Origin: a virus
Direction: 5' to 3' (one strand)
Length of the DNA stretch: 43,623 nt
IMG/VR virus record: IMGVR_UViG_3300015171_000011
Location: 1-43,623 of that record
The first letter of the stretch is position 1; every line of letters begins with the position of its first letter. Below the pieces are notes generated by a model. It had not been told where the DNA came from. It saw only the letters and a list, made by a program, of their open reading frames with translations, and made no database searches. Both the position numbers and the translations under genes were made by a program. Below are positions 1 through 43,623 of this stretch, piece by piece.

Positions 1-101
1 TGCGGGTCGTCATGCTGGTGCAAGAGGCGATTGGCGCCAAGCACCTTCGGATGGACCGCAAGACGCTCAAGATTCACGCACTGAACCCCGTCCCCCGCTA
101 G
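1..101 (+). CDS. 3' end of small early protein (truncated by window start)
   Basis: The open frame starts at base 3 and ends at the TAG at 99-101, giving the last 32 residues of the protein encoded whole at 41646-41849. The sequence matches that gene exactly. On a circular map this is the same gene, not a second copy. Function unknown. It is followed 23 nt later by the next ATG, with an AAGGAG ribosome-binding site at 110-115. Confidence 0.8.
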   Translation, partial: RVVMLVQEAIGAKHLRMDRKTLKIHALNPVPR

Positions 102-127
102 ACACCTTACAAGGAGCAGAACAAATG
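1..127. repeat. Exact 127-nt direct repeat, left copy
   Basis: These bases are identical to 41749-41875 and the two sequences diverge at the next base. The repeat covers the end of a small gene and the ribosome-binding region and ATG of the following gene. A length of exactly 127 nt is typical of a de Bruijn graph junction assembled with k=127, so this probably marks a branch point between two strain variants rather than a biological repeat. Confidence 0.95.
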
Positions 128-343
128 GCACACCGGAAATGGACCGAAAGCGCCGAAGCGATACAACAGCGAAAGGCGGACATCGTGCGGGGAGAGCTGG
201 CACGGCGAACAACGGCAATCGAAGCGGCAGAACAGCGCGACGCGTTGCGCGGCCCGGTGGAATATGTAGACCCGAATGACAGCAACGATCCGCGTAACTA
301 CTGCGAGCCATTCCCCGCCATCGGGACGGATCGCCAGAAATAG
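125..343 (+). CDS. Small charged hypothetical protein, 72 aa
   Basis: I do not recognise the family. The protein is hydrophilic, with an alpha-helical, Arg/Glu/Ala-rich first half that could form a short coiled coil (about residues 10-45) and an Asp/Asn/Pro-rich tail. A strong AAGGAG site precedes the ATG. In the alternative allele at the right end, three different genes (41873-42598) occupy the same slot after the identical 127-nt repeat, so this is an exchangeable cassette in the early operon. A real gene is likely from its ribosome-binding site and position. Confidence 0.7.
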   Translation: MAHRKWTESAEAIQQRKADIVRGELARRTTAIEAAEQRDALRGPVEYVDPNDSNDPRNYCEPFPAIGTDRQK

Positions 344-351
344 CTAGTTCT

Positions 352-383
352 AGCTCCCGTCGCTGGCCGGTAGCCAGCCCACA
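352..383 (+). other. Conserved non-coding hairpin, left copy
   Basis: These 32 bases are identical to 42601-42632. They contain the stem GCTGGC / GCCAGC around a CGGTA loop. The sequences on both sides differ between copies, and in neither copy does the element lie inside a convincing gene. It may be an RNA processing or stability element, a binding site, or a recombination boundary between exchangeable cassettes. The rest of 344-544 shows no convincing gene. Confidence 0.6.
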
Positions 384-544
384 GAGGCAAAGCGCGAAAG
401 AGCAGAGCAAAAGACGGCGATCCGTTGAGAACGTAGATGAGAAAGCCAGGAACGGCGCGGGGTGTGAGTCTGGCCCCGAGATTGCACTAGAGAGAGACAC
501 GGGACGCGACCGAATCGCGGAGCAGGAGAGAAACGAGGCTTACC

Positions 545-922
545 ATGTCCGACAGCTATGACGAGTGCTACCGCGCAGCCTGCCGCCATGTTGCGGAGTG
601 CCGGGAAAGCGTGTTGGAGTCGGTGCGGGACGATCTGGCGACGTTCGGAGATGTGGACGAGCTACGGCAGCGCATGATGGAAGAGTGTGACGGCGCAGCC
701 ACGGTCATCTACACGGGACAGGCGTGGGCCTATTGCCTTGGCAGCCAGAACGATGACGCCTATAGCGCCGAAATGGGCGAAGAGCCGAAGAGCGTGGAGG
801 TCCGGGCGTGCTGGGCGCTCATGGCCGACGTGGAAGAGGATAGCGACTGGCAGGACATGGTAGACGCGGTGGAAAACGACACGGTAGCCGACTACCTCGA
901 AAGCCTCAAAGCGGCCGCGTGA
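545..922 (+). CDS. Acidic hypothetical protein, 125 aa
   Basis: No family recognised. The product is acidic (many Asp/Glu, especially in the C-terminal half), with several cysteines but no clean zinc motif. Small acidic early proteins of phages can act as protein inhibitors or DNA mimics, but nothing specific supports that here. A purine-rich stretch precedes the ATG (AACGAGG at about 533-539). In the right-end allele the unrelated 95-aa gene at 42649 takes the same position, between the conserved hairpin and the conserved membrane-protein gene. Confidence 0.75.
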   Translation: MSDSYDECYRAACRHVAECRESVLESVRDDLATFGDVDELRQRMMEECDGAATVIYTGQAWAYCLGSQNDDAYSAEMGEEPKSVEVRACWALMADVEEDSDWQDMVDAVENDTVADYLESLKAAA

Positions 923-950
923 CCCCCACCCCTAACCGGAGAGACGGAAA

Positions 951-1142
951 ATGAACGTGTTTACGGATGAATCCGACGATTGGCACACCGAGCCGGATGT
1001 ACTCCAAGCCCGCGTGGATGCCTGTAGGAAGCGCCTGGAATACGCAAGGGCTACCCGTGAAGCGCGGTGGGCCATTAGCGCCTCTGCGTGGCTCTGGCTG
1101 GCCTTCTTAGCGGGCTGTGTGATCGTAGGGTATCTCCGATGA
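951..1142 (+). CDS. Small membrane protein, 63 aa, one C-terminal transmembrane segment
   Basis: Residues 1-40 are hydrophilic and begin with MNVFTDESDDWHTEPDVLQA. Residues about 42-60 form one hydrophobic helix, so the protein is probably anchored in the host inner membrane by its tail. The gene at 42917-43114 is a clear homologue: the soluble half is nearly identical while the membrane helix is diverged. The stop overlaps the next start (ATGA at 1139-1142). A GGAGAG site lies about 8 nt upstream. Function unknown. Confidence 0.75.
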   Translation: MNVFTDESDDWHTEPDVLQARVDACRKRLEYARATREARWAISASAWLWLAFLAGCVIVGYLR

Positions 1143-1279
1143 CCCTCTACGAATGTCTGGCCCATTATCGGGAAGAATGTTCCAACCTCCAGCGGTACGG
1201 CGAGGACTTCCGCCAGCTCGTCAACGACTGGGCATCGATCATCTGGCGTAAGCACGGCATCTGGGTGGTGATCCCATGA
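1139..1279 (+). CDS. Small conserved early protein, 46 aa
   Basis: It starts with the ATG inside the upstream gene's stop (ATGA) and ends in another ATGA overlap with the next gene, so the three are translationally coupled. The sequence is aromatic and charged and ends in WVVIP. A close homologue lies at 43416-43556, with most substitutions in the N-terminal third. Conservation between two diverged alleles with intact overlaps argues that this very short gene is real. No domain recognised. Confidence 0.7.
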   Translation: MTLYECLAHYREECSNLQRYGEDFRQLVNDWASIIWRKHGIWVVIP

Positions 1280-1398
1280 CGGTAGCTGCTTGGGAGACGT
1301 TGCGGGTCATTCTCTGGAGCTTTGCCGCTGGCTTGGCGTTAGGGAATATCATTGGAGCCTGTGCGGTAGCTGCCTATCTGAAACGGGGGAGCAAGTGA
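1276..1398 (+). CDS. Very small membrane protein, 40 aa
   Basis: ATG at 1276 overlaps the previous stop and the TGA at 1396-1398 overlaps the next ATG (TGATG). The product begins MTVAAWETLRVILWSF and has one long hydrophobic helix at about residues 10-35, ending in a KRGSK basic tail. This suggests an inner-membrane peptide with its C-terminus in the cytoplasm. The allele at 43553 starts with GTG and is cut by the window end. Function unknown. Confidence 0.65.
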   Translation: MTVAAWETLRVILWSFAAGLALGNIIGACAVAAYLKRGSK

Positions 1399-1622
1399 TG
1401 TTAGACGACGCCTTACGGAAGCTGGACGACGCCGAGATGTCATTAGATGGCCGGAAATGGTATTCGGTGGGGCAGCTTCGCCAAGCCTTCCCCGAGTCCT
1501 GGTTGACGCAACCCGCCACGATCCGAGGGAACACACTCGGACACAAGATGGGGCCACGGGGCGAACTGTGGCGGATTCGTTGGCCGGATAACCCGAGATT
1601 TAGCCCGACACTTGGGCGTTGA
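1398..1622 (+). CDS. Hypothetical protein, 74 aa
   Basis: I chose the internal ATG at 1398, which overlaps the upstream TGA, over the longer frame from 1290, because the 40-aa gene upstream is conserved in both alleles. The protein is basic in its C-terminal half, with a region around residues 20-50 (YSVGQLRQAF, then TIRGNTLGHKM) that could be a small helix-turn-helix. No family recognised with certainty. Confidence 0.65.
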   Translation: MLDDALRKLDDAEMSLDGRKWYSVGQLRQAFPESWLTQPATIRGNTLGHKMGPRGELWRIRWPDNPRFSPTLGR

Positions 1623-1653
1623 CAAAATGACTAACTTTAGCGAGGTTACTACC

Positions 1654-1830
1654 ATGAACGAGCGCAGCGAAACACCCAAGGCCGAATGTATCTGTGAGAA
1701 CCCGGATACGTGCCGGACCTGTCAGCGCGAGGCGTGGGAAGCGGCCCAAGAGCGCGACGCCCTACAGCGCGAGTATGACAAGCAATGGAAAGAAGCCGTC
1801 CAATACGGCAAGGAACGGGGGACACTGTGA
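1654..1830 (+). CDS. Small cysteine-rich protein, 58 aa, possible zinc knuckle
   Basis: The N-terminal half has a CxC-x5-CxxC arrangement (about residues 12-23) that could bind one zinc ion. The rest is a charged helix. The start at 1654 is preceded by GAGG about 9 nt upstream. The end overlaps the next GTG start (GTGA). Small early zinc-binding proteins are common in phage accessory regions. The function here is unknown. Confidence 0.65.
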   Translation: MNERSETPKAECICENPDTCRTCQREAWEAAQERDALQREYDKQWKEAVQYGKERGTL

Positions 1831-2114
1831 CACCGACGACCGAGGTAGAGTGCCCGCGCTGTGGCGTCACGATTGAAGTGGAATACGAATACGAGCGGGG
1901 ATGCAAGGCGAGTTGGGGCTATCACGGCGGAAGCCCCGCCGAGCCCGAAACCTGGACGATAGGCGGCGTGGACTGCCCGAACTGCGACTATATCGCCAGC
2001 CCCCACGAAGTCGAGCGCATGGAGGAGCAACTCGCCAACGACCTGCGGGTGACGCTGGACGATGTGCGCGAGGCGAAAGCGGAACGCGAGTGGGAAGAAC
2101 GGACCGAGCGATGA
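1827..2114 (+). CDS. Zinc-ribbon-like protein, 95 aa
   Basis: The start is the GTG at 1827, overlapping the previous TGA. The protein opens with CPRCG at about residues 10-14 and has a second CPNC at about residue 50, the two knuckles of a zinc ribbon. A charged C-terminal helix (about 60-95) follows. It may bind nucleic acid or another protein. It ends in an ATGA overlap with the HNH-type gene downstream, so the two are probably co-translated. Confidence 0.7.
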   Translation: MTPTTEVECPRCGVTIEVEYEYERGCKASWGYHGGSPAEPETWTIGGVDCPNCDYIASPHEVERMEEQLANDLRVTLDDVREAKAEREWEERTER

Positions 2115-2419
2115 GCTACCCCAAGCCCGTCTATCCGCCCAAGCCCAAGGCTCCCCTGCGCCGGAGCGGGAGGCAGGCCAGAAAATCGCCATACGCGCAT
2201 CCCGAAGTGCTGAAGCTCTTTCGCCAAGTGCGGAAGCGGAGCAATGGTTGGTGCGAACAGTGTCAGCAGCGGAACGCGACGGCAGTGCATCACCTGTCCT
2301 ACATCGAAACCGGAGTGCGGGGCTGGCGTCGGCTCTTAGTGGACCTCGATCAACTGATTCACCTGTGCGCGATCTGTCACTCACAGGCACATCCTGAAAA
2401 CGTGGAGTTGCGACCGTGA
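2111..2419 (+). CDS. Small HNH-type nuclease-like protein, 102 aa
   Basis: A basic N-terminal tail (residues 1-30, rich in Pro/Lys/Arg) is followed by CEQCQ, a VHHLSY motif and CAICH. This is the cysteine-flanked His-His layout of HNH proteins in which two CxxC pairs hold a structural zinc. The first catalytic histidines are visible; the final H/N lies near HSQAHPENVEL. Phage HNH proteins of this size can assist packaging or recombination as well as homing. It overlaps both neighbours by 4 nt, so it is a settled member of the operon rather than an obvious insertion. Confidence 0.75.
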   Translation: MSYPKPVYPPKPKAPLRRSGRQARKSPYAHPEVLKLFRQVRKRSNGWCEQCQQRNATAVHHLSYIETGVRGWRRLLVDLDQLIHLCAICHSQAHPENVELRP

Positions 2420-2631
2420 GCGACGAGAAAGAGAAAACGCTGGATGGGCCGATGATCGCCGGGTGGATCGCGGACCACAAGTCTGAGCGGGCCGACCTCA
2501 AGGCGCAGATGGTGGAACTTGATCGGCAGCGGGCCTCGCTCGTTCAGCAAATCGAGAAATACAATCAGATTATTTCGACACTCTTGGCGCTGAAGCTGGA
2601 GTACTATGCCGACAAGAAGGCCACCCCATGA
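2416..2631 (+). CDS. Coiled-coil hypothetical protein, 71 aa
   Basis: GTG start at 2416 overlapping the previous TGA. About residues 20-60 form a strongly amphipathic, Leu/Ile/Gln/Glu-rich helix with heptad spacing, suggesting a dimeric coiled coil. No catalytic motif. It ends in ATGA overlap with the next gene. Function unknown. Confidence 0.7.
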   Translation: MSDEKEKTLDGPMIAGWIADHKSERADLKAQMVELDRQRASLVQQIEKYNQIISTLLALKLEYYADKKATP

Positions 2632-3071
2632 GCCGCGCCGCCTTTGTGGAGGGAGCGGAGTGGTGTTGGGCCGGGCGATTCTACGTCGCAGTCAACCCAT
2701 CACGAAAGTTGGCGGCTGAGGCGGAAGCCGCCCGCCGCTACCCCGAAGACGCAGAAGGCTTACCAAAGCTGGCGAGGCCGTGGGCCATTCTGGACTCCAG
2801 CGGGTTGCGCTATTGGGACGGCAACCGAGGGCAAGTGGAAGTACGCCTCGAAACCCAACGGCAGCATTTCGAGCCAGACGCCAGAATCGTCCGGTTAGCC
2901 GTCGTGGAAGCCTTGCCGCTCCCCGCAGAGAGAGCGCCGTCCGGGCGGACTTATCGGATGCACGAAGGCGCGTTGACGTGGCCGACTGATGACGACGGAG
3001 TGTTCCGTATGTCGATCCCTGCCGTGGACGTGGCGTTCGTCGCAAGGATCTTGACGGAGGCCAAGCCATGA
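2628..3071 (+). CDS. Hypothetical protein, 147 aa
   Basis: A mixed alpha/beta, mildly basic protein without cysteine clusters, membrane segments or a motif I recognise. It sits in the early cassette run with a 4-nt overlap on the upstream side. Coding is supported by the coupled start and the absence of a competing frame with a better start. Confidence 0.65.
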   Translation: MSRAAFVEGAEWCWAGRFYVAVNPSRKLAAEAEAARRYPEDAEGLPKLARPWAILDSSGLRYWDGNRGQVEVRLETQRQHFEPDARIVRLAVVEALPLPAERAPSGRTYRMHEGALTWPTDDDGVFRMSIPAVDVAFVARILTEAKP

Positions 3072-3124
3072 CCCCCACTCTCCCAGAGGAGACGCGGGCA
3101 ACTTTTTTCGAGAGGGGAGGATGA
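3068..3124 (+). CDS. Possible 18-aa leader peptide
   Basis: An ATG overlapping the previous stop opens an 18-codon frame ending at 3122-3124, just before the strong ribosome-binding site (GGAGG) of the gene at 3129. It may only serve to carry ribosomes to the next gene. There is no conservation evidence within this window. Confidence 0.25.
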   Translation: MTPTLPEETRATFFERGG

Positions 3125-3128
3125 GGGG

Positions 3129-3506
3129 ATGAGCGGACACGAAGCCGAAGTATCTGAACCGTTCCTCGACGGAATGCGGAATCGGATGTACGTCAGTTTT
3201 CACAAGTACGGGCCAGTGGCCGACGCCTATCCCCACAAGATCGACGCCATGGAAACGCTGGCGGCGGTCCTCGACAAGTACCTGAAATCCGGCAACACCG
3301 AGTACCTGATGGACGTGGCGAATTACGCCATGATCGAGTTCATGCACCCCGCTCACCCCAACGCCTTTTTCAAGGCGACGGATAGCGACGAATCGGTGGG
3401 GCGTGTGGAGCACGGGAGCAACACCCCGGGTCAGTGGGCCAACCGCGACCTGCTGCCCGTGACCGCTGAGGATCGCAAGTTCATTGCGAACGGCGGCACC
3501 CCATGA
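3129..3506 (+). CDS. Conserved phage hypothetical protein, 125 aa
   Basis: Strong GGAGG site upstream of the ATG. The pattern RMYVSFHKYGPVADAYP, followed by the helix with EYLMDVANYAMIEFMHP and TDSDES, is a block I recognise as recurring in many phage genomes as a small all-helical protein of unknown function. It may be related to all-alpha NTP pyrophosphatase folds because of the acidic helices, but I do not see the full ExxE-plus-D motif of MazG and do not claim that activity. Confidence 0.7.
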   Translation: MSGHEAEVSEPFLDGMRNRMYVSFHKYGPVADAYPHKIDAMETLAAVLDKYLKSGNTEYLMDVANYAMIEFMHPAHPNAFFKATDSDESVGRVEHGSNTPGQWANRDLLPVTAEDRKFIANGGTP

Positions 3507-3534
3507 CCTCCCCGCCGCAGCGCCAGGAGAGCGT

Positions 3535-4167
3535 ATGAGCGCAGAACCGCTGGCCATCGACCTCTTTTGCGGGCTGGGTGGCTGGACCGAGGGCTTTCTT
3601 GCGGAAGGCTGGCGGGTGATCGGGTTCGACATTGAGCGTCACATCTACGGCGAGCATCGCTATCCGGCCCAACTGGTACTCCAAGACGTGCGGACGATTC
3701 ACGGCAAGCAGTTCAAGAACGCCGACATGATCGTGGCGAGTTCTCCGTGTCAGGAGTTCAGCTATCGGGCACTTCCGTTCCGCCGGGCCCGTACCATGCC
3801 ACCGCCCCATTTCGGCATGGAGTTGTTTGCTCAGGCCGCCAGGATTCAGCGCGAGGCGATTGAGGCATCTGGCCGTTTTATCCCGATGATTCAGGAGAAT
3901 GTGCGCGGGGCACAGCCTTGGGTTGGCCGAGCCCAGTGGCATTTCGGCAGTTTCTATCTGTGGGGGAACGTACCGGCGCTGATGCCTAACGCATTCGGTC
4001 AGCCAAAGAAGGACATTCTCGGCCCAAAGGGCAAACGGACGGACATCATGTGGCGGACCTCATCGAAGTCCAAGGCGAGAAAGGCGGCGTCTGCACAGAT
4101 CGCCAAGATCCCTTTCCCGCTATCTAGTCACATCGCTCGGACCTTCAAGCCTGTGGAGGCTCTATGA
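3535..4167 (+). CDS. Compact cytosine-C5 DNA methyltransferase-like protein, 210 aa
   Basis: Motif I is AIDLFCGLGGWTEGF at about residues 7-21 (AdoMet binding), motif IV is SSPCQEFS at about 69-76 with the catalytic Cys72, and motif VI is ENVRG at 121-125. These order as in Dcm/M.HhaI enzymes that methylate cytosine at C5. The protein is only 210 aa, and I see no ordinary motif VIII or long target-recognition domain. It therefore belongs to a reduced phage type or has lost specificity. A likely role is shielding phage DNA from host restriction. CAGGAGAG lies just before the chosen ATG. Confidence 0.85.
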   Translation: MSAEPLAIDLFCGLGGWTEGFLAEGWRVIGFDIERHIYGEHRYPAQLVLQDVRTIHGKQFKNADMIVASSPCQEFSYRALPFRRARTMPPPHFGMELFAQAARIQREAIEASGRFIPMIQENVRGAQPWVGRAQWHFGSFYLWGNVPALMPNAFGQPKKDILGPKGKRTDIMWRTSSKSKARKAASAQIAKIPFPLSSHIARTFKPVEAL

Positions 4168-4526
4168 GCGCAGCAAACGAAGGCGCGACAGAGCGGATGA
4201 CGGATGAGCGCGAAAGGGAAATCGCGTATCAGCTTGGCATGATGTTGCACGGGAAGGCGCTCGGCCTCGTCCTCATCACCGAGTTGCGCGGCGAACTCAT
4301 GCGGCTACGGGCTCAGGTGGCGTCCCTCGCCAAAGAGGGAGAACGGGAAAAGCTGCTACTCGCTGTCGGGGAAGCCGCCTTGGACCACGCCCGCGCACTC
4401 AACGGCAACGGCAGGGGTGGAATCGGCAAGGGGATGCGATACAGCTATGCCGCCCAAGTGGATCGTGCCATCATGGCCGTGCAGGCGTTCGATGACGCTG
4501 CCTCCTCTGCGGGAGAGACGAAATGA
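4164..4526 (+). CDS. Helical hypothetical protein, 120 aa
   Basis: Predicted mostly alpha-helical and charged, with a possible coiled coil at about residues 35-70 (ELRGELMRLRAQVASL). It overlaps the methyltransferase gene and the following zinc-binding gene by 4 nt each. No family recognised. Confidence 0.7.
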   Translation: MSAANEGATERMTDEREREIAYQLGMMLHGKALGLVLITELRGELMRLRAQVASLAKEGEREKLLLAVGEAALDHARALNGNGRGGIGKGMRYSYAAQVDRAIMAVQAFDDAASSAGETK

Positions 4527-5092
4527 GCGAGCCACTGGCGAGAATCGGTGACACCGTATGGGTAGCCGACGCAGGCACCACAGAGAAAAGACGCCCCTGC
4601 CGGGTATGCGACGGTAAGCGCCGAGTGACCCTGACAATGGGAAGCGGAGAGCAAGTCGAGTTGGAATGCGGGATGTGTTCGGCAGGGTACGGGTCGCCCA
4701 CGGGGGTTGAGGTGTTCTGGGACTACGACGCCAAGCCATCCCCGTTCCACATCACGGCCATCGAAGCCGTGGCGAGCGCCGACGGCCAGCGAGCCAAGTA
4801 CCGCAGCGGCACGGAAAGCTGCTACACCTCGATTGAGGCGGAACGATGCTACCCCACCTGCGAGGCCGCGCTGCCCGCGTGTGCAGAGCTGATCGCCAGT
4901 CGGGAGCGCGAGGTGGAGGAGCGACTTTCCCAGAAGGAAAAAAGCAGCAATAAGTCGTATGCGTGGAACGCGGGTTATCACCTACGGGAAGCCAAGCGGC
5001 ACCGGAAGGATGCTGAGTATCATGAGAAGAAGGCCGTCTTGCTCAAGGCGAAGGCCGCCCCCACCCCTCCCGGAGCGCCCGATGGACGGTGA
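4523..5092 (+). CDS. Zinc-binding protein with DnaJ-like cysteine knuckles, 189 aa
   Basis: Near the N-terminus, PCRVCDGKRR and ECGMCSAGYG form two CxxC knuckles about 28 residues apart, like one module of the DnaJ cysteine-rich zinc domain or a zinc ribbon. A middle region with more cysteines and a Lys/Arg/Glu-rich C-terminal helix (about 130-175) follow. Phage early proteins of this type often adapt host protein or RNA machinery. The target is unknown. The end overlaps the next gene by 11 nt. Confidence 0.7.
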   Translation: MSEPLARIGDTVWVADAGTTEKRRPCRVCDGKRRVTLTMGSGEQVELECGMCSAGYGSPTGVEVFWDYDAKPSPFHITAIEAVASADGQRAKYRSGTESCYTSIEAERCYPTCEAALPACAELIASREREVEERLSQKEKSSNKSYAWNAGYHLREAKRHRKDAEYHEKKAVLLKAKAAPTPPGAPDGR

Positions 5093-5570
5093 GCCAAGAC
5101 AAGTCTGCCCGCGATGTGGTGGAAGCGGAGTCGATCCGTCGATGGGATCAGGCGGAACACACGGTGGACCCGACGGCGGCCCGTGGAGCAAGTACGACCA
5201 ATGTTACGTTGCGTTAGGCGGCTGTGGCGGCTCCGGCTCCCTCCCGGTGACGTTGGACGCGGCCAGCGCAGCGATCTGGGAACTTGGATTGGCGGTCATG
5301 GCGCATCCCGGCGAGATCGTGTGCATCGACGCGCTCCGCTCCTCCTTGGCGGCGATGCGGGAAACGAGGGATGGCTGGCCGAAGCCGGATAGCCTTGCCG
5401 CCCTGTGCGACCGTCAGGCCGACGAGCGGATGCACCCGTACACCTGCCTGCACCACAGCGATACGATGTTGCTGCCGACGAGTGCGGGGTGGCGGTGCCC
5501 GATGCGATTCTGTGATTACCGTCAGCCGTACCGCGACGAGTTGCCCGCCCCGCCCCAGGAGAAGCCGTGA
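5082..5570 (+). CDS. Cysteine-rich zinc-binding hypothetical protein, 162 aa
   Basis: The start at 5082 has GGAG 9 nt upstream. The N-terminus carries VCPRCGGSG, a CxxCxGxG knuckle of the DnaJ type, with a second Gly-rich CGGSG at about residue 48. Towards the C-terminus are CLHH and CPMRFC. This suggests one or two zinc sites. It is probably functionally related to the preceding gene. It ends in a GTGA overlap with the next gene. Confidence 0.65.
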   Translation: MDGEPRQVCPRCGGSGVDPSMGSGGTHGGPDGGPWSKYDQCYVALGGCGGSGSLPVTLDAASAAIWELGLAVMAHPGEIVCIDALRSSLAAMRETRDGWPKPDSLAALCDRQADERMHPYTCLHHSDTMLLPTSAGWRCPMRFCDYRQPYRDELPAPPQEKP

Positions 5571-5818
5571 GAGAGTACAAGCGGGCCTTTTTCGCGTTGT
5601 CTGCGGCGGGCCTTATTCGGCTACGAGAGTGCCCCGAGGACATTCTGAAGCTGGGCAAGCCGGGAGAGGACAGTGGAGAGGTGTATCTCAAATTCCATAC
5701 CTCTACAGGCCATTGGAAGGCCATGCCGTCAGGACTGCGAGGCAAAGGCATCTACAGCGCAGCCAAGGAGCTAGGGCTGACCTTGGGTGAGGTGGCGACG
5801 GCTTTTAGCAGCTCGTGA
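5567..5818 (+). CDS. Hypothetical protein, 83 aa, last gene of the plus-strand run
   Basis: GTG start overlaps the previous TGA. The C-terminal part (GIYSAAKELGLTLGEVATAF) looks like a helix-turn-helix or helical hairpin. Its end overlaps the end of the convergent HNH gene by 14 nt and there is no terminator hairpin between them. Function unknown. Confidence 0.65.
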   Translation: MREYKRAFFALSAAGLIRLRECPEDILKLGKPGEDSGEVYLKFHTSTGHWKAMPSGLRGKGIYSAAKELGLTLGEVATAFSSS

Positions 5819-6281
5819 CTTCGACCGTCACTCCCGGATTGTCCTTGTCCCGGTAATACCTAGCCAGAGCCTTCCCTCGCGCACACGCCTTGCACGTTCT
5901 ACCCCGAGAGTATGACGAGAGGTTCTCCCCAGAGAGCGGATGTCCGCGCAGACAGTGGGTTTTTCTTGCGTTCACCGCCGTCATACACTCACCGCGAAGA
6001 ATGTTCTCTCTTTGCGTCACGGGCTCTAGGTGCGCCGGGTTCACACACCGCCTGTTCCGGCAAAGGTGGTCTAACTGGAGCCCCGGCGGTATCGGCCCCG
6101 CAACCATCTCGTAGCTGAATCGCGCCGCCTTCACCAGTCGCCCATCGACGTAGAGATAGCCATAGCGGTCGGGGTTCTTCTCCGGCCTCCACATCCAGCA
6201 CCCACTCCCCTTGTCCACCTTGGCCCAAAACCGTTCGGCGGCAGTAAACCGGCGGAGACGATTCTTTGGATAGTTGTTCAC
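5805..6281 (-). CDS. HNH homing-type endonuclease with a RusA-like tail, 158 aa
   Basis: The core HNH_3-like motif is LQLDHLCRNRRCVNPAHLEPVT (His of DHL, Asn of VNPAHLE) at about residues 69-90, followed by a zinc-like region (CLRGH, CKACARG). Such enzymes nick DNA and move themselves. The last 17 residues (YYRDKDNPGVTVEVTSC) closely match the end of the neighbouring RusA protein, so this gene appears to have captured or replaced the old 3' end of a rusA gene. It overlaps that gene by 4 nt (ATGA). Confidence 0.85.
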   Translation of the reverse strand: MNNYPKNRLRRFTAAERFWAKVDKGSGCWMWRPEKNPDRYGYLYVDGRLVKAARFSYEMVAGPIPPGLQLDHLCRNRRCVNPAHLEPVTQRENILRGECMTAVNARKTHCLRGHPLSGENLSSYSRGRTCKACARGKALARYYRDKDNPGVTVEVTSC

Positions 6282-6676
6282 GGTTGGATAGCTCCTGTTA
6301 CCTCAAGGGTTACGCCCGGGTTGTTTCGGTCGTCGCTTCGATAGAAGTGCGCCTCAACGATCTGGCTGTCATCATGCCATGCAAACCCCTTCAGGGCGTC
6401 CAGGCACAGCTTCTCGCGGTTCATCAAGTCCCCGGCCTTCCGTTCCCGCCTCCACCAGAACGAAACGCTCACCGGGCCTTCTAGGGGCTTCCAGCGGGCT
6501 GTCCTGAGAAGGGTAGCCACGGTCTGTTTGTAGTCTCTCCCCTCCTTGGACAGCACCTTGCGGTTGCGGGCGACAAAGTAGGCGTGGTTGGAGGTCGGAG
6601 GAGTCGGCAGTTCGATGCGGTAGGGCGGCGGTGGCTTTCGGGTGGGGAGCAGGGCCGTCCATTCCTGACCCTTCAT
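6278..6676 (-). CDS. rusA: RusA-family Holliday junction resolvase, 132 aa
   Basis: The fold signature is the block AGDLMNREKLCLDALKGF followed by AWHDDSQIVEA at about residues 81-109. In E. coli RusA the metal ligands are three aspartates, two of them in a DLDN motif. Here Asp83 and the DD at 102-103 are present but the second Asp of DLDN is Met85. The enzyme resolves branched recombination intermediates before packaging. I chose the ATG at 6676, which overlaps the upstream stop (ATGA). It is grouped with ERF, which makes such intermediates. Confidence 0.85.
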   Translation of the reverse strand: MKGQEWTALLPTRKPPPPYRIELPTPPTSNHAYFVARNRKVLSKEGRDYKQTVATLLRTARWKPLEGPVSVSFWWRRERKAGDLMNREKLCLDALKGFAWHDDSQIVEAHFYRSDDRNNPGVTLEVTGAIQP

Positions 6677-6969
6677 GGTAAGCGCCATACCGCACAGAGA
6701 CTACCCCGCTCATTCGGACGGCGGAGTTCGGTGTCCACACAGCCCAACTCCAATCGACGCTTGCCGCAGCTTGTCGGGATGATGCCCAGCCCCCTTGCGA
6801 TTTCAAAGTCCGTGGACGGCCCGTTGGCCTCTAACCACTCTTTCACCCGCTGGCGATCCGTGGAGAGCCTAGGAAGCACCTTGAGCGCCGCTCCGTGTGA
6901 GGTGTCAGGATCAGACGAGCGGGCCATCCCAAGGTCAAGCGGAAGCCCCTCGCAATGCATCTGGTTCAT
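6673..6969 (-). CDS. Small winged-helix-like DNA-binding protein, 98 aa
   Basis: Residues about 50-90 (QRVKEWLEANGPSTDFEIARGLG, then a second helix and RRLELG) fit a winged helix-turn-helix as in small phage and plasmid regulators. GAGGGAACC precedes the ATG at 6969. It is co-transcribed with rusA and ERF, so it may regulate the recombination block or assist it. Not assigned to a named family. Confidence 0.65.
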   Translation of the reverse strand: MNQMHCEGLPLDLGMARSSDPDTSHGAALKVLPRLSTDRQRVKEWLEANGPSTDFEIARGLGIIPTSCGKRRLELGCVDTELRRPNERGSLCAVWRLP

Positions 6970-6994
6970 GGTTCCCTCATGGGTGTGCGGCGGG

Positions 6995-7396
6995 TCAGAA
7001 TTTACTGAGTTCCGCACCTTCGGTAAACGTCACGCCCGCGATTGCCACAGCAGGAGACGACACGGGGATCATCTCTCCGATAAACGGCTGACTGTCTCTT
7101 GCGACGACTTCTGGGTTGGCGGAGGTGGTGTCCCGCTCCAAGAAGGACTTCACGACCGGACTCTTGATCTGCCGTTTGGTCTGGGGCTTGATCGCGCCAT
7201 TCGGGACGGAGAACGCCACACTGAGGGCATGACGCACCGCGTTATCGTAGATCGGCAGCGACTCGCCCAAGTCCGCACTCCCCTCGCCCTCCAGCTTCGC
7301 GTAGAAGATCTGGCAGGTCCGGCCCAATATCAGCAGCTCGGGCAGCGTCAACTTCTGGATGGCCCGCTTGATGTTCGGCAATCGTTTCTCGCTCAT
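6995..7396 (-). CDS. Hypothetical protein, 133 aa
   Basis: No recognised domain. The N-terminal 40 residues are helical and basic; the C-terminal 40 residues are Pro/Ser/Val-rich. The start ATG overlaps the stop of the excisionase-like gene (ATGA), which supports it over the longer frame beginning at 7516. Confidence 0.65.
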   Translation of the reverse strand: MSEKRLPNIKRAIQKLTLPELLILGRTCQIFYAKLEGEGSADLGESLPIYDNAVRHALSVAFSVPNGAIKPQTKRQIKSPVVKSFLERDTTSANPEVVARDSQPFIGEMIPVSSPAVAIAGVTFTEGAELSKF

Positions 7397-7572
7397 TTCT
7401 TGGCCTTTCTCCCCCGCCGCAGCGGAGACAATAAGAGTTTGTCGAGACTGGCCTTCCGGTAGCGGATCTTCCCGTCCTGGCGAGGTATCCGCTTCAATCT
7501 TCCTTCGGCCTCCCACCTGCGGAGACAGCTCCGAGACTTGCCACAGTAGTCAAGCGCCTCTTGGAGCGTCAT
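7393..7572 (-). CDS. MerR/excisionase-type HTH protein, 59 aa
   Basis: MTLQEALDYCGKSRSCLRRW, then EAEGRLKRIPRQDGKIRYRK and LDKLL, is the classic short winged-helix of excisionases and HTH_17 proteins: one recognition helix, a wing and a basic end. Despite the family name no integrase is visible in the window. A role as a recombination-directionality factor is therefore not supported; a DNA-bending or regulatory role is as likely. ATGA overlaps on both sides. Confidence 0.8.
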   Translation of the reverse strand: MTLQEALDYCGKSRSCLRRWEAEGRLKRIPRQDGKIRYRKASLDKLLLSPLRRGRKAKK

Positions 7573-7817
7573 CGGGCCTTCCGTAACTGGATCGTCCGGT
7601 GCAACTCGTTCATGCTCTGTGCCTGATATGGGGTTGTGCCCTCTCCCCACCCCGTCTCGCGCAACACCCCCCGCACACGCAACACCCGACTGAGGTGCCC
7701 ATAGTCTACCGTGGTGACACCCTCAGACCCTTCGTAGGTCCGCCAGACCTCAGTGACCGTAGCTCGGGTCCGAAGCGTCTGGGGGGCCGTCCAGAGCCAA
7801 TCAGAAAGGGAGATCAT
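7569..7817 (-). CDS. Hypothetical protein, 82 aa
   Basis: Start at the ATG at 7817, which overlaps the end of the ERF gene by 17 nt in another frame. The sequence has a plausible helix-turn-helix-like stretch (TVDYGHLSRVLRVRGVL) but no certain family. It ends in ATGA overlap with the HTH gene downstream. Confidence 0.6.
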   Translation of the reverse strand: MISLSDWLWTAPQTLRTRATVTEVWRTYEGSEGVTTVDYGHLSRVLRVRGVLRETGWGEGTTPYQAQSMNELHRTIQLRKAR

Positions 7818-8550
7818 CGTCCTGCTCGGCTTGGGACTCATCCAGCGGCGGGTCGCCATGAAGGTCGGCAATATCTCCGCCCGCCCGCACAATCGCTTGC
7901 TCCTTGGTGATCCACCCTGCCGTTGTGAACTTGCCATCCAGCTTGCACTCGGGATCGCGACATTTCCAGTCAGGCGCTTTCGGGTTTTTCTTCTTGGTTA
8001 CATCCGAATTATCCCAGACGCGCCCACCACACTTCGGGCACTTGTCGGGAATCTGCCCGCCAGCGTATTCGGTGGCCGCATTACTCACCTTGCGAACAGC
8101 CGGGGCCGAAGGTTGCGATGAGCCGCGAAACTTCTCCACGGGCTGCTGTAAGGGGTGGCCTTTCGCATCCTCGCCATCCAGATCATCGTCCGCCGCAATA
8201 CACCAGAACGTCGCACAACTCGTCCGGCGACCATAGGTATTGGCCGCCACCGATTCTTGCGGGCCCACCTTCGTCACGGCAATCCGCACTCCCCCTGAAG
8301 CCCACTGTCCCGAGACATGAAGTACAGTGGTGTTCATGGTGAAGCCCATCGGGTCAGGATCACTCACCGACTGGAACATGGTCAGGTCGTTCTTGGCGCA
8401 CGTCGCTAACGCAGCCTCCAGCACGGCTTCTAGCGGGGCGTACTTGTTCTTGAAATGGGGGTTGACGGCGGACTTGTGGACCGCGCCAATCTCCTTCTGC
8501 GCCTTGAATAGCGCGGGGGCCAGCTTGTCAATCTCTGCGGAGAACTCCAT
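7801..8550 (-). CDS. erf: ERF-family single-strand annealing protein, 249 aa
   Basis: The N-terminus (LAPALFKAQKEIGAV, then NPHFKNKYAPLEAVL at about residues 10-45) is the hallmark of the ERF superfamily of P22. The conserved mid-block with RRTSCATFWCIAADDDLDGE follows at about 107-126. The C-terminal part has CPKCG and a second Cys pair about 23 residues later, an added zinc ribbon likely to help ssDNA binding. The protein forms rings and anneals complementary single strands in recombination-dependent replication or circularisation. It is the first gene after a near-consensus promoter. Confidence 0.88.
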   Translation of the reverse strand: MEFSAEIDKLAPALFKAQKEIGAVHKSAVNPHFKNKYAPLEAVLEAALATCAKNDLTMFQSVSDPDPMGFTMNTTVLHVSGQWASGGVRIAVTKVGPQESVAANTYGRRTSCATFWCIAADDDLDGEDAKGHPLQQPVEKFRGSSQPSAPAVRKVSNAATEYAGGQIPDKCPKCGGRVWDNSDVTKKKNPKAPDWKCRDPECKLDGKFTTAGWITKEQAIVRAGGDIADLHGDPPLDESQAEQDDDLPF

Positions 8551-8580
8551 TGGACAGCCTCATGGTGTGAGCCTGCCAGA

Positions 8581-8609
8581 ATACTACGGGCCTTGCGTCG
8601 AATTGTCAA
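8581..8609 (-). promoter_or_regulatory. Strong sigma-70 promoter for the ERF-RusA block
   Basis: Read on the minus strand: TTGACA, a 17-nt spacer, then TAGTAT. This is a perfect -35 and a 5/6 -10, 30 nt upstream of the ERF start. A short inverted CTCA/TGAG pair lies just downstream, at the expected start of transcription. Confidence 0.8.
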
Positions 8610-8626
8610 CGGTGTACTTTCCGCTC

Positions 8627-8845
8627 ATGCCACCACGCCCGATACCCTGTGATATGGACGCCCTGATTGACGCATACTGCTCCGGCCTCTCCCTGAAAGA
8701 CGTAGGAGCGCGGCACGGGATGTCCCTGCAAAGCGTGTGGCGCAGATTGAAAAAGGCCCGGATAGATCGTCGGACACAGGGCACCTATGATCGGGAACCC
8801 TATCGGAGAGACGTGCTAACGGGGGAGGTTGGCCGCTTCGACTAA
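8627..8845 (+). CDS. Small HTH DNA-binding protein, 72 aa
   Basis: Residues about 9-40 (DALIDAYCSGLSLKDVGARHG, then MSLQSVWRRLKKA) form a resolvase/Hin-type helix-turn-helix. It is transcribed divergently from ERF, with the ERF promoter in the shared 76-nt gap, an arrangement typical of an autoregulating early repressor. A weak plus-strand promoter (TTGCGT, 16 nt, TACTTT) ends only 6 nt before the ATG, so the message could be nearly leaderless. Confidence 0.7.
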   Translation: MPPRPIPCDMDALIDAYCSGLSLKDVGARHGMSLQSVWRRLKKARIDRRTQGTYDREPYRRDVLTGEVGRFD

Positions 8846-9124
8846 GGCGAGATAGCCGCCGCAACTGGTCATCACGGTGCTATGGACCCCAGACTCTCTT
8901 GCGGTGGGTCGCCGTCCGCGAATGAGGTAGGCTCGTCGGATTTTCTTGACGGCGATGCCGAGTTGACTGTGGTGGGCGATGCGAATGGTGTTGGCCCATT
9001 CCTGAATGTCCGTGGGGGAGAGCGACCGGACCACCTGTGACTTCGGCACCCCCAAACACAGGGCGACGTCGTTGATGTCACAGGTCGGGCCGAGAAAGTC
9101 GCGCACTTCCTTGAGGGTCAGCAT
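8816..9124 (-). CDS. Hypothetical regulator-like protein, 102 aa
   Basis: ATG at 9124 (MLTLKEVRDF). Residues about 18-34 (NDVALCLGVPKSQVVRSL) resemble a helix-turn-helix. The end overlaps the end of the convergent HTH gene at 8627-8845 by 30 nt, so each transcript is partly antisense to the other, a possible switch arrangement. No specific family. Confidence 0.6.
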   Translation of the reverse strand: MLTLKEVRDFLGPTCDINDVALCLGVPKSQVVRSLSPTDIQEWANTIRIAHHSQLGIAVKKIRRAYLIRGRRPTARESGVHSTVMTSCGGYLALVEAANLPR

Positions 9125-9131
9125 AGCAGTA

Positions 9132-9160
9132 AGTTTAGGGCAGGACCACTCATTAGGCAA
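9132..9160 (-). promoter_or_regulatory. Candidate promoter for the gene at 8816-9124
   Basis: Minus strand TTGCCT, 17 nt, TAAACT; 4/6 matches in each box. It lies 8 nt from the start codon, inside the 46-nt gap to the divergent small-terminase gene. Confidence 0.35.
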
Positions 9161-9170
9161 CAGGACTCCC

Positions 9171-9692
9171 ATGCGCCCCATCATCAACGCCCACTACTCC
9201 ATTCTCGATAGGTTCTCCGAGGATGCCGTCATGGAACTCCGCGCCGCAGGGATGACCCGCCCCGAAATCTGTGCGGTGGCAACGCAGTGGGCCAAAGACA
9301 ACAACATGAGTCAGTACATCGACCCCACCCAAGTCGGCAAAACCGTGATCAACGATGAGACCCTTGGGAGCTGGATCAAGCGAACCCCCCAACGGCTCGC
9401 CCGCTGGAAGGGCATGAACGCCGACTACGCCGAAGCCCAGATTGATCGCGCCACCGTCGAACTCGTCAACGCCTCCGAACTGCCTGGATCCGTCGCCAAA
9501 GCCAAGGCTATTGCCGAACACCGGCGATTCATTGCCGCCAAGACCGACCGAGCGGTGTGGGGAGAACAACCCGCCGTGAGTGTGACCCTGAACGCGGGAG
9601 ACTTGCATCTGGAAGCCTTGAAAGAGGCGATGGGGATGAAACAGATCGCCCCTCCTGAGATTCCCGAAGCAGAGATCGAGGTGGTGAAGTGA
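9171..9692 (+). CDS. terS: Likely terminase small subunit, 173 aa
   Basis: An N-terminal HTH-like region and WIKRTPQRLARW at about residues 65-76 are followed by an oligomerising helix and the pattern AKAIAEHRRFIAAKTDRAVWGEQ at about 104-126. That last pattern matches the small-terminase theme in which an Arg/Trp-rich helix is followed by K...YGD/WGE. The small subunit recognises pac DNA and hands it to TerL. The gene lies on the opposite strand from TerL and about 28 kb away (less around the circle), which is unusual. Call made on pattern, so moderately sure. Confidence 0.65.
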   Translation: MRPIINAHYSILDRFSEDAVMELRAAGMTRPEICAVATQWAKDNNMSQYIDPTQVGKTVINDETLGSWIKRTPQRLARWKGMNADYAEAQIDRATVELVNASELPGSVAKAKAIAEHRRFIAAKTDRAVWGEQPAVSVTLNAGDLHLEALKEAMGMKQIAPPEIPEAEIEVVK

Positions 9693-9922
9693 GGGAATAC
9701 TTCGCCGGGTGCCCTGATCCCGCCAAGGCGTATGCCTATGCGGTGGCCGCCCGAGAGAAGACCACCACCCAACGCCTCGCGGCAGACGCCATCATCGACC
9801 GGCTTGTTGAACTGGTCGCGGAGCAGGGGTGGAGCTTGGCCGCGACCGTACCGGCGCTTGAAGCGGAACGGGACCGCCTGTTCCCTCAGCTAGGAGCGCG
9901 AGACTTCCCGCTGGAGCCATAA
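9689..9922 (+). CDS. Hypothetical protein, 77 aa, coupled to the small terminase
   Basis: GTG start overlapping the TGA of the preceding gene (GTGA). Helical, acidic protein with a possible short coiled coil (IIDRLVELVAEQG). Coupling suggests it is produced with the small terminase. The second half overlaps a minus-strand candidate gene. Confidence 0.65.
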   Translation: MREYFAGCPDPAKAYAYAVAAREKTTTQRLAADAIIDRLVELVAEQGWSLAATVPALEAERDRLFPQLGARDFPLEP

Positions 9923-10043
9923 GCAACAAGGACTCTTTGGGCCACGCCTTTCCCTCTTGCATCTTCTCCGTCACCTCTCGCAAGGCACAGCGCAAGCAAC
10001 ACCAATCCCCGCTCGCCATCCGTTCCACCAATCGCTGATCCAC
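9792..10043 (-). CDS. Possible minus-strand gene, 83 aa, with a CxxC pair
   Basis: GTG at 10043 has a good GAGGGAA site 5-10 nt upstream. The first 55 residues look protein-like (WCCLRCALREVTEKM, then a hydrophobic stretch). It lies antisense to the end of the gene at 9689-9922, and the C-terminal 25 residues there are Pro/Arg-rich as expected for a shadow frame. One of the two is probably the true user of this overlap. The stretch 10044-10250 holds nothing convincing. Confidence 0.4.
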   Translation of the reverse strand: MDQRLVERMASGDWCCLRCALREVTEKMQEGKAWPKESLLLMAPAGSLALLAEGTGGPVPLQAPVRSRPSSTPAPRPVQQAGR

Positions 10044-10250
10044 AGTTCCCTCGGAGTGTTGTGGGCCTCAAACCTGCCCCGAGGTACAGGCGTTGCCTAT
10101 GAGCCGAAAGAGTGATCTAGGATGGAGATTGACGGACCCCATCTTTGGATGTAGACTGCGGTGTGACCAAGTTCCTGCAAGGCTCGTTTACCGTCCCCTT
10201 CGCTTCAGCCGCCTACGCCCAAAACTTCGACCTCATTGATTGGAGCAAAG

Positions 10251-10658
10251 ATGACGTGGACCTCCCCGGAAGAGTTCGAGACCATCGGCATGACGATGCA
10301 ACGGATGAAGACCGAGGCGAGGCTGGACGAGAGAAGGTGGCAAGAGGGCGAAGCACGAAGGCTGCGGGCCAGCCAAAACGAGGCAAACAGACTCGAACGG
10401 TACGCCGCTGACGTAGTGACCGTCCATCCGAAACTCTACTGTACCGACTGTGGGGGGACCGCTGACAAGCCGTTTGAGCGGCTACACTTCAGGGAGATTC
10501 GGCGGGATGGGTTGGTGATTTCTGGTTGGTACTGTTCGCCTGAGTTAGCAGGAACCGGATCACGTGCATCATTCCTGACGCACACGCCTCCACCACGTTC
10601 TCCTCACGCCAATAGCTCATGGGTTGGCAGCCGGCTTCCCCAAGGGCCGCGTGGTTGA
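10251..10658 (+). CDS. Hypothetical protein with a CxxC motif, 135 aa
   Basis: ATG at 10251 with GGAGCAAAG just upstream. Residues 1-50 are a charged helix (ERRWQEGEARRLR region). A CTDCGG knuckle at about residue 65 and a later WYC could form a zinc site. The last 55 codons lie antisense to the end of the metallopeptidase gene, and that tail is Pro/Ser/Arg-rich and unlikely to be selected. The functional protein may be essentially the first 100 residues. Confidence 0.5.
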   Translation: MTWTSPEEFETIGMTMQRMKTEARLDERRWQEGEARRLRASQNEANRLERYAADVVTVHPKLYCTDCGGTADKPFERLHFREIRRDGLVISGWYCSPELAGTGSRASFLTHTPPPRSPHANSSWVGSRLPQGPRG

Positions 10659-10842
10659 GTTCGTGAATGAGGGTCTGCCACGCCACCTCACGCGTGAGGG
10701 TGGAGCAGACTAAGATCCGCCGCTCGTCCGACAGCCACATTCCAATGTCGGTGGGCTTCAGCGGATTGACGACCAACGGACGGTCTATCCGAATCGGTCC
10801 CGCCAGCCCGTTGATTCGTTTCGGGAGCGGGGGCCAGTTCAT
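10489..10842 (-). CDS. Zinc metallopeptidase-like (HExxH) protein, 117 aa
   Basis: TLIHELNHAAL at about residues 57-67 is an HExxH zinc site, and a downstream EENVVEA at about 80-86 can supply the third ligand. The layout resembles small zincin domains of the ImmA/IrrE or SprT type: strand, active-site helix, Glu helix. No substrate is evident; repressor cleavage or a late structural role are possible. Its start overlaps the HNH stop (ATGA) and it is the last gene of the long late block. Confidence 0.75.
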   Translation of the reverse strand: MNWPPLPKRINGLAGPIRIDRPLVVNPLKPTDIGMWLSDERRILVCSTLTREVAWQTLIHELNHAALGEAGCQPMSYWREENVVEACASGMMHVIRFLLTQANSTNQKSPTHPAESP

Positions 10843-11474
10843 GCCTGATACTCCTGCCCGCGCAGCGAGGGCGGCCCGCCACGCAGCAGCCAGAACACAA
10901 TAGAAGCATCGTGCTTACTGGAATTACAGGACTTACAGGCCGGGACGATGTTTTCGGGGTCGTTGTCGCCTCCCCGCGAAACCGGGTTTAGGTGATCTAA
11001 CTCCATCTTTCCGGCGGTCCCGCAATAGGCGCACCTATGGCCGAAAAGAGCGAGCCGATCAGCTATTTCTTCTCGCGAGAGATAGCGCCTACCAACAGCC
11101 ACTCGCCGCTTATGTGTAGCGCGGATCGCGTACACCCTGCGTTTTTCTTTATTTCGCTCTTGCCAAGACCTTACGCGTTCAGCGAAAAGGGCCAGGTTCT
11201 TCCGGCGGTACTTTTCGACGGCGGCCTTGTTTGCAGAGAGGCACTTCTCCCTATAAACGGGGTCAGACGCCATTCGTTCTCGCTTCCTTGCCTCCGCCTC
11301 CCGTCGGTGCCTCTTGGCCATTTCTTGCCTATCGCCGCCGGGTTCCCGCCGAGAAAGTTGCTTGGCGGCGCCCTTCTTCATCATCTCGCGATACCGCTCT
11401 GGGTGGCGTTCCGCAAAGCGCCGTACCCGCTCACGACTAAGCTCCCTCTCGTGTTCCGTGCTAGGGCGCTTCAT
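10839..11474 (-). CDS. HNH endonuclease, 211 aa
   Basis: A long Arg/Lys/Glu-rich helical N-terminus (about 1-130) precedes CAYCGTAGKMELDHLNPVS, then GGDNDPENIVPACKSCNSSK: a complete HNH with two CxxC zinc pairs (about 148-190). This is a typical free-standing phage homing nuclease. The ATG at 11474 lies 14 nt inside the end of the metallophosphoesterase gene, so the insertion kept the operon's coupling. Confidence 0.9.
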   Translation of the reverse strand: MKRPSTEHERELSRERVRRFAERHPERYREMMKKGAAKQLSRREPGGDRQEMAKRHRREAEARKRERMASDPVYREKCLSANKAAVEKYRRKNLALFAERVRSWQERNKEKRRVYAIRATHKRRVAVGRRYLSREEIADRLALFGHRCAYCGTAGKMELDHLNPVSRGGDNDPENIVPACKSCNSSKHDASIVFWLLRGGPPSLRGQEYQA

Positions 11475-12663
11475 AAATCTGTCCCCGCCACATTGACTTA
11501 CCACATTCGATAAATATGGGCTCTACCGAATACCAATTATCCGTATAGCTGACGACGGCACACCCCTGCTGCCAGTTTGGATCACACATATAGTCGGGCG
11601 ACAAAGAGCAGGTACACCCTATCTCGTGCCAACTTTGCGATCCGTTTTGGTCCATGTTGTAAAACGCCCCCATCCGATGCACATGGCCGGACAGCCCGCC
11701 CTTCCCGTACTTCTGCCACTCTCCCTGACCCGACCAGCCGCTCCACTTCCTCACCACGTTCCCATGTTTGGTAATCAGCTTGGGGATCAACTCCACCTTG
11801 CTCTGCTGCCCGGCGGGTATCCAGTTCCAGTGCATCTCCGTCAGCCCTAAGAGATGGGACCATTCCATCGTCCGCTTGAACGCCGTGAGTCGAGAGAGTT
11901 CCGCCGCGCCTCCTGGCAGGTTCCAGATCGTCTGCTGCAAGCGGGCCTCATGGTTGCCTTCCAGCAGGTGCATTTCCGCTTGCGGGGCCAAGTCTCTCCA
12001 CTGGGCTAAATGGACTCGCGCCATGTCGATTTCATCTTGCAGGGAAAAGAGGCGGTTCGGGTCTTTGCTGAATCTTGAAATCCCATAACAGTCGAGTAAG
12101 TCTCCGAGGTGGATCACCTTATCCGGCTTGCAGTCCACCATCACTTCCTCACAGACTTGTAGGGCTTTCTTGTCGTGAAAGGGGAAGTGGGTATCGGTAA
12201 AGACGAAGGCGGTTTTGATTCTCCCGTTCAGCCGTAGCTCAGGGCGCATCAATCTTGGTACATCCAGCGGTCGAACGGGGATGGTCAGGACATCGTGCAC
12301 ATCTTGGGGACGAGACTTCGGCTCTCGGTATACCAGCTCTGGTATCGGTGATAGCGGAGAAGCTATCGGGGGTGGGGTGATGGACGGTCTGGGGGGAGGT
12401 TCCATCTTGACCCGAGGATTCGCTAGCTCTTGGTAGTGCATCCTCGCCGCGTGTCGACTGATGCCTAACGCTTCCCCAATCTTTACATAGTCGGGAGCAA
12501 AGCCCGCGTCTCTCGCCTTCTGGACCTGCTCCACCAGCCACGCATCGAGCTGGTCGTCCCACTTTTTCCTCAATGGATCTGTCGGGCGACCACCGCCCCC
12601 CCAAGGAGGCCAAGCACAAACGTCATGGTCCGCGAGGGGCAAGGAATGAAGGCAATCCGGCAT
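11461..12663 (-). CDS. Calcineurin-like metallophosphoesterase with N-terminal HTH-like region, up to 400 aa
   Basis: The phosphoesterase metal motifs are complete and in order: DTH at 157-159, GDLLD at 187-191, GNHE at 236-239 and GHVH at 326-329. It hydrolyses phosphodiesters or phosphomonoesters with two metal ions. Residues about 37-80 (DAWLVEQVQKARDAG, then KIGEALGISRHAARMHYQEL) look like a homeodomain-like DNA-binding region. The ATG at 12663 lies 94 nt inside the spanin gene. A TTG at about 12573 overlapping the spanin stop (TTGA) is an equally good start and would give about 370 aa. Similar phage enzymes sit near lysis genes; the role is unknown. Confidence 0.88.
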   Translation of the reverse strand: MPDCLHSLPLADHDVCAWPPWGGGGRPTDPLRKKWDDQLDAWLVEQVQKARDAGFAPDYVKIGEALGISRHAARMHYQELANPRVKMEPPPRPSITPPPIASPLSPIPELVYREPKSRPQDVHDVLTIPVRPLDVPRLMRPELRLNGRIKTAFVFTDTHFPFHDKKALQVCEEVMVDCKPDKVIHLGDLLDCYGISRFSKDPNRLFSLQDEIDMARVHLAQWRDLAPQAEMHLLEGNHEARLQQTIWNLPGGAAELSRLTAFKRTMEWSHLLGLTEMHWNWIPAGQQSKVELIPKLITKHGNVVRKWSGWSGQGEWQKYGKGGLSGHVHRMGAFYNMDQNGSQSWHEIGCTCSLSPDYMCDPNWQQGCAVVSYTDNWYSVEPIFIECGKSMWRGQIYEAP

Positions 12664-13178
12664 TGGTATGGCTTACCGACGATCTCCAACTTGGCCCGCA
12701 ACCCAAGGACGGTTTGCTCCACCCCTAACAGCTTGCTAGAGGCATCCACCAAGGCGATCTGGCCCAAGGCAATGGCGGAGTCTTTCTGGACTACGGCCAC
12801 CTTCAGTAAGTCACATTCCGTGGTCCGAGCGTTGTAGGCATCCAGAATCAGACGGCAGCTCGTACCCGAATCAGGTACAATCGTACCCATCTTGGGCACA
12901 AGGGCACGGATGGAGTCGGCTACGCGCCCCCACGCGCCCGCCTGCGCCACCGTCTTGTCCGACCGCACTCTCAGGGTGTCTACCCGTCCATGAGCCGTTA
13001 GGAGGTCACTACGGAGGCTGGCGACGGTCTGGGCCAGGGTCTTGAGACTGTCTTGGGATTGGTGTAACGCGAGGCGTGACGCGTCGGCCTCAGCTTCGGC
13101 TCTCCCTTGGTTGCGGTAGGAGAGGGCGGTCCATACCAGTAACAGTATAACCACCGGATACGGCCAGTATTTACTCAT
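12570..13178 (-). CDS. Spanin-like membrane protein, 202 aa
   Basis: An N-terminal membrane helix (about residues 5-20, PVVILLLVWTALSY) is followed by a long coiled-coil-rich periplasmic-type region (about 25-170, with many Leu/Ala/Gln/Ser/Asp heptads). A second hydrophobic stretch sits at about 183-198. The first two are the layout of inner-membrane spanins (Rz type), which link to the outer membrane and fuse the membranes in the last step of lysis of Gram-negative hosts. No separate lipoprotein o-spanin was seen; the second hydrophobic end suggests a one-protein variant. AAGGAG precedes the ATG. It follows the endolysin. Confidence 0.6.
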   Translation of the reverse strand: MSKYWPYPVVILLLVWTALSYRNQGRAEAEADASRLALHQSQDSLKTLAQTVASLRSDLLTAHGRVDTLRVRSDKTVAQAGAWGRVADSIRALVPKMGTIVPDSGTSCRLILDAYNARTTECDLLKVAVVQKDSAIALGQIALVDASSKLLGVEQTVLGLRAKLEIVGKPYQCRIAFIPCPSRTMTFVLGLLGGAVVARQIH

Positions 13179-13330
13179 AGGCTCCTTGGGATGGCCTTCA
13201 CGGCCTCTAGGTAGACCCGTTCCCATGTCGCCTCGTCGGGATCAGGTCCGGCGTGGTAGTCGATGTATTGCTTGATCCGCGCCTGATGGGCGTAGAAGTC
13301 CGCCCACCACGGGTCAATCGGTTCCTTCAC
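13175..13330 (-). CDS. Small hypothetical protein, 51 aa
   Basis: A short gene joined at both ends: GTG at 13330 overlaps the upstream TGA (GTGA) and its own TGA overlaps the spanin ATG (ATGA). The product starts VKEPIDPWWADFYAHQ and is helical and aromatic. Phages often carry one such tiny gene between lysis genes. Function unknown, but the perfect double overlap argues strongly for translation. Confidence 0.65.
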   Translation of the reverse strand: MKEPIDPWWADFYAHQARIKQYIDYHAGPDPDEATWERVYLEAVKAIPRSL

Positions 13331-13617
13331 GGCCAACTCGAACAATTATCGTTCGGCCAAGGCGGCATCCGATCTGGACGATCCTCGTAAAAGATGTCCT
13401 CGGGGTAATACCACGAGCCCTTGTAGCTCTTAAGCTGCTTGCCGTAGTCCTCCCGAGAGTATCCCGCCTTGATCACGATTTGTCGCGCCCGCTCCCTTGA
13501 AACACCCCACCGCTCGCCAAGCTGGGCCAGCGTCAAGCCAGAACCGAAGAGTGTCCCGAGGTCGGCGCACCGCTCCATGCACAACACGTCGTAGGAAAGC
13601 TTCTGATCAGGGTTCAT
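13327..13617 (-). CDS. Sigma-70 region 4-like HTH protein, 96 aa
   Basis: Residues about 28-52 (LTLAQLGERWGVSRERARQI) match the -35-binding helix-turn-helix of sigma factors almost perfectly (consensus TLxELGxxxGVSRERVRQIE). There is no region 2, so it cannot act as a full sigma factor. It could be an anti-sigma or appropriator-type protein or a simple DNA-binding regulator. It lies between the endolysin and spanin genes in the late block, so any regulation would act late. Confidence 0.75.
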   Translation of the reverse strand: MNPDQKLSYDVLCMERCADLGTLFGSGLTLAQLGERWGVSRERARQIVIKAGYSREDYGKQLKSYKGSWYYPEDIFYEDRPDRMPPWPNDNCSSWP

Positions 13618-13631
13618 AGGTCACTGTCCCA

Positions 13632-14126
13632 TCATAGGCTCGGGATTGAGGTGATCCCTGCAATCTGCTGCAAGGTACTGATCCGCTTCTCCCATCCTTT
13701 GAGGAAGGTACGCGCTTTCCCCGCTCGTAGCAACTCTTTAGGCAACAGACTATGGGGAGAGGCCAGCCAGCGAACAAAGGTCAGTCGCCATGCCAAGAAG
13801 GTCGCGGGGTCATGGGTATAGCCTAGGAACTCTGTGGCCCTACCAACCCCCGAGTTGACGGCGGTATCGAAGATTATCACGTCGAGCGGCCAAACGAAGG
13901 ACTCCGCCGCACAGGGCTTCCAGTATCTCGCATAGTAGATCGAAGCCACTTCGCTGGGAGTAATCTGAAAGACATCTGCTGGGGGCAGGCCGTGTTCCGC
14001 TCGGTTCGCCGTGTAAGTGGCCTGAGTAATCCCCATCATCGTGTTGCCGCCCGGGTCGTTCGGGTTCGCGCTCTTGCCCCCCTCGAACTTCAGCGTCACC
14101 GCCAAACATCTTTGGAACTCCGTCAC
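13632..14126 (-). CDS. Endolysin, glycoside hydrolase 108 type muramidase, 164 aa
   Basis: The N-terminal KFEGGKSANPNDPGGNTMMG at about residues 13-32 is the GH108 signature, in which the Glu of EGG (Glu15) is the catalytic acid of an N-acetylmuramidase. The second conserved part (IIFDTAVNSGVGRATEFL at about 84-101) and the length (about 160 aa) agree. No signal peptide is visible, so release needs a holin. The start overlaps the stop of a two-helix membrane protein (ATGA), the usual holin-endolysin order. Confidence 0.92.
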   Translation of the reverse strand: MTEFQRCLAVTLKFEGGKSANPNDPGGNTMMGITQATYTANRAEHGLPPADVFQITPSEVASIYYARYWKPCAAESFVWPLDVIIFDTAVNSGVGRATEFLGYTHDPATFLAWRLTFVRWLASPHSLLPKELLRAGKARTFLKGWEKRISTLQQIAGITSIPSL

Positions 14127-14443
14127 TTCAGTGGGGTACCGGGGTCATGCTCCTCGGTCGATCCGCCGAGGTGCGCGAGTCCCTTGGCAATGTCCCCTGA
14201 ACTCGTGGCTCCGGCAATCACCTTGGCCTTGGTTTCACTAGAGGCCGTCATCGCCAGAATATTGACCGTGACAATCAATCCAGAAACCGCGAGCGCCGCG
14301 ACGGTGCGATCCGCATGGAACACGGACCACACCACGGCAAAGATCAACGCACACAGCAGCGCCCCGATAAAGACGAAGGACGGGTTGAATTGGCCCCCGC
14401 GCTCGAAGAAGATGGGGTTGCGCCGCTGCCAATCCACCTTCAC
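14123..14443 (-). CDS. Two-helix membrane protein, holin candidate, 106 aa
   Basis: GTG start (GTGA overlap). Residues about 22-43 and 46-66 form two membrane helices with a short turn, followed by a hydrophilic tail. It sits directly before the endolysin with a 4-nt overlap, the position of many holins. Two further small membrane proteins lie just upstream, so which one forms the lethal hole cannot be told from sequence alone. Confidence 0.65.
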   Translation of the reverse strand: MKVDWQRRNPIFFERGGQFNPSFVFIGALLCALIFAVVWSVFHADRTVAALAVSGLIVTVNILAMTASSETKAKVIAGATSSGDIAKGLAHLGGSTEEHDPGTPLK

Positions 14444-14676
14444 GGCTTCGACCTCGGGCGCTTCTCCACGACACGGAGGCGGCCTTCGTGGTCCCCCAGC
14501 GTATCGGTGTTGATCTTGACTCGCGAGGCAATCACGTCGAGGTCCGACCGCAGCTCCGAGATTTCTTCTTTGATGGCGGTCAGCGCGTTAACGACACTGT
14601 TCACCGCCCAGAACGACCCGCGCCAGAGACCAATGACGAGGGTCGCAAAGATGGGCAGCCAAACCGCGTAATTCAC
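14440..14676 (-). CDS. Membrane-anchored coiled-coil protein, 78 aa
   Basis: I chose the GTG at 14676 (GTGA overlap with the upstream 54-aa gene, CGGAG about 11 nt upstream) over the TTG at 14697. One N-terminal membrane helix (about residues 4-24) is followed by a coiled coil (IKEEISELRSDLDVIASRV) and a basic end. This layout occurs in holin-associated proteins and in short Rz-like proteins of lysis cassettes. Confidence 0.65.
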   Translation of the reverse strand: MNYAVWLPIFATLVIGLWRGSFWAVNSVVNALTAIKEEISELRSDLDVIASRVKINTDTLGDHEGRLRVVEKRPRSKP

Positions 14677-14837
14677 TTGAACACTCCGTGCGTCCAAGCG
14701 TAGTGCAGCATGAAGATCAAGGCCGCCGCAATCACAATCAACTTCAACGGCTTCTGCATCACCGGAGACTCATTGATGAGCAGGATGGCGAGGCCGACGA
14801 CCACGACAAGCACAATGGCGACAATCAGCGTCTCCAT
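14673..14837 (-). CDS. Small two-helix membrane protein, second holin candidate, 54 aa
   Basis: The ATG at 14837 overlaps the previous stop (TAATG) and its TGA overlaps the next GTG start. The first helix is about residues 3-21 (LIVAIVLVVVVGLAILL), then a short polar turn with charged residues, then a second helix at about 31-47. The size and hairpin shape fit class II holins. It is easily missed because of its length, but it is fully embedded in the coupled lysis operon. Confidence 0.7.
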   Translation of the reverse strand: METLIVAIVLVVVVGLAILLINESPVMQKPLKLIVIAAALIFMLHYAWTHGVFK

Positions 14838-15061
14838 TAGACGCCACTCTTGGGGGCTTTCGTGACGGGCACCCGATTCTTCATGGCCGACTCCGGAACC
14901 GTCTTGCCCAACGCCTTACTATGCGTCGAGGTCGGCGCAGCCACTTTCTTCAGCGGCGTGACCTTGGCGGCCTTGGCGGAGGTCTTAGCAGCAGACGGCG
15001 GCATCTTGGTCTTGACCTGCTTGGCGAGTCCTGATGGGGGATCGAAACGATGGGATTTCAT
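14837..15061 (-). CDS. Lys/Ala/Pro-rich basic protein, 74 aa
   Basis: A low-complexity, strongly basic protein of Lys, Ala, Pro, Ser and Val, like histone H1 tails. It could bind DNA inside the head or coat nucleic acid. ATGA overlap with the 775-aa ejection-type gene and TAATG with the following holin-like gene. No globular domain. Confidence 0.65.
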   Translation of the reverse strand: MKSHRFDPPSGLAKQVKTKMPPSAAKTSAKAAKVTPLKKVAAPTSTHSKALGKTVPESAMKNRVPVTKAPKSGV

Positions 15062-17385
15062 GGTTGCTCTCCTGAGCTGAGTAGTCCTGCGATGGGTCGT
15101 GCGAACGTGTTACCAAGCAAGCCGCTGGCGGTGCGGCTCGTCGCCTTGGTGGGCAAGAGGGCTTCCCGACGACGGGCCAGGAGGTCGAGCGCATCGAGCA
15201 GTTGCCGATTACCACCCTTGCCCTGCAACAAGAGCTTCCCGGTCGCAGAGGCGATGTCCGATGTCATACCAGATTCCATACCGCTTGCCGGACCCGCCAA
15301 GGCGTTGAATAGCATCTTCCGCACCATCGACTTCGGGCCGAACGTCACGCCCGTTCGTCCGGCAGACAGGGCTTGGTCGAGCATCGGCGCACCGGACATC
15401 TGGGCCATATCGGCGGCAAGTGGCGCTGTCCGACTTCCCGAAAGGATGGACTGTTCTAGTCCATGCATCTGTTGTTCGGGGTAGACCGAGGCGCGGAACT
15501 TGTCGGCGGCATCGCCCCCAAAGAGCGTCCCGAGGCGCGTGTCCTTCCCATAGGCTTGCGCGGGGTCCATGAGGTCGCTGAACTTTCCATCCATGATCCG
15601 GCCCTGCAACCGACCGAGGGCAGCAGCCCGCAAGTCGGGGAGGTGTTCCGGGGCGTGTTCGGCTATGGATGCGGCGATCTGTGGCTGGGTCATGCTGTTG
15701 AACTTCTGCCCGATTTCATCGCCCGCCTGTGCGGCCCTCGCCCGAGCGTGGGCGGTGGCAAGTCCCTGCCTCGCTTCGGCAAAGGTGGGAGCCTGATCTT
15801 CCAACTCACCCATCAATTGCGACTTCAGCGAACCGAGTACTGAGGCCGCGTCGCGCTGGCCCGGCTTCGCGCTGGCAGACTGCGCCTTTTCTCCAATGCG
15901 CGAGATGATACGGTCATAGGTCTGGGGGTCGAGGTTGTCTTTGATCGCCTCTTTCTTGCCCCACGCCGACCCCACCTCGGTATCGAGCGCGTCCTGAATC
16001 GGCACCTCACCGCTCAACACGCCCTTGGCCAGCATCGGCCCACGTTCCAGGTCTAGCATCTGTACACCATCCGGTCCGGCTGGGGCCATGAACCGACCCT
16101 TCGCCAGAGCGTTTGCCAGATCGGAGCGCATCTGCATGGCCTTGACGTAACCCGCCTTCGACTTGTCCGCGAGTGCCGCCATCAGCTTGGTGCCCTGTGT
16201 GGTATAGGGCGACTCTAGCTCCTCACGAACCCCCGTCAGCGCACCGATCCGTGCATTACCCGATGCCTGCTGGAAGGCCGACTTGACCACCGGATCGGCA
16301 AAGGAGTTCTTGGTTTCAGGGGAGAGAGTAATGCGGGGCGACTCTCTCCGCGCTGCGCCGTACATCTCATCCGCGACATCTCCCGCGTTCTTGAGAATCG
16401 CATCGGCGTGTTGCGGCATATCCACCGGAGATAGACCAGCGGCCTTCTGAATGTCCGAGGACAAGCGATCCGCACGACCGAGCTTTCTGGCTCCCGCAAA
16501 GGCCGGGAGTTCCTGTTGGGCATCACTCGGAATTGATGACGCTGCCGCCGCCAATCCACCCAACGGACGTGGGGCGTTGACCGGGCCCACATCTCCAAGG
16601 ACCAAGGGCTTTTGTCCCGGCGCATACGCCATATCTGCCGCAACTGCCCTTGGGTCGATCTGTGCGTTGGCCAGTCGCTTCCCTACCAGACCGAGGGCGC
16701 GGTCCTGTGCCTTCTCAGGGAGGTCGCCAAAGATGTTCTTGAGGGTGGCTTGCTCCACGGGATCTGGGCCACTCAGGAGTCCCTTGATAGCCCGAATCGG
16801 CTTAGACGCAACGGCCCCACCCACCGGCAAAAGCCCACCGAACAACCCACCAGCCGCGCCGCCAGCTAGCGCCCCACCACCACGCTCCAAGAGCGAGGCA
16901 AGCCCTGACGTTTCTGGGGCGGGATCGGCTTGGGCGGCTCCGGCAATCGCCCCGGCCTGCATTCCGGTCTTGGCACCGGCCAGCACCCGTGTTCCAAGAC
17001 TTGCCCCCTTGGCGAGTTCTGGGGCAAGGCCAATCGGCAGGAACGACGCGGCGGTGCCCACCGTATGAATCGCCGCCCGACGCTGCTGGTCCGGGGTGAT
17101 ACTCCCCGGCGTGTTCTGTTGATCCACCGTCATCGCGGGGCGGTAGATGCCGCCCCGCCCGATTGTCGCGGTACGCTGCTCCCCCTGTACCGGCGTCAGC
17201 AAAGCATTGAACGCATCCCGAACCGGAGAGGTCAGTCCATGCACAATCTTGCTGCCAAGTCCCGGCCCGCTATCGGGAACGGGCGGTGGGGCCGCTTGAC
17301 GTGGGTCGAACCCCTGCGGCATGAACTGCGGTCCCTGCTTGCGCGGGTCGAAATCCTCAGGCATGAACACCGGAGGTCCGGTCAT
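15058..17385 (-). CDS. Large virion protein, probably an ejection (internal) protein, 775 aa
   Basis: A long Ala/Gly/Leu-rich protein. The first 60 residues are Pro/Phe/Asp-rich (EDFDPRKQGPQFMPQGFDP, an internal repeat). A Gly/Ala-rich hydrophobic stretch (about 130-200) could insert in a membrane, and long helical regions follow to the end. No enzyme motif is seen. Third of three such genes after the nozzle, as in podoviruses whose internal proteins leave the head first to form a DNA channel across the host envelope. Start at the ATG overlapping the upstream stop, with GGGAG upstream. Confidence 0.65.
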   Translation of the reverse strand: MTGPPVFMPEDFDPRKQGPQFMPQGFDPRQAAPPPVPDSGPGLGSKIVHGLTSPVRDAFNALLTPVQGEQRTATIGRGGIYRPAMTVDQQNTPGSITPDQQRRAAIHTVGTAASFLPIGLAPELAKGASLGTRVLAGAKTGMQAGAIAGAAQADPAPETSGLASLLERGGGALAGGAAGGLFGGLLPVGGAVASKPIRAIKGLLSGPDPVEQATLKNIFGDLPEKAQDRALGLVGKRLANAQIDPRAVAADMAYAPGQKPLVLGDVGPVNAPRPLGGLAAAASSIPSDAQQELPAFAGARKLGRADRLSSDIQKAAGLSPVDMPQHADAILKNAGDVADEMYGAARRESPRITLSPETKNSFADPVVKSAFQQASGNARIGALTGVREELESPYTTQGTKLMAALADKSKAGYVKAMQMRSDLANALAKGRFMAPAGPDGVQMLDLERGPMLAKGVLSGEVPIQDALDTEVGSAWGKKEAIKDNLDPQTYDRIISRIGEKAQSASAKPGQRDAASVLGSLKSQLMGELEDQAPTFAEARQGLATAHARARAAQAGDEIGQKFNSMTQPQIAASIAEHAPEHLPDLRAAALGRLQGRIMDGKFSDLMDPAQAYGKDTRLGTLFGGDAADKFRASVYPEQQMHGLEQSILSGSRTAPLAADMAQMSGAPMLDQALSAGRTGVTFGPKSMVRKMLFNALAGPASGMESGMTSDIASATGKLLLQGKGGNRQLLDALDLLARRREALLPTKATSRTASGLLGNTFARPIAGLLSSGEQP

Positions 17386-18827
17386 GGCAACTTCTCCCAC
17401 CGCCCGTGATCGGCATGGTACTTATAGCCGTTCACCACTTCACCGTCCTTCGGGGTGTTGCCCCCTGCTGGTTGTGGTGCCCGCACCGGGGGAAGCTCAT
17501 ACGTCTGCCGTTCGTCATCATTGATGGCTCGGCTCTGAAGCCGGGCAGAGTGGAGGTCGATCTTCTGCTGCAAGACATCGTTCTCCGCTGCCATAATGGA
17601 CTTCAGGGCTGCGACCGGATCGGACATATTTCCACCACGCGCCGCCTTCTCCAACGTGAGCATATTGTTCGACCGAGGCGCGTTCTTCGGGAGGTTCTGG
17701 ATGACGGACTGGGCGCGATCCGCGATGACCTGAGCGGTGTTGGCCGCGTCCTGCGTCCCAAGGAACGTCCCGAGCGCCTGTCGTGCGCCCGCCGCTGATC
17801 CGGTGTAGGCTCCGCCGTTGAGCAAGGCAATATCCCGATTGTTCCGCTCGATGCTCTGGCGGGCAAGGATGGCGTCGGTCTGACTCGTCCCGAGATCGGT
17901 GAGTACCTTCAAGTGGAACTGGTTCGGTGCTACGCCCGCCACCGTGACCGAGGCCGGGGCCGACTTCATGCTGTACAGCGCCCCATAGAACCGCTTGCGG
18001 TCTGCCTCACTCCATTCATCCACCTTGCTTGGATCGAGATTGATGCTGGCCGCGATGCCCTTCTGGTCGAGGCTCATGTCCATCGGTGGCTTCGGAGCCT
18101 TCATGCCCATTGCATAGGCTTGGTGCATTGGCCCGTTCGGGTCCGCTTCTTGGGCAGCGGCAATCGTCAACTCCACCTGATTCGACGGCGACTTGGGTTC
18201 CCTGGAGATCGGCGCGTCAACCTGCCCACTACGCTCTCGTACACCACCCACGCCCGCCACGGAAATCAGCTTGTCCGGCTCTAGCAACTTGCTGACGATC
18301 TTGTTGGCCTCATCCATCGGGAGCGTGTTGATGTAATCCGCGTTCTCTTGGGTAAAGCCGTTCTTCCCCACCAATCCCTGTACACCCTGCCGGAACCGCT
18401 GCTGTGCCGCCATCTGGAGACTGCGATCCTTCTCCGCATCTCTCGTCGCCGTGAACTGCTGGGCGCCGCCTTGAATCCCTTTTGCCAAGGTCGAGACTAG
18501 GGTAGATACCGGAGAGTCATAGGCTGGTGCCTGAGAGGCCGCTTGTGAGCCTGCCAGCAAAGCATTACGAAACGCGTTGCTTGGCTGCTCGGGATCGGGT
18601 AGCTGTGGCCCCATTGGAGCGGGAGGACCACCCTGCGGCTTTGGTCCCGCGCCCGGAGCAGTAGACTCCATTGGGGGTGCGGTCATCAGACTATTCGCGC
18701 CGCTCTGACCCGTCACGCCCTTGAACGGAAAGAAGCTCGGGTTCTGCTGCCCGACCTGACCCTTGAGGGTTTGGAGCGCCGGATCTTCTTCGTCTTGCGC
18801 GTAGTTGCCAAGGAGGCTGTTCATCAT
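17382..18827 (-). CDS. Virion-associated protein, probably ejection protein, 481 aa
   Basis: The N-terminal 100 residues are Pro/Gly/Gln-rich and disordered. The rest is helical with an Ala/Gln bias (QQRFRQGVQGLVG, IERNNRDIALLNG, ENDVLQQKIDLHSARLQS). No catalytic motif. It lies between two other ejection-type genes, with no gap upstream and an ATGA overlap downstream, and these are expected to work together. Confidence 0.6.
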   Translation of the reverse strand: MMNSLLGNYAQDEEDPALQTLKGQVGQQNPSFFPFKGVTGQSGANSLMTAPPMESTAPGAGPKPQGGPPAPMGPQLPDPEQPSNAFRNALLAGSQAASQAPAYDSPVSTLVSTLAKGIQGGAQQFTATRDAEKDRSLQMAAQQRFRQGVQGLVGKNGFTQENADYINTLPMDEANKIVSKLLEPDKLISVAGVGGVRERSGQVDAPISREPKSPSNQVELTIAAAQEADPNGPMHQAYAMGMKAPKPPMDMSLDQKGIAASINLDPSKVDEWSEADRKRFYGALYSMKSAPASVTVAGVAPNQFHLKVLTDLGTSQTDAILARQSIERNNRDIALLNGGAYTGSAAGARQALGTFLGTQDAANTAQVIADRAQSVIQNLPKNAPRSNNMLTLEKAARGGNMSDPVAALKSIMAAENDVLQQKIDLHSARLQSRAINDDERQTYELPPVRAPQPAGGNTPKDGEVVNGYKYHADHGRWEKLP

Positions 18828-20252
18828 TTAGCGCATCCACGGTGGAAGCTGGTTATCATCCGTCCCGTCGTCGGTCCCACCACCACCCGACACGCCACCG
18901 CCCAAGAGTCCGGCCCCCGCACTTACCGCTGCGCCAACAGGGGACTTCTTGAACAATGCCCCACCAATGCTTCCAGCCGCGCCGAGGATGTCCCCAAACA
19001 GGTTGCCCTTCTGCGTCTTGGTCTGCGTATATCCCGGTGTCCCCGTGAAGCCCTGAAGGAACTGCTGGTACTGATAGGGAAACTGCTGCGCTTGCGTGAA
19101 CTGGTTGTGCGCTGCCGTGTCGATGTTCTGGTTCGTATTCTGCTGGACTCCACCTGCCGCGATGTTGGCTCCAGCGCCCTGCAAGGCGGAGGTTTGGGCA
19201 CCCGCCGACAAGCCGCCCAAGGTCTGCGCTGCCCCGAGTCTGGTGTTCGCACCAGCGAGTCCGAGATTCGCGTTGCCTGCCGACGCGGTATTGGCCGCAC
19301 CCGCCCTAAAGGCTCCCGCCGCGTTCGCTGCGCCCGCGTTGTATGTGCCGAGCGTCGTCCGGTTGGCGAGGTTGGCGAGCGAGGCGGTGAGGCCAGCACT
19401 CTGGTCCGACTGTGCTCCACGCAACCGCAGATCCGCCGCCCCAAGGCCTAGGTTTGCATTGTTCGTCAAGGCGCCAAGACGCTGCGCCCCGGCAGCGGTT
19501 CCCGCCCCAAGCGTGGCGATGCTTGCGCCCGTCGCGTTGCCCGCGTTCGCGGTACTCACACCCGCCGCTCGGTTCTGGTCCCCGGCAATCTGTCCCGCCG
19601 CCTGTGTATAGCCCGCGCTTCGGAGTTGTGCCGCGTTCTGGGCCTCCGTTCGCAGGGCCGCTTCGTTCGTCAGACTATCGGCGACGCCGTGCCGTGAGCC
19701 ACCATACGCGCCTGCTGCGGTCGCCTGCGCCTGTCCAGAGGCGATCTGGATTTGCCGCTGGCGTTCCGTGTCCGCGTTGGTGGTATCGACCACATTGGAG
19801 ATGTACGGGTTCAGGTACTTGTTGATGTCGGCATCAGGAAAACTCTGGCTCGTGGCGACACCGGGACTCGCACTTCCTCCCTGAAACTGATTAGGGTTGA
19901 TGTCCTGCGGGGTGAAGTTCGTTGCCCCGCTAATCGCCGTCGCATTCGCCGCGCCAGTATCGCCAACCATCGACGGGGTATAGCCAGAAGAATTGATCGT
20001 CTGGGGCTGGTAGTTCCCAACGTCTCCCGCGATGCCCGCCGCCCGTGCATAACCGGGCTGTGCGATCTGCGAAGCGCCCGCGGTCTGCCCGAAGCCGAGG
20101 TTCTGCTGGTCGGTCGTCGGAGCCACCAGTTCCCCGGTGTACGGCACGAAGCTCGACGGCAGCTTGTTCGCGGAGGTCCACAACTGCGCCTGTCTCGCGG
20201 CGGTGGTCGGATCAACCGCTGTGGTTGAAGTCGTGCTCTTATCCTTGCCCAT
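18828..20252 (-). CDS. Internal virion / DNA-ejection protein, 474 aa
   Basis: The block KYLNPYISNVVDTTNADTER, then AAGAYGGSRHGVADSLTNEAA at about residues 145-205, is a recurrent pattern I know from podoviral internal or DNA-transfer proteins. A long region of Ala/Gly/Asn helices follows, with quasi-repeats of about 11 residues (NANLGLGAADL, NANLGLAGANT). A glycine-rich hydrophobic end (IGGALF, GAAVSAGAGLLGG) could enter the membrane. Start at the ATG at 20252 with GAGGTGG upstream, overlapping the GNAT-like gene by 14 nt. Confidence 0.7.
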   Translation of the reverse strand: MGKDKSTTSTTAVDPTTAARQAQLWTSANKLPSSFVPYTGELVAPTTDQQNLGFGQTAGASQIAQPGYARAAGIAGDVGNYQPQTINSSGYTPSMVGDTGAANATAISGATNFTPQDINPNQFQGGSASPGVATSQSFPDADINKYLNPYISNVVDTTNADTERQRQIQIASGQAQATAAGAYGGSRHGVADSLTNEAALRTEAQNAAQLRSAGYTQAAGQIAGDQNRAAGVSTANAGNATGASIATLGAGTAAGAQRLGALTNNANLGLGAADLRLRGAQSDQSAGLTASLANLANRTTLGTYNAGAANAAGAFRAGAANTASAGNANLGLAGANTRLGAAQTLGGLSAGAQTSALQGAGANIAAGGVQQNTNQNIDTAAHNQFTQAQQFPYQYQQFLQGFTGTPGYTQTKTQKGNLFGDILGAAGSIGGALFKKSPVGAAVSAGAGLLGGGVSGGGGTDDGTDDNQLPPWMR

Positions 20253-20667
20253 CGACCACCTCAATCTTCGGGGGTTCCCTCAAGGTCTTTTCCATCACCA
20301 CGGCGGTAATCTTGAAACCCACCTTGGTCAAGAATGTCTTTTGCCAACCAGTTCGTCCAAGCAGACTGAGCTTCTTACAGCCGAGCATCCCGGCCATCAT
20401 CTCGAAGTCCGGCAGCATTTCTTCAGCCGCTTTCATGTCTCCGCCCATCAACCACACCTGAAGCGTCGGGACTCTCGCCGTGTCATCCACCATCGTGACA
20501 GCAGCTCCGCTCTCATGGACAAAGAGTTGGCACTTGCCCTCCCTTACGGCCTGTCGCACGTCGATGATGGAGTCCACGGACCCGGAGTGTTCCAAGGCGT
20601 GAATCAGCCACGGCTCGACGCGTTCCCAGATTTCCACGAAGGACTCTTGACTGACGTTCAGACTCAT
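20239..20667 (-). CDS. GNAT-like acyltransferase-fold protein, 142 aa
   Basis: Structure-like blocks: residues about 45-75 (LFVHESGAAVTMV, TLQVWLMGG) and 95-128 (CKKLSLLGRTGWQKTFLTKVGFKITAVVM). The C-terminal GRTGW...GF resembles the end of the GNAT fold in small proteins found beside tail genes in many podoviruses. The usual acetyl-CoA loop (Q/RxxGxG/A) is not clear, so it may be a structural adaptor rather than an enzyme. ATGA overlap with the upstream gene. Confidence 0.65.
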   Translation of the reverse strand: MSLNVSQESFVEIWERVEPWLIHALEHSGSVDSIIDVRQAVREGKCQLFVHESGAAVTMVDDTARVPTLQVWLMGGDMKAAEEMLPDFEMMAGMLGCKKLSLLGRTGWQKTFLTKVGFKITAVVMEKTLREPPKIEVVDGQG

Positions 20668-20978
20668 GGGAGGACCGTAGTGGTGAGGACACCCGCATCG
20701 CTCACCGTGATGTTCCAGCGGCGACCGTTGGGGCTTGGAAGAATGAAACGTTCGCTGTCGAGGCTCACATCTCTGCCGCGCTTGAAGTTCCGCTCATCGG
20801 CAGCAATCACGATTCTGTTGCGTTCGACTTCGGTATCCTGATCGTACTGACCCGGCACCGTGGGCAGGGTCATCCCCGACCGAGCGGTAGGCCGAGTAAA
20901 CGCCGGGCCCGTCATTGCAATGCTCGCGCCGCTAATAGTGACAGCGGCAGGCGTCGGGGTCAGGGTGTAGGTACTCAT
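20664..20978 (-). CDS. Small virion protein, 104 aa
   Basis: Thr/Pro/Ala-rich first third, then the pattern FILPSPNGRRWNITVSDAGVL at about residues 77-97, which is common at the end of small phage structural proteins lying between nozzle and ejection genes. Beta-rich. ATGA overlaps on both sides. No enzymatic motif. Confidence 0.6.
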   Translation of the reverse strand: MSTYTLTPTPAAVTISGASIAMTGPAFTRPTARSGMTLPTVPGQYDQDTEVERNRIVIAADERNFKRGRDVSLDSERFILPSPNGRRWNITVSDAGVLTTTVLP

Positions 20979-21388
20979 GTGACGGTCAAGACCGCCCCAG
21001 TGGGCAGCGCAAAGGTCTGGGTGTCCGCCACCGTCAGGTTGGCTCCGTAGTCCAGCCAGCCAATCAGGTTCTTGGCCGCAGCGGTGAAGTTGTAGAACAC
21101 CACATAGCGGAAGGGGCCAATGTTCCCCCCTGCTGCGGTGACGGTGAACGTCGTCATGCCGAGCGTCCAGACCCCGCTCGCCCCGGTGTAGGTCGCGGTG
21201 ATACTCACCCCGCCATTCGTATAGCCGTTGGCCGTGGCGAGATCGACGGGCGTGTTGTAGACCGTGTTCGTTCGGACGGGTAAGGTGTTGGTCAGGTACG
21301 CCTTGATGGTGTCGGTGGAGAGATTATGGAGTTTCTTCCCCATATCCCCAGCGAAGCAGTCGAACTTGCGGAGGATGTCGGTCGCCAT
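20975..21388 (-). CDS. Virion structural protein, 137 aa
   Basis: Beta-rich protein (ASGVWTLGMTTFTVTAAGG; YVVFYNFTAAAKNLIGWLDYG) typical of small head or tail components. Its ATG overlaps the nozzle gene's TAA (TAATG). Its placement between nozzle and ejection genes suggests a tail-tip or nozzle-associated role. No certain family. Confidence 0.6.
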   Translation of the reverse strand: MATDILRKFDCFAGDMGKKLHNLSTDTIKAYLTNTLPVRTNTVYNTPVDLATANGYTNGGVSITATYTGASGVWTLGMTTFTVTAAGGNIGPFRYVVFYNFTAAAKNLIGWLDYGANLTVADTQTFALPTGAVLTVT

Positions 21389-22872
21389 TATCTGCCACTC
21401 GCCGGAACGTTATCCACCCGGAATACACCAATCCGATTATCCGCGTCCGTCACGCCTTCGATCTGCACCGTCATCTGTCGCCCACTCAGTCGTACATCCG
21501 TGTACGGCAGCAAGGCCAACGTCCCCGAGCTAATGCTTGCGCCCTCTGGGGTGTAGCTGGCCGCGAACCGCGCCTGCCATGCACCCGGAGTGACCTCATC
21601 CGGGATCACCTGACGGATCATGTAGGTCTGGTCCCCATTGCCGATTTCCACCGGACCACTCTGGGCGTAGACCTGACTCGTCCTTGGTAGTGTGTTGTTC
21701 AGCCAGCCACGCTCTTGGAAGTAGATGCGTCCCGTATCCGAGCAAGCCAGCGGCCAGTCAAACACATCGGCGTCCGCCCAGCAGCTACGGAGGTACGGGG
21801 TGGCATGGATGGCCCAATGGTTCTCGGCGTAGTTGTACGTCACCGCCTTATCAATCGTCGTGGAGTTCTTGGAGCAGAACCACCACGTCACCTCGTTGAA
21901 CGCGCTGTTCTGTGCGGCGTTGACCTTGGCCCGCTCTCCGAGGTTTATGTCAGAAAAGACATAATCGAACACGTCGCAATCCAGATCCGTCACCCGGTTC
22001 CCGTCGTACCGATAGAAGCCATTACTGCCCATCCAGAAGGCTCCGCCATCGACCGCGACAGCAGCGTTCGGACCGATCAGCCCGCACTTATCTCCCGCCA
22101 ACTCAAACGAGTAGACCAACTGTGGCCCGATGTACTTCATCGTCCAGCAGTCCGTGGTCGTCAGAATGATGTTGTGCCCCCGCACCCGCAAGCCTTTGAT
22201 GATGATGCCGGAGGTTTGGAGATTCAGGCTTCCCGCTTGGTTTAGAGCGGTTGGAGTCCAGGTGGTGTCCGCTTCCTGATCTGACCATTGCACGGTACGG
22301 GGATTACTCCCCGCTCCTAAGGCCACCAAGAAGCGTTCGTTCGTGACAAAGCAGGCATTGGCGGTGGGGGCACCTGCGACAGCCGCGGCGGGAGTCGCGA
22401 CCACTAAGGCCCACTCGTAGATCACCCGATCATGGGAGGCACAGGCCACCAGATTCTGCCCGAAGTGATCGACACTCCACGTCGTCGCCGCTTGCGTGGT
22501 CCCGCCGGGTGAAGAGCCGTAGTTGCCTGCCCCGTAATTCCCTGACCCATAGCCTGAGGGGACGGCGGTATTCACGTTTCCCGCAGGAAACGCGGCGGGG
22601 GTGATGTCCGACAGCACATCCCCATCAAAGGCCCAGAGCTTATTCGGGGTGCCGATACCTGCCCATGCTTGGTAGCTGTTGGCTCGCCATGTGACAATCC
22701 CTCGACCTGCGCCATCCAAGAAGGCACTTCCGGCGTAGATCCAGCCGCCCACGGGACGAATCGTGCCAGAGAACCAGCGCACCATGTTAGAGGAGAGCCA
22801 GCGGCCCTGACTTTCATACGCGGTGCCGTTGCGGTAAACCCCAGCAGGCAGACGCAGTTTCGTCAGGCTCAT
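21388..22872 (-). CDS. Tail nozzle / DNA-stabilisation-like protein, 494 aa
   Basis: Begins MSLTKLRLPAGVYRNGTAYE, then RWLSSNMVRWFSGTIRPVGGW. This opening and a repetitive beta-propeller-like body (SDITPAAFPAG; NERFLVALGAG; VQWSDQEADTTWTP; FWMGSNGFYRYDG) are typical of podoviral proteins that close the portal-adaptor channel (P22 gp10 and SU10-type nozzles). The true start is the ATG at 22872, overlapping the HNH stop (ATGA); the extra 23 codons of the longer frame overlap HNH coding. It lies downstream of the adaptor as expected for assembly order. Confidence 0.75.
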   Translation of the reverse strand: MSLTKLRLPAGVYRNGTAYESQGRWLSSNMVRWFSGTIRPVGGWIYAGSAFLDGAGRGIVTWRANSYQAWAGIGTPNKLWAFDGDVLSDITPAAFPAGNVNTAVPSGYGSGNYGAGNYGSSPGGTTQAATTWSVDHFGQNLVACASHDRVIYEWALVVATPAAAVAGAPTANACFVTNERFLVALGAGSNPRTVQWSDQEADTTWTPTALNQAGSLNLQTSGIIIKGLRVRGHNIILTTTDCWTMKYIGPQLVYSFELAGDKCGLIGPNAAVAVDGGAFWMGSNGFYRYDGNRVTDLDCDVFDYVFSDINLGERAKVNAAQNSAFNEVTWWFCSKNSTTIDKAVTYNYAENHWAIHATPYLRSCWADADVFDWPLACSDTGRIYFQERGWLNNTLPRTSQVYAQSGPVEIGNGDQTYMIRQVIPDEVTPGAWQARFAASYTPEGASISSGTLALLPYTDVRLSGRQMTVQIEGVTDADNRIGVFRVDNVPASGR

Positions 22873-23435
22873 TCTGGCAACCTGTCGCGCTTCTTGCGAT
22901 TGTCTGCCGCCCAAAGAGGCTGGAGGTTGGTATAGTGGCAAGCCGCCGCCATCTGTGCTGGGTCGGTCAAATTGAACCGCGATATCGGCACCACATGGTC
23001 AATGTGCCAGCCATGTAGCCCCCAGTTCTGCCACGTCATCCCCGGAAGAAACCGCGCCTCAATGTGTGCTCGGCACTCATCTACGGTGCAACCCAAGGCC
23101 CTGACACCACCACCGCGTATCGCCATGCCCTTGATTGCCATTCCGACCCGCGCCCGAAGCCCCTTGGCTAGTCGGAACTGTATGTCCGACGCACGGCGAC
23201 GAGCGTACCACTCCCTGCGCGTTTTCCGCCGTTGCTCCATTCTTACTGGGTCAGACTTGCGCTTCGCATAGCACCTGCGGGTAGCTGCCGGGCCATGCTC
23301 ATGGTAATAGGCGCGGTGTTTCTCCTTATTCGCGACATAGGCGGCACGCCTTCTCACGAGAATGGCGTCTCGATTGACGATCCTGTACTGGCGATCCCAC
23401 TCCCTCGCCGCATCCTTATCTTTTAGACCGCTCAC
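22869..23435 (-). CDS. HNH endonuclease, 188 aa
   Basis: Basic helical N-terminus (about 1-95), then GMTWQNWGLHGWHIDHVVPISRFNL (His of DHV) and the terminal N of HYTNLQPLWA: an HNH without cysteine pairs, as in many phage homing nucleases. It is inserted between the FN3 protein and nozzle genes with GTGA and ATGA overlaps, so neither neighbour is broken. Confidence 0.9.
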   Translation of the reverse strand: MSGLKDKDAAREWDRQYRIVNRDAILVRRRAAYVANKEKHRAYYHEHGPAATRRCYAKRKSDPVRMEQRRKTRREWYARRRASDIQFRLAKGLRARVGMAIKGMAIRGGGVRALGCTVDECRAHIEARFLPGMTWQNWGLHGWHIDHVVPISRFNLTDPAQMAAACHYTNLQPLWAADNRKKRDRLPE

Positions 23436-24850
23436 GGTACCCCCGAGTCGTACTTGAACGTCGAGCTGATCACGCTACTCACGGTTTGCAGCGTGGCCCC
23501 GAGGCTATCCCGGAGGAGGACTTGGCTGATGGTCAACTGCCCGCCACTCGTGGGGCCACTCGCAATCGTGAAGTTGATGGGGTCGAAGGCATACGGACTG
23601 GCGATGCCCGATGCCACGGAATACCCGCTATTCAATCCGGTATTATCCGTCGCCGTGTCCATGAACACATCGCCGAACCGGACCCCGAAGTAGGTGAAGG
23701 TCAGGGTGAACTTATTGGACCCCACACTCGCCACCACCGCCACACTCGTCAGCGAGGTGTTCTGCGTGGACTTATCCAAGATCGTGGTGTAGTTACTGAA
23801 GTCCGGGGTGTCGTAGTGCCGGATCTTGTAGTGATAGGCGGTGTTCGGGGTCAGCCCGTCATCGATGTAACTGGTGTCCCCGGGATTCGCGGTGGCAATG
23901 AGCCCCATCGCACCAGCCCCCAGCGCCCGGTAAATCTCCGTGTGCTTGGCCGCATTCCCATTGGTCCAGCTCAACGAGATGCGATCCGCGTACTGCGTGT
24001 TACTTCCCGTCAATCCCGAGGGCGCGGTGATACTCGCGACCGCCACGGTATCACTCGCACTGCTGCTGTTCACCGATTCCGCCGTCCCATTCCAGTGCCG
24101 GACGGTGTAGCTGTACGTCCCGTTCGCCAATCCGGTATCGCTATGCGTGGTGACCGTCGCACTCTTGGTGGCGATCAAGGTTCCCCCGCGATAGACGCGG
24201 GTTTGCAGGGTGCCGTTGAAGCAGACCCATGTGACCGCAATCGTGCTACCCGTGGCAATCGCACTCGTCATCGTCGGCGGGGAGACCGTGGTATCTACTG
24301 TTCCGCTGGCACTGTTGCTATCGGCGGACTCTAGCGACCCGTCGAAGGCCCGCACTTTGTAGGTGTAGGTGCCATCGGCCAAGCTGGTGTCGTTGTAGGT
24401 CGAGACACCCGCTCCGACGGAGTACGTCGCATTGCTTGTCCCTGTCCGGTAGATGTTCGTGGTCAGCGTCGGATCGGGGTTGGTCCAAGAGAGGGCAGCC
24501 GTGGTCCCGGTGACGACCGCTCCAAGACTCGTCGGTGCGGCTGGGGTGGTGTGGCCGTTCTTATCGACGGTAAAGGGCGAGTAGACTCCCGCCTTCAGGT
24601 GCCGCAGTTTGTAGACGTAGTTCGTGGCCGCAACCACCGTGGTATCCGTGTAGGTCGTGGCTGCCGCACTCGCGGTCGCCAGCAGGGCCGACGCGGCGGC
24701 GCCCGTCCGTCGCCAAATCTCCGTCGTGGCGGTGCTGTTCCCATTGGTCCAATTCAAGACCAGATGGGTCGCGTCACTCGCCGTGAATGTCCCCAAGGTC
24801 GGCGTGACCAAGGGGACTAGGGGGACGGGGGGAATCAGCAGGTCTAGCAC
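23432..24850 (-). CDS. Virion protein with four fibronectin type III domains, 472 aa
   Basis: About four FN3 modules can be seen at residues 17-100, 103-187, 190-272 and 275-365, each with the TLSWTN / LVLNWTNGN strand and the closing Y.YKVR or YHYKIRH motif. A unique beta-rich end (about 370-472) follows. FN3 arrays on phage tails help weak binding to cell-surface sugars. It follows the fibre and Ig-like genes. GTG start immediately after the upstream TAA. Confidence 0.85.
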   Translation of the reverse strand: MLDLLIPPVPLVPLVTPTLGTFTASDATHLVLNWTNGNSTATTEIWRRTGAAASALLATASAAATTYTDTTVVAATNYVYKLRHLKAGVYSPFTVDKNGHTTPAAPTSLGAVVTGTTAALSWTNPDPTLTTNIYRTGTSNATYSVGAGVSTYNDTSLADGTYTYKVRAFDGSLESADSNSASGTVDTTVSPPTMTSAIATGSTIAVTWVCFNGTLQTRVYRGGTLIATKSATVTTHSDTGLANGTYSYTVRHWNGTAESVNSSSASDTVAVASITAPSGLTGSNTQYADRISLSWTNGNAAKHTEIYRALGAGAMGLIATANPGDTSYIDDGLTPNTAYHYKIRHYDTPDFSNYTTILDKSTQNTSLTSVAVVASVGSNKFTLTFTYFGVRFGDVFMDTATDNTGLNSGYSVASGIASPYAFDPINFTIASGPTSGGQLTISQVLLRDSLGATLQTVSSVISSTFKYDSGVP

Positions 24851-25519
24851 TTACCGCCCGTCACTGACGCGGAGGGACCAGTAGCTCGTCGCTCCGGCAT
24901 CTCTGGTCGAGTACACCAGAATGTCAATGCCAGAAGCCGTCAGGGTCGGCGCTGTCCCCGCCGTCCACTTCGTTCCTGACGGGTAGGTAATCCCTGCGGC
25001 GGCACCGTTGGTCAACTCCAAGACCCCGATGTAGAGGACGCCATTGGTCATGGCACCCGTCAGGGCGAGGGTTGTCGTGCCGGTGATGGTGCCGTAGAAA
25101 TAGCTGTACGTCAGGGTATCCATGTTGACCGTCCCCGACATATTCCCCAAACTGTGCGTGGGGTAGGTCGGGTTCTTCGTCAACTGACTGATGGCCGCAG
25201 CGTCTAACCCAATCGTTGGGTTGCCTGACACGCCATCGCCATTCGTCACGCTGATGTTCGTCCCCGCCGTAATCGTTCGCGGCGTGAACGTCGAACTAGA
25301 GGTACGAGCGGCGATCCCATTGCTGGTCAGCCCGGTCAGGCCAGGAGGCGCAATCGTCGGGGCATCTCCTGTGCCGCCCGTATGTCTGTGACCTGTAGAG
25401 CCGTCAAACGTGGCCGCCAGCAGGTCCATATCCGTATTGAGTTTCGGTCCCCACGTCCCCGCTGACGCGCCGGGCTCCGGCTTCGTCAGGGAGAGTGGAG
25501 TGGTGACGGTATCGGCCAT
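24851..25519 (-). CDS. Tail fibre / collar-type protein, 222 aa
   Basis: The N-terminus [27 protein letters not shown] at about residues 7-33 is the widespread phage fibre opening that attaches to the tail. The middle is a Thr/Gly-rich fibre-like stretch, and the end ([25 protein letters not shown]) resembles the C-terminal domain of short receptor-binding proteins. Probably part of the host-contact apparatus together with the Ig, FN3 and glycine-rich proteins. Confidence 0.75.
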
Positions 25520-25522
25520 GCC

Positions 25523-26245
25523 TTAGCTCGTGGTCAGGGTGCCAGAGTTGACCGCCGTGAGACTGGTCGGCGTGAACGCCAAGACGTAGGTGCCAGCGGT
25601 GGTCATCACGAGGTTGGTAAACGTCGCCACACCAGCGACTGCTGCCGTCGTGATGGACGAGCCCGACAGCGTGCCCGTGCCCGAGAACTTGCTGGCCACC
25701 ACGTTGATCGTAGAACCCGTCGCCACACGTCCAGCGGTGTCATAGAGCGTGACCACAGGCTGCGTGCCGAGTACCGCCCCAGACACTGCACCCACCGGAG
25801 CGCGAGTGATCGCGGCAGACGCCGCAGCACCCACGGTCGGCGTAATCGCCGCATCCTGAATCACATGGTAGGCACCTTGAGCGCCCGGAATCCGATAGCG
25901 CAACTGACAACTTGTGCCCGTGGGGCTATCCACGATGAGACCGGAGAACGTCGCCACGCCAGCCACCGCCGTAGCGGTCGCATTGGTGGTCGGCGTCCCA
26001 TCGCCAAGATGGACCTCACACGTCACCACGTCGGTGCGGCCTGTCAGCGTATTCCCGAAGCGGTCGGTGATGGTGATGACCGGCTGCGTGGTGAGAGCCG
26101 CGCCATTCACTGCCCCAGCGGCGGCGGTGGTAATGACGAGGTTGGCCGTCCGCATGGACCCCATCATCACGACAGTGTTGCCCGCCTTTCCCGGCGACTG
26201 GAGGGCAGCGGTCATATTTCCAAGGGACGGTGGATCATATTTCAC
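25523..26245 (-). CDS. Bacterial Ig-like domain virion protein, 240 aa
   Basis: Two Big/invasin-like Ig repeats: residues about 30-125 and 135-238, each with QPVITITDRFGNTLTG or QPVVTLYDTAGRVATG, then AVAGVATFSGL / AVAGVATFTNL and a final strand. The start is GTG at 26245, overlapping the adaptor stop, with TGGAG 9 nt upstream. Ig-like domains on phage virions often bind loosely to cell surfaces or decorate tails. Confidence 0.8.
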   Translation of the reverse strand: MKYDPPSLGNMTAALQSPGKAGNTVVMMGSMRTANLVITTAAAGAVNGAALTTQPVITITDRFGNTLTGRTDVVTCEVHLGDGTPTTNATATAVAGVATFSGLIVDSPTGTSCQLRYRIPGAQGAYHVIQDAAITPTVGAAASAAITRAPVGAVSGAVLGTQPVVTLYDTAGRVATGSTINVVASKFSGTGTLSGSSITTAAVAGVATFTNLVMTTAGTYVLAFTPTSLTAVNSGTLTTS

Positions 26246-26895
26246 GAGAGGACTCCAGAGAGGGTACGGGCTGGTCCAAACGCTCGGCTTGGACGGATGG
26301 TGAGAGGGGTCGCACCAAACTCGGCCCGCTCGTTGGCAATCAAGGCTGCTTCTTTGGCCTTCTGATACAAGGCATCCCACAAGGCAATCCGCTCATCATC
26401 CCGTAGGTATGGCGCGGTGTGCTTCAAGGAGCCATAGAGGTACAAGTCTGGGTACTTCAGCAGCAGCCAGTTGGTCGTGTTGCTGTTGCTCAATGCGGCG
26501 AGGCTGGCGGTGTAGGTGATGTGGACCGTGATCCCGGTACTCGGTGGGGTCGGATAGACGCTCAACTGCGTCCCCACGACGGTGTAGTACCGAGGCGTAT
26601 CCGTGGCAGCCACGGCCTGCAGCCGGTCGAACTCGTGCGGCTCAACTCGGAGAAGGGGGCCGTAGTTCGCCAGGTCAATCCGCAGGTTGACGAGCTGCAT
26701 CAAGTCGGTCGGCAGGGTGACGGTCTGGGCGATAAAGAGATACGTCGCCTGCGTCAAACTCCCCTGCAAGTAGATGTCGCGGGAGAACTCTGACTCGGCC
26801 ATCTGGACAAACGTCGGTAGCACACTCGTCAAGTCCGAGCGATTGAGGAAACTCCCCATCGTACTCTGGAGGGAGGCGTAGTCGGTAATGCTCAT
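26242..26895 (-). CDS. Portal-tail adaptor protein (SU10 adaptor type), 217 aa
   Basis: Helical start (ITDYASLQSTMGSFLNRSDLTSVLPTFVQMAESEFSRDI), then TLPTDLMQLVNLRID, and a long C-terminal helix ending in QKAKEAALIANERAEFG: the pattern of the ring protein that sits below the portal in SU10/P22-like podoviruses. It ties portal to nozzle. The order adaptor, fibres, nozzle in transcription fits. Its stop overlaps the Ig protein's GTG start. Confidence 0.75.
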   Translation of the reverse strand: MSITDYASLQSTMGSFLNRSDLTSVLPTFVQMAESEFSRDIYLQGSLTQATYLFIAQTVTLPTDLMQLVNLRIDLANYGPLLRVEPHEFDRLQAVAATDTPRYYTVVGTQLSVYPTPPSTGITVHITYTASLAALSNSNTTNWLLLKYPDLYLYGSLKHTAPYLRDDERIALWDALYQKAKEAALIANERAEFGATPLTIRPSRAFGPARTLSGVLS

Positions 26896-27389
26896 CGGGA
26901 CTCCTTACCCTTCAAGAAGATCTCCATGCGGTCAGCGATACGCGACAATTCGTGAGGATAGGCGTCGTTCTTAATCGTATTGCAGCGTCCACATGCCGCC
27001 ACAGTGTTGTCCATTGTATAGCCCCCCTTTGGATCAACGCGGTCAAGCGTTGCACTCTTGCGCCACTTACCGAGTGTTCCCTTCTCGAACGGCTGGTCGC
27101 AGTAGAAGCACGTCCCGATCACCAATAGCGAATACACGAAGTCGCTTGTGATATCGAATGGCACCTCATAGTCCCTCGCTCGTTTCCTAGCAGAGTAAAG
27201 AAGGTACTGTTCCTGCTTTACGGGCTGCTTCCAGCCCTCGGCGCGACGGCGGTGATAGTGGGCCTTGACAAGCCCAGCCCGACGCTCACGGTTTTTAGCG
27301 TACCATTCACGAGAGTAGGCACCTAGGCGCTCACGCCATAACGTCTTTTCTAATGTCTCTGGGCCGATGAGTTTGCGGGGACGTGTCAT
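26892..27389 (-). CDS. HNH endonuclease, 165 aa
   Basis: Basic N-terminus, then GTCFYCDQPF, LDRVDPKGGYTMDNTVAACGRCN at about 101-140: an HNH with DR in place of DH, two CxxC zinc pairs and the final N. Free-standing homing-type nuclease lying just before the adaptor gene. I took the ATG at 27389, which overlaps the upstream stop, rather than the longer frame. Confidence 0.88.
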   Translation of the reverse strand: MTRPRKLIGPETLEKTLWRERLGAYSREWYAKNRERRAGLVKAHYHRRRAEGWKQPVKQEQYLLYSARKRARDYEVPFDITSDFVYSLLVIGTCFYCDQPFEKGTLGKWRKSATLDRVDPKGGYTMDNTVAACGRCNTIKNDAYPHELSRIADRMEIFLKGKESR

Positions 27390-27715
27390 ATGTACCGCCC
27401 GTTGGTCACGGCCCAGCGGGGATGATCGCGCAACCACGTCAAGAGCTTCTTGCCTGTCGGGTCGCCCGGCTCCCAATGGCCCATTGCTTTCAGCTTGAAC
27501 AACAGGGCCATTGGTAAATCGGCCACATGATGATTCCCGTCGCCCATCTTGATCTTCGTCCCGATATGCTCCTTCCGCTTCTCGTAATTCAATTCCAAGA
27601 GCGGTTCGGTGAACATTTCCTCCTCGATGACCACATCATCGTGGGCGTCGGAGTCGTGCCACCATGTCCGAGTTCCATCTATCGGACTGACGTTGAGGAG
27701 GCGCTTACGGTCCAT
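27386..27715 (-). CDS. Conserved small neck-region protein, 109 aa
   Basis: The pattern HHVADLPMALLFKLKAMGHWE, then GKKLLTWLRDHPRWAVTNGRYI at about 62-108, recalls a small conserved podoviral protein found near head-tail joining genes (VASIPM.V...W.ND...FRT type). The function in that family is not settled. It precedes an HNH gene and the adaptor gene. Confidence 0.65.
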   Translation of the reverse strand: MDRKRLLNVSPIDGTRTWWHDSDAHDDVVIEEEMFTEPLLELNYEKRKEHIGTKIKMGDGNHHVADLPMALLFKLKAMGHWEPGDPTGKKLLTWLRDHPRWAVTNGRYI

Positions 27716-27716
27716 C

Positions 27717-28151
27717 TTATGACTCGGTGATGCTCAAGGCACCGATAGCGAAACTCGGCGTGATGCCCGAGCTGACCGCGAGCGAGGCCGTCAGTGGGCC
27801 GACATACAGGATCTTGCCGGTGCCTGAGGTTGCGGTGCCGACCGCCGCATATGTCTCCGTCTCCGAGCCACCCGTGGCGGCCGGGAAGTTGATCGCTGCG
27901 GCGTTGGTGGCCGCAGCGCCGGAGACCGTCCACCCACCCGAAGTCCTTGCCACCGTGACCCGTGCATAGCTGGTGTAGGCGGCCTCAGAGGTCGTCTGCG
28001 ATCCACCCACTCCGGGGTTAGCCGTGTGGAGACTGACAAAGAGGTTCGTCAGCGGCGAGGCGGCGGCATTGTCCGCGATGTTGGCAATGGCCGTCGCGTT
28101 GAAAATCAGCTTCATCAAATCATTGTCGAACGTCGAGCCCTTGACTGCCAT
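27717..28151 (-). CDS. Conserved phage tail/virion protein, 144 aa
   Basis: FNATAIANIADNAAASPLTNLFVSLHTANPG at about 17-47, then EAAYTSYARVTVARTSGGW, is a very common block in tail or fibre-associated proteins of many tailed phages. Beta-rich, Thr/Ala/Gly-rich. One nucleotide separates its stop from the next ATG. Likely decorates or completes the tail. Confidence 0.7.
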   Translation of the reverse strand: MAVKGSTFDNDLMKLIFNATAIANIADNAAASPLTNLFVSLHTANPGVGGSQTTSEAAYTSYARVTVARTSGGWTVSGAAATNAAAINFPAATGGSETETYAAVGTATSGTGKILYVGPLTASLAVSSGITPSFAIGALSITES

Positions 28152-28165
28152 GTTGCCCTCTTAGG

Positions 28166-28735
28166 TTATACCTTCGTCCATGTGGTCGTTGAGCCCGTCA
28201 CCGGAACCCATGTGGTCGTGCCGTTCGTCAATCGCTGCCAGCCGCTACTCGTTATCGTGGCAGACCAACTCGCCACGCCCACCATCGTCAGGGTGATGTT
28301 CCGTGTTTGCGCGACGGCGGCAGACCAAATCGCTGCACCCGTCATGCTGTTGGCTAACGCCCCTGTGCCGGTGAGCGCACCCGACCAAATCGCCTGTCCC
28401 GTGGCGCTGAAGCTGATCGAACCCGCTGGCGGAGTAAGTGTGCCGCTCCAGATCGCGACGCCCGTTTGGCTGGTGGCGAGCGCACCCGTGCCCGTCAGGG
28501 CACCAGACCAGATCGCGACGCCCGTCTGACTAGAGGCAAGCGCCCCACTACCCGTAAGACTGGCCGACCAAACCGCGACACCTGTTTGGCTGGAGGCTAA
28601 CGCGCCGGTTCCGGTGAGGCTCGCGCTCCAAATTGCCGCACCAACCAACGTGCAGGCAATCGCCCCAGAGGCCGCTGCCGCGAGACTCGCGTTGCGGTTT
28701 TTATGAGGGAGGAAGCTGCGACCGAAACGGGCCAT
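28166..28735 (-). CDS. Virion protein with 20-aa tandem repeats, 189 aa
   Basis: After a basic start (FGRSFLPHKNRNASL) come about seven repeats of 20 residues with the consensus TGVAIWSGALTGTGALASSQ, covering about residues 31-170. The best-preserved copies differ by only one to three residues and the end copies are degenerate. An invariant W-S at positions 6-7 of the unit suggests a beta-solenoid or stacked beta-hairpin rod, likely a fibre or spike element. No known family recognised. Confidence 0.7.
   Translation of the reverse strand: MARFGRSFLPHKNRNASLAAAASGAIACTLVGAAIWSASLTGTGALASSQTGVAVWSASLTGSGALASSQTGVAIWSGALTGTGALATSQTGVAIWSGTLTPPAGSISFSATGQAIWSGALTGTGALANSMTGAAIWSAAVAQTRNITLTMVGVASWSATITSSGWQRLTNGTTTWVPVTGSTTTWTKV
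28222..28645 (-). repeat. Tandem 60-nt repeats, about seven degenerate copies
   Basis: The repeats encode the 20-residue units of the protein at 28166-28735. DNA copies in the middle share long identical runs (for example GACGCCCGTTTGGCT and GACGCCCGTCTGACT on the plus strand), so copy number can change by slippage or unequal recombination. Confidence 0.7.
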
Positions 28736-28739
28736 CTAC

Positions 28740-29240
28740 TTAGAACTCCACCTGAATCCAGGCATACGCATTGACCGCTGCGCCCGCCGTGACCCGAATC
28801 CGCACCGCGTTGCCGATAATGCACTTCGGCTCCCGACCCAAGGGGAACTGCATGGCGTACTGATTGGTCGGGGCCACGAGTTCGGCGTCGAACATCCGCA
28901 CCGAGGTAATCGAGCCTTCCGCGGTGCAGGTATAGCCTGTGGCGGCGGTGCCAAGCGTCAACCCGACGACAGAGGCCACGGCATCTTCCACGCTCCCGAG
29001 CTTCGCCACGTCCGCATCGGCGGAGGCGGTGACGGTGCCAAAGACCGTGCCGGTGTCCAAGAGTTCGCACTTGATCGGGGTCGCGGCAGCAGAGCCATCA
29101 AACGACACGCCCCACGCAATGATCTTGCAGGTGTTGAATGGCTTGAGCTGCAAGAGCGTCTTGATCGCCGTACCCGTCGTCACCGGCACTTGCGCGGCGG
29201 TGGTGGGCATCGGGCCGTTGAAAATCGTATAGAGCGCCAT
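28740..29240 (-). CDS. Virion structural protein, 166 aa
   Basis: Beta-rich protein with CKIIAWGVSFDGSAAATP and a C-terminal MQFPLGREPKCIIGNAVRIRV and YAWIQVEF, a layout seen in small phage decoration or tail proteins. Lies between the glycine-rich fibre and the 20-aa repeat gene with only 4 nt to the next start. No enzymatic motif. Confidence 0.6.
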   Translation of the reverse strand: MALYTIFNGPMPTTAAQVPVTTGTAIKTLLQLKPFNTCKIIAWGVSFDGSAAATPIKCELLDTGTVFGTVTASADADVAKLGSVEDAVASVVGLTLGTAATGYTCTAEGSITSVRMFDAELVAPTNQYAMQFPLGREPKCIIGNAVRIRVTAGAAVNAYAWIQVEF

Positions 29241-29272
29241 GTTAGCCGACCTTCAGAGGAAAGGGAGTCATG

Positions 29273-30244
29273 TCAGTAGGTTGCGGCCCTGTTGACCGCT
29301 TGATTTCGTAAAGTTGGGAATCGCAAGGCAATCGGCGTGTAGGTGAGGACGATGATGCCCGCTGCGCCGTCGCCACCCTTACTGAATCCGGCGGAGTACG
29401 ACCCACCGCCGCCACCACCGCCGCCATATCCACCACCGACACCACCGACGCCTGTTGCGGTCGCACCGGCACCACCGCCGCCACCGCCCGATCCGTGGGT
29501 CGCGTCCCAGTCCTGCCCCGGCCCACCCGCGCCACCGACTTCCGAGGCCAGCGGGTTGCCCGATCCACCGCCACCGCCACCGACCGTGCCTGCGGTGCCG
29601 CTGTTGCCGTTCGTACCACCAGCTCCGCTTCCGCTGCTGGAGGAGTTGTTGCCACCCGCACCGCCAGTTTGAGATGCTCCGCTGCCGCCAGCACTTCCAC
29701 CACCCGATCCACCACCACCACCAGAAGCACCTGCGGAGGACTGTGCGCCACCACCGGCTGCGCCCGTTCCATTGACCGAGGCTGCACCACCGCCACCGCC
29801 GCCGCCTTGGTTGTTGTCGGTCGAACCCGTGGCACCCGCTCCGCCAGAGTTCTTGGTCGTGCCAGTGCCGGTAGTGTTGAGGCCACCCGCACCACCCGTT
29901 GAGGTCGTGGCTGACGCGCCCGCGCCGCCACCCTTGGCTCCCACAGAGGAGGCCGCAAGATTGGCCCCGTTGAACCATGTATCTGTGCCTGCGGTGCCAG
30001 CGGCATCACTCGTCGTGCCGCCTGTACCTGCGGCCCCGACCTGAATCGTGACACTGGCGTTTGGCGTAAGCGACAGTCCGGTGATCTTGGAATAGCCACC
30101 ACCGCCCCCACCACCGCCGCCATTGTTGAGGGTGGTCTTTCCTGCTCCACCACCCCCCCCCGCGCCCAAACACTCTACGGTGGCGGAAGTGCAGTCAGCG
30201 GGGATGGTGTAGCTGGTGCCTGCGGTGATGAAAACAACGGCCAT
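29273..30244 (-). CDS. Glycine-rich tail fibre protein, 323 aa
   Basis: The first 45 residues (FITAGTSYTIPADCTSATVECLGAGGGGGAG) match the glycine-rich domain of fibre tips, where an 'ITAGTSYTVPAG...V.V.GAGGGGG' opening is common. Residues about 45-300 are up to half glycine with Ala/Ser/Thr/Asn, likely packing as polyglycine-II helices. The end (GIIVLTYTPIALRFP) closes the domain. Such tips bind receptors and vary readily. The alternative Arg/Pro-rich frames on both strands are shadows of GGN codons. Confidence 0.82.
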   Translation of the reverse strand: MAVVFITAGTSYTIPADCTSATVECLGAGGGGGAGKTTLNNGGGGGGGGGYSKITGLSLTPNASVTIQVGAAGTGGTTSDAAGTAGTDTWFNGANLAASSVGAKGGGAGASATTSTGGAGGLNTTGTGTTKNSGGAGATGSTDNNQGGGGGGGAASVNGTGAAGGGAQSSAGASGGGGGSGGGSAGGSGASQTGGAGGNNSSSSGSGAGGTNGNSGTAGTVGGGGGGSGNPLASEVGGAGGPGQDWDATHGSGGGGGGAGATATGVGGVGGGYGGGGGGGGSYSAGFSKGGDGAAGIIVLTYTPIALRFPTLRNQAVNRAATY

Positions 30245-30508
30245 TTACTTGATCGCCTTCGCTCGTACAAGCAACGCGGCGAAGTCGGTATTCGCCTGCG
30301 CGAGTGTTGCAACTGCCGCGACCACATCCGGGTCATCCGATCCACCGAGCGTGGCAATCAGGGCTTCGATGCGGGCGAGTTCATTGGCCAGATCGCCGAG
30401 GTCGGTACGGGTAGTAACAAGGCCATCGACAAGGGCTTGGACTGAGGCTTTCATATGGACCATCCAGAAGAAGAGAGAGAGAATTGCAACCAGCAGAAAA
30501 ATAGTCAT
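30245..30508 (-). CDS. Small membrane-anchored protein, 87 aa
   Basis: ATG at 30508 overlaps the upstream stop (ATGA). Residues 1-20 (MTIFLLVAILSLFFWMVHMK) form a membrane helix or uncleaved signal; the rest is an amphipathic helix with Leu/Val/Ala heptads. Position before the glycine-rich fibre suggests a virion or late role. Function unknown. Confidence 0.6.
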   Translation of the reverse strand: MTIFLLVAILSLFFWMVHMKASVQALVDGLVTTRTDLGDLANELARIEALIATLGGSDDPDVVAAVATLAQANTDFAALLVRAKAIK

Positions 30509-31338
30509 ACGCCGATCCGCGTGAGTTCTTGCGCGAGCTGCGAAACGTGAGAAGCGACCGAGAGGGCTTCCGCCAAGACCCCAGACCCCAAGGCCAAGCT
30601 GATCGTGCAATAGCGAATCCCGATGTTGTCCACGAAGGGCTGCGTCTCCGTCAGGGACACCGGGCCAGCGGGGAACTCACCCACGGCGACCATGTTGGCG
30701 AACAATCCCCCGTTCCCCCACGGCTCGTTGACCACGACCTGCAAGCCGGGTACGTCCCACACCCGATTGGCGATCCAGCCATCCGTGTCATGCACCATCA
30801 ACACGACGGTGGACTTCACCGGGAGATTGAGATTGTGGCGGTACTGGGTAAACGGTCCTTGGGTTTGCTCCACGATGCCACCGACTTGCTTGGCGACAAT
30901 GCTTCCCGAGGAGAAGCGCAGCACCAGGAGATTCAACTGCCGCTGGAACTGCCCGGTTGTGTGAAAGCCCCTCGCGGTGACGGTCGCGTTTGCCTTGGCG
31001 TTTCTGGCGACCCAGACAACGAGTGCCGCATCGCCAAAGGGCTTGGCGGGTCCGGTAAAGAAGTCATGGACCAACCCCGGCATCGCATAGCCCACCTTTT
31101 CGTACCCATTCCCTTGGTCATCTTCACAGACCAGTGTTTCCTGAAACGGCCCAAGGCCCAAGCCGAGTAGGTCGTCATCCAGAAAGCCCGCCATCACGAC
31201 CAGCGTTTCCCCCATGCCATTCCCTGCCGCGACGGACAGCCGTTCGGGGAACTGCTGGAAGAACTGCCCCGCGTTCGCCCGGACGTGACCGAGGTAGCTC
31301 AATGCGCTACCCGCTTGACGAAACTCATCAGCGATCAC
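30505..31338 (-). CDS. Hypothetical virion protein, 277 aa
   Basis: GTG at 31338 is the first start in frame after the previous gene, overlapping it by 11 nt. Beta-rich with many aromatic and Gly residues (VVMAGFLDDDLLGLGLG; YAMPGLVHDFF; NLPVKSTVVLMVHDTDGW; VVVNEPWGNGGLFANMVAVG). No signal peptide. Lying just after the capsid genes, it is probably a head or tail component, but I do not recognise a family. Confidence 0.6.
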   Translation of the reverse strand: MIADEFRQAGSALSYLGHVRANAGQFFQQFPERLSVAAGNGMGETLVVMAGFLDDDLLGLGLGPFQETLVCEDDQGNGYEKVGYAMPGLVHDFFTGPAKPFGDAALVVWVARNAKANATVTARGFHTTGQFQRQLNLLVLRFSSGSIVAKQVGGIVEQTQGPFTQYRHNLNLPVKSTVVLMVHDTDGWIANRVWDVPGLQVVVNEPWGNGGLFANMVAVGEFPAGPVSLTETQPFVDNIGIRYCTISLALGSGVLAEALSVASHVSQLAQELTRIGV

Positions 31339-31618
31339 ATTCCGAGATATAGAGATTGCCACCGGCAGAGTTCTGGATCGCGCTGATCTTGGCACTCGAT
31401 GGCACCCGGACAATCTCGGGTTTCCCGAGGCCGAGATAGAAGCCATTCGCGGTGGTGGCAGCGGTTCCGGCTTGGGTAATCAGCACCCAGCAGTCGGTCG
31501 AGGAATACAACCGGGCATAATTCGTCTGCGCCCCCAAGACCGTCGAGGTGCCAGCGGTGCCCGTATACGCCACCGTCTGCGGAGCCGAGTAACTGAAAAA
31601 CAGCGGTTCGTTGATCAC
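31328..31618 (-). CDS. Small virion protein, 96 aa
   Basis: GTG start with GGAGG 6 nt upstream. Beta-strand pattern (NYARLYSSTDCWVLITQAGTAA; GNLYISECD) typical of small phage decoration or head-completion proteins. First gene after the major capsid protein and the structured RNA element. Confidence 0.6.
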   Translation of the reverse strand: MINEPLFFSYSAPQTVAYTGTAGTSTVLGAQTNYARLYSSTDCWVLITQAGTAATTANGFYLGLGKPEIVRVPSSAKISAIQNSAGGNLYISECDR

Positions 31619-31638
31619 ACAGCCTCCAAGAGTTTGAT

Positions 31639-31701
31639 ACCCGTCCGAGGGAATTGAACCGCTCGGTATTCCAGACCCGCGCTTTGGCGTGGTCCACGGG
31701 C
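31639..31701 (-). ncRNA. tRNA-like structured element between capsid and next gene
   Basis: On the minus strand, GCCCGT at the 5' side can pair with ACGGGT at the 3' side. Inside are GACC/GGTC and CCGAG/CTCGG stems, the last enclosing a GGTTCAATTCC T-loop-like sequence. No proper anticodon arm can be drawn, so this is not a normal tRNA. A second stem (CGCTTT/AAAGCG) just upstream overlaps it, so alternative folds exist. It may be a decayed tRNA or an element tuning expression after the capsid gene. Confidence 0.35.
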
Positions 31702-31745
31702 ACTTACGTTACACTAAAGCGGCTAAGTCCTTACGCCGCAATAGC

Positions 31746-32723
31746 TTACGTAATATTCAGGTCGGCGGCGATGCCGTGGGCCTTCTCGGTCCCGATCTTG
31801 AGGCCGTAGTCCACGATCAGCAACCGCTTCTCGGCGTCACCGGACTTCGCGAGCGTCTTGACTTCAAACGGACGCAGATACGCGATGTCGATGTAGTCCG
31901 GGTCGAGCAGGAACGCCTCGTACTCGTTCTGGAACCGATTCGGCACCACCGTGACCGTGCCGAAATCCCCAACGTACACCGAGGCCGCGCCGATGATCGA
32001 CGGTTCCTTGGTGCCCGTGGTGAAGGCGGTCAGGGCAGCAATACCGGCAAAGCCAGAGGTGCGCTGCTTGTTGACCGGGCCACACATCAGGATCGTCGGC
32101 TTGCCGCCCGACACGAAGCACTGCTTCTGGAGATCCTTCAGGATGGTTTCGGTGAAGTTGCGGAGTGTACCGACCGTCCGCACGCCGTTCGGGAACGTGG
32201 TGTAGGTCGGGTTCGCGCCACCAGCACCCTTGTTGGCGTTCGTCTTGAGGAAGCAGGCCAGTGAGGCGGTATTCGGGGCGGTCGTGGTGCCACCCGCCAC
32301 GGCGATCTGGCCGCCGACGGCAGCTGCGCCACCGATCAGCACATACTCCATGTCCCGCTTGAGTTCCGCGCCCATCTTGGCGACCTGATAGGCGAGTTCA
32401 TTCGCCCGGCCTGCCGTCTTGATGAAACCCGTCCGGTCCGTGACCATCGGGATCTTGCGGGAGATCTGGCAGTAGTTGCCCAGACGCACGGTTGGCACAA
32501 CGGCGGTGGCGGACGGTGAATCGTCGCCGTCCAGCGCCGAGTTGCCTGCGGCAGCCGCCAGCGAGTCGGTCTGCCACTCGTAGAACGGGTTTTCGACGGT
32601 CGTGCGGCCCGCGTTCGACATGAACGGGGTGTCCTGCGGCGAGATGTTGAAGATCACATTCGCCAGGGATTCGCGCTTACCAATCTGGTCGAAGCCGGTA
32701 AAGGCGTTGGTTGCAATTGCCAC
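31746..32723 (-). CDS. Major capsid protein, SU10 / DUF5309 type, 325 aa
   Basis: The start FDQIGKRESLANVIFNISPQDTPFMSNAGRT at about residues 10-40, then EWQTDSLAAAA, VRLGNYCQISRK and ELAYQVAKMGAELKRDMEYVLIGG, is the signature of the HK97-fold major head protein of SU10-like phages. Length (about 320 aa) is normal. GTG start with GGAG 9-12 nt upstream. It follows the scaffold gene, so scaffold and capsid are made together in quantity. Confidence 0.92.
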   Translation of the reverse strand: MAIATNAFTGFDQIGKRESLANVIFNISPQDTPFMSNAGRTTVENPFYEWQTDSLAAAAGNSALDGDDSPSATAVVPTVRLGNYCQISRKIPMVTDRTGFIKTAGRANELAYQVAKMGAELKRDMEYVLIGGAAAVGGQIAVAGGTTTAPNTASLACFLKTNANKGAGGANPTYTTFPNGVRTVGTLRNFTETILKDLQKQCFVSGGKPTILMCGPVNKQRTSGFAGIAALTAFTTGTKEPSIIGAASVYVGDFGTVTVVPNRFQNEYEAFLLDPDYIDIAYLRPFEVKTLAKSGDAEKRLLIVDYGLKIGTEKAHGIAADLNIT

Positions 32724-32735
32724 TTGTTACTCCGG

Positions 32736-33695
32736 TTAGATCAGCCCAACGAGGGCTGCGGCTGCGTCTTTGAAGTGTCCCGTCTTAGCGGCTTTCTCAA
32801 TGGCCTTGCGTGAGGTGGCAGACCGACCTTCGGGCTGCGCGCCGGGCTTGACCGTTGGCGTCACGGCTTTGAGGGGAACAGGGGTCACGGGTTTGGCCGT
32901 CGCCAAGAGGTGTCCTCTCCATGCCTTATGCAAGGCGAGAACCGCTCGGGGATCGGTGACTTGCGCCAGTTCCTCATCGGTATACCCAAGATCACTCTTG
33001 GCAAACTCCGCGAGACTGGCTTGTTCCTTCGCCATCACTTTCGGATCAGACCAGCTGGGGATCTTCTCCCGCAGGATCTTCTGCCCTTCGACGAGGTGCT
33101 GATGCATGACTTTCTGCTGGTCGGCAGTCTGTCGTGCGGTCAGTTCGCGTTGAGCCTCTTGAACCTGTTGGGTCTGCTCTTGGTGACGGCGGTACATCTC
33201 CGACTGATAGTTGAACTCAGAGGGATTGGTGTCATACAGGGCCGGATCGGGACGCTGCGGGGCGTTGGCATCCAGAGAGGTCTTGACTTGCGTCAAGGCT
33301 GCCTGTAACTGGGAGCGTTCGGCCTGCGTCTGCGCGATCTCGGCATCTGCCGCTTTTCTGTTGGCGGCGAGTTCCTGCGTTTTCTTGGTGTAATCGGCCT
33401 GTCGGGAGTAGCCGGACTTCAGTTCCTTGAGGCTGACCTTTTCGGTCTTACCATCCACCTTGACGGTGAGTGTGGTATCCTCGGGGACTTCTTCCGCTTC
33501 TCCATCCGCTTCTGGTTCGTCCGCAGTCTCCGTTTCCGGTGCGGCTTCCTCAGTCTCGGGTGTCGGGTCGTCCGCGCCAGTCTCCTCATCGGGTGGCACG
33601 TCTTCTCCTTCGGTAGCTGCATTGCCCATCAGGGACAGGATGGCGGCAGCGCCACCCTTCACATCAGTCGCGCCAGTCGTTTCCGGTGTTGGCAT
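32736..33695 (-). CDS. Scaffolding protein, 319 aa
   Basis: The acidic, disordered first third (about 30-75, Glu/Asp/Pro/Thr-rich) is followed by VKVDGKTEKVSLKELKSGYSRQADYTKKTQEL, the common phage scaffold block in which KSGYSRQADYTKK recurs. A long coiled coil (about 110-200) and a basic Pro-rich end, typical of the capsid-binding part, complete it. It lies between portal-region genes and the capsid gene. AGAGGAACC precedes the ATG. Confidence 0.85.
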   Translation of the reverse strand: MPTPETTGATDVKGGAAAILSLMGNAATEGEDVPPDEETGADDPTPETEEAAPETETADEPEADGEAEEVPEDTTLTVKVDGKTEKVSLKELKSGYSRQADYTKKTQELAANRKAADAEIAQTQAERSQLQAALTQVKTSLDANAPQRPDPALYDTNPSEFNYQSEMYRRHQEQTQQVQEAQRELTARQTADQQKVMHQHLVEGQKILREKIPSWSDPKVMAKEQASLAEFAKSDLGYTDEELAQVTDPRAVLALHKAWRGHLLATAKPVTPVPLKAVTPTVKPGAQPEGRSATSRKAIEKAAKTGHFKDAAAALVGLI

Positions 33696-33703
33696 GGTTC
33701 CTC

Positions 33704-34000
33704 TTAGCCCTGTCGGGCGTGGATAATGGCCTGCTTGTTCTGGATCTTCTGCTCCAACTCGTACTCGTTCACGCGGTTTTGTAGGGCGACTTCGACTCCA
33801 TCCAAGGCTCTGAGGAGCCAGTAGGCATTGTCCCGTTCAGCGGTCTGGGCTGGGCTAGAATTGGTGAAGGTGTCAAGAGCCGCCTTCCGCACGTCGGTCA
33901 ACGCCCGCTGGAACCCCGGATACTCCAACAGCTTTTCGGCGTCCCTTGCGGGGTCGAGCAAGAGGCGCAGTCGTTCGATCCCATCGTGCAACAGACTCAC
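33704..34000 (-). CDS. Helical hypothetical protein, 98 aa
   Basis: I chose the GTG at 34000, which overlaps the stop of the 25-aa membrane peptide (GTGA), over the ATG at 34069, whose extra residues are coded across that peptide gene. The protein is all-helical with Leu/Arg/Glu heptads and a Gln/Lys-rich end. Position between portal and scaffold suggests a head-assembly helper. No family recognised. Confidence 0.6.
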   Translation of the reverse strand: MSLLHDGIERLRLLLDPARDAEKLLEYPGFQRALTDVRKAALDTFTNSSPAQTAERDNAYWLLRALDGVEVALQNRVNEYELEQKIQNKQAIIHARQG

Positions 34001-34074
34001 TTGATCCAGTTCTGGCGTTCGGCGTAAATCCCAAGGATCACACCAAGCAAGAGTCCCACGAATAGCCATGTCAT
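33997..34074 (-). CDS. 25-aa membrane microprotein
   Basis: ATG at 34074 overlaps the upstream stop (ATGA), with GGAGAG 8 nt upstream, and its TGA overlaps the next GTG (GTGA). The peptide starts MTWLFVGLLLGVILGIYAER and is almost entirely one membrane helix ending in polar residues. Both junctions are perfect coupled overlaps and the ribosome-binding site is better than that of the competing start at 34069, so I think it is real. Unknown role. Confidence 0.5.
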   Translation of the reverse strand: MTWLFVGLLLGVILGIYAERQNWIK

Positions 34075-34466
34075 GCGTTCTCTCCGGTTGGAATCCCAAT
34101 ACCATCGACAGGAGCCACGATCTTGGCGGGGATGATGTTCACATAGAAATCCACACCCGGCAGTCCGTTGCGGGGAACAGAGACATGACCCCGTGCGCCT
34201 GCGGGACCGCTATCGACGCCATGCACCCCAATGGAGTGCCCGTCAACAACAGCACTCACGATCCTCGGTGGGTCGGCAAAGACGTAGACCGACTCATCGA
34301 AGTTCAGGCCCGAGACGGTGAACCACTTAGTCGTCCCCTTCTCGATCTGCACATCTGAGGGATCGGGAGACACCGAGAGTCCGCCATCGGAGGCGGTCAG
34401 CACCCCACCGGGGAAGATTTCAGACTCCAAGCGATTGATGCGCTGTTCAAGACTCAAATCACTCAT
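34071..34466 (-). CDS. Hypothetical head-region protein, 131 aa
   Basis: Starts at the ATG overlapping the portal stop (ATGA). A short helix (LEQRINRLESEI) precedes a beta-sandwich-like body (VSPDPSDVQIEKGTTKWFTVSGLNFDESVYVFADPPRIVSAVVDG) that resembles an IPT/Ig-type domain. A decoration or head-binding role is plausible. Not assigned. Confidence 0.6.
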   Translation of the reverse strand: MSDLSLEQRINRLESEIFPGGVLTASDGGLSVSPDPSDVQIEKGTTKWFTVSGLNFDESVYVFADPPRIVSAVVDGHSIGVHGVDSGPAGARGHVSVPRNGLPGVDFYVNIIPAKIVAPVDGIGIPTGENA

Positions 34467-36718
34467 TCGGCACTCCCTGGGGTTGGTGCGTTCGCCTGCA
34501 TCTGCTGTTCGTGCTGGTGCTGTTGGGCTTGCTGCATCATCTGTGATCCGTGTTCCATCGCGGTCTGCTGCATATCCGCCCCTTGCTGCTGTCCGGCTTG
34601 GGCGTGATCCGAGATGGCTTTGATGAGCGTCAGGTGCTTCTGGGTTTCCGCGTCGGTCTGCTGGGCGGCGGCATCGGTGACGGCATCGATCTGCGCCTGC
34701 TGGAACTGCATCCCGGCTCGCGCTTCGCCCTGCATGACTGAGGCGTGAGCGGCGACATCGGCACGGTAGCGAAGATCCGAGGAGTTCAAGTCGGCCTTGT
34801 ACTTCTCGAACTGGATCTTGGCCGCTTCGATCTGCGCCTTGAGATTGAGTTCCGCCATCTGCACCTGCGCCAAGACCTGTGTCGCATCCGGCGTTGGTGG
34901 TGTATCAGGGACTTTGTAATCTGGAGGCAGGACGGTGAAGAACTGGGAGGCATCGCGGAAGCCCGCCATCTCGACCATCTTCCCAAGCGTGTAGCGGTAC
35001 TGCTGAGGGGTGACGAGAGGATTATTCGCCCCAAGCGTCTGGATGATCTGCTCCTGCTTGGCCGCAATGGCCGTCAGGTAGTTGATCTTGTCCTCATGGG
35101 TTCCTGCTCCCAACGCCACATTGATCGCCACGTCCATCTCGGCGTTCCACTGTCTTGGATCAATGGGCACCCACTTATCCCTGAGACGCACCATGCGGGG
35201 CTGGTCTTGGTTCCTGACCAGCAGTTGCAACAAGCCACGGAACAGGTCGCGCCACCCGCCTTCGGCAAAGATGCGGGCCGTCAATTCCTGCTGCGCTTGG
35301 GCGGCGTTGATGGTTGCGGCGACGCCAGCTTTCGTGGTGGACTGCAAAGCATCGGCGTCAAGCCCCTGCGAGGCGTCGTTTTGCTTGGTGCGCTGTTGGA
35401 CGACTTGATCGTAGTAACTCAGGACCGGGAGACAGTCATTCCCCAAGAAGGGGGTGCTGACTTCCCGCATCTGCCCCGGACTACGAACTCGGATAATCCG
35501 ATTGACTTCCGGGTTCATCAAATCATGAAGGTTGACCTGCCCCTCTACGACTTCCGTTCTCGGCTCAATACTGAGGCTGAGGCTATCCAGCATCCCGCGC
35601 TGGATGTCGGACTTGATCCGCTGGATGTCCATCGTCAGGTCTGCTGGACACAACCCGAAGAACGTATGCGGCTCGGGATCAGGACAGAGACTCGCAAACG
35701 GAATCCGGTCGATCCGCTCAACCGCAGGCTGGCCCTTGAGGGTCAGGATATGGCCCACGTCTCCAAGCGCACAGACTTTGTGCAAAGAAGCTATTGGTTC
35801 ACCTTCCACCTCGGTCAGCAAATAGCCTTCGACGTACAGGACCTTGCGGAGCAGGTCAGAACTACCACTATCGACGTAGGCAATGCCCCCCGGAAGGCGA
35901 GCTATCGCCTCTTGGTTGCCCTCTAGGGAGCTAGACGATTGCGCCCCATCCAGAATGTCGTCCAGATCGAAGCCCATCGCCACGAGGTCGGTCACGAGCA
36001 TCGTTCTGCGGTGAAAGACGGCTCGCGCATCTCGAAAGCTTCGGGCTTCGCGGTTGATGAGGACTTCTTCAGGAGGGACGCTAGAGAATCTGGCCCGTCC
36101 GGTCTTGACCGTTCGGGTAGCAGTACAGTCGTAGGTGGGGTTGATCTGGTCCGGCTGTCTGGTGACCTGGAGTTCGGAGATTTCCGGGTCATGGGCCAGC
36201 TTGGTCAGGGCCGTTTCGTCGAGCCCCGAGTAGCTGGAGCCGGTAATCGTGAGTCGGGTGTCCCACCACCACTTCAAGAACCCCACCTTGCGGGTCAGGG
36301 CGTCTTTGACAGCGGCATAACATTCGAGGAACCCGTCATTGTCCTGCCTGAGCACCACGAGATTCACATAGTCGGTGGCTTGCTCGGCAAACGGGACATC
36401 GGACTCATTGATCGGGACGTACTCCACCGCCTTCTCTCCGCCAAACAACACTCGCATCGTGGAGGGGAGGTAGTTGAGGATGGTATCCCGGACATCTCTC
36501 GAAATGACCTGACTTCGGCCTTCTTCCTCATTCCCAAAGGGCTGGCCCAAGTAGTACTTGGTGGCCTGTGCGCGTTCTGGACCCACATCGCCGTCGATGA
36601 AGTCTCGGGCTTGCTGGTATTCTCGGGTAAAGGCTTCTTGGAGGTCTAACAGACCGGGGGTGTCCGAGCGGACGAGGGTGTTGATTTGATCGGCAGGACT
36701 ACGCAGACCAGCTTGCAT
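34463..36718 (-). CDS. Portal protein, SU10-like podoviral type, 751 aa
   Basis: Residues about 30-110 (ARDFIDGDVGPERAQATKYYLGQ, VISRDVRDTILNYLPSTMRVLFGG) and the middle part (KVGFLKWWWDTRL; FSSVPPEEVLINREARS; SFRDARAVFHRRTMLVTDLVAMGF; RIPFASLCPDPEPHTFFGLCPADL) match the large portal proteins of SU10-like podoviruses. The C-terminal about 150 residues are Gln/Ala-rich helices that would form the barrel. Twelve copies form the gate for DNA. The start has AGGGG 6 nt upstream and its own promoter. Confidence 0.9.
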   Translation of the reverse strand: MQAGLRSPADQINTLVRSDTPGLLDLQEAFTREYQQARDFIDGDVGPERAQATKYYLGQPFGNEEEGRSQVISRDVRDTILNYLPSTMRVLFGGEKAVEYVPINESDVPFAEQATDYVNLVVLRQDNDGFLECYAAVKDALTRKVGFLKWWWDTRLTITGSSYSGLDETALTKLAHDPEISELQVTRQPDQINPTYDCTATRTVKTGRARFSSVPPEEVLINREARSFRDARAVFHRRTMLVTDLVAMGFDLDDILDGAQSSSSLEGNQEAIARLPGGIAYVDSGSSDLLRKVLYVEGYLLTEVEGEPIASLHKVCALGDVGHILTLKGQPAVERIDRIPFASLCPDPEPHTFFGLCPADLTMDIQRIKSDIQRGMLDSLSLSIEPRTEVVEGQVNLHDLMNPEVNRIIRVRSPGQMREVSTPFLGNDCLPVLSYYDQVVQQRTKQNDASQGLDADALQSTTKAGVAATINAAQAQQELTARIFAEGGWRDLFRGLLQLLVRNQDQPRMVRLRDKWVPIDPRQWNAEMDVAINVALGAGTHEDKINYLTAIAAKQEQIIQTLGANNPLVTPQQYRYTLGKMVEMAGFRDASQFFTVLPPDYKVPDTPPTPDATQVLAQVQMAELNLKAQIEAAKIQFEKYKADLNSSDLRYRADVAAHASVMQGEARAGMQFQQAQIDAVTDAAAQQTDAETQKHLTLIKAISDHAQAGQQQGADMQQTAMEHGSQMMQQAQQHQHEQQMQANAPTPGSAE

Positions 36719-36727
36719 CAGACCCCT

Positions 36728-36743
36728 GTGAGTGATTGCTCAC
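36728..36743. promoter_or_regulatory. Operator-like inverted repeat GTGAG-N6-CTCAC
   Basis: A perfect 5+5 palindrome lies between the -10 box and the portal start, at the expected transcription start. Its position suggests a repressor or activator site for the head-gene promoter. Similar CTCA/TGAG pairs occur at two other minus-strand promoters in the window. Confidence 0.5.
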
Positions 36744-36746
36744 ATC

Positions 36747-36776
36747 AGTCTACGTCCGGGGCCATCCGTTTGTCAA
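36747..36776 (-). promoter_or_regulatory. Sigma-70 promoter upstream of the portal gene
   Basis: Minus strand TTGACA, 18-nt spacer, TAGACT: perfect -35 and 4/6 -10. It lies 29 nt upstream of the portal start in the 78-nt gap after the HNH gene, so the head genes can be transcribed apart from TerL. Confidence 0.65.
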
Positions 36777-36796
36777 GGGGTGGCATGGTTATTGGC

Positions 36797-37048
36797 CTAC
36801 AACAACCTCCCGCACCACTGGTCGGGCATCTTGTCTAGTTTTCTGATATTACAGGTCGGGCAGGAGATTACGACGTTCGTATGAACGTGCTGACCGCCCT
36901 TTCTAAGTGGAATGACATGATCGGCGTGCCAAAGGATGAGTTTGGACTTACACCAGTAACAGCGGCGTCTTTGTCTCGTGAGTTGGGCGAAAAGGTACTT
37001 GGGCCATGTACCGGAGAGCGTGTGTTTCTTGCGCTTGTAGAGACTCAC
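36797..37048 (-). CDS. Small HNH endonuclease, 83 aa
   Basis: CYWCKSKLILWHADHVIPLRKGG at about residues 30-52, then NVVISCPTCNIRK at about 58-70: a full minimal HNH with two CxxC pairs (DHV, N, CxxCN). Lies between TerL and portal, a place where many phages encode an HNH that helps terminase cut DNA, so this one may be a packaging partner rather than a homing enzyme. GTG start at 37048 with a weak ribosome-binding site. Confidence 0.85.
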   Translation of the reverse strand: MSLYKRKKHTLSGTWPKYLFAQLTRQRRRCYWCKSKLILWHADHVIPLRKGGQHVHTNVVISCPTCNIRKLDKMPDQWCGRLL

Positions 37049-37090
37049 GGCGAAAGATACTCAGCCAACCTCTCCCTGTCTAGCTATGAA

Positions 37091-37249
37091 TTACTTCTGT
37101 TTCACGGGAAACTGTCGTAACGTGAGGTGGTGTTCCCCGTCGTAGGTTGGTCCCCACGGACGCTCGACCACGGCGACGAGCCACTCGGCGTCTCGGTTCC
37201 CGAAGACCCGGAAGATGAGGGTCCAGTTAGGCAAGTCGGCTGAGTCCAC
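37091..37249 (-). CDS. Small hypothetical protein after TerL, about 52 aa
   Basis: Overlaps the TerL end in another frame. Possible starts are GTG at 37249 or TTG at 37234, and I cannot decide between them. The product (LPNWTLIFRVFGNRDAEWLV, then ending FPVKQK) looks like a small mixed alpha/beta protein. Function unknown. Confidence 0.5.
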   Translation of the reverse strand: MDSADLPNWTLIFRVFGNRDAEWLVAVVERPWGPTYDGEHHLTLRQFPVKQK

Positions 37250-38654
37250 GTTTGAGGGTCTTACCCCAACTGAGTCCGGGCTGGCCTCCCAGCGTAGCGG
37301 CATTACTCGCAAAGGTCAGGACCAAGGAATCCGCCACGTCAGGGCTACTCAAGCCTCTCCGGCGCATATCGTCCTTGGATTCCAGTTGGATCTTTCCCGA
37401 AGAAGAAAACTTGAAGCGAATGGAGGTCAACTCGGCCTTCAGCCGCTCACTCACACTGGTATTGGGGGGTAGTCCATCCACAGGTAGTTGGACATCTCGC
37501 CCTTGGAGCCACGCTAAACACTTGTAGAGCAGTTCCGCTCGGAGGTTGGCATGAGTCCCGGCGATACTGGGGCTTTCCGAGACGTTGATGCCCCTCACCG
37601 GGAGATTCAGCTCTCTCAACCGATCCACGACGCCAGCGCCCATCCCAATGGCATCCACCAGGATCTCGACGGGACGGTGTTTCTCGTCCAGAGCCTCCCA
37701 TTCTGCCACCACTCGTCCACAGAGCTGCATCAGGTCGAGGTTCCGCCAGACTCTTGGGGTTTCCGGGACCAACCGGCCCTTTCTCTTGCAGAGGACGCTG
37801 GAATCCGACCCAAACCGGGCTACGTCCAGTCCCCAGACCTCTGGGGTGTTCGGGGCCAGTTGGACTTCTCGCTCCATCGCCGCCACCACCAGATCCAAGG
37901 GAATGGCGGTGTCATCATCGCCTTGAGGGAACTGCCCTAAGACCCGCACCCGGTAGGCGTTGCTCTCCTCGCCATACCGGACCTTCATCTCTTCGACCCA
38001 ACTCTCAGGGACTCGCGGGCAGTCCAAGGTACTGACTTGGTAGGTACTCCAGCGGTCCTTCAGCTTGTGGTGGGTGTCGAAGAAATACCCCGACACTCTG
38101 ACGGGGTTGCCCATCAACAGCATCGCCGCGCCCTCTTGGGCCATCGAACCAGCCAAGCTCTCCATCGCCCGCTCATCCATCCCGGAGGCTTCGTCGATGA
38201 TCAGCAGGATCTTCCCCCCAACCGCATGGGCTCCTGCAATCGCTTCAGGGGTTTCGGCTCTCGCTGTTCTAATCGTGATGAAGGAAGAGGCTGGAGAGGC
38301 TTTGAGCTTGATGCTGTCGGATTGGATGTCCAAGAGGTCCTGAGTCGCCTTGGGCATCTGGCTAATCCACCGCAGTAACTCTGGATAAAATACATCGAAC
38401 AACTGCGGAGCGGAGGGGGCGGTGACCACCACTCTGACGGGGAGATGACACAACACCGTCCAGACCGCCGCCCACCCCTCCAAGGCCGTTTTCCCGACAC
38501 TGTGTCCAGAGGCCACCGAGATCTGCCGCTCTCCCAACGCCAGCTTTCGCAGGATATCGGCCTGCCACAGGTCCGGCTCTGCCTTGAACTGCTCCCGGAC
38601 AAACCGTACCGGGTCGTTCTGGTAGGTGTCCAAGAACTGCTTGAAAGGATTCAC
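37227..38654 (-). CDS. terL: Terminase large subunit, 475 aa
   Basis: ATPase: Walker A SGHSVGKT at residues 49-56 and Walker B ILLIIDEASG at about 149-157 (Glu155 catalytic). Nuclease: LDVARFGSD with Asp277, LVDAIGMG with Asp334 and SSPDVADSL with Asp439/Asp442, the three acidic sites of the RNase H-like fold. It pumps DNA into the prohead and cuts it. Length and motif order fit the P22/SU10 type of TerL. GTG start at 38654, first gene after the main late promoter. The small terminase is far away on the other strand. Confidence 0.95.
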   Translation of the reverse strand: MNPFKQFLDTYQNDPVRFVREQFKAEPDLWQADILRKLALGERQISVASGHSVGKTALEGWAAVWTVLCHLPVRVVVTAPSAPQLFDVFYPELLRWISQMPKATQDLLDIQSDSIKLKASPASSFITIRTARAETPEAIAGAHAVGGKILLIIDEASGMDERAMESLAGSMAQEGAAMLLMGNPVRVSGYFFDTHHKLKDRWSTYQVSTLDCPRVPESWVEEMKVRYGEESNAYRVRVLGQFPQGDDDTAIPLDLVVAAMEREVQLAPNTPEVWGLDVARFGSDSSVLCKRKGRLVPETPRVWRNLDLMQLCGRVVAEWEALDEKHRPVEILVDAIGMGAGVVDRLRELNLPVRGINVSESPSIAGTHANLRAELLYKCLAWLQGRDVQLPVDGLPPNTSVSERLKAELTSIRFKFSSSGKIQLESKDDMRRRGLSSPDVADSLVLTFASNAATLGGQPGLSWGKTLKRGLSRLA

Positions 38655-39063
38655 CCCAGAAACCTACTAAAAAAAAAGAAACAGGCAAGGCTGTACGGTT
38701 TCAATGGGTAACGGCTGTCTCAGACGGTGGCTACGGCATCGGCCCCGGCTTCCTCACTGACGGGGGGGTCTGACAACCATCCAGCATCCTCAGCGGCTCT
38801 GCCGCTGCCGCGTAGCGGCCTGGCCTGTCTCGTCTCGAGCCCTCGTGTGTGCGGGTAAGGGACAGGGACAGCGCGTAGAAGACTAGATACCGTGCTTGTC
38901 TTGTCTATCGTTCCACTTAGCACCATCATCCATCCATCATCGGTAAGCATTGGCGTAACAGGATGGCTGTCCCTGCCGGTGGCGTGGGCTGGTCTGGTGT
39001 GGTTGGTAGGTCTAGGTGTGATCGGTCATTGCTTGTTCTCGCCCTGGTCAGGCTCGCAGCGGG
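38655..39063. other. Long 5' leader between late promoter and TerL
   Basis: About 430 nt on the minus strand between the promoter near 39.1 kb and TerL. It contains a T9 run (38669-38677 on the plus strand as A9) without a hairpin, several GC-rich local repeats (GCGGC/GCCGC near 38797-38820), and a 76-codon minus-strand frame at 38720-38950 that looks low-complexity. I see no convincing gene. An untranslated regulatory leader is possible. Confidence 0.5.
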
Positions 39064-39091
39064 CCTCACCCGGTCGCTTCGCTTGGTGAGG
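39064..39091. promoter_or_regulatory. Inverted repeat at the start of the late transcript
   Basis: CCTCACC and GGTGAGG (7 bp perfect) are separated by 14 nt and abut the -10 box of the late promoter. The element can be an operator or the first hairpin of the late mRNA. Confidence 0.5.
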
Positions 39092-39121
39092 ATAGTAGGA
39101 ACACCAAGGGCCTCTTGTCAA
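39092..39121 (-). promoter_or_regulatory. Main late promoter candidate, sigma-70 type
   Basis: Minus strand TTGACA, 18 nt, TACTAT: perfect -35 and 5/6 -10. It faces TerL and the 28-kb late block, just after the terminator that would stop transcription from the tRNA and Ntn genes. Two more TTGAC-type sequences within 60 nt upstream could be extra -35 elements. Confidence 0.75.
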
Positions 39122-39200
39122 GTCTTTGGATTGTCACTCTTGCTTAGCCGTTGGTCAAGCGGGTGAATTGTCAAGAGTCGCGATTGGGCACAACACAAAG

Positions 39201-39226
39201 ACGGCCCCCGAAACTTCGGGGGCCGT
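39201..39226 (-). terminator. Intrinsic terminator
   Basis: A very stable GC-rich hairpin: ACGGCCCCCGAA pairs with TTCGGGGGCCGT around a 2-4 nt loop. On the minus strand it is followed by CTTTGTGTTGTG, a loose U-rich tail; on the plus strand there is none. It would end transcripts from the Ntn/KGG/tRNA unit and insulate the late promoter. Confidence 0.7.
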
Positions 39227-39247
39227 CTCCTGTAGCTAAGCGCACCT

Positions 39248-39301
39248 ACTTGCGCCGGACTCGTGACATCATGTTAGGGCAAATGCCCTACCAACGCAAG
39301 T
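39248..39301 (-). ncRNA. tRNA remnant or tRNA-like hairpin element, 54 nt
   Basis: The ends ACTTGCG and CGCAAGT pair perfectly over 7 bp like an acceptor stem. The sequence after it, TTGGTAGGGC, resembles the 3' half of a tRNA D-arm and ACGAGTCCGG the end of a T-arm. A TAGGG/CCCTA hairpin lies between. It is about 20 nt too short for a tRNA. It lies directly after tRNA-Thr in the same direction, so a decayed second tRNA is likely. Confidence 0.4.
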
Positions 39302-39335
39302 CCATGCTTTCGGGGTTTATTTGGTGGGCAGGGGT

Positions 39336-39409
39336 GGGTACTCGACGGGACTTGCACCCGTATCACCAGTTTACGAGTCCGGCGCTCTGCTGCTTGAGCT
39401 ACGAGTACC
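39336..39409 (-). tRNA. tRNA-Thr, anticodon CGU (reads ACG)
   Basis: Cloverleaf: acceptor GGTACTC/GAGTACC (7 bp), D-arm GCTC...GAGC with loop AAGCAGCA, anticodon loop CTCGTAA, T-arm ACGGG/CCCGT around TGCAAGT. The anticodon stem has an A-A mismatch next to the loop, and the T-loop has TGC instead of the usual TTC. CCA is not encoded. Reading ACG codons, it may help translate the GC-rich late genes. Confidence 0.85.
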
Positions 39410-39499
39410 AACCAGCGGCGTGTTGAATCGGGTCAGTAAGCCCCGGTACCGCTTCTCCGTGCCTCCGCAACAGTACCTACCCGCGCCTCGCAATACAAG

Positions 39500-39754
39500 T
39501 CACTTCTTGGGCTTTTTGCCCCACCGCTTCGCGGCCCCCAACCGCCCGATCTCCGCAAGCTGTTCGGCGGTGAGGTTCTTCGCTCTCGCCTTCCCACCAA
39601 TCCGCCCACCCAACCGACCTAATGCGATAGCGGCGGGATTCTTTTTCACGGGTTTGGGCTTGGCGGGTTCTTCCGTGCTACCCGTCAGTCTCGCAACGGC
39701 ACGATGAGCCGCCACGTTGGGATCGGACGCTGGCTTGCTTGAGCGCTTTGGCAT
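39500..39754 (-). CDS. KGG-motif, histone-tail-like basic protein, 84 aa
   Basis: Residues about 38-80 (PAAIALGRLGGRIGGKARAK, NLTAEQLAEIGRLGAAKRWG) hold two glycine-rich basic motifs of the kind often labelled 'histone H1-like' or KGG/stress-type in bacteria. The rest is Lys/Pro-rich. It could bind nucleic acid. It follows the Ntn hydrolase by 8 nt in the same transcript. It is about 90 nt upstream of the tRNA. Confidence 0.7.
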   Translation of the reverse strand: MPKRSSKPASDPNVAAHRAVARLTGSTEEPAKPKPVKKNPAAIALGRLGGRIGGKARAKNLTAEQLAEIGRLGAAKRWGKKPKK

Positions 39755-39762
39755 CCATAAGG

Positions 39763-40653
39763 CTACTTATCCGCCGCGACCGGCGCAACCTCTCCATCGT
39801 TCCCCGTCTTGAGCGCCGCGATCGCCTTGACGACGCGATCTGACTGAACCGGGGGCACAAGCTCGGGGTAATGCTTACGGATGTTGTCCTTCACCATTTT
39901 GCCCACATCGTCGATAACCCCTTCAACCTTCGAAAGGTTCTTTCCCCACCCGTCTGGGTCGGCAAGGTAAAGGAGTCCGCGCGGCCCCACTGTCATCACA
40001 GCCGTATTCGATCGCTCATGTTCTGTCACCGTCTCCAACGGCATCTCGCCGATCAATCCCGCATCGTCAATCCACATGATCTGACTTGCGCCACCACACG
40101 ACAGAACAAACTTTTTGACCTGCGACAGGAGATATACAGCTAGGCGCATGACGTGGTATAACGGCCTATCCCAGACATAGTAGGTGTCAATCAGGTAGCG
40201 GGCGAGATGCTCTCCATAGCCAATCGTGATTGGCTGACACTCAATCAAGCTGCACCCGCGCCCCACCTTGACGAGCTGAACGCCTTCGCCCGAAACCCAC
40301 AACGCGCACAACAACTCAAACTCATGCCCGGATTCTTTCAGAGGCCGGATTCGTTTCTGATGAATCTCGGTGACAATCTTTTCAATGCCTTCCCGTAGTT
40401 CGGTGAGTGTTAGCCCATCGGGCAAACGCTGTCCAATCTCCTGAACAGCAAAGTCAATAAACTGACCGCCACCGGCACCGCCGATAAGGCACTTCCATTT
40501 TGTCTTTTCGATAGCCGCGATTTTGCGAACTGATGACTTGAGGACGTATCCGCTTTCCTCCGAGTCGGCAGCCAGCAAAACGAACGCACGTTCCGGGTTG
40601 TTTTCACCACTTACCTGCATCCCCTTGCCGGGGAATCCTGCGACGATGGTCAT
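39763..40653 (-). CDS. Proteasome/HslV-like Ntn hydrolase, 296 aa
   Basis: The protein starts M-T-I-V-A-G-F. Removing Met would expose Thr2 as the N-terminal nucleophile, as in HslV (TTIV). It continues with VLLAADSEESG, matching the family's VxAGD/VLAAD strand with its Asp (Asp30), then SSVRKIAAI with a Lys in the Lys33 position (Lys44), then CLIGGAGGGQFIDF, like IAGFAGG. These are the four conserved parts of the proteasome-beta/HslV fold. HslV is about 175 aa, so about 100 extra residues form a C-terminal part. No HslU or other unfoldase is nearby. AGGAAC precedes the ATG. A longer start at 40725 would hide the Thr. Confidence 0.78.
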   Translation of the reverse strand: MTIVAGFPGKGMQVSGENNPERAFVLLAADSEESGYVLKSSVRKIAAIEKTKWKCLIGGAGGGQFIDFAVQEIGQRLPDGLTLTELREGIEKIVTEIHQKRIRPLKESGHEFELLCALWVSGEGVQLVKVGRGCSLIECQPITIGYGEHLARYLIDTYYVWDRPLYHVMRLAVYLLSQVKKFVLSCGGASQIMWIDDAGLIGEMPLETVTEHERSNTAVMTVGPRGLLYLADPDGWGKNLSKVEGVIDDVGKMVKDNIRKHYPELVPPVQSDRVVKAIAALKTGNDGEVAPVAADK

Positions 40654-40723
40654 GGGTGGCCGTTCCTGTGGGGGTCGGGCCGGAACATAGCGCGGGGTCA
40701 ACGGCGGGGCGTAGGTTCTAGTC

Positions 40724-41155
40724 ATGCTAAAGCCCACCCGTAGAGAGTGGCTGCTCTTTTTTGTGGCCGCTTGCCTGTTGGCTAGTACGCTCATCCTGGA
40801 GCAAGGCCGCTATGAGGACGCCAAGGCCAATGCAGCATATAACGGCCTGCGCGATGCCGCGCCAAAACGCGCGGAGGAGCGGATCGCCACCTACAACGGC
40901 TGGTTGGTGAGAGTCACGTTGGTATTGGGCGTAGCTACGATCGCCCTGTTCATCGTCACGCGAATGCCCGGAATCCGTGACGGGAGTAGCGGCGAGCAGT
41001 TGTTCATCGCGGGACGATGCGACTATCGCGACGTGTTTGGGGTAAAGCACTGGACCAAGTGCTGCTACGCGATTTGTTGGCGGGGCGGGAGATTTAGTCA
41101 TCCCGAGGTTACGGCCTTCTATAACAACACTGACGACGAAGAACAGGGGGTATAG
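40724..41155 (+). CDS. Two-helix membrane protein, 143 aa
   Basis: Divergent from the Ntn hydrolase with 70 nt between starts. Helices at about residues 8-26 (EWLLFFVAACLLASTLIL) and 60-80 (WLVRVTLVLGVATIALFIV), joined by a charged loop, then a soluble end with several Cys, Trp and His (CCYAICWRGG). It could have the soluble end in the cytoplasm. No family recognised; it might be a host-takeover or superinfection-exclusion protein, but only by analogy of size and shape. Confidence 0.65.
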   Translation: MLKPTRREWLLFFVAACLLASTLILEQGRYEDAKANAAYNGLRDAAPKRAEERIATYNGWLVRVTLVLGVATIALFIVTRMPGIRDGSSGEQLFIAGRCDYRDVFGVKHWTKCCYAICWRGGRFSHPEVTAFYNNTDDEEQGV

Positions 41156-41216
41156 CACCGACGCGGGCATAGACCTTCCCCACCGTAAAAAGAGTGAAGA
41201 AGGCTCATTAAATCAG

Positions 41217-41237
41217 AGTGACCGATAATCAGTCACT
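41217..41237. promoter_or_regulatory. Operator-like palindrome AGTGAC-N9-GTCACT
   Basis: A perfect 6+6 inverted repeat; a third GTCACT lies at 41246-41251. It is in the 490-nt gap (41156-41645) before the early plus-strand run. A repressor binding site is plausible. Confidence 0.5.
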
Positions 41238-41347
41238 TTTCAATTGTCACTTTCAAGTTGACCCAGTACCGTGTCTGGCTTGTGTGGTAGGGCAGGAGCG
41301 AAGCGGAGAGCAGAGACAGGAGCAAGAGCAAGCGGTTTGAGAGGGGG

Positions 41348-41377
41348 ATTGTAAGGGGGAGATGTTGGCGCCGTCAA
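41348..41377 (-). promoter_or_regulatory. Sigma-70 promoter candidate, minus strand
   Basis: Minus strand TTGACG, 18 nt, TACAAT: 5/6 in both boxes. It points towards the Ntn hydrolase (700 nt downstream), and its transcript would be antisense to the membrane-protein gene at 40724-41155. Confidence 0.55.
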
Positions 41378-41393
41378 GTCTGATTCGCGTATC

Positions 41394-41419
41394 GTTACAT
41401 TCGCGTGTCAAGCTGTAAC
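41394..41419. promoter_or_regulatory. Operator-like palindrome GTTACA-N14-TGTAAC
   Basis: A perfect 6+6 inverted repeat near the intergenic control region, overlapping the second of two direct repeats ATTCGCGT (41383-41390 and 41399-41406). Likely a regulator site for the early plus-strand run. No strong plus-strand promoter could be pinned down; a TTGACA at 41429-41434 has no good -10 at normal spacing. Confidence 0.45.
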
Positions 41420-41645
41420 CTTTAGCCATTGACAGCGGTGACACCGAACGGACCCCGTAGACTGTACCGAATGGAGACCGAAGCTGTTTGTAGTCTGCAA
41501 GAGATTCTACCTTTGCCGCGATCCTTCCCGGATTACTTGCAGGTGCAACTATCACTAACCCTATGTCCTACCGTGTCTTATAGGTTTCCGTGTCTGTGGC
41601 CCGCGTTATGCCTAGTCTATGGCTGTCCTCAACGGAGTCGAACCA

Positions 41646-41849
41646 ATGACGGTCCGCGACGCAATGCAAATGATGTATGATGCCGCCAAGGGTGGCGCGA
41701 GGCTCACAGAGGTTGAGGCGCCCTTGCTGGCGGCTGGCCTCAATCGGTTGCGGGTCGTCATGCTGGTGCAAGAGGCGATTGGCGCCAAGCACCTTCGGAT
41801 GGACCGCAAGACGCTCAAGATTCACGCACTGAACCCCGTCCCCCGCTAG
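41646..41849 (+). CDS. First early gene, small hypothetical protein, 67 aa
   Basis: The ATG at 41646 has CGGAG about 11 nt upstream; an in-frame ATG at 41619 lacks one. Helical protein, basic towards the end (KHLRMDRKTLKIHALNPVPR). The last third is the sequence repeated at position 1. On a circular map this gene leads directly into the left-end genes. Function unknown. Confidence 0.65.
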   Translation: MTVRDAMQMMYDAAKGGARLTEVEAPLLAAGLNRLRVVMLVQEAIGAKHLRMDRKTLKIHALNPVPR

Positions 41850-41875
41850 ACACCTTACAAGGAGCAGAACAAATG
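41749..41875. repeat. Exact 127-nt direct repeat, right copy
   Basis: Identical to 1-127. Beyond it the sequence continues as a different allele of the left-end region. Marks the probable circular join at about 41.75 kb. Confidence 0.95.
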
Positions 41876-42145
41876 AAGCTGGCAATCATCGAACACTTTC
41901 GGCGGGTCGAGGGCGGCGTGATGTTGGAAGCGATCACGGGGCCAATCGACGCAGAGGTGGCGCGGGAACGGGTCCGGCTTGGTGGCAGCTCTCCCGTGAA
42001 GGCCCGGCGATGCGTGGAGATCGAAGACGGCAAGCTCACCTTCACCTGTGCCACGATGGGCCGAGATTTCGACGCCGCCTATCCCAAGACGTTCTCCCAG
42101 CAAGCGCAACACTGGCTGGCGTCCCGTACCCCCAAGGAGGGATGA
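41873..42145 (+). CDS. Hypothetical protein of the alternative allele, 90 aa
   Basis: Starts at the ATG inside the 127-nt repeat with the same AAGGAG site as the gene at 125, but encodes a different protein (MKLAIIEHFRRVEGGVMLEA). Mixed alpha/beta. It is followed 4 nt later by another gene absent from the left allele. Function unknown. Confidence 0.65.
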   Translation: MKLAIIEHFRRVEGGVMLEAITGPIDAEVARERVRLGGSSPVKARRCVEIEDGKLTFTCATMGRDFDAAYPKTFSQQAQHWLASRTPKEG

Positions 42146-42149
42146 AATC

Positions 42150-42329
42150 ATGGCCAAGATCAAGGCGGGCGACGTGGTAACGGTAAAGGCCGGGGGAAGC
42201 GCCACAGGAAAAACGGGCGTGGTGGTGGAGTACGTGCAAACCTACCGGGGTCAGGATCTTTGGGCCGTCCTGCTGAACGATGCGACGGTGGAGCACCTTG
42301 CCTCATCCGGCCTAGAGATTCGCAAGTGA
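42150..42329 (+). CDS. KOW-like small protein, 59 aa
   Basis: IKAGDVVTVKAGGSATGKTGVVVEY at residues about 4-28 resembles a KOW motif, the small beta-barrel found in ribosomal proteins and NusG, where it contacts RNA or RNA polymerase. A role in transcription or translation modulation is possible but unproven. AAGGAGG about 10 nt upstream. Its stop overlaps the next GTG start. Confidence 0.65.
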   Translation: MAKIKAGDVVTVKAGGSATGKTGVVVEYVQTYRGQDLWAVLLNDATVEHLASSGLEIRK

Positions 42330-42598
42330 ACGACCATGCGGGGTTCGTGGCAGACCGCCCCTCAACGATGGTCGGGCCGCTGGTCTGCGTCCTCGCCGGG
42401 AATGCGCGGGAGGCGGAACGCTGGTTTCGGGCAAACGACGTTCCTTGGCACCGGCAACGCTATATCGCAAGGGTCGAACACCTATACGGACTGCGGGGCG
42501 TCAGGTGTGCGAGGGTGGGAACATGGTACGCCAATCCCGCCTATGCGTCCGAACATTTCGCCGCCCGCTTAATGCTGGCCGAACATGCCGAAGCGTAA
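42326..42598 (+). CDS. Hypothetical protein of the alternative allele, 90 aa
   Basis: GTG start overlapping the previous TGA. Helical and basic (REAERWFRANDVPWHRQRYIAR). No family recognised. Last gene before the conserved 32-nt hairpin. Confidence 0.6.
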   Translation: MNDHAGFVADRPSTMVGPLVCVLAGNAREAERWFRANDVPWHRQRYIARVEHLYGLRGVRCARVGTWYANPAYASEHFAARLMLAEHAEA

Positions 42599-42600
42599 CA

Positions 42601-42632
42601 AGCTCCCGTCGCTGGCCGGTAGCCAGCCCACA
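42601..42632 (+). other. Conserved non-coding hairpin, right copy
   Basis: Identical to 352-383 although the genes on both sides differ between the two alleles. Same GCTGGC-CGGTA-GCCAGC stem-loop. Located between the stop at 42598 and the ATG at 42649. Confidence 0.6.
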
Positions 42633-42648
42633 ACAAGAGGGCCGAACG

Positions 42649-42936
42649 ATGACAAAGCTGTACGGGGAGAATCTCGCCCGCTGGATTCTGCGCCGCGCCG
42701 GGGACCACGCGAGGGGAGAGGCGTTCGCCCGCAAACAGCTCGCCGCCGCCACCATGTCGGACGATGTGGGACGTTGGCACCACGCAGCCTCTTTGATCGC
42801 GGAGTGGGGCCGCAACGAGGAGCCGCCTTGCCTGGTCTGTCTCGCCCCGCTCCAAATGTTCGTGTCCTTTATCTGCCGAGAGTGCCAGTTCCCACCCCTA
42901 ACCGGAGAGACGAAAAATGAATGTGTTTACGGATGA
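42649..42936 (+). CDS. Cysteine-containing hypothetical protein, 95 aa
   Basis: Replaces the left allele's 125-aa acidic gene. Helical N-terminal two thirds, then CLVC at about 71-74 and CREC at about 85-88, a probable zinc ribbon at the C-terminus. It overlaps the next gene by 20 nt. Function unknown. Confidence 0.6.
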   Translation: MTKLYGENLARWILRRAGDHARGEAFARKQLAAATMSDDVGRWHHAASLIAEWGRNEEPPCLVCLAPLQMFVSFICRECQFPPLTGETKNECVYG

Positions 42937-43114
42937 ATCCGACGACTGGCATACCGAGCCGGACGTACTACAAGCCCGCGTCGATGCCTGTAGAAAGCGC
43001 CTGGAATACGCAAGGCAGACCAAGGAGGCAAGAGGCATGATCGTCGTCTCTGCGGCCATGTGGGCGTTTCTCGGGCTGTTCGTGCTGTTGACGCTGACCG
43101 GGCTACTCCGCTAG
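42917..43114 (+). CDS. Small membrane protein, 65 aa (allele of 951-1142)
   Basis: The first 33 residues are identical to the left copy, while the membrane helix (about residues 40-62) has diverged. Single C-terminal transmembrane segment. Here the next gene does not overlap; about 120 nt with nothing evident separate it from the inserted gene at 43234. Confidence 0.75.
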   Translation: MNVFTDESDDWHTEPDVLQARVDACRKRLEYARQTKEARGMIVVSAAMWAFLGLFVLLTLTGLLR

Positions 43115-43233
43115 GTGCAAGGATTCTTGCAGAAAGCGGGATGCGCGAAAAGGACACGGCGTTACGCAGCAACGACTTAGCAGCGGCACGGAACCTGCTA
43201 AGACTAGGGACAGAACCTCAACGGGAGACACCA

Positions 43234-43419
43234 ATGCAGACCTATGAAACGCTAGCCCGCCGCATGGTCAAGAAGTATGGCCGCGACGCGGCGCGGAAAA
43301 GTGTCGAGGCGCAGCGAGACGACGCGGTACAGACCGGCAGCGGTGCGACGGTGCTCTATCTAAACGAGGTACTCCACGCCCTTGAGATGAGCGTGCCGGC
43401 GCGGGGGGCTGCTGCATGA
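43234..43419 (+). CDS. Hypothetical protein absent from the left allele, 61 aa
   Basis: ATG at 43234 with GGGAG 8 nt upstream. Basic helical protein (MVKKYGRDAARKSVEAQRDD). In the left allele no such gene lies between the membrane protein and the 46-aa gene, so this is a cassette insertion. ATGA overlap with the next gene. Confidence 0.65.
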   Translation: MQTYETLARRMVKKYGRDAARKSVEAQRDDAVQTGSGATVLYLNEVLHALEMSVPARGAAA

Positions 43420-43556
43420 CCCTCTACGAAATGCTGACCTACTACCGCGAGGAGTGCGGCAACCTCCAGCGCTACGGCGAGGACTTCCGCCAGCTCGTCA
43501 ACGACTGGGCCTCCCTGCTCTGGAAAAAGCATGGCATCTGGGTGGTGATCCCGTGA
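43416..43556 (+). CDS. Small conserved early protein, 46 aa (allele of 1139-1279)
   Basis: Homologue of the left-end gene with the C-terminal two thirds nearly identical (RYGEDFRQLVNDWAS). ATGA at its start and GTGA at its end keep the coupled order. Confidence 0.7.
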   Translation: MTLYEMLTYYREECGNLQRYGEDFRQLVNDWASLLWKKHGIWVVIP

Positions 43557-43623
43557 CCGTAGCGGCTTGGGAGACGTTGCGGGTCATTCTCTGGAGCTTT
43601 GCCGCTGGACTGGCGTTAGGGAA
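43553..43623 (+). CDS. 5' part of the 40-aa membrane protein gene (truncated by window end)
   Basis: GTG start overlapping the previous stop. The visible 23 residues match the left copy (1276-1398) apart from the start codon and silent changes. Cut off by the end of the window. Confidence 0.65.
   Translation, partial: MTVAAWETLRVILWSFAAGLALG

Follow-up and report, generated by a model that had tools for sequence, protein, structure and literature searches.

The window analysed here is the whole of a virus record (IMGVR_UViG_3300015171_000011; 43,623 nucleotides), whose two ends, positions 1–1346 and 41749–43623, repeat each other at 87–100% identity. The differences between them are of strain level; the record thus probably covers nearly the whole genome, and it seems to join two strain variants of a terminal or wrap-around region. 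Its genes for terminase, portal, scaffold and capsid proteins have matches in known tailed-phage families. The closest terminases are those of Manatee Spring phages and of Sinorhizobium phage phiM5; the Ntn gene described below is absent from the regions read around those related terminases. A minus-strand frame free of stops runs from 40794 to 39763, and its ATG at 40653 opens a protein of 296 amino acids. The locus is organized as follows:

37227–38654, minus strand: terminase large subunit gene, which places the locus in a tailed-phage genome.
39336–39408, minus strand: tRNA-Thr(CGT), flanked by the companion gene and the terminase gene.
39500–39754, minus strand: companion gene starting 8 bp past the Ntn stop; its 84-aa product has the motifs DPN and GGxxGGKAR and is homologous to small proteins encoded inside IS1-type elements.
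39763–40653, minus strand: proteasome-β-like Ntn hydrolase gene, 296 aa, predicted mature N-terminus Thr2 (Pfam PF00227, family profile against the PDB, AF2 core model with Foldseek).
40654–40725, minus strand: in-frame leader MTRTYAPPLTPRYVPARPPQERPP with an alternative ATG at 40725, Pro/Lys/Arg-rich and typical of transposon-borne copies.
40724–41155, plus strand: divergently oriented ORF of 143 aa that lies between the Ntn gene and the repeat relic and apparently has membrane-spanning segments.
41252–41270, minus strand: relic of an IS1-type terminal inverted repeat, GGTACTGGGTCAACTTGAA, matching at 17/19 positions, in left-end orientation for the Ntn gene.

The locus encodes a protein of proteasome-β fold. 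A first-pass annotation had proposed a proteasome-type N-terminal-Thr hydrolase with a Met-Thr start, and the fold, the family profile and the conserved Thr/Asp/Lys/Gly residues agree with it. The single phage sequence matches the Pfam Proteasome model (PF00227) over residues 24–180 with E = 1e-4, just above the cut-off. It has no PHROG, phage or plasmid match, and scans for close relatives with this one protein returned nothing from viral contigs, genome contigs, plasmid records or 50,697 phage records. Matches from phmmer to designed repeat proteins were discarded as coiled-coil noise, and the pattern IGGAG..D led to an unrelated tail-protein family. Degenerate patterns recovered two relatives on viral contigs, L144 and L145, with 21–25% identity over the aligned length (pairwise BLASTP E-values of 1e-10 and 7e-6), and a third, L146, comes from an Acidobacteriaceae genome. 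A ten-member profile locates the gene in 49 of 399 Acidobacteriae genomes, the cellular genomes sampled for the family and its cargo role being Acidobacteriota only. A PADLOC search for defence genes left the phage protein without a match and returned one weak match among ten family members.

A profile search and a structure prediction, the checks that the first-pass annotation had proposed, both point to the proteasome. The family profile matches 228 PDB chains; every one of the 60 listed is a 20S proteasome subunit (best E = 3.9e-8), and the phage T2 falls on the mature Thr1 of β2. An archaeal proteasome β model is matched by seven of the ten family members, and phrog_1040 ('peptidase HslV family') by two. 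The AF2 core model (201 residues; pLDDT 79.9, pTM 0.80), built from eleven sequences from the window and contigs, is an alpha-beta-beta-alpha sandwich with an S1–S11 core and helices H1–H4 in the order S1 S2 .. H1 H2 .. H3 H4, where H1 spans residues 63–76 and H2 residues 83–100; the last ~95 residues lie outside the confident model. Foldseek returned 1181 matches at E ≤ 0.001, the best 50 of which are all proteasome or Anbu; the listed 20S β and Anbu matches reach E = 3.5e-10 with query TM-scores of 0.63–0.76. Viral matches were also present in a BFVD search of the model. An earlier AF2 model from four sequences was too weak to stand alone (pLDDT 42), and its listed Foldseek matches were all proteasome.

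The label 'HslV-like' is therefore less apt: among the matches listed, the sequence profiles lie nearest to 20S β and the fold nearest to 20S β and Anbu. None of the 60 listed PDB profile matches is HslV, and a non-exhaustive search of the window recognised no HslU partner. Anbu (5nyw, 5lox) is the second-best fold match among those listed (TM 0.71 to the query) but is absent by sequence from the 60 listed profile matches. The 20S β subunit (PF00227, TIGR03634) shares with the phage protein the fold, H1–H4, the Thr nucleophile, the Asp, the Lys and the oxyanion Gly, whereas the phage protein lacks the Ser129/Asp166/Ser169 residues and carries a C-terminal extension and a 12-residue insert in its first hairpin. 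The extension, ~95 residues long, corresponds to the ~100 extra residues noted at first reading. All four motifs read from the translation (MTIVAGF, VLLAADSE, SSVRKI and IGGAGGG) are present and supply T2, D30, K44 and G58–G61. Their spacing, which the first-pass annotation took to be roughly that of HslV and the proteasome, fits for D30–K44 (14) and K44–G59 (15), but T2–D30 is 28 instead of 16 because of the hairpin insert, which among the compared proteins occurs only in the phage protein. The resemblance exceeds what chance would give. The active-site features map as follows:

40648–40650, minus strand: codon of Thr2, the predicted nucleophile (proteasome Thr1), aligned to Thr1 of mature β2; T in 42/43 and S in 1/43 family members.
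40564–40566, minus strand: codon of Asp30 (proteasome Asp17); D in 43/43.
40522–40524, minus strand: codon of Lys44 (proteasome Lys33); Lys in 42/43, Arg in 1/43.
40471–40482, minus strand: G58-G-A-G61, the oxyanion Gly region (proteasome Gly47), from family alignments and column counts.

Homologues lacking the Thr/Asp/Lys set had been named as evidence that would speak against the assignment; across 43 very divergent relatives the set is kept, and Gly145 is invariant. Typical terminal branches in the family tree measure ~1 change per site; selection therefore acts on the Thr/Asp/Lys/Gly set, which has persisted despite such divergence. By profile alignment the phage protein has Tyr146, Val183 and Cys186 where the proteasome has Ser129, Asp166 and Ser169, positions that are unconserved in the family, so catalytic activity of the predicted enzyme cannot be assumed. 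Its likely function is Thr-dependent hydrolysis of peptide bonds in small, unfolded or specific protein targets; the oligomeric state and the targets of the phage protein are predictions. A non-exhaustive search of the window recognised no unfoldase or other partner beside the Ntn gene and no proteasome genes around it.

Two start codons have support. The first-pass annotation had set 40653 against an alternative start at 40725, and initiation at 40653 is backed by a rule without exception: every one of the 44 copies has ATG, GTG or TTG immediately before the Thr codon, and wherever this triplet would read Val (16 copies) it is GTG, a codon that makes up 27% of Val codons within the genes. The ribosome-site strength before the Thr start averages −6.7 kcal/mol compared with a background of −2.7, and several chromosomal copies have a stop codon 1–3 codons upstream. 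The start at 40725 is supported too. Many copies carry an in-frame upstream leader of ~20–30 residues, rich in Pro/Lys/Arg, with its own ribosome-binding site; the Shine-Dalgarno estimate for the phage is −7.0 kcal/mol at 40725, compared with −4.9 at 40653. The leader composition is frame-specific (0.42, versus 0.18 and 0.25 in the other frames). Upstream starts with a strong site lie in frame in 22/33 leader-type copies, compared with 2/33 in each other frame and 0/11 in the remaining copies, a grouping that is itself partly leader-based. The leader occurs in 25/29 copies bearing terminal repeats and in 3/14 others (Fisher p = 6e-5), with L346 and L347 assigned by likeness to the L336/L342 repeat, not by score. 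The layout is most simply read as two starts and suggests two predicted products in the transposon copies; the phage keeps it, and we infer two isoforms there as well. A leader belonging to the IS1 cargo slot, not to the gene, was considered and rejected: in a sample of 101 genomes, the slot of other IS1 copies is empty or is occupied by short membrane-type ORFs that lack a leader of this kind. The leaders may resemble proline-rich antimicrobial peptides.

IS1- and IS1595-type transposons carry the Ntn family as cargo, both in Acidobacteriae genomes and on viral contigs. In the relatives, a Pfam-supported IS1- or IS1595-type transposase directly follows the Ntn gene, usually in convergent orientation, and 19 complete elements of 2.0–4.4 kb hold the gene inside matching terminal inverted repeats, 18 of them in Acidobacteriae genomes and one on the viral contig L144. 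Target duplications of 8–10 bp flank 17 of the 19, where chance expectation is far below one. Members borne by the same transposon type are dispersed over the Ntn tree, so the cargo has moved from one transposon family to another. A second small gene is frequent in IS1-type elements, and its protein has DPNQLA and GGxxGGKxR motifs. In L367, L372 and L390, the Ntn slot of IS1-type elements is taken by other ORFs, which seem to encode membrane proteins. A variant IS1595-like terminal repeat, GGAAGTATGTACTTTACGCAA, lies upstream of L336, L342, L346 and L347, with one base differing in L346.

The phage copy, compared with IS1/IS1595 passengers that sit between terminal repeats beside a transposase with an 8–10 bp target duplication, is no longer an intact element. 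Its companion protein is 44% identical to that of L337. The match of the repeat relic was equalled in none of 100 shuffles; the relic scores 20 bits, reached by 1 of 200 shuffles, the next best site in the window scores 8, and 2.43 Mb of unrelated viral contigs contain no site of at least 19 bits. No partner for this repeat and no IS1595-type ends were found in the window, and tblastn detected no IS1 or IS1595 transposase there. The divergent 143-aa ORF has no Pfam, PHROG or phage match. GTGAC/GTCAC repeats at 41230–41270, beside the relic, may be operator sites. From the companion gene, the Pro/Arg-rich leader and the IS1-type repeat we conclude that the phage copy is probably a captured, now fixed transposon piece. 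Several points count against this reading: the repeat is single, the transposase is absent, the relic lies 617 bp upstream of the Ntn gene (usually 80–240 bp; 525 in L332), and in most elements the companion gene is oriented differently. In the tree, moreover, the long branch of the phage protein lies beside an IS1595-borne copy (support 84/92), yet the relic is IS1-type.

We give a probability of about three in four to the joint reading that the protein is a Thr2 hydrolase of the transposon-cargo family, that the phage copy is a captured, immobile IS1-type piece, and that a second, leader-bearing form is predicted. Translation from the ATG at 40653 followed by Met removal would expose an N-terminal Thr near Asp30, Lys44 and the Gly58–61 oxyanion turn. 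The family spreads as IS1- and IS1595-type cargo in Acidobacteriota, and the phage most likely captured an IS1-type piece, keeping the Ntn gene with its leader, the companion gene and one repeat while losing the transposase and the other repeat. Initiation at 40725 would probably yield a leader-bearing form with the Thr buried, inactive unless processed. The most likely activity would be Thr-dependent peptide-bond hydrolysis without a dedicated unfoldase.

Four other explanations deserve weighing against this captured-cargo reading. The gene could encode a self-compartmentalising protease of the HslV/PPH kind that evolved within phages, borrows the host's AAA+ unfoldase and remodels host proteins, its transposon traits being incidental. 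PPH and AAH are indeed known from phages (PMC8665760), PHROG 1040 HslV matches two of ten family members, and many proteins on viral contigs (L087, L090–L137) belong to the phage proteasome-homolog type, with an MTVVAG..ADS sequence and 158–168 aa, a length unlike that of the phage protein. With no close relative among the phage records, transposon-borne nearest relatives, and 20S β rather than HslV as the closest solved structures by sequence among the matches listed, such an origin is unlikely. We judge just as improbable a single precursor translated from 40725, whose Pro/Arg-rich leader would be an autocatalytically removed propeptide as in proteasome β. The conserved leader character in transposon copies and the strong upstream ribosome sites would suit it, but the invariant start codon before the Thr, with Val always as GTG, the ribosome site at the Thr start, commoner than background, and the stops just upstream in several chromosomal copies speak against it.

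Less likely again is an enzyme that, like connectase, would act as a monomeric ligase or amidase on specific substrates, not as a protease. Connectase is close to the phage protein in total length, and the ~95-residue C-terminal extension and the lack of a recognised unfoldase alongside are in its favour. Connectase lacks H1 and H2 and has a two-helix insert between S3 and S4 (PMC8665760), whereas the model of the phage protein has both helices and no S3/S4 helices. The least probable of the four is a decaying passenger without function in the phage. The loss of the transposase and one repeat and the long branch fit this explanation; the 296-codon open frame and intact Thr/Asp/Lys/Gly set argue against decay, as does a codon-position GC pattern like that of the phage's other genes.

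The first-pass annotation knew of no characterised example in this phage type, a statement now out of date: phage proteasome homologs have been published (PPH, AAH and others; PMC8665760), and both phrog_1040 and the BFVD matches belong to this picture. PPH, AAH and phrog_1040 are likewise phage-encoded proteasome-like proteins. PPH has ~140 residues and lacks H2 (PMC8665760), whereas the phage protein, at 296 aa, has H2 and ~95 extra C-terminal residues. PMI-4, compared by description, has insertions after H1/H2 and between H3 and H4; no large insert is seen there in the core model. Twenty-two subfamilies of proteasome homologs have been published. A literature search found no report of a proteasome-like passenger in IS1/IS1595 elements, and although phage proteasome homologs are known, a transposon-cargo proteasome-like family with a two-start layout is, to our knowledge, unreported.

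Apart from some phage homologs, the relatives of the proteasome are mostly treated as machines of the cell. A large, fast-evolving proteasome-like branch carried as insertion-sequence cargo provides a concrete route into phages, and the cargo status suggests that proteasome-like enzymes serve mobile elements. We tentatively propose, at somewhat less than even odds, that one class of transposon cargo consists of proteasome-like enzymes and moves between unrelated IS families and into phages; each transposon-borne two-start gene would yield free-Thr catalytic subunits and leader-capped subunits with a Pro/Lys/Arg-rich tail, or else a leader peptide with a role of its own. The cargo status also makes the role of orphan bacterial proteasome homologs testable in small, defined elements. 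The DNA coding RLPERK-like leader ends is similar (CGGCTTCC) across transposon types, in L144, L309, L313, L315, L323, L344 and L346.
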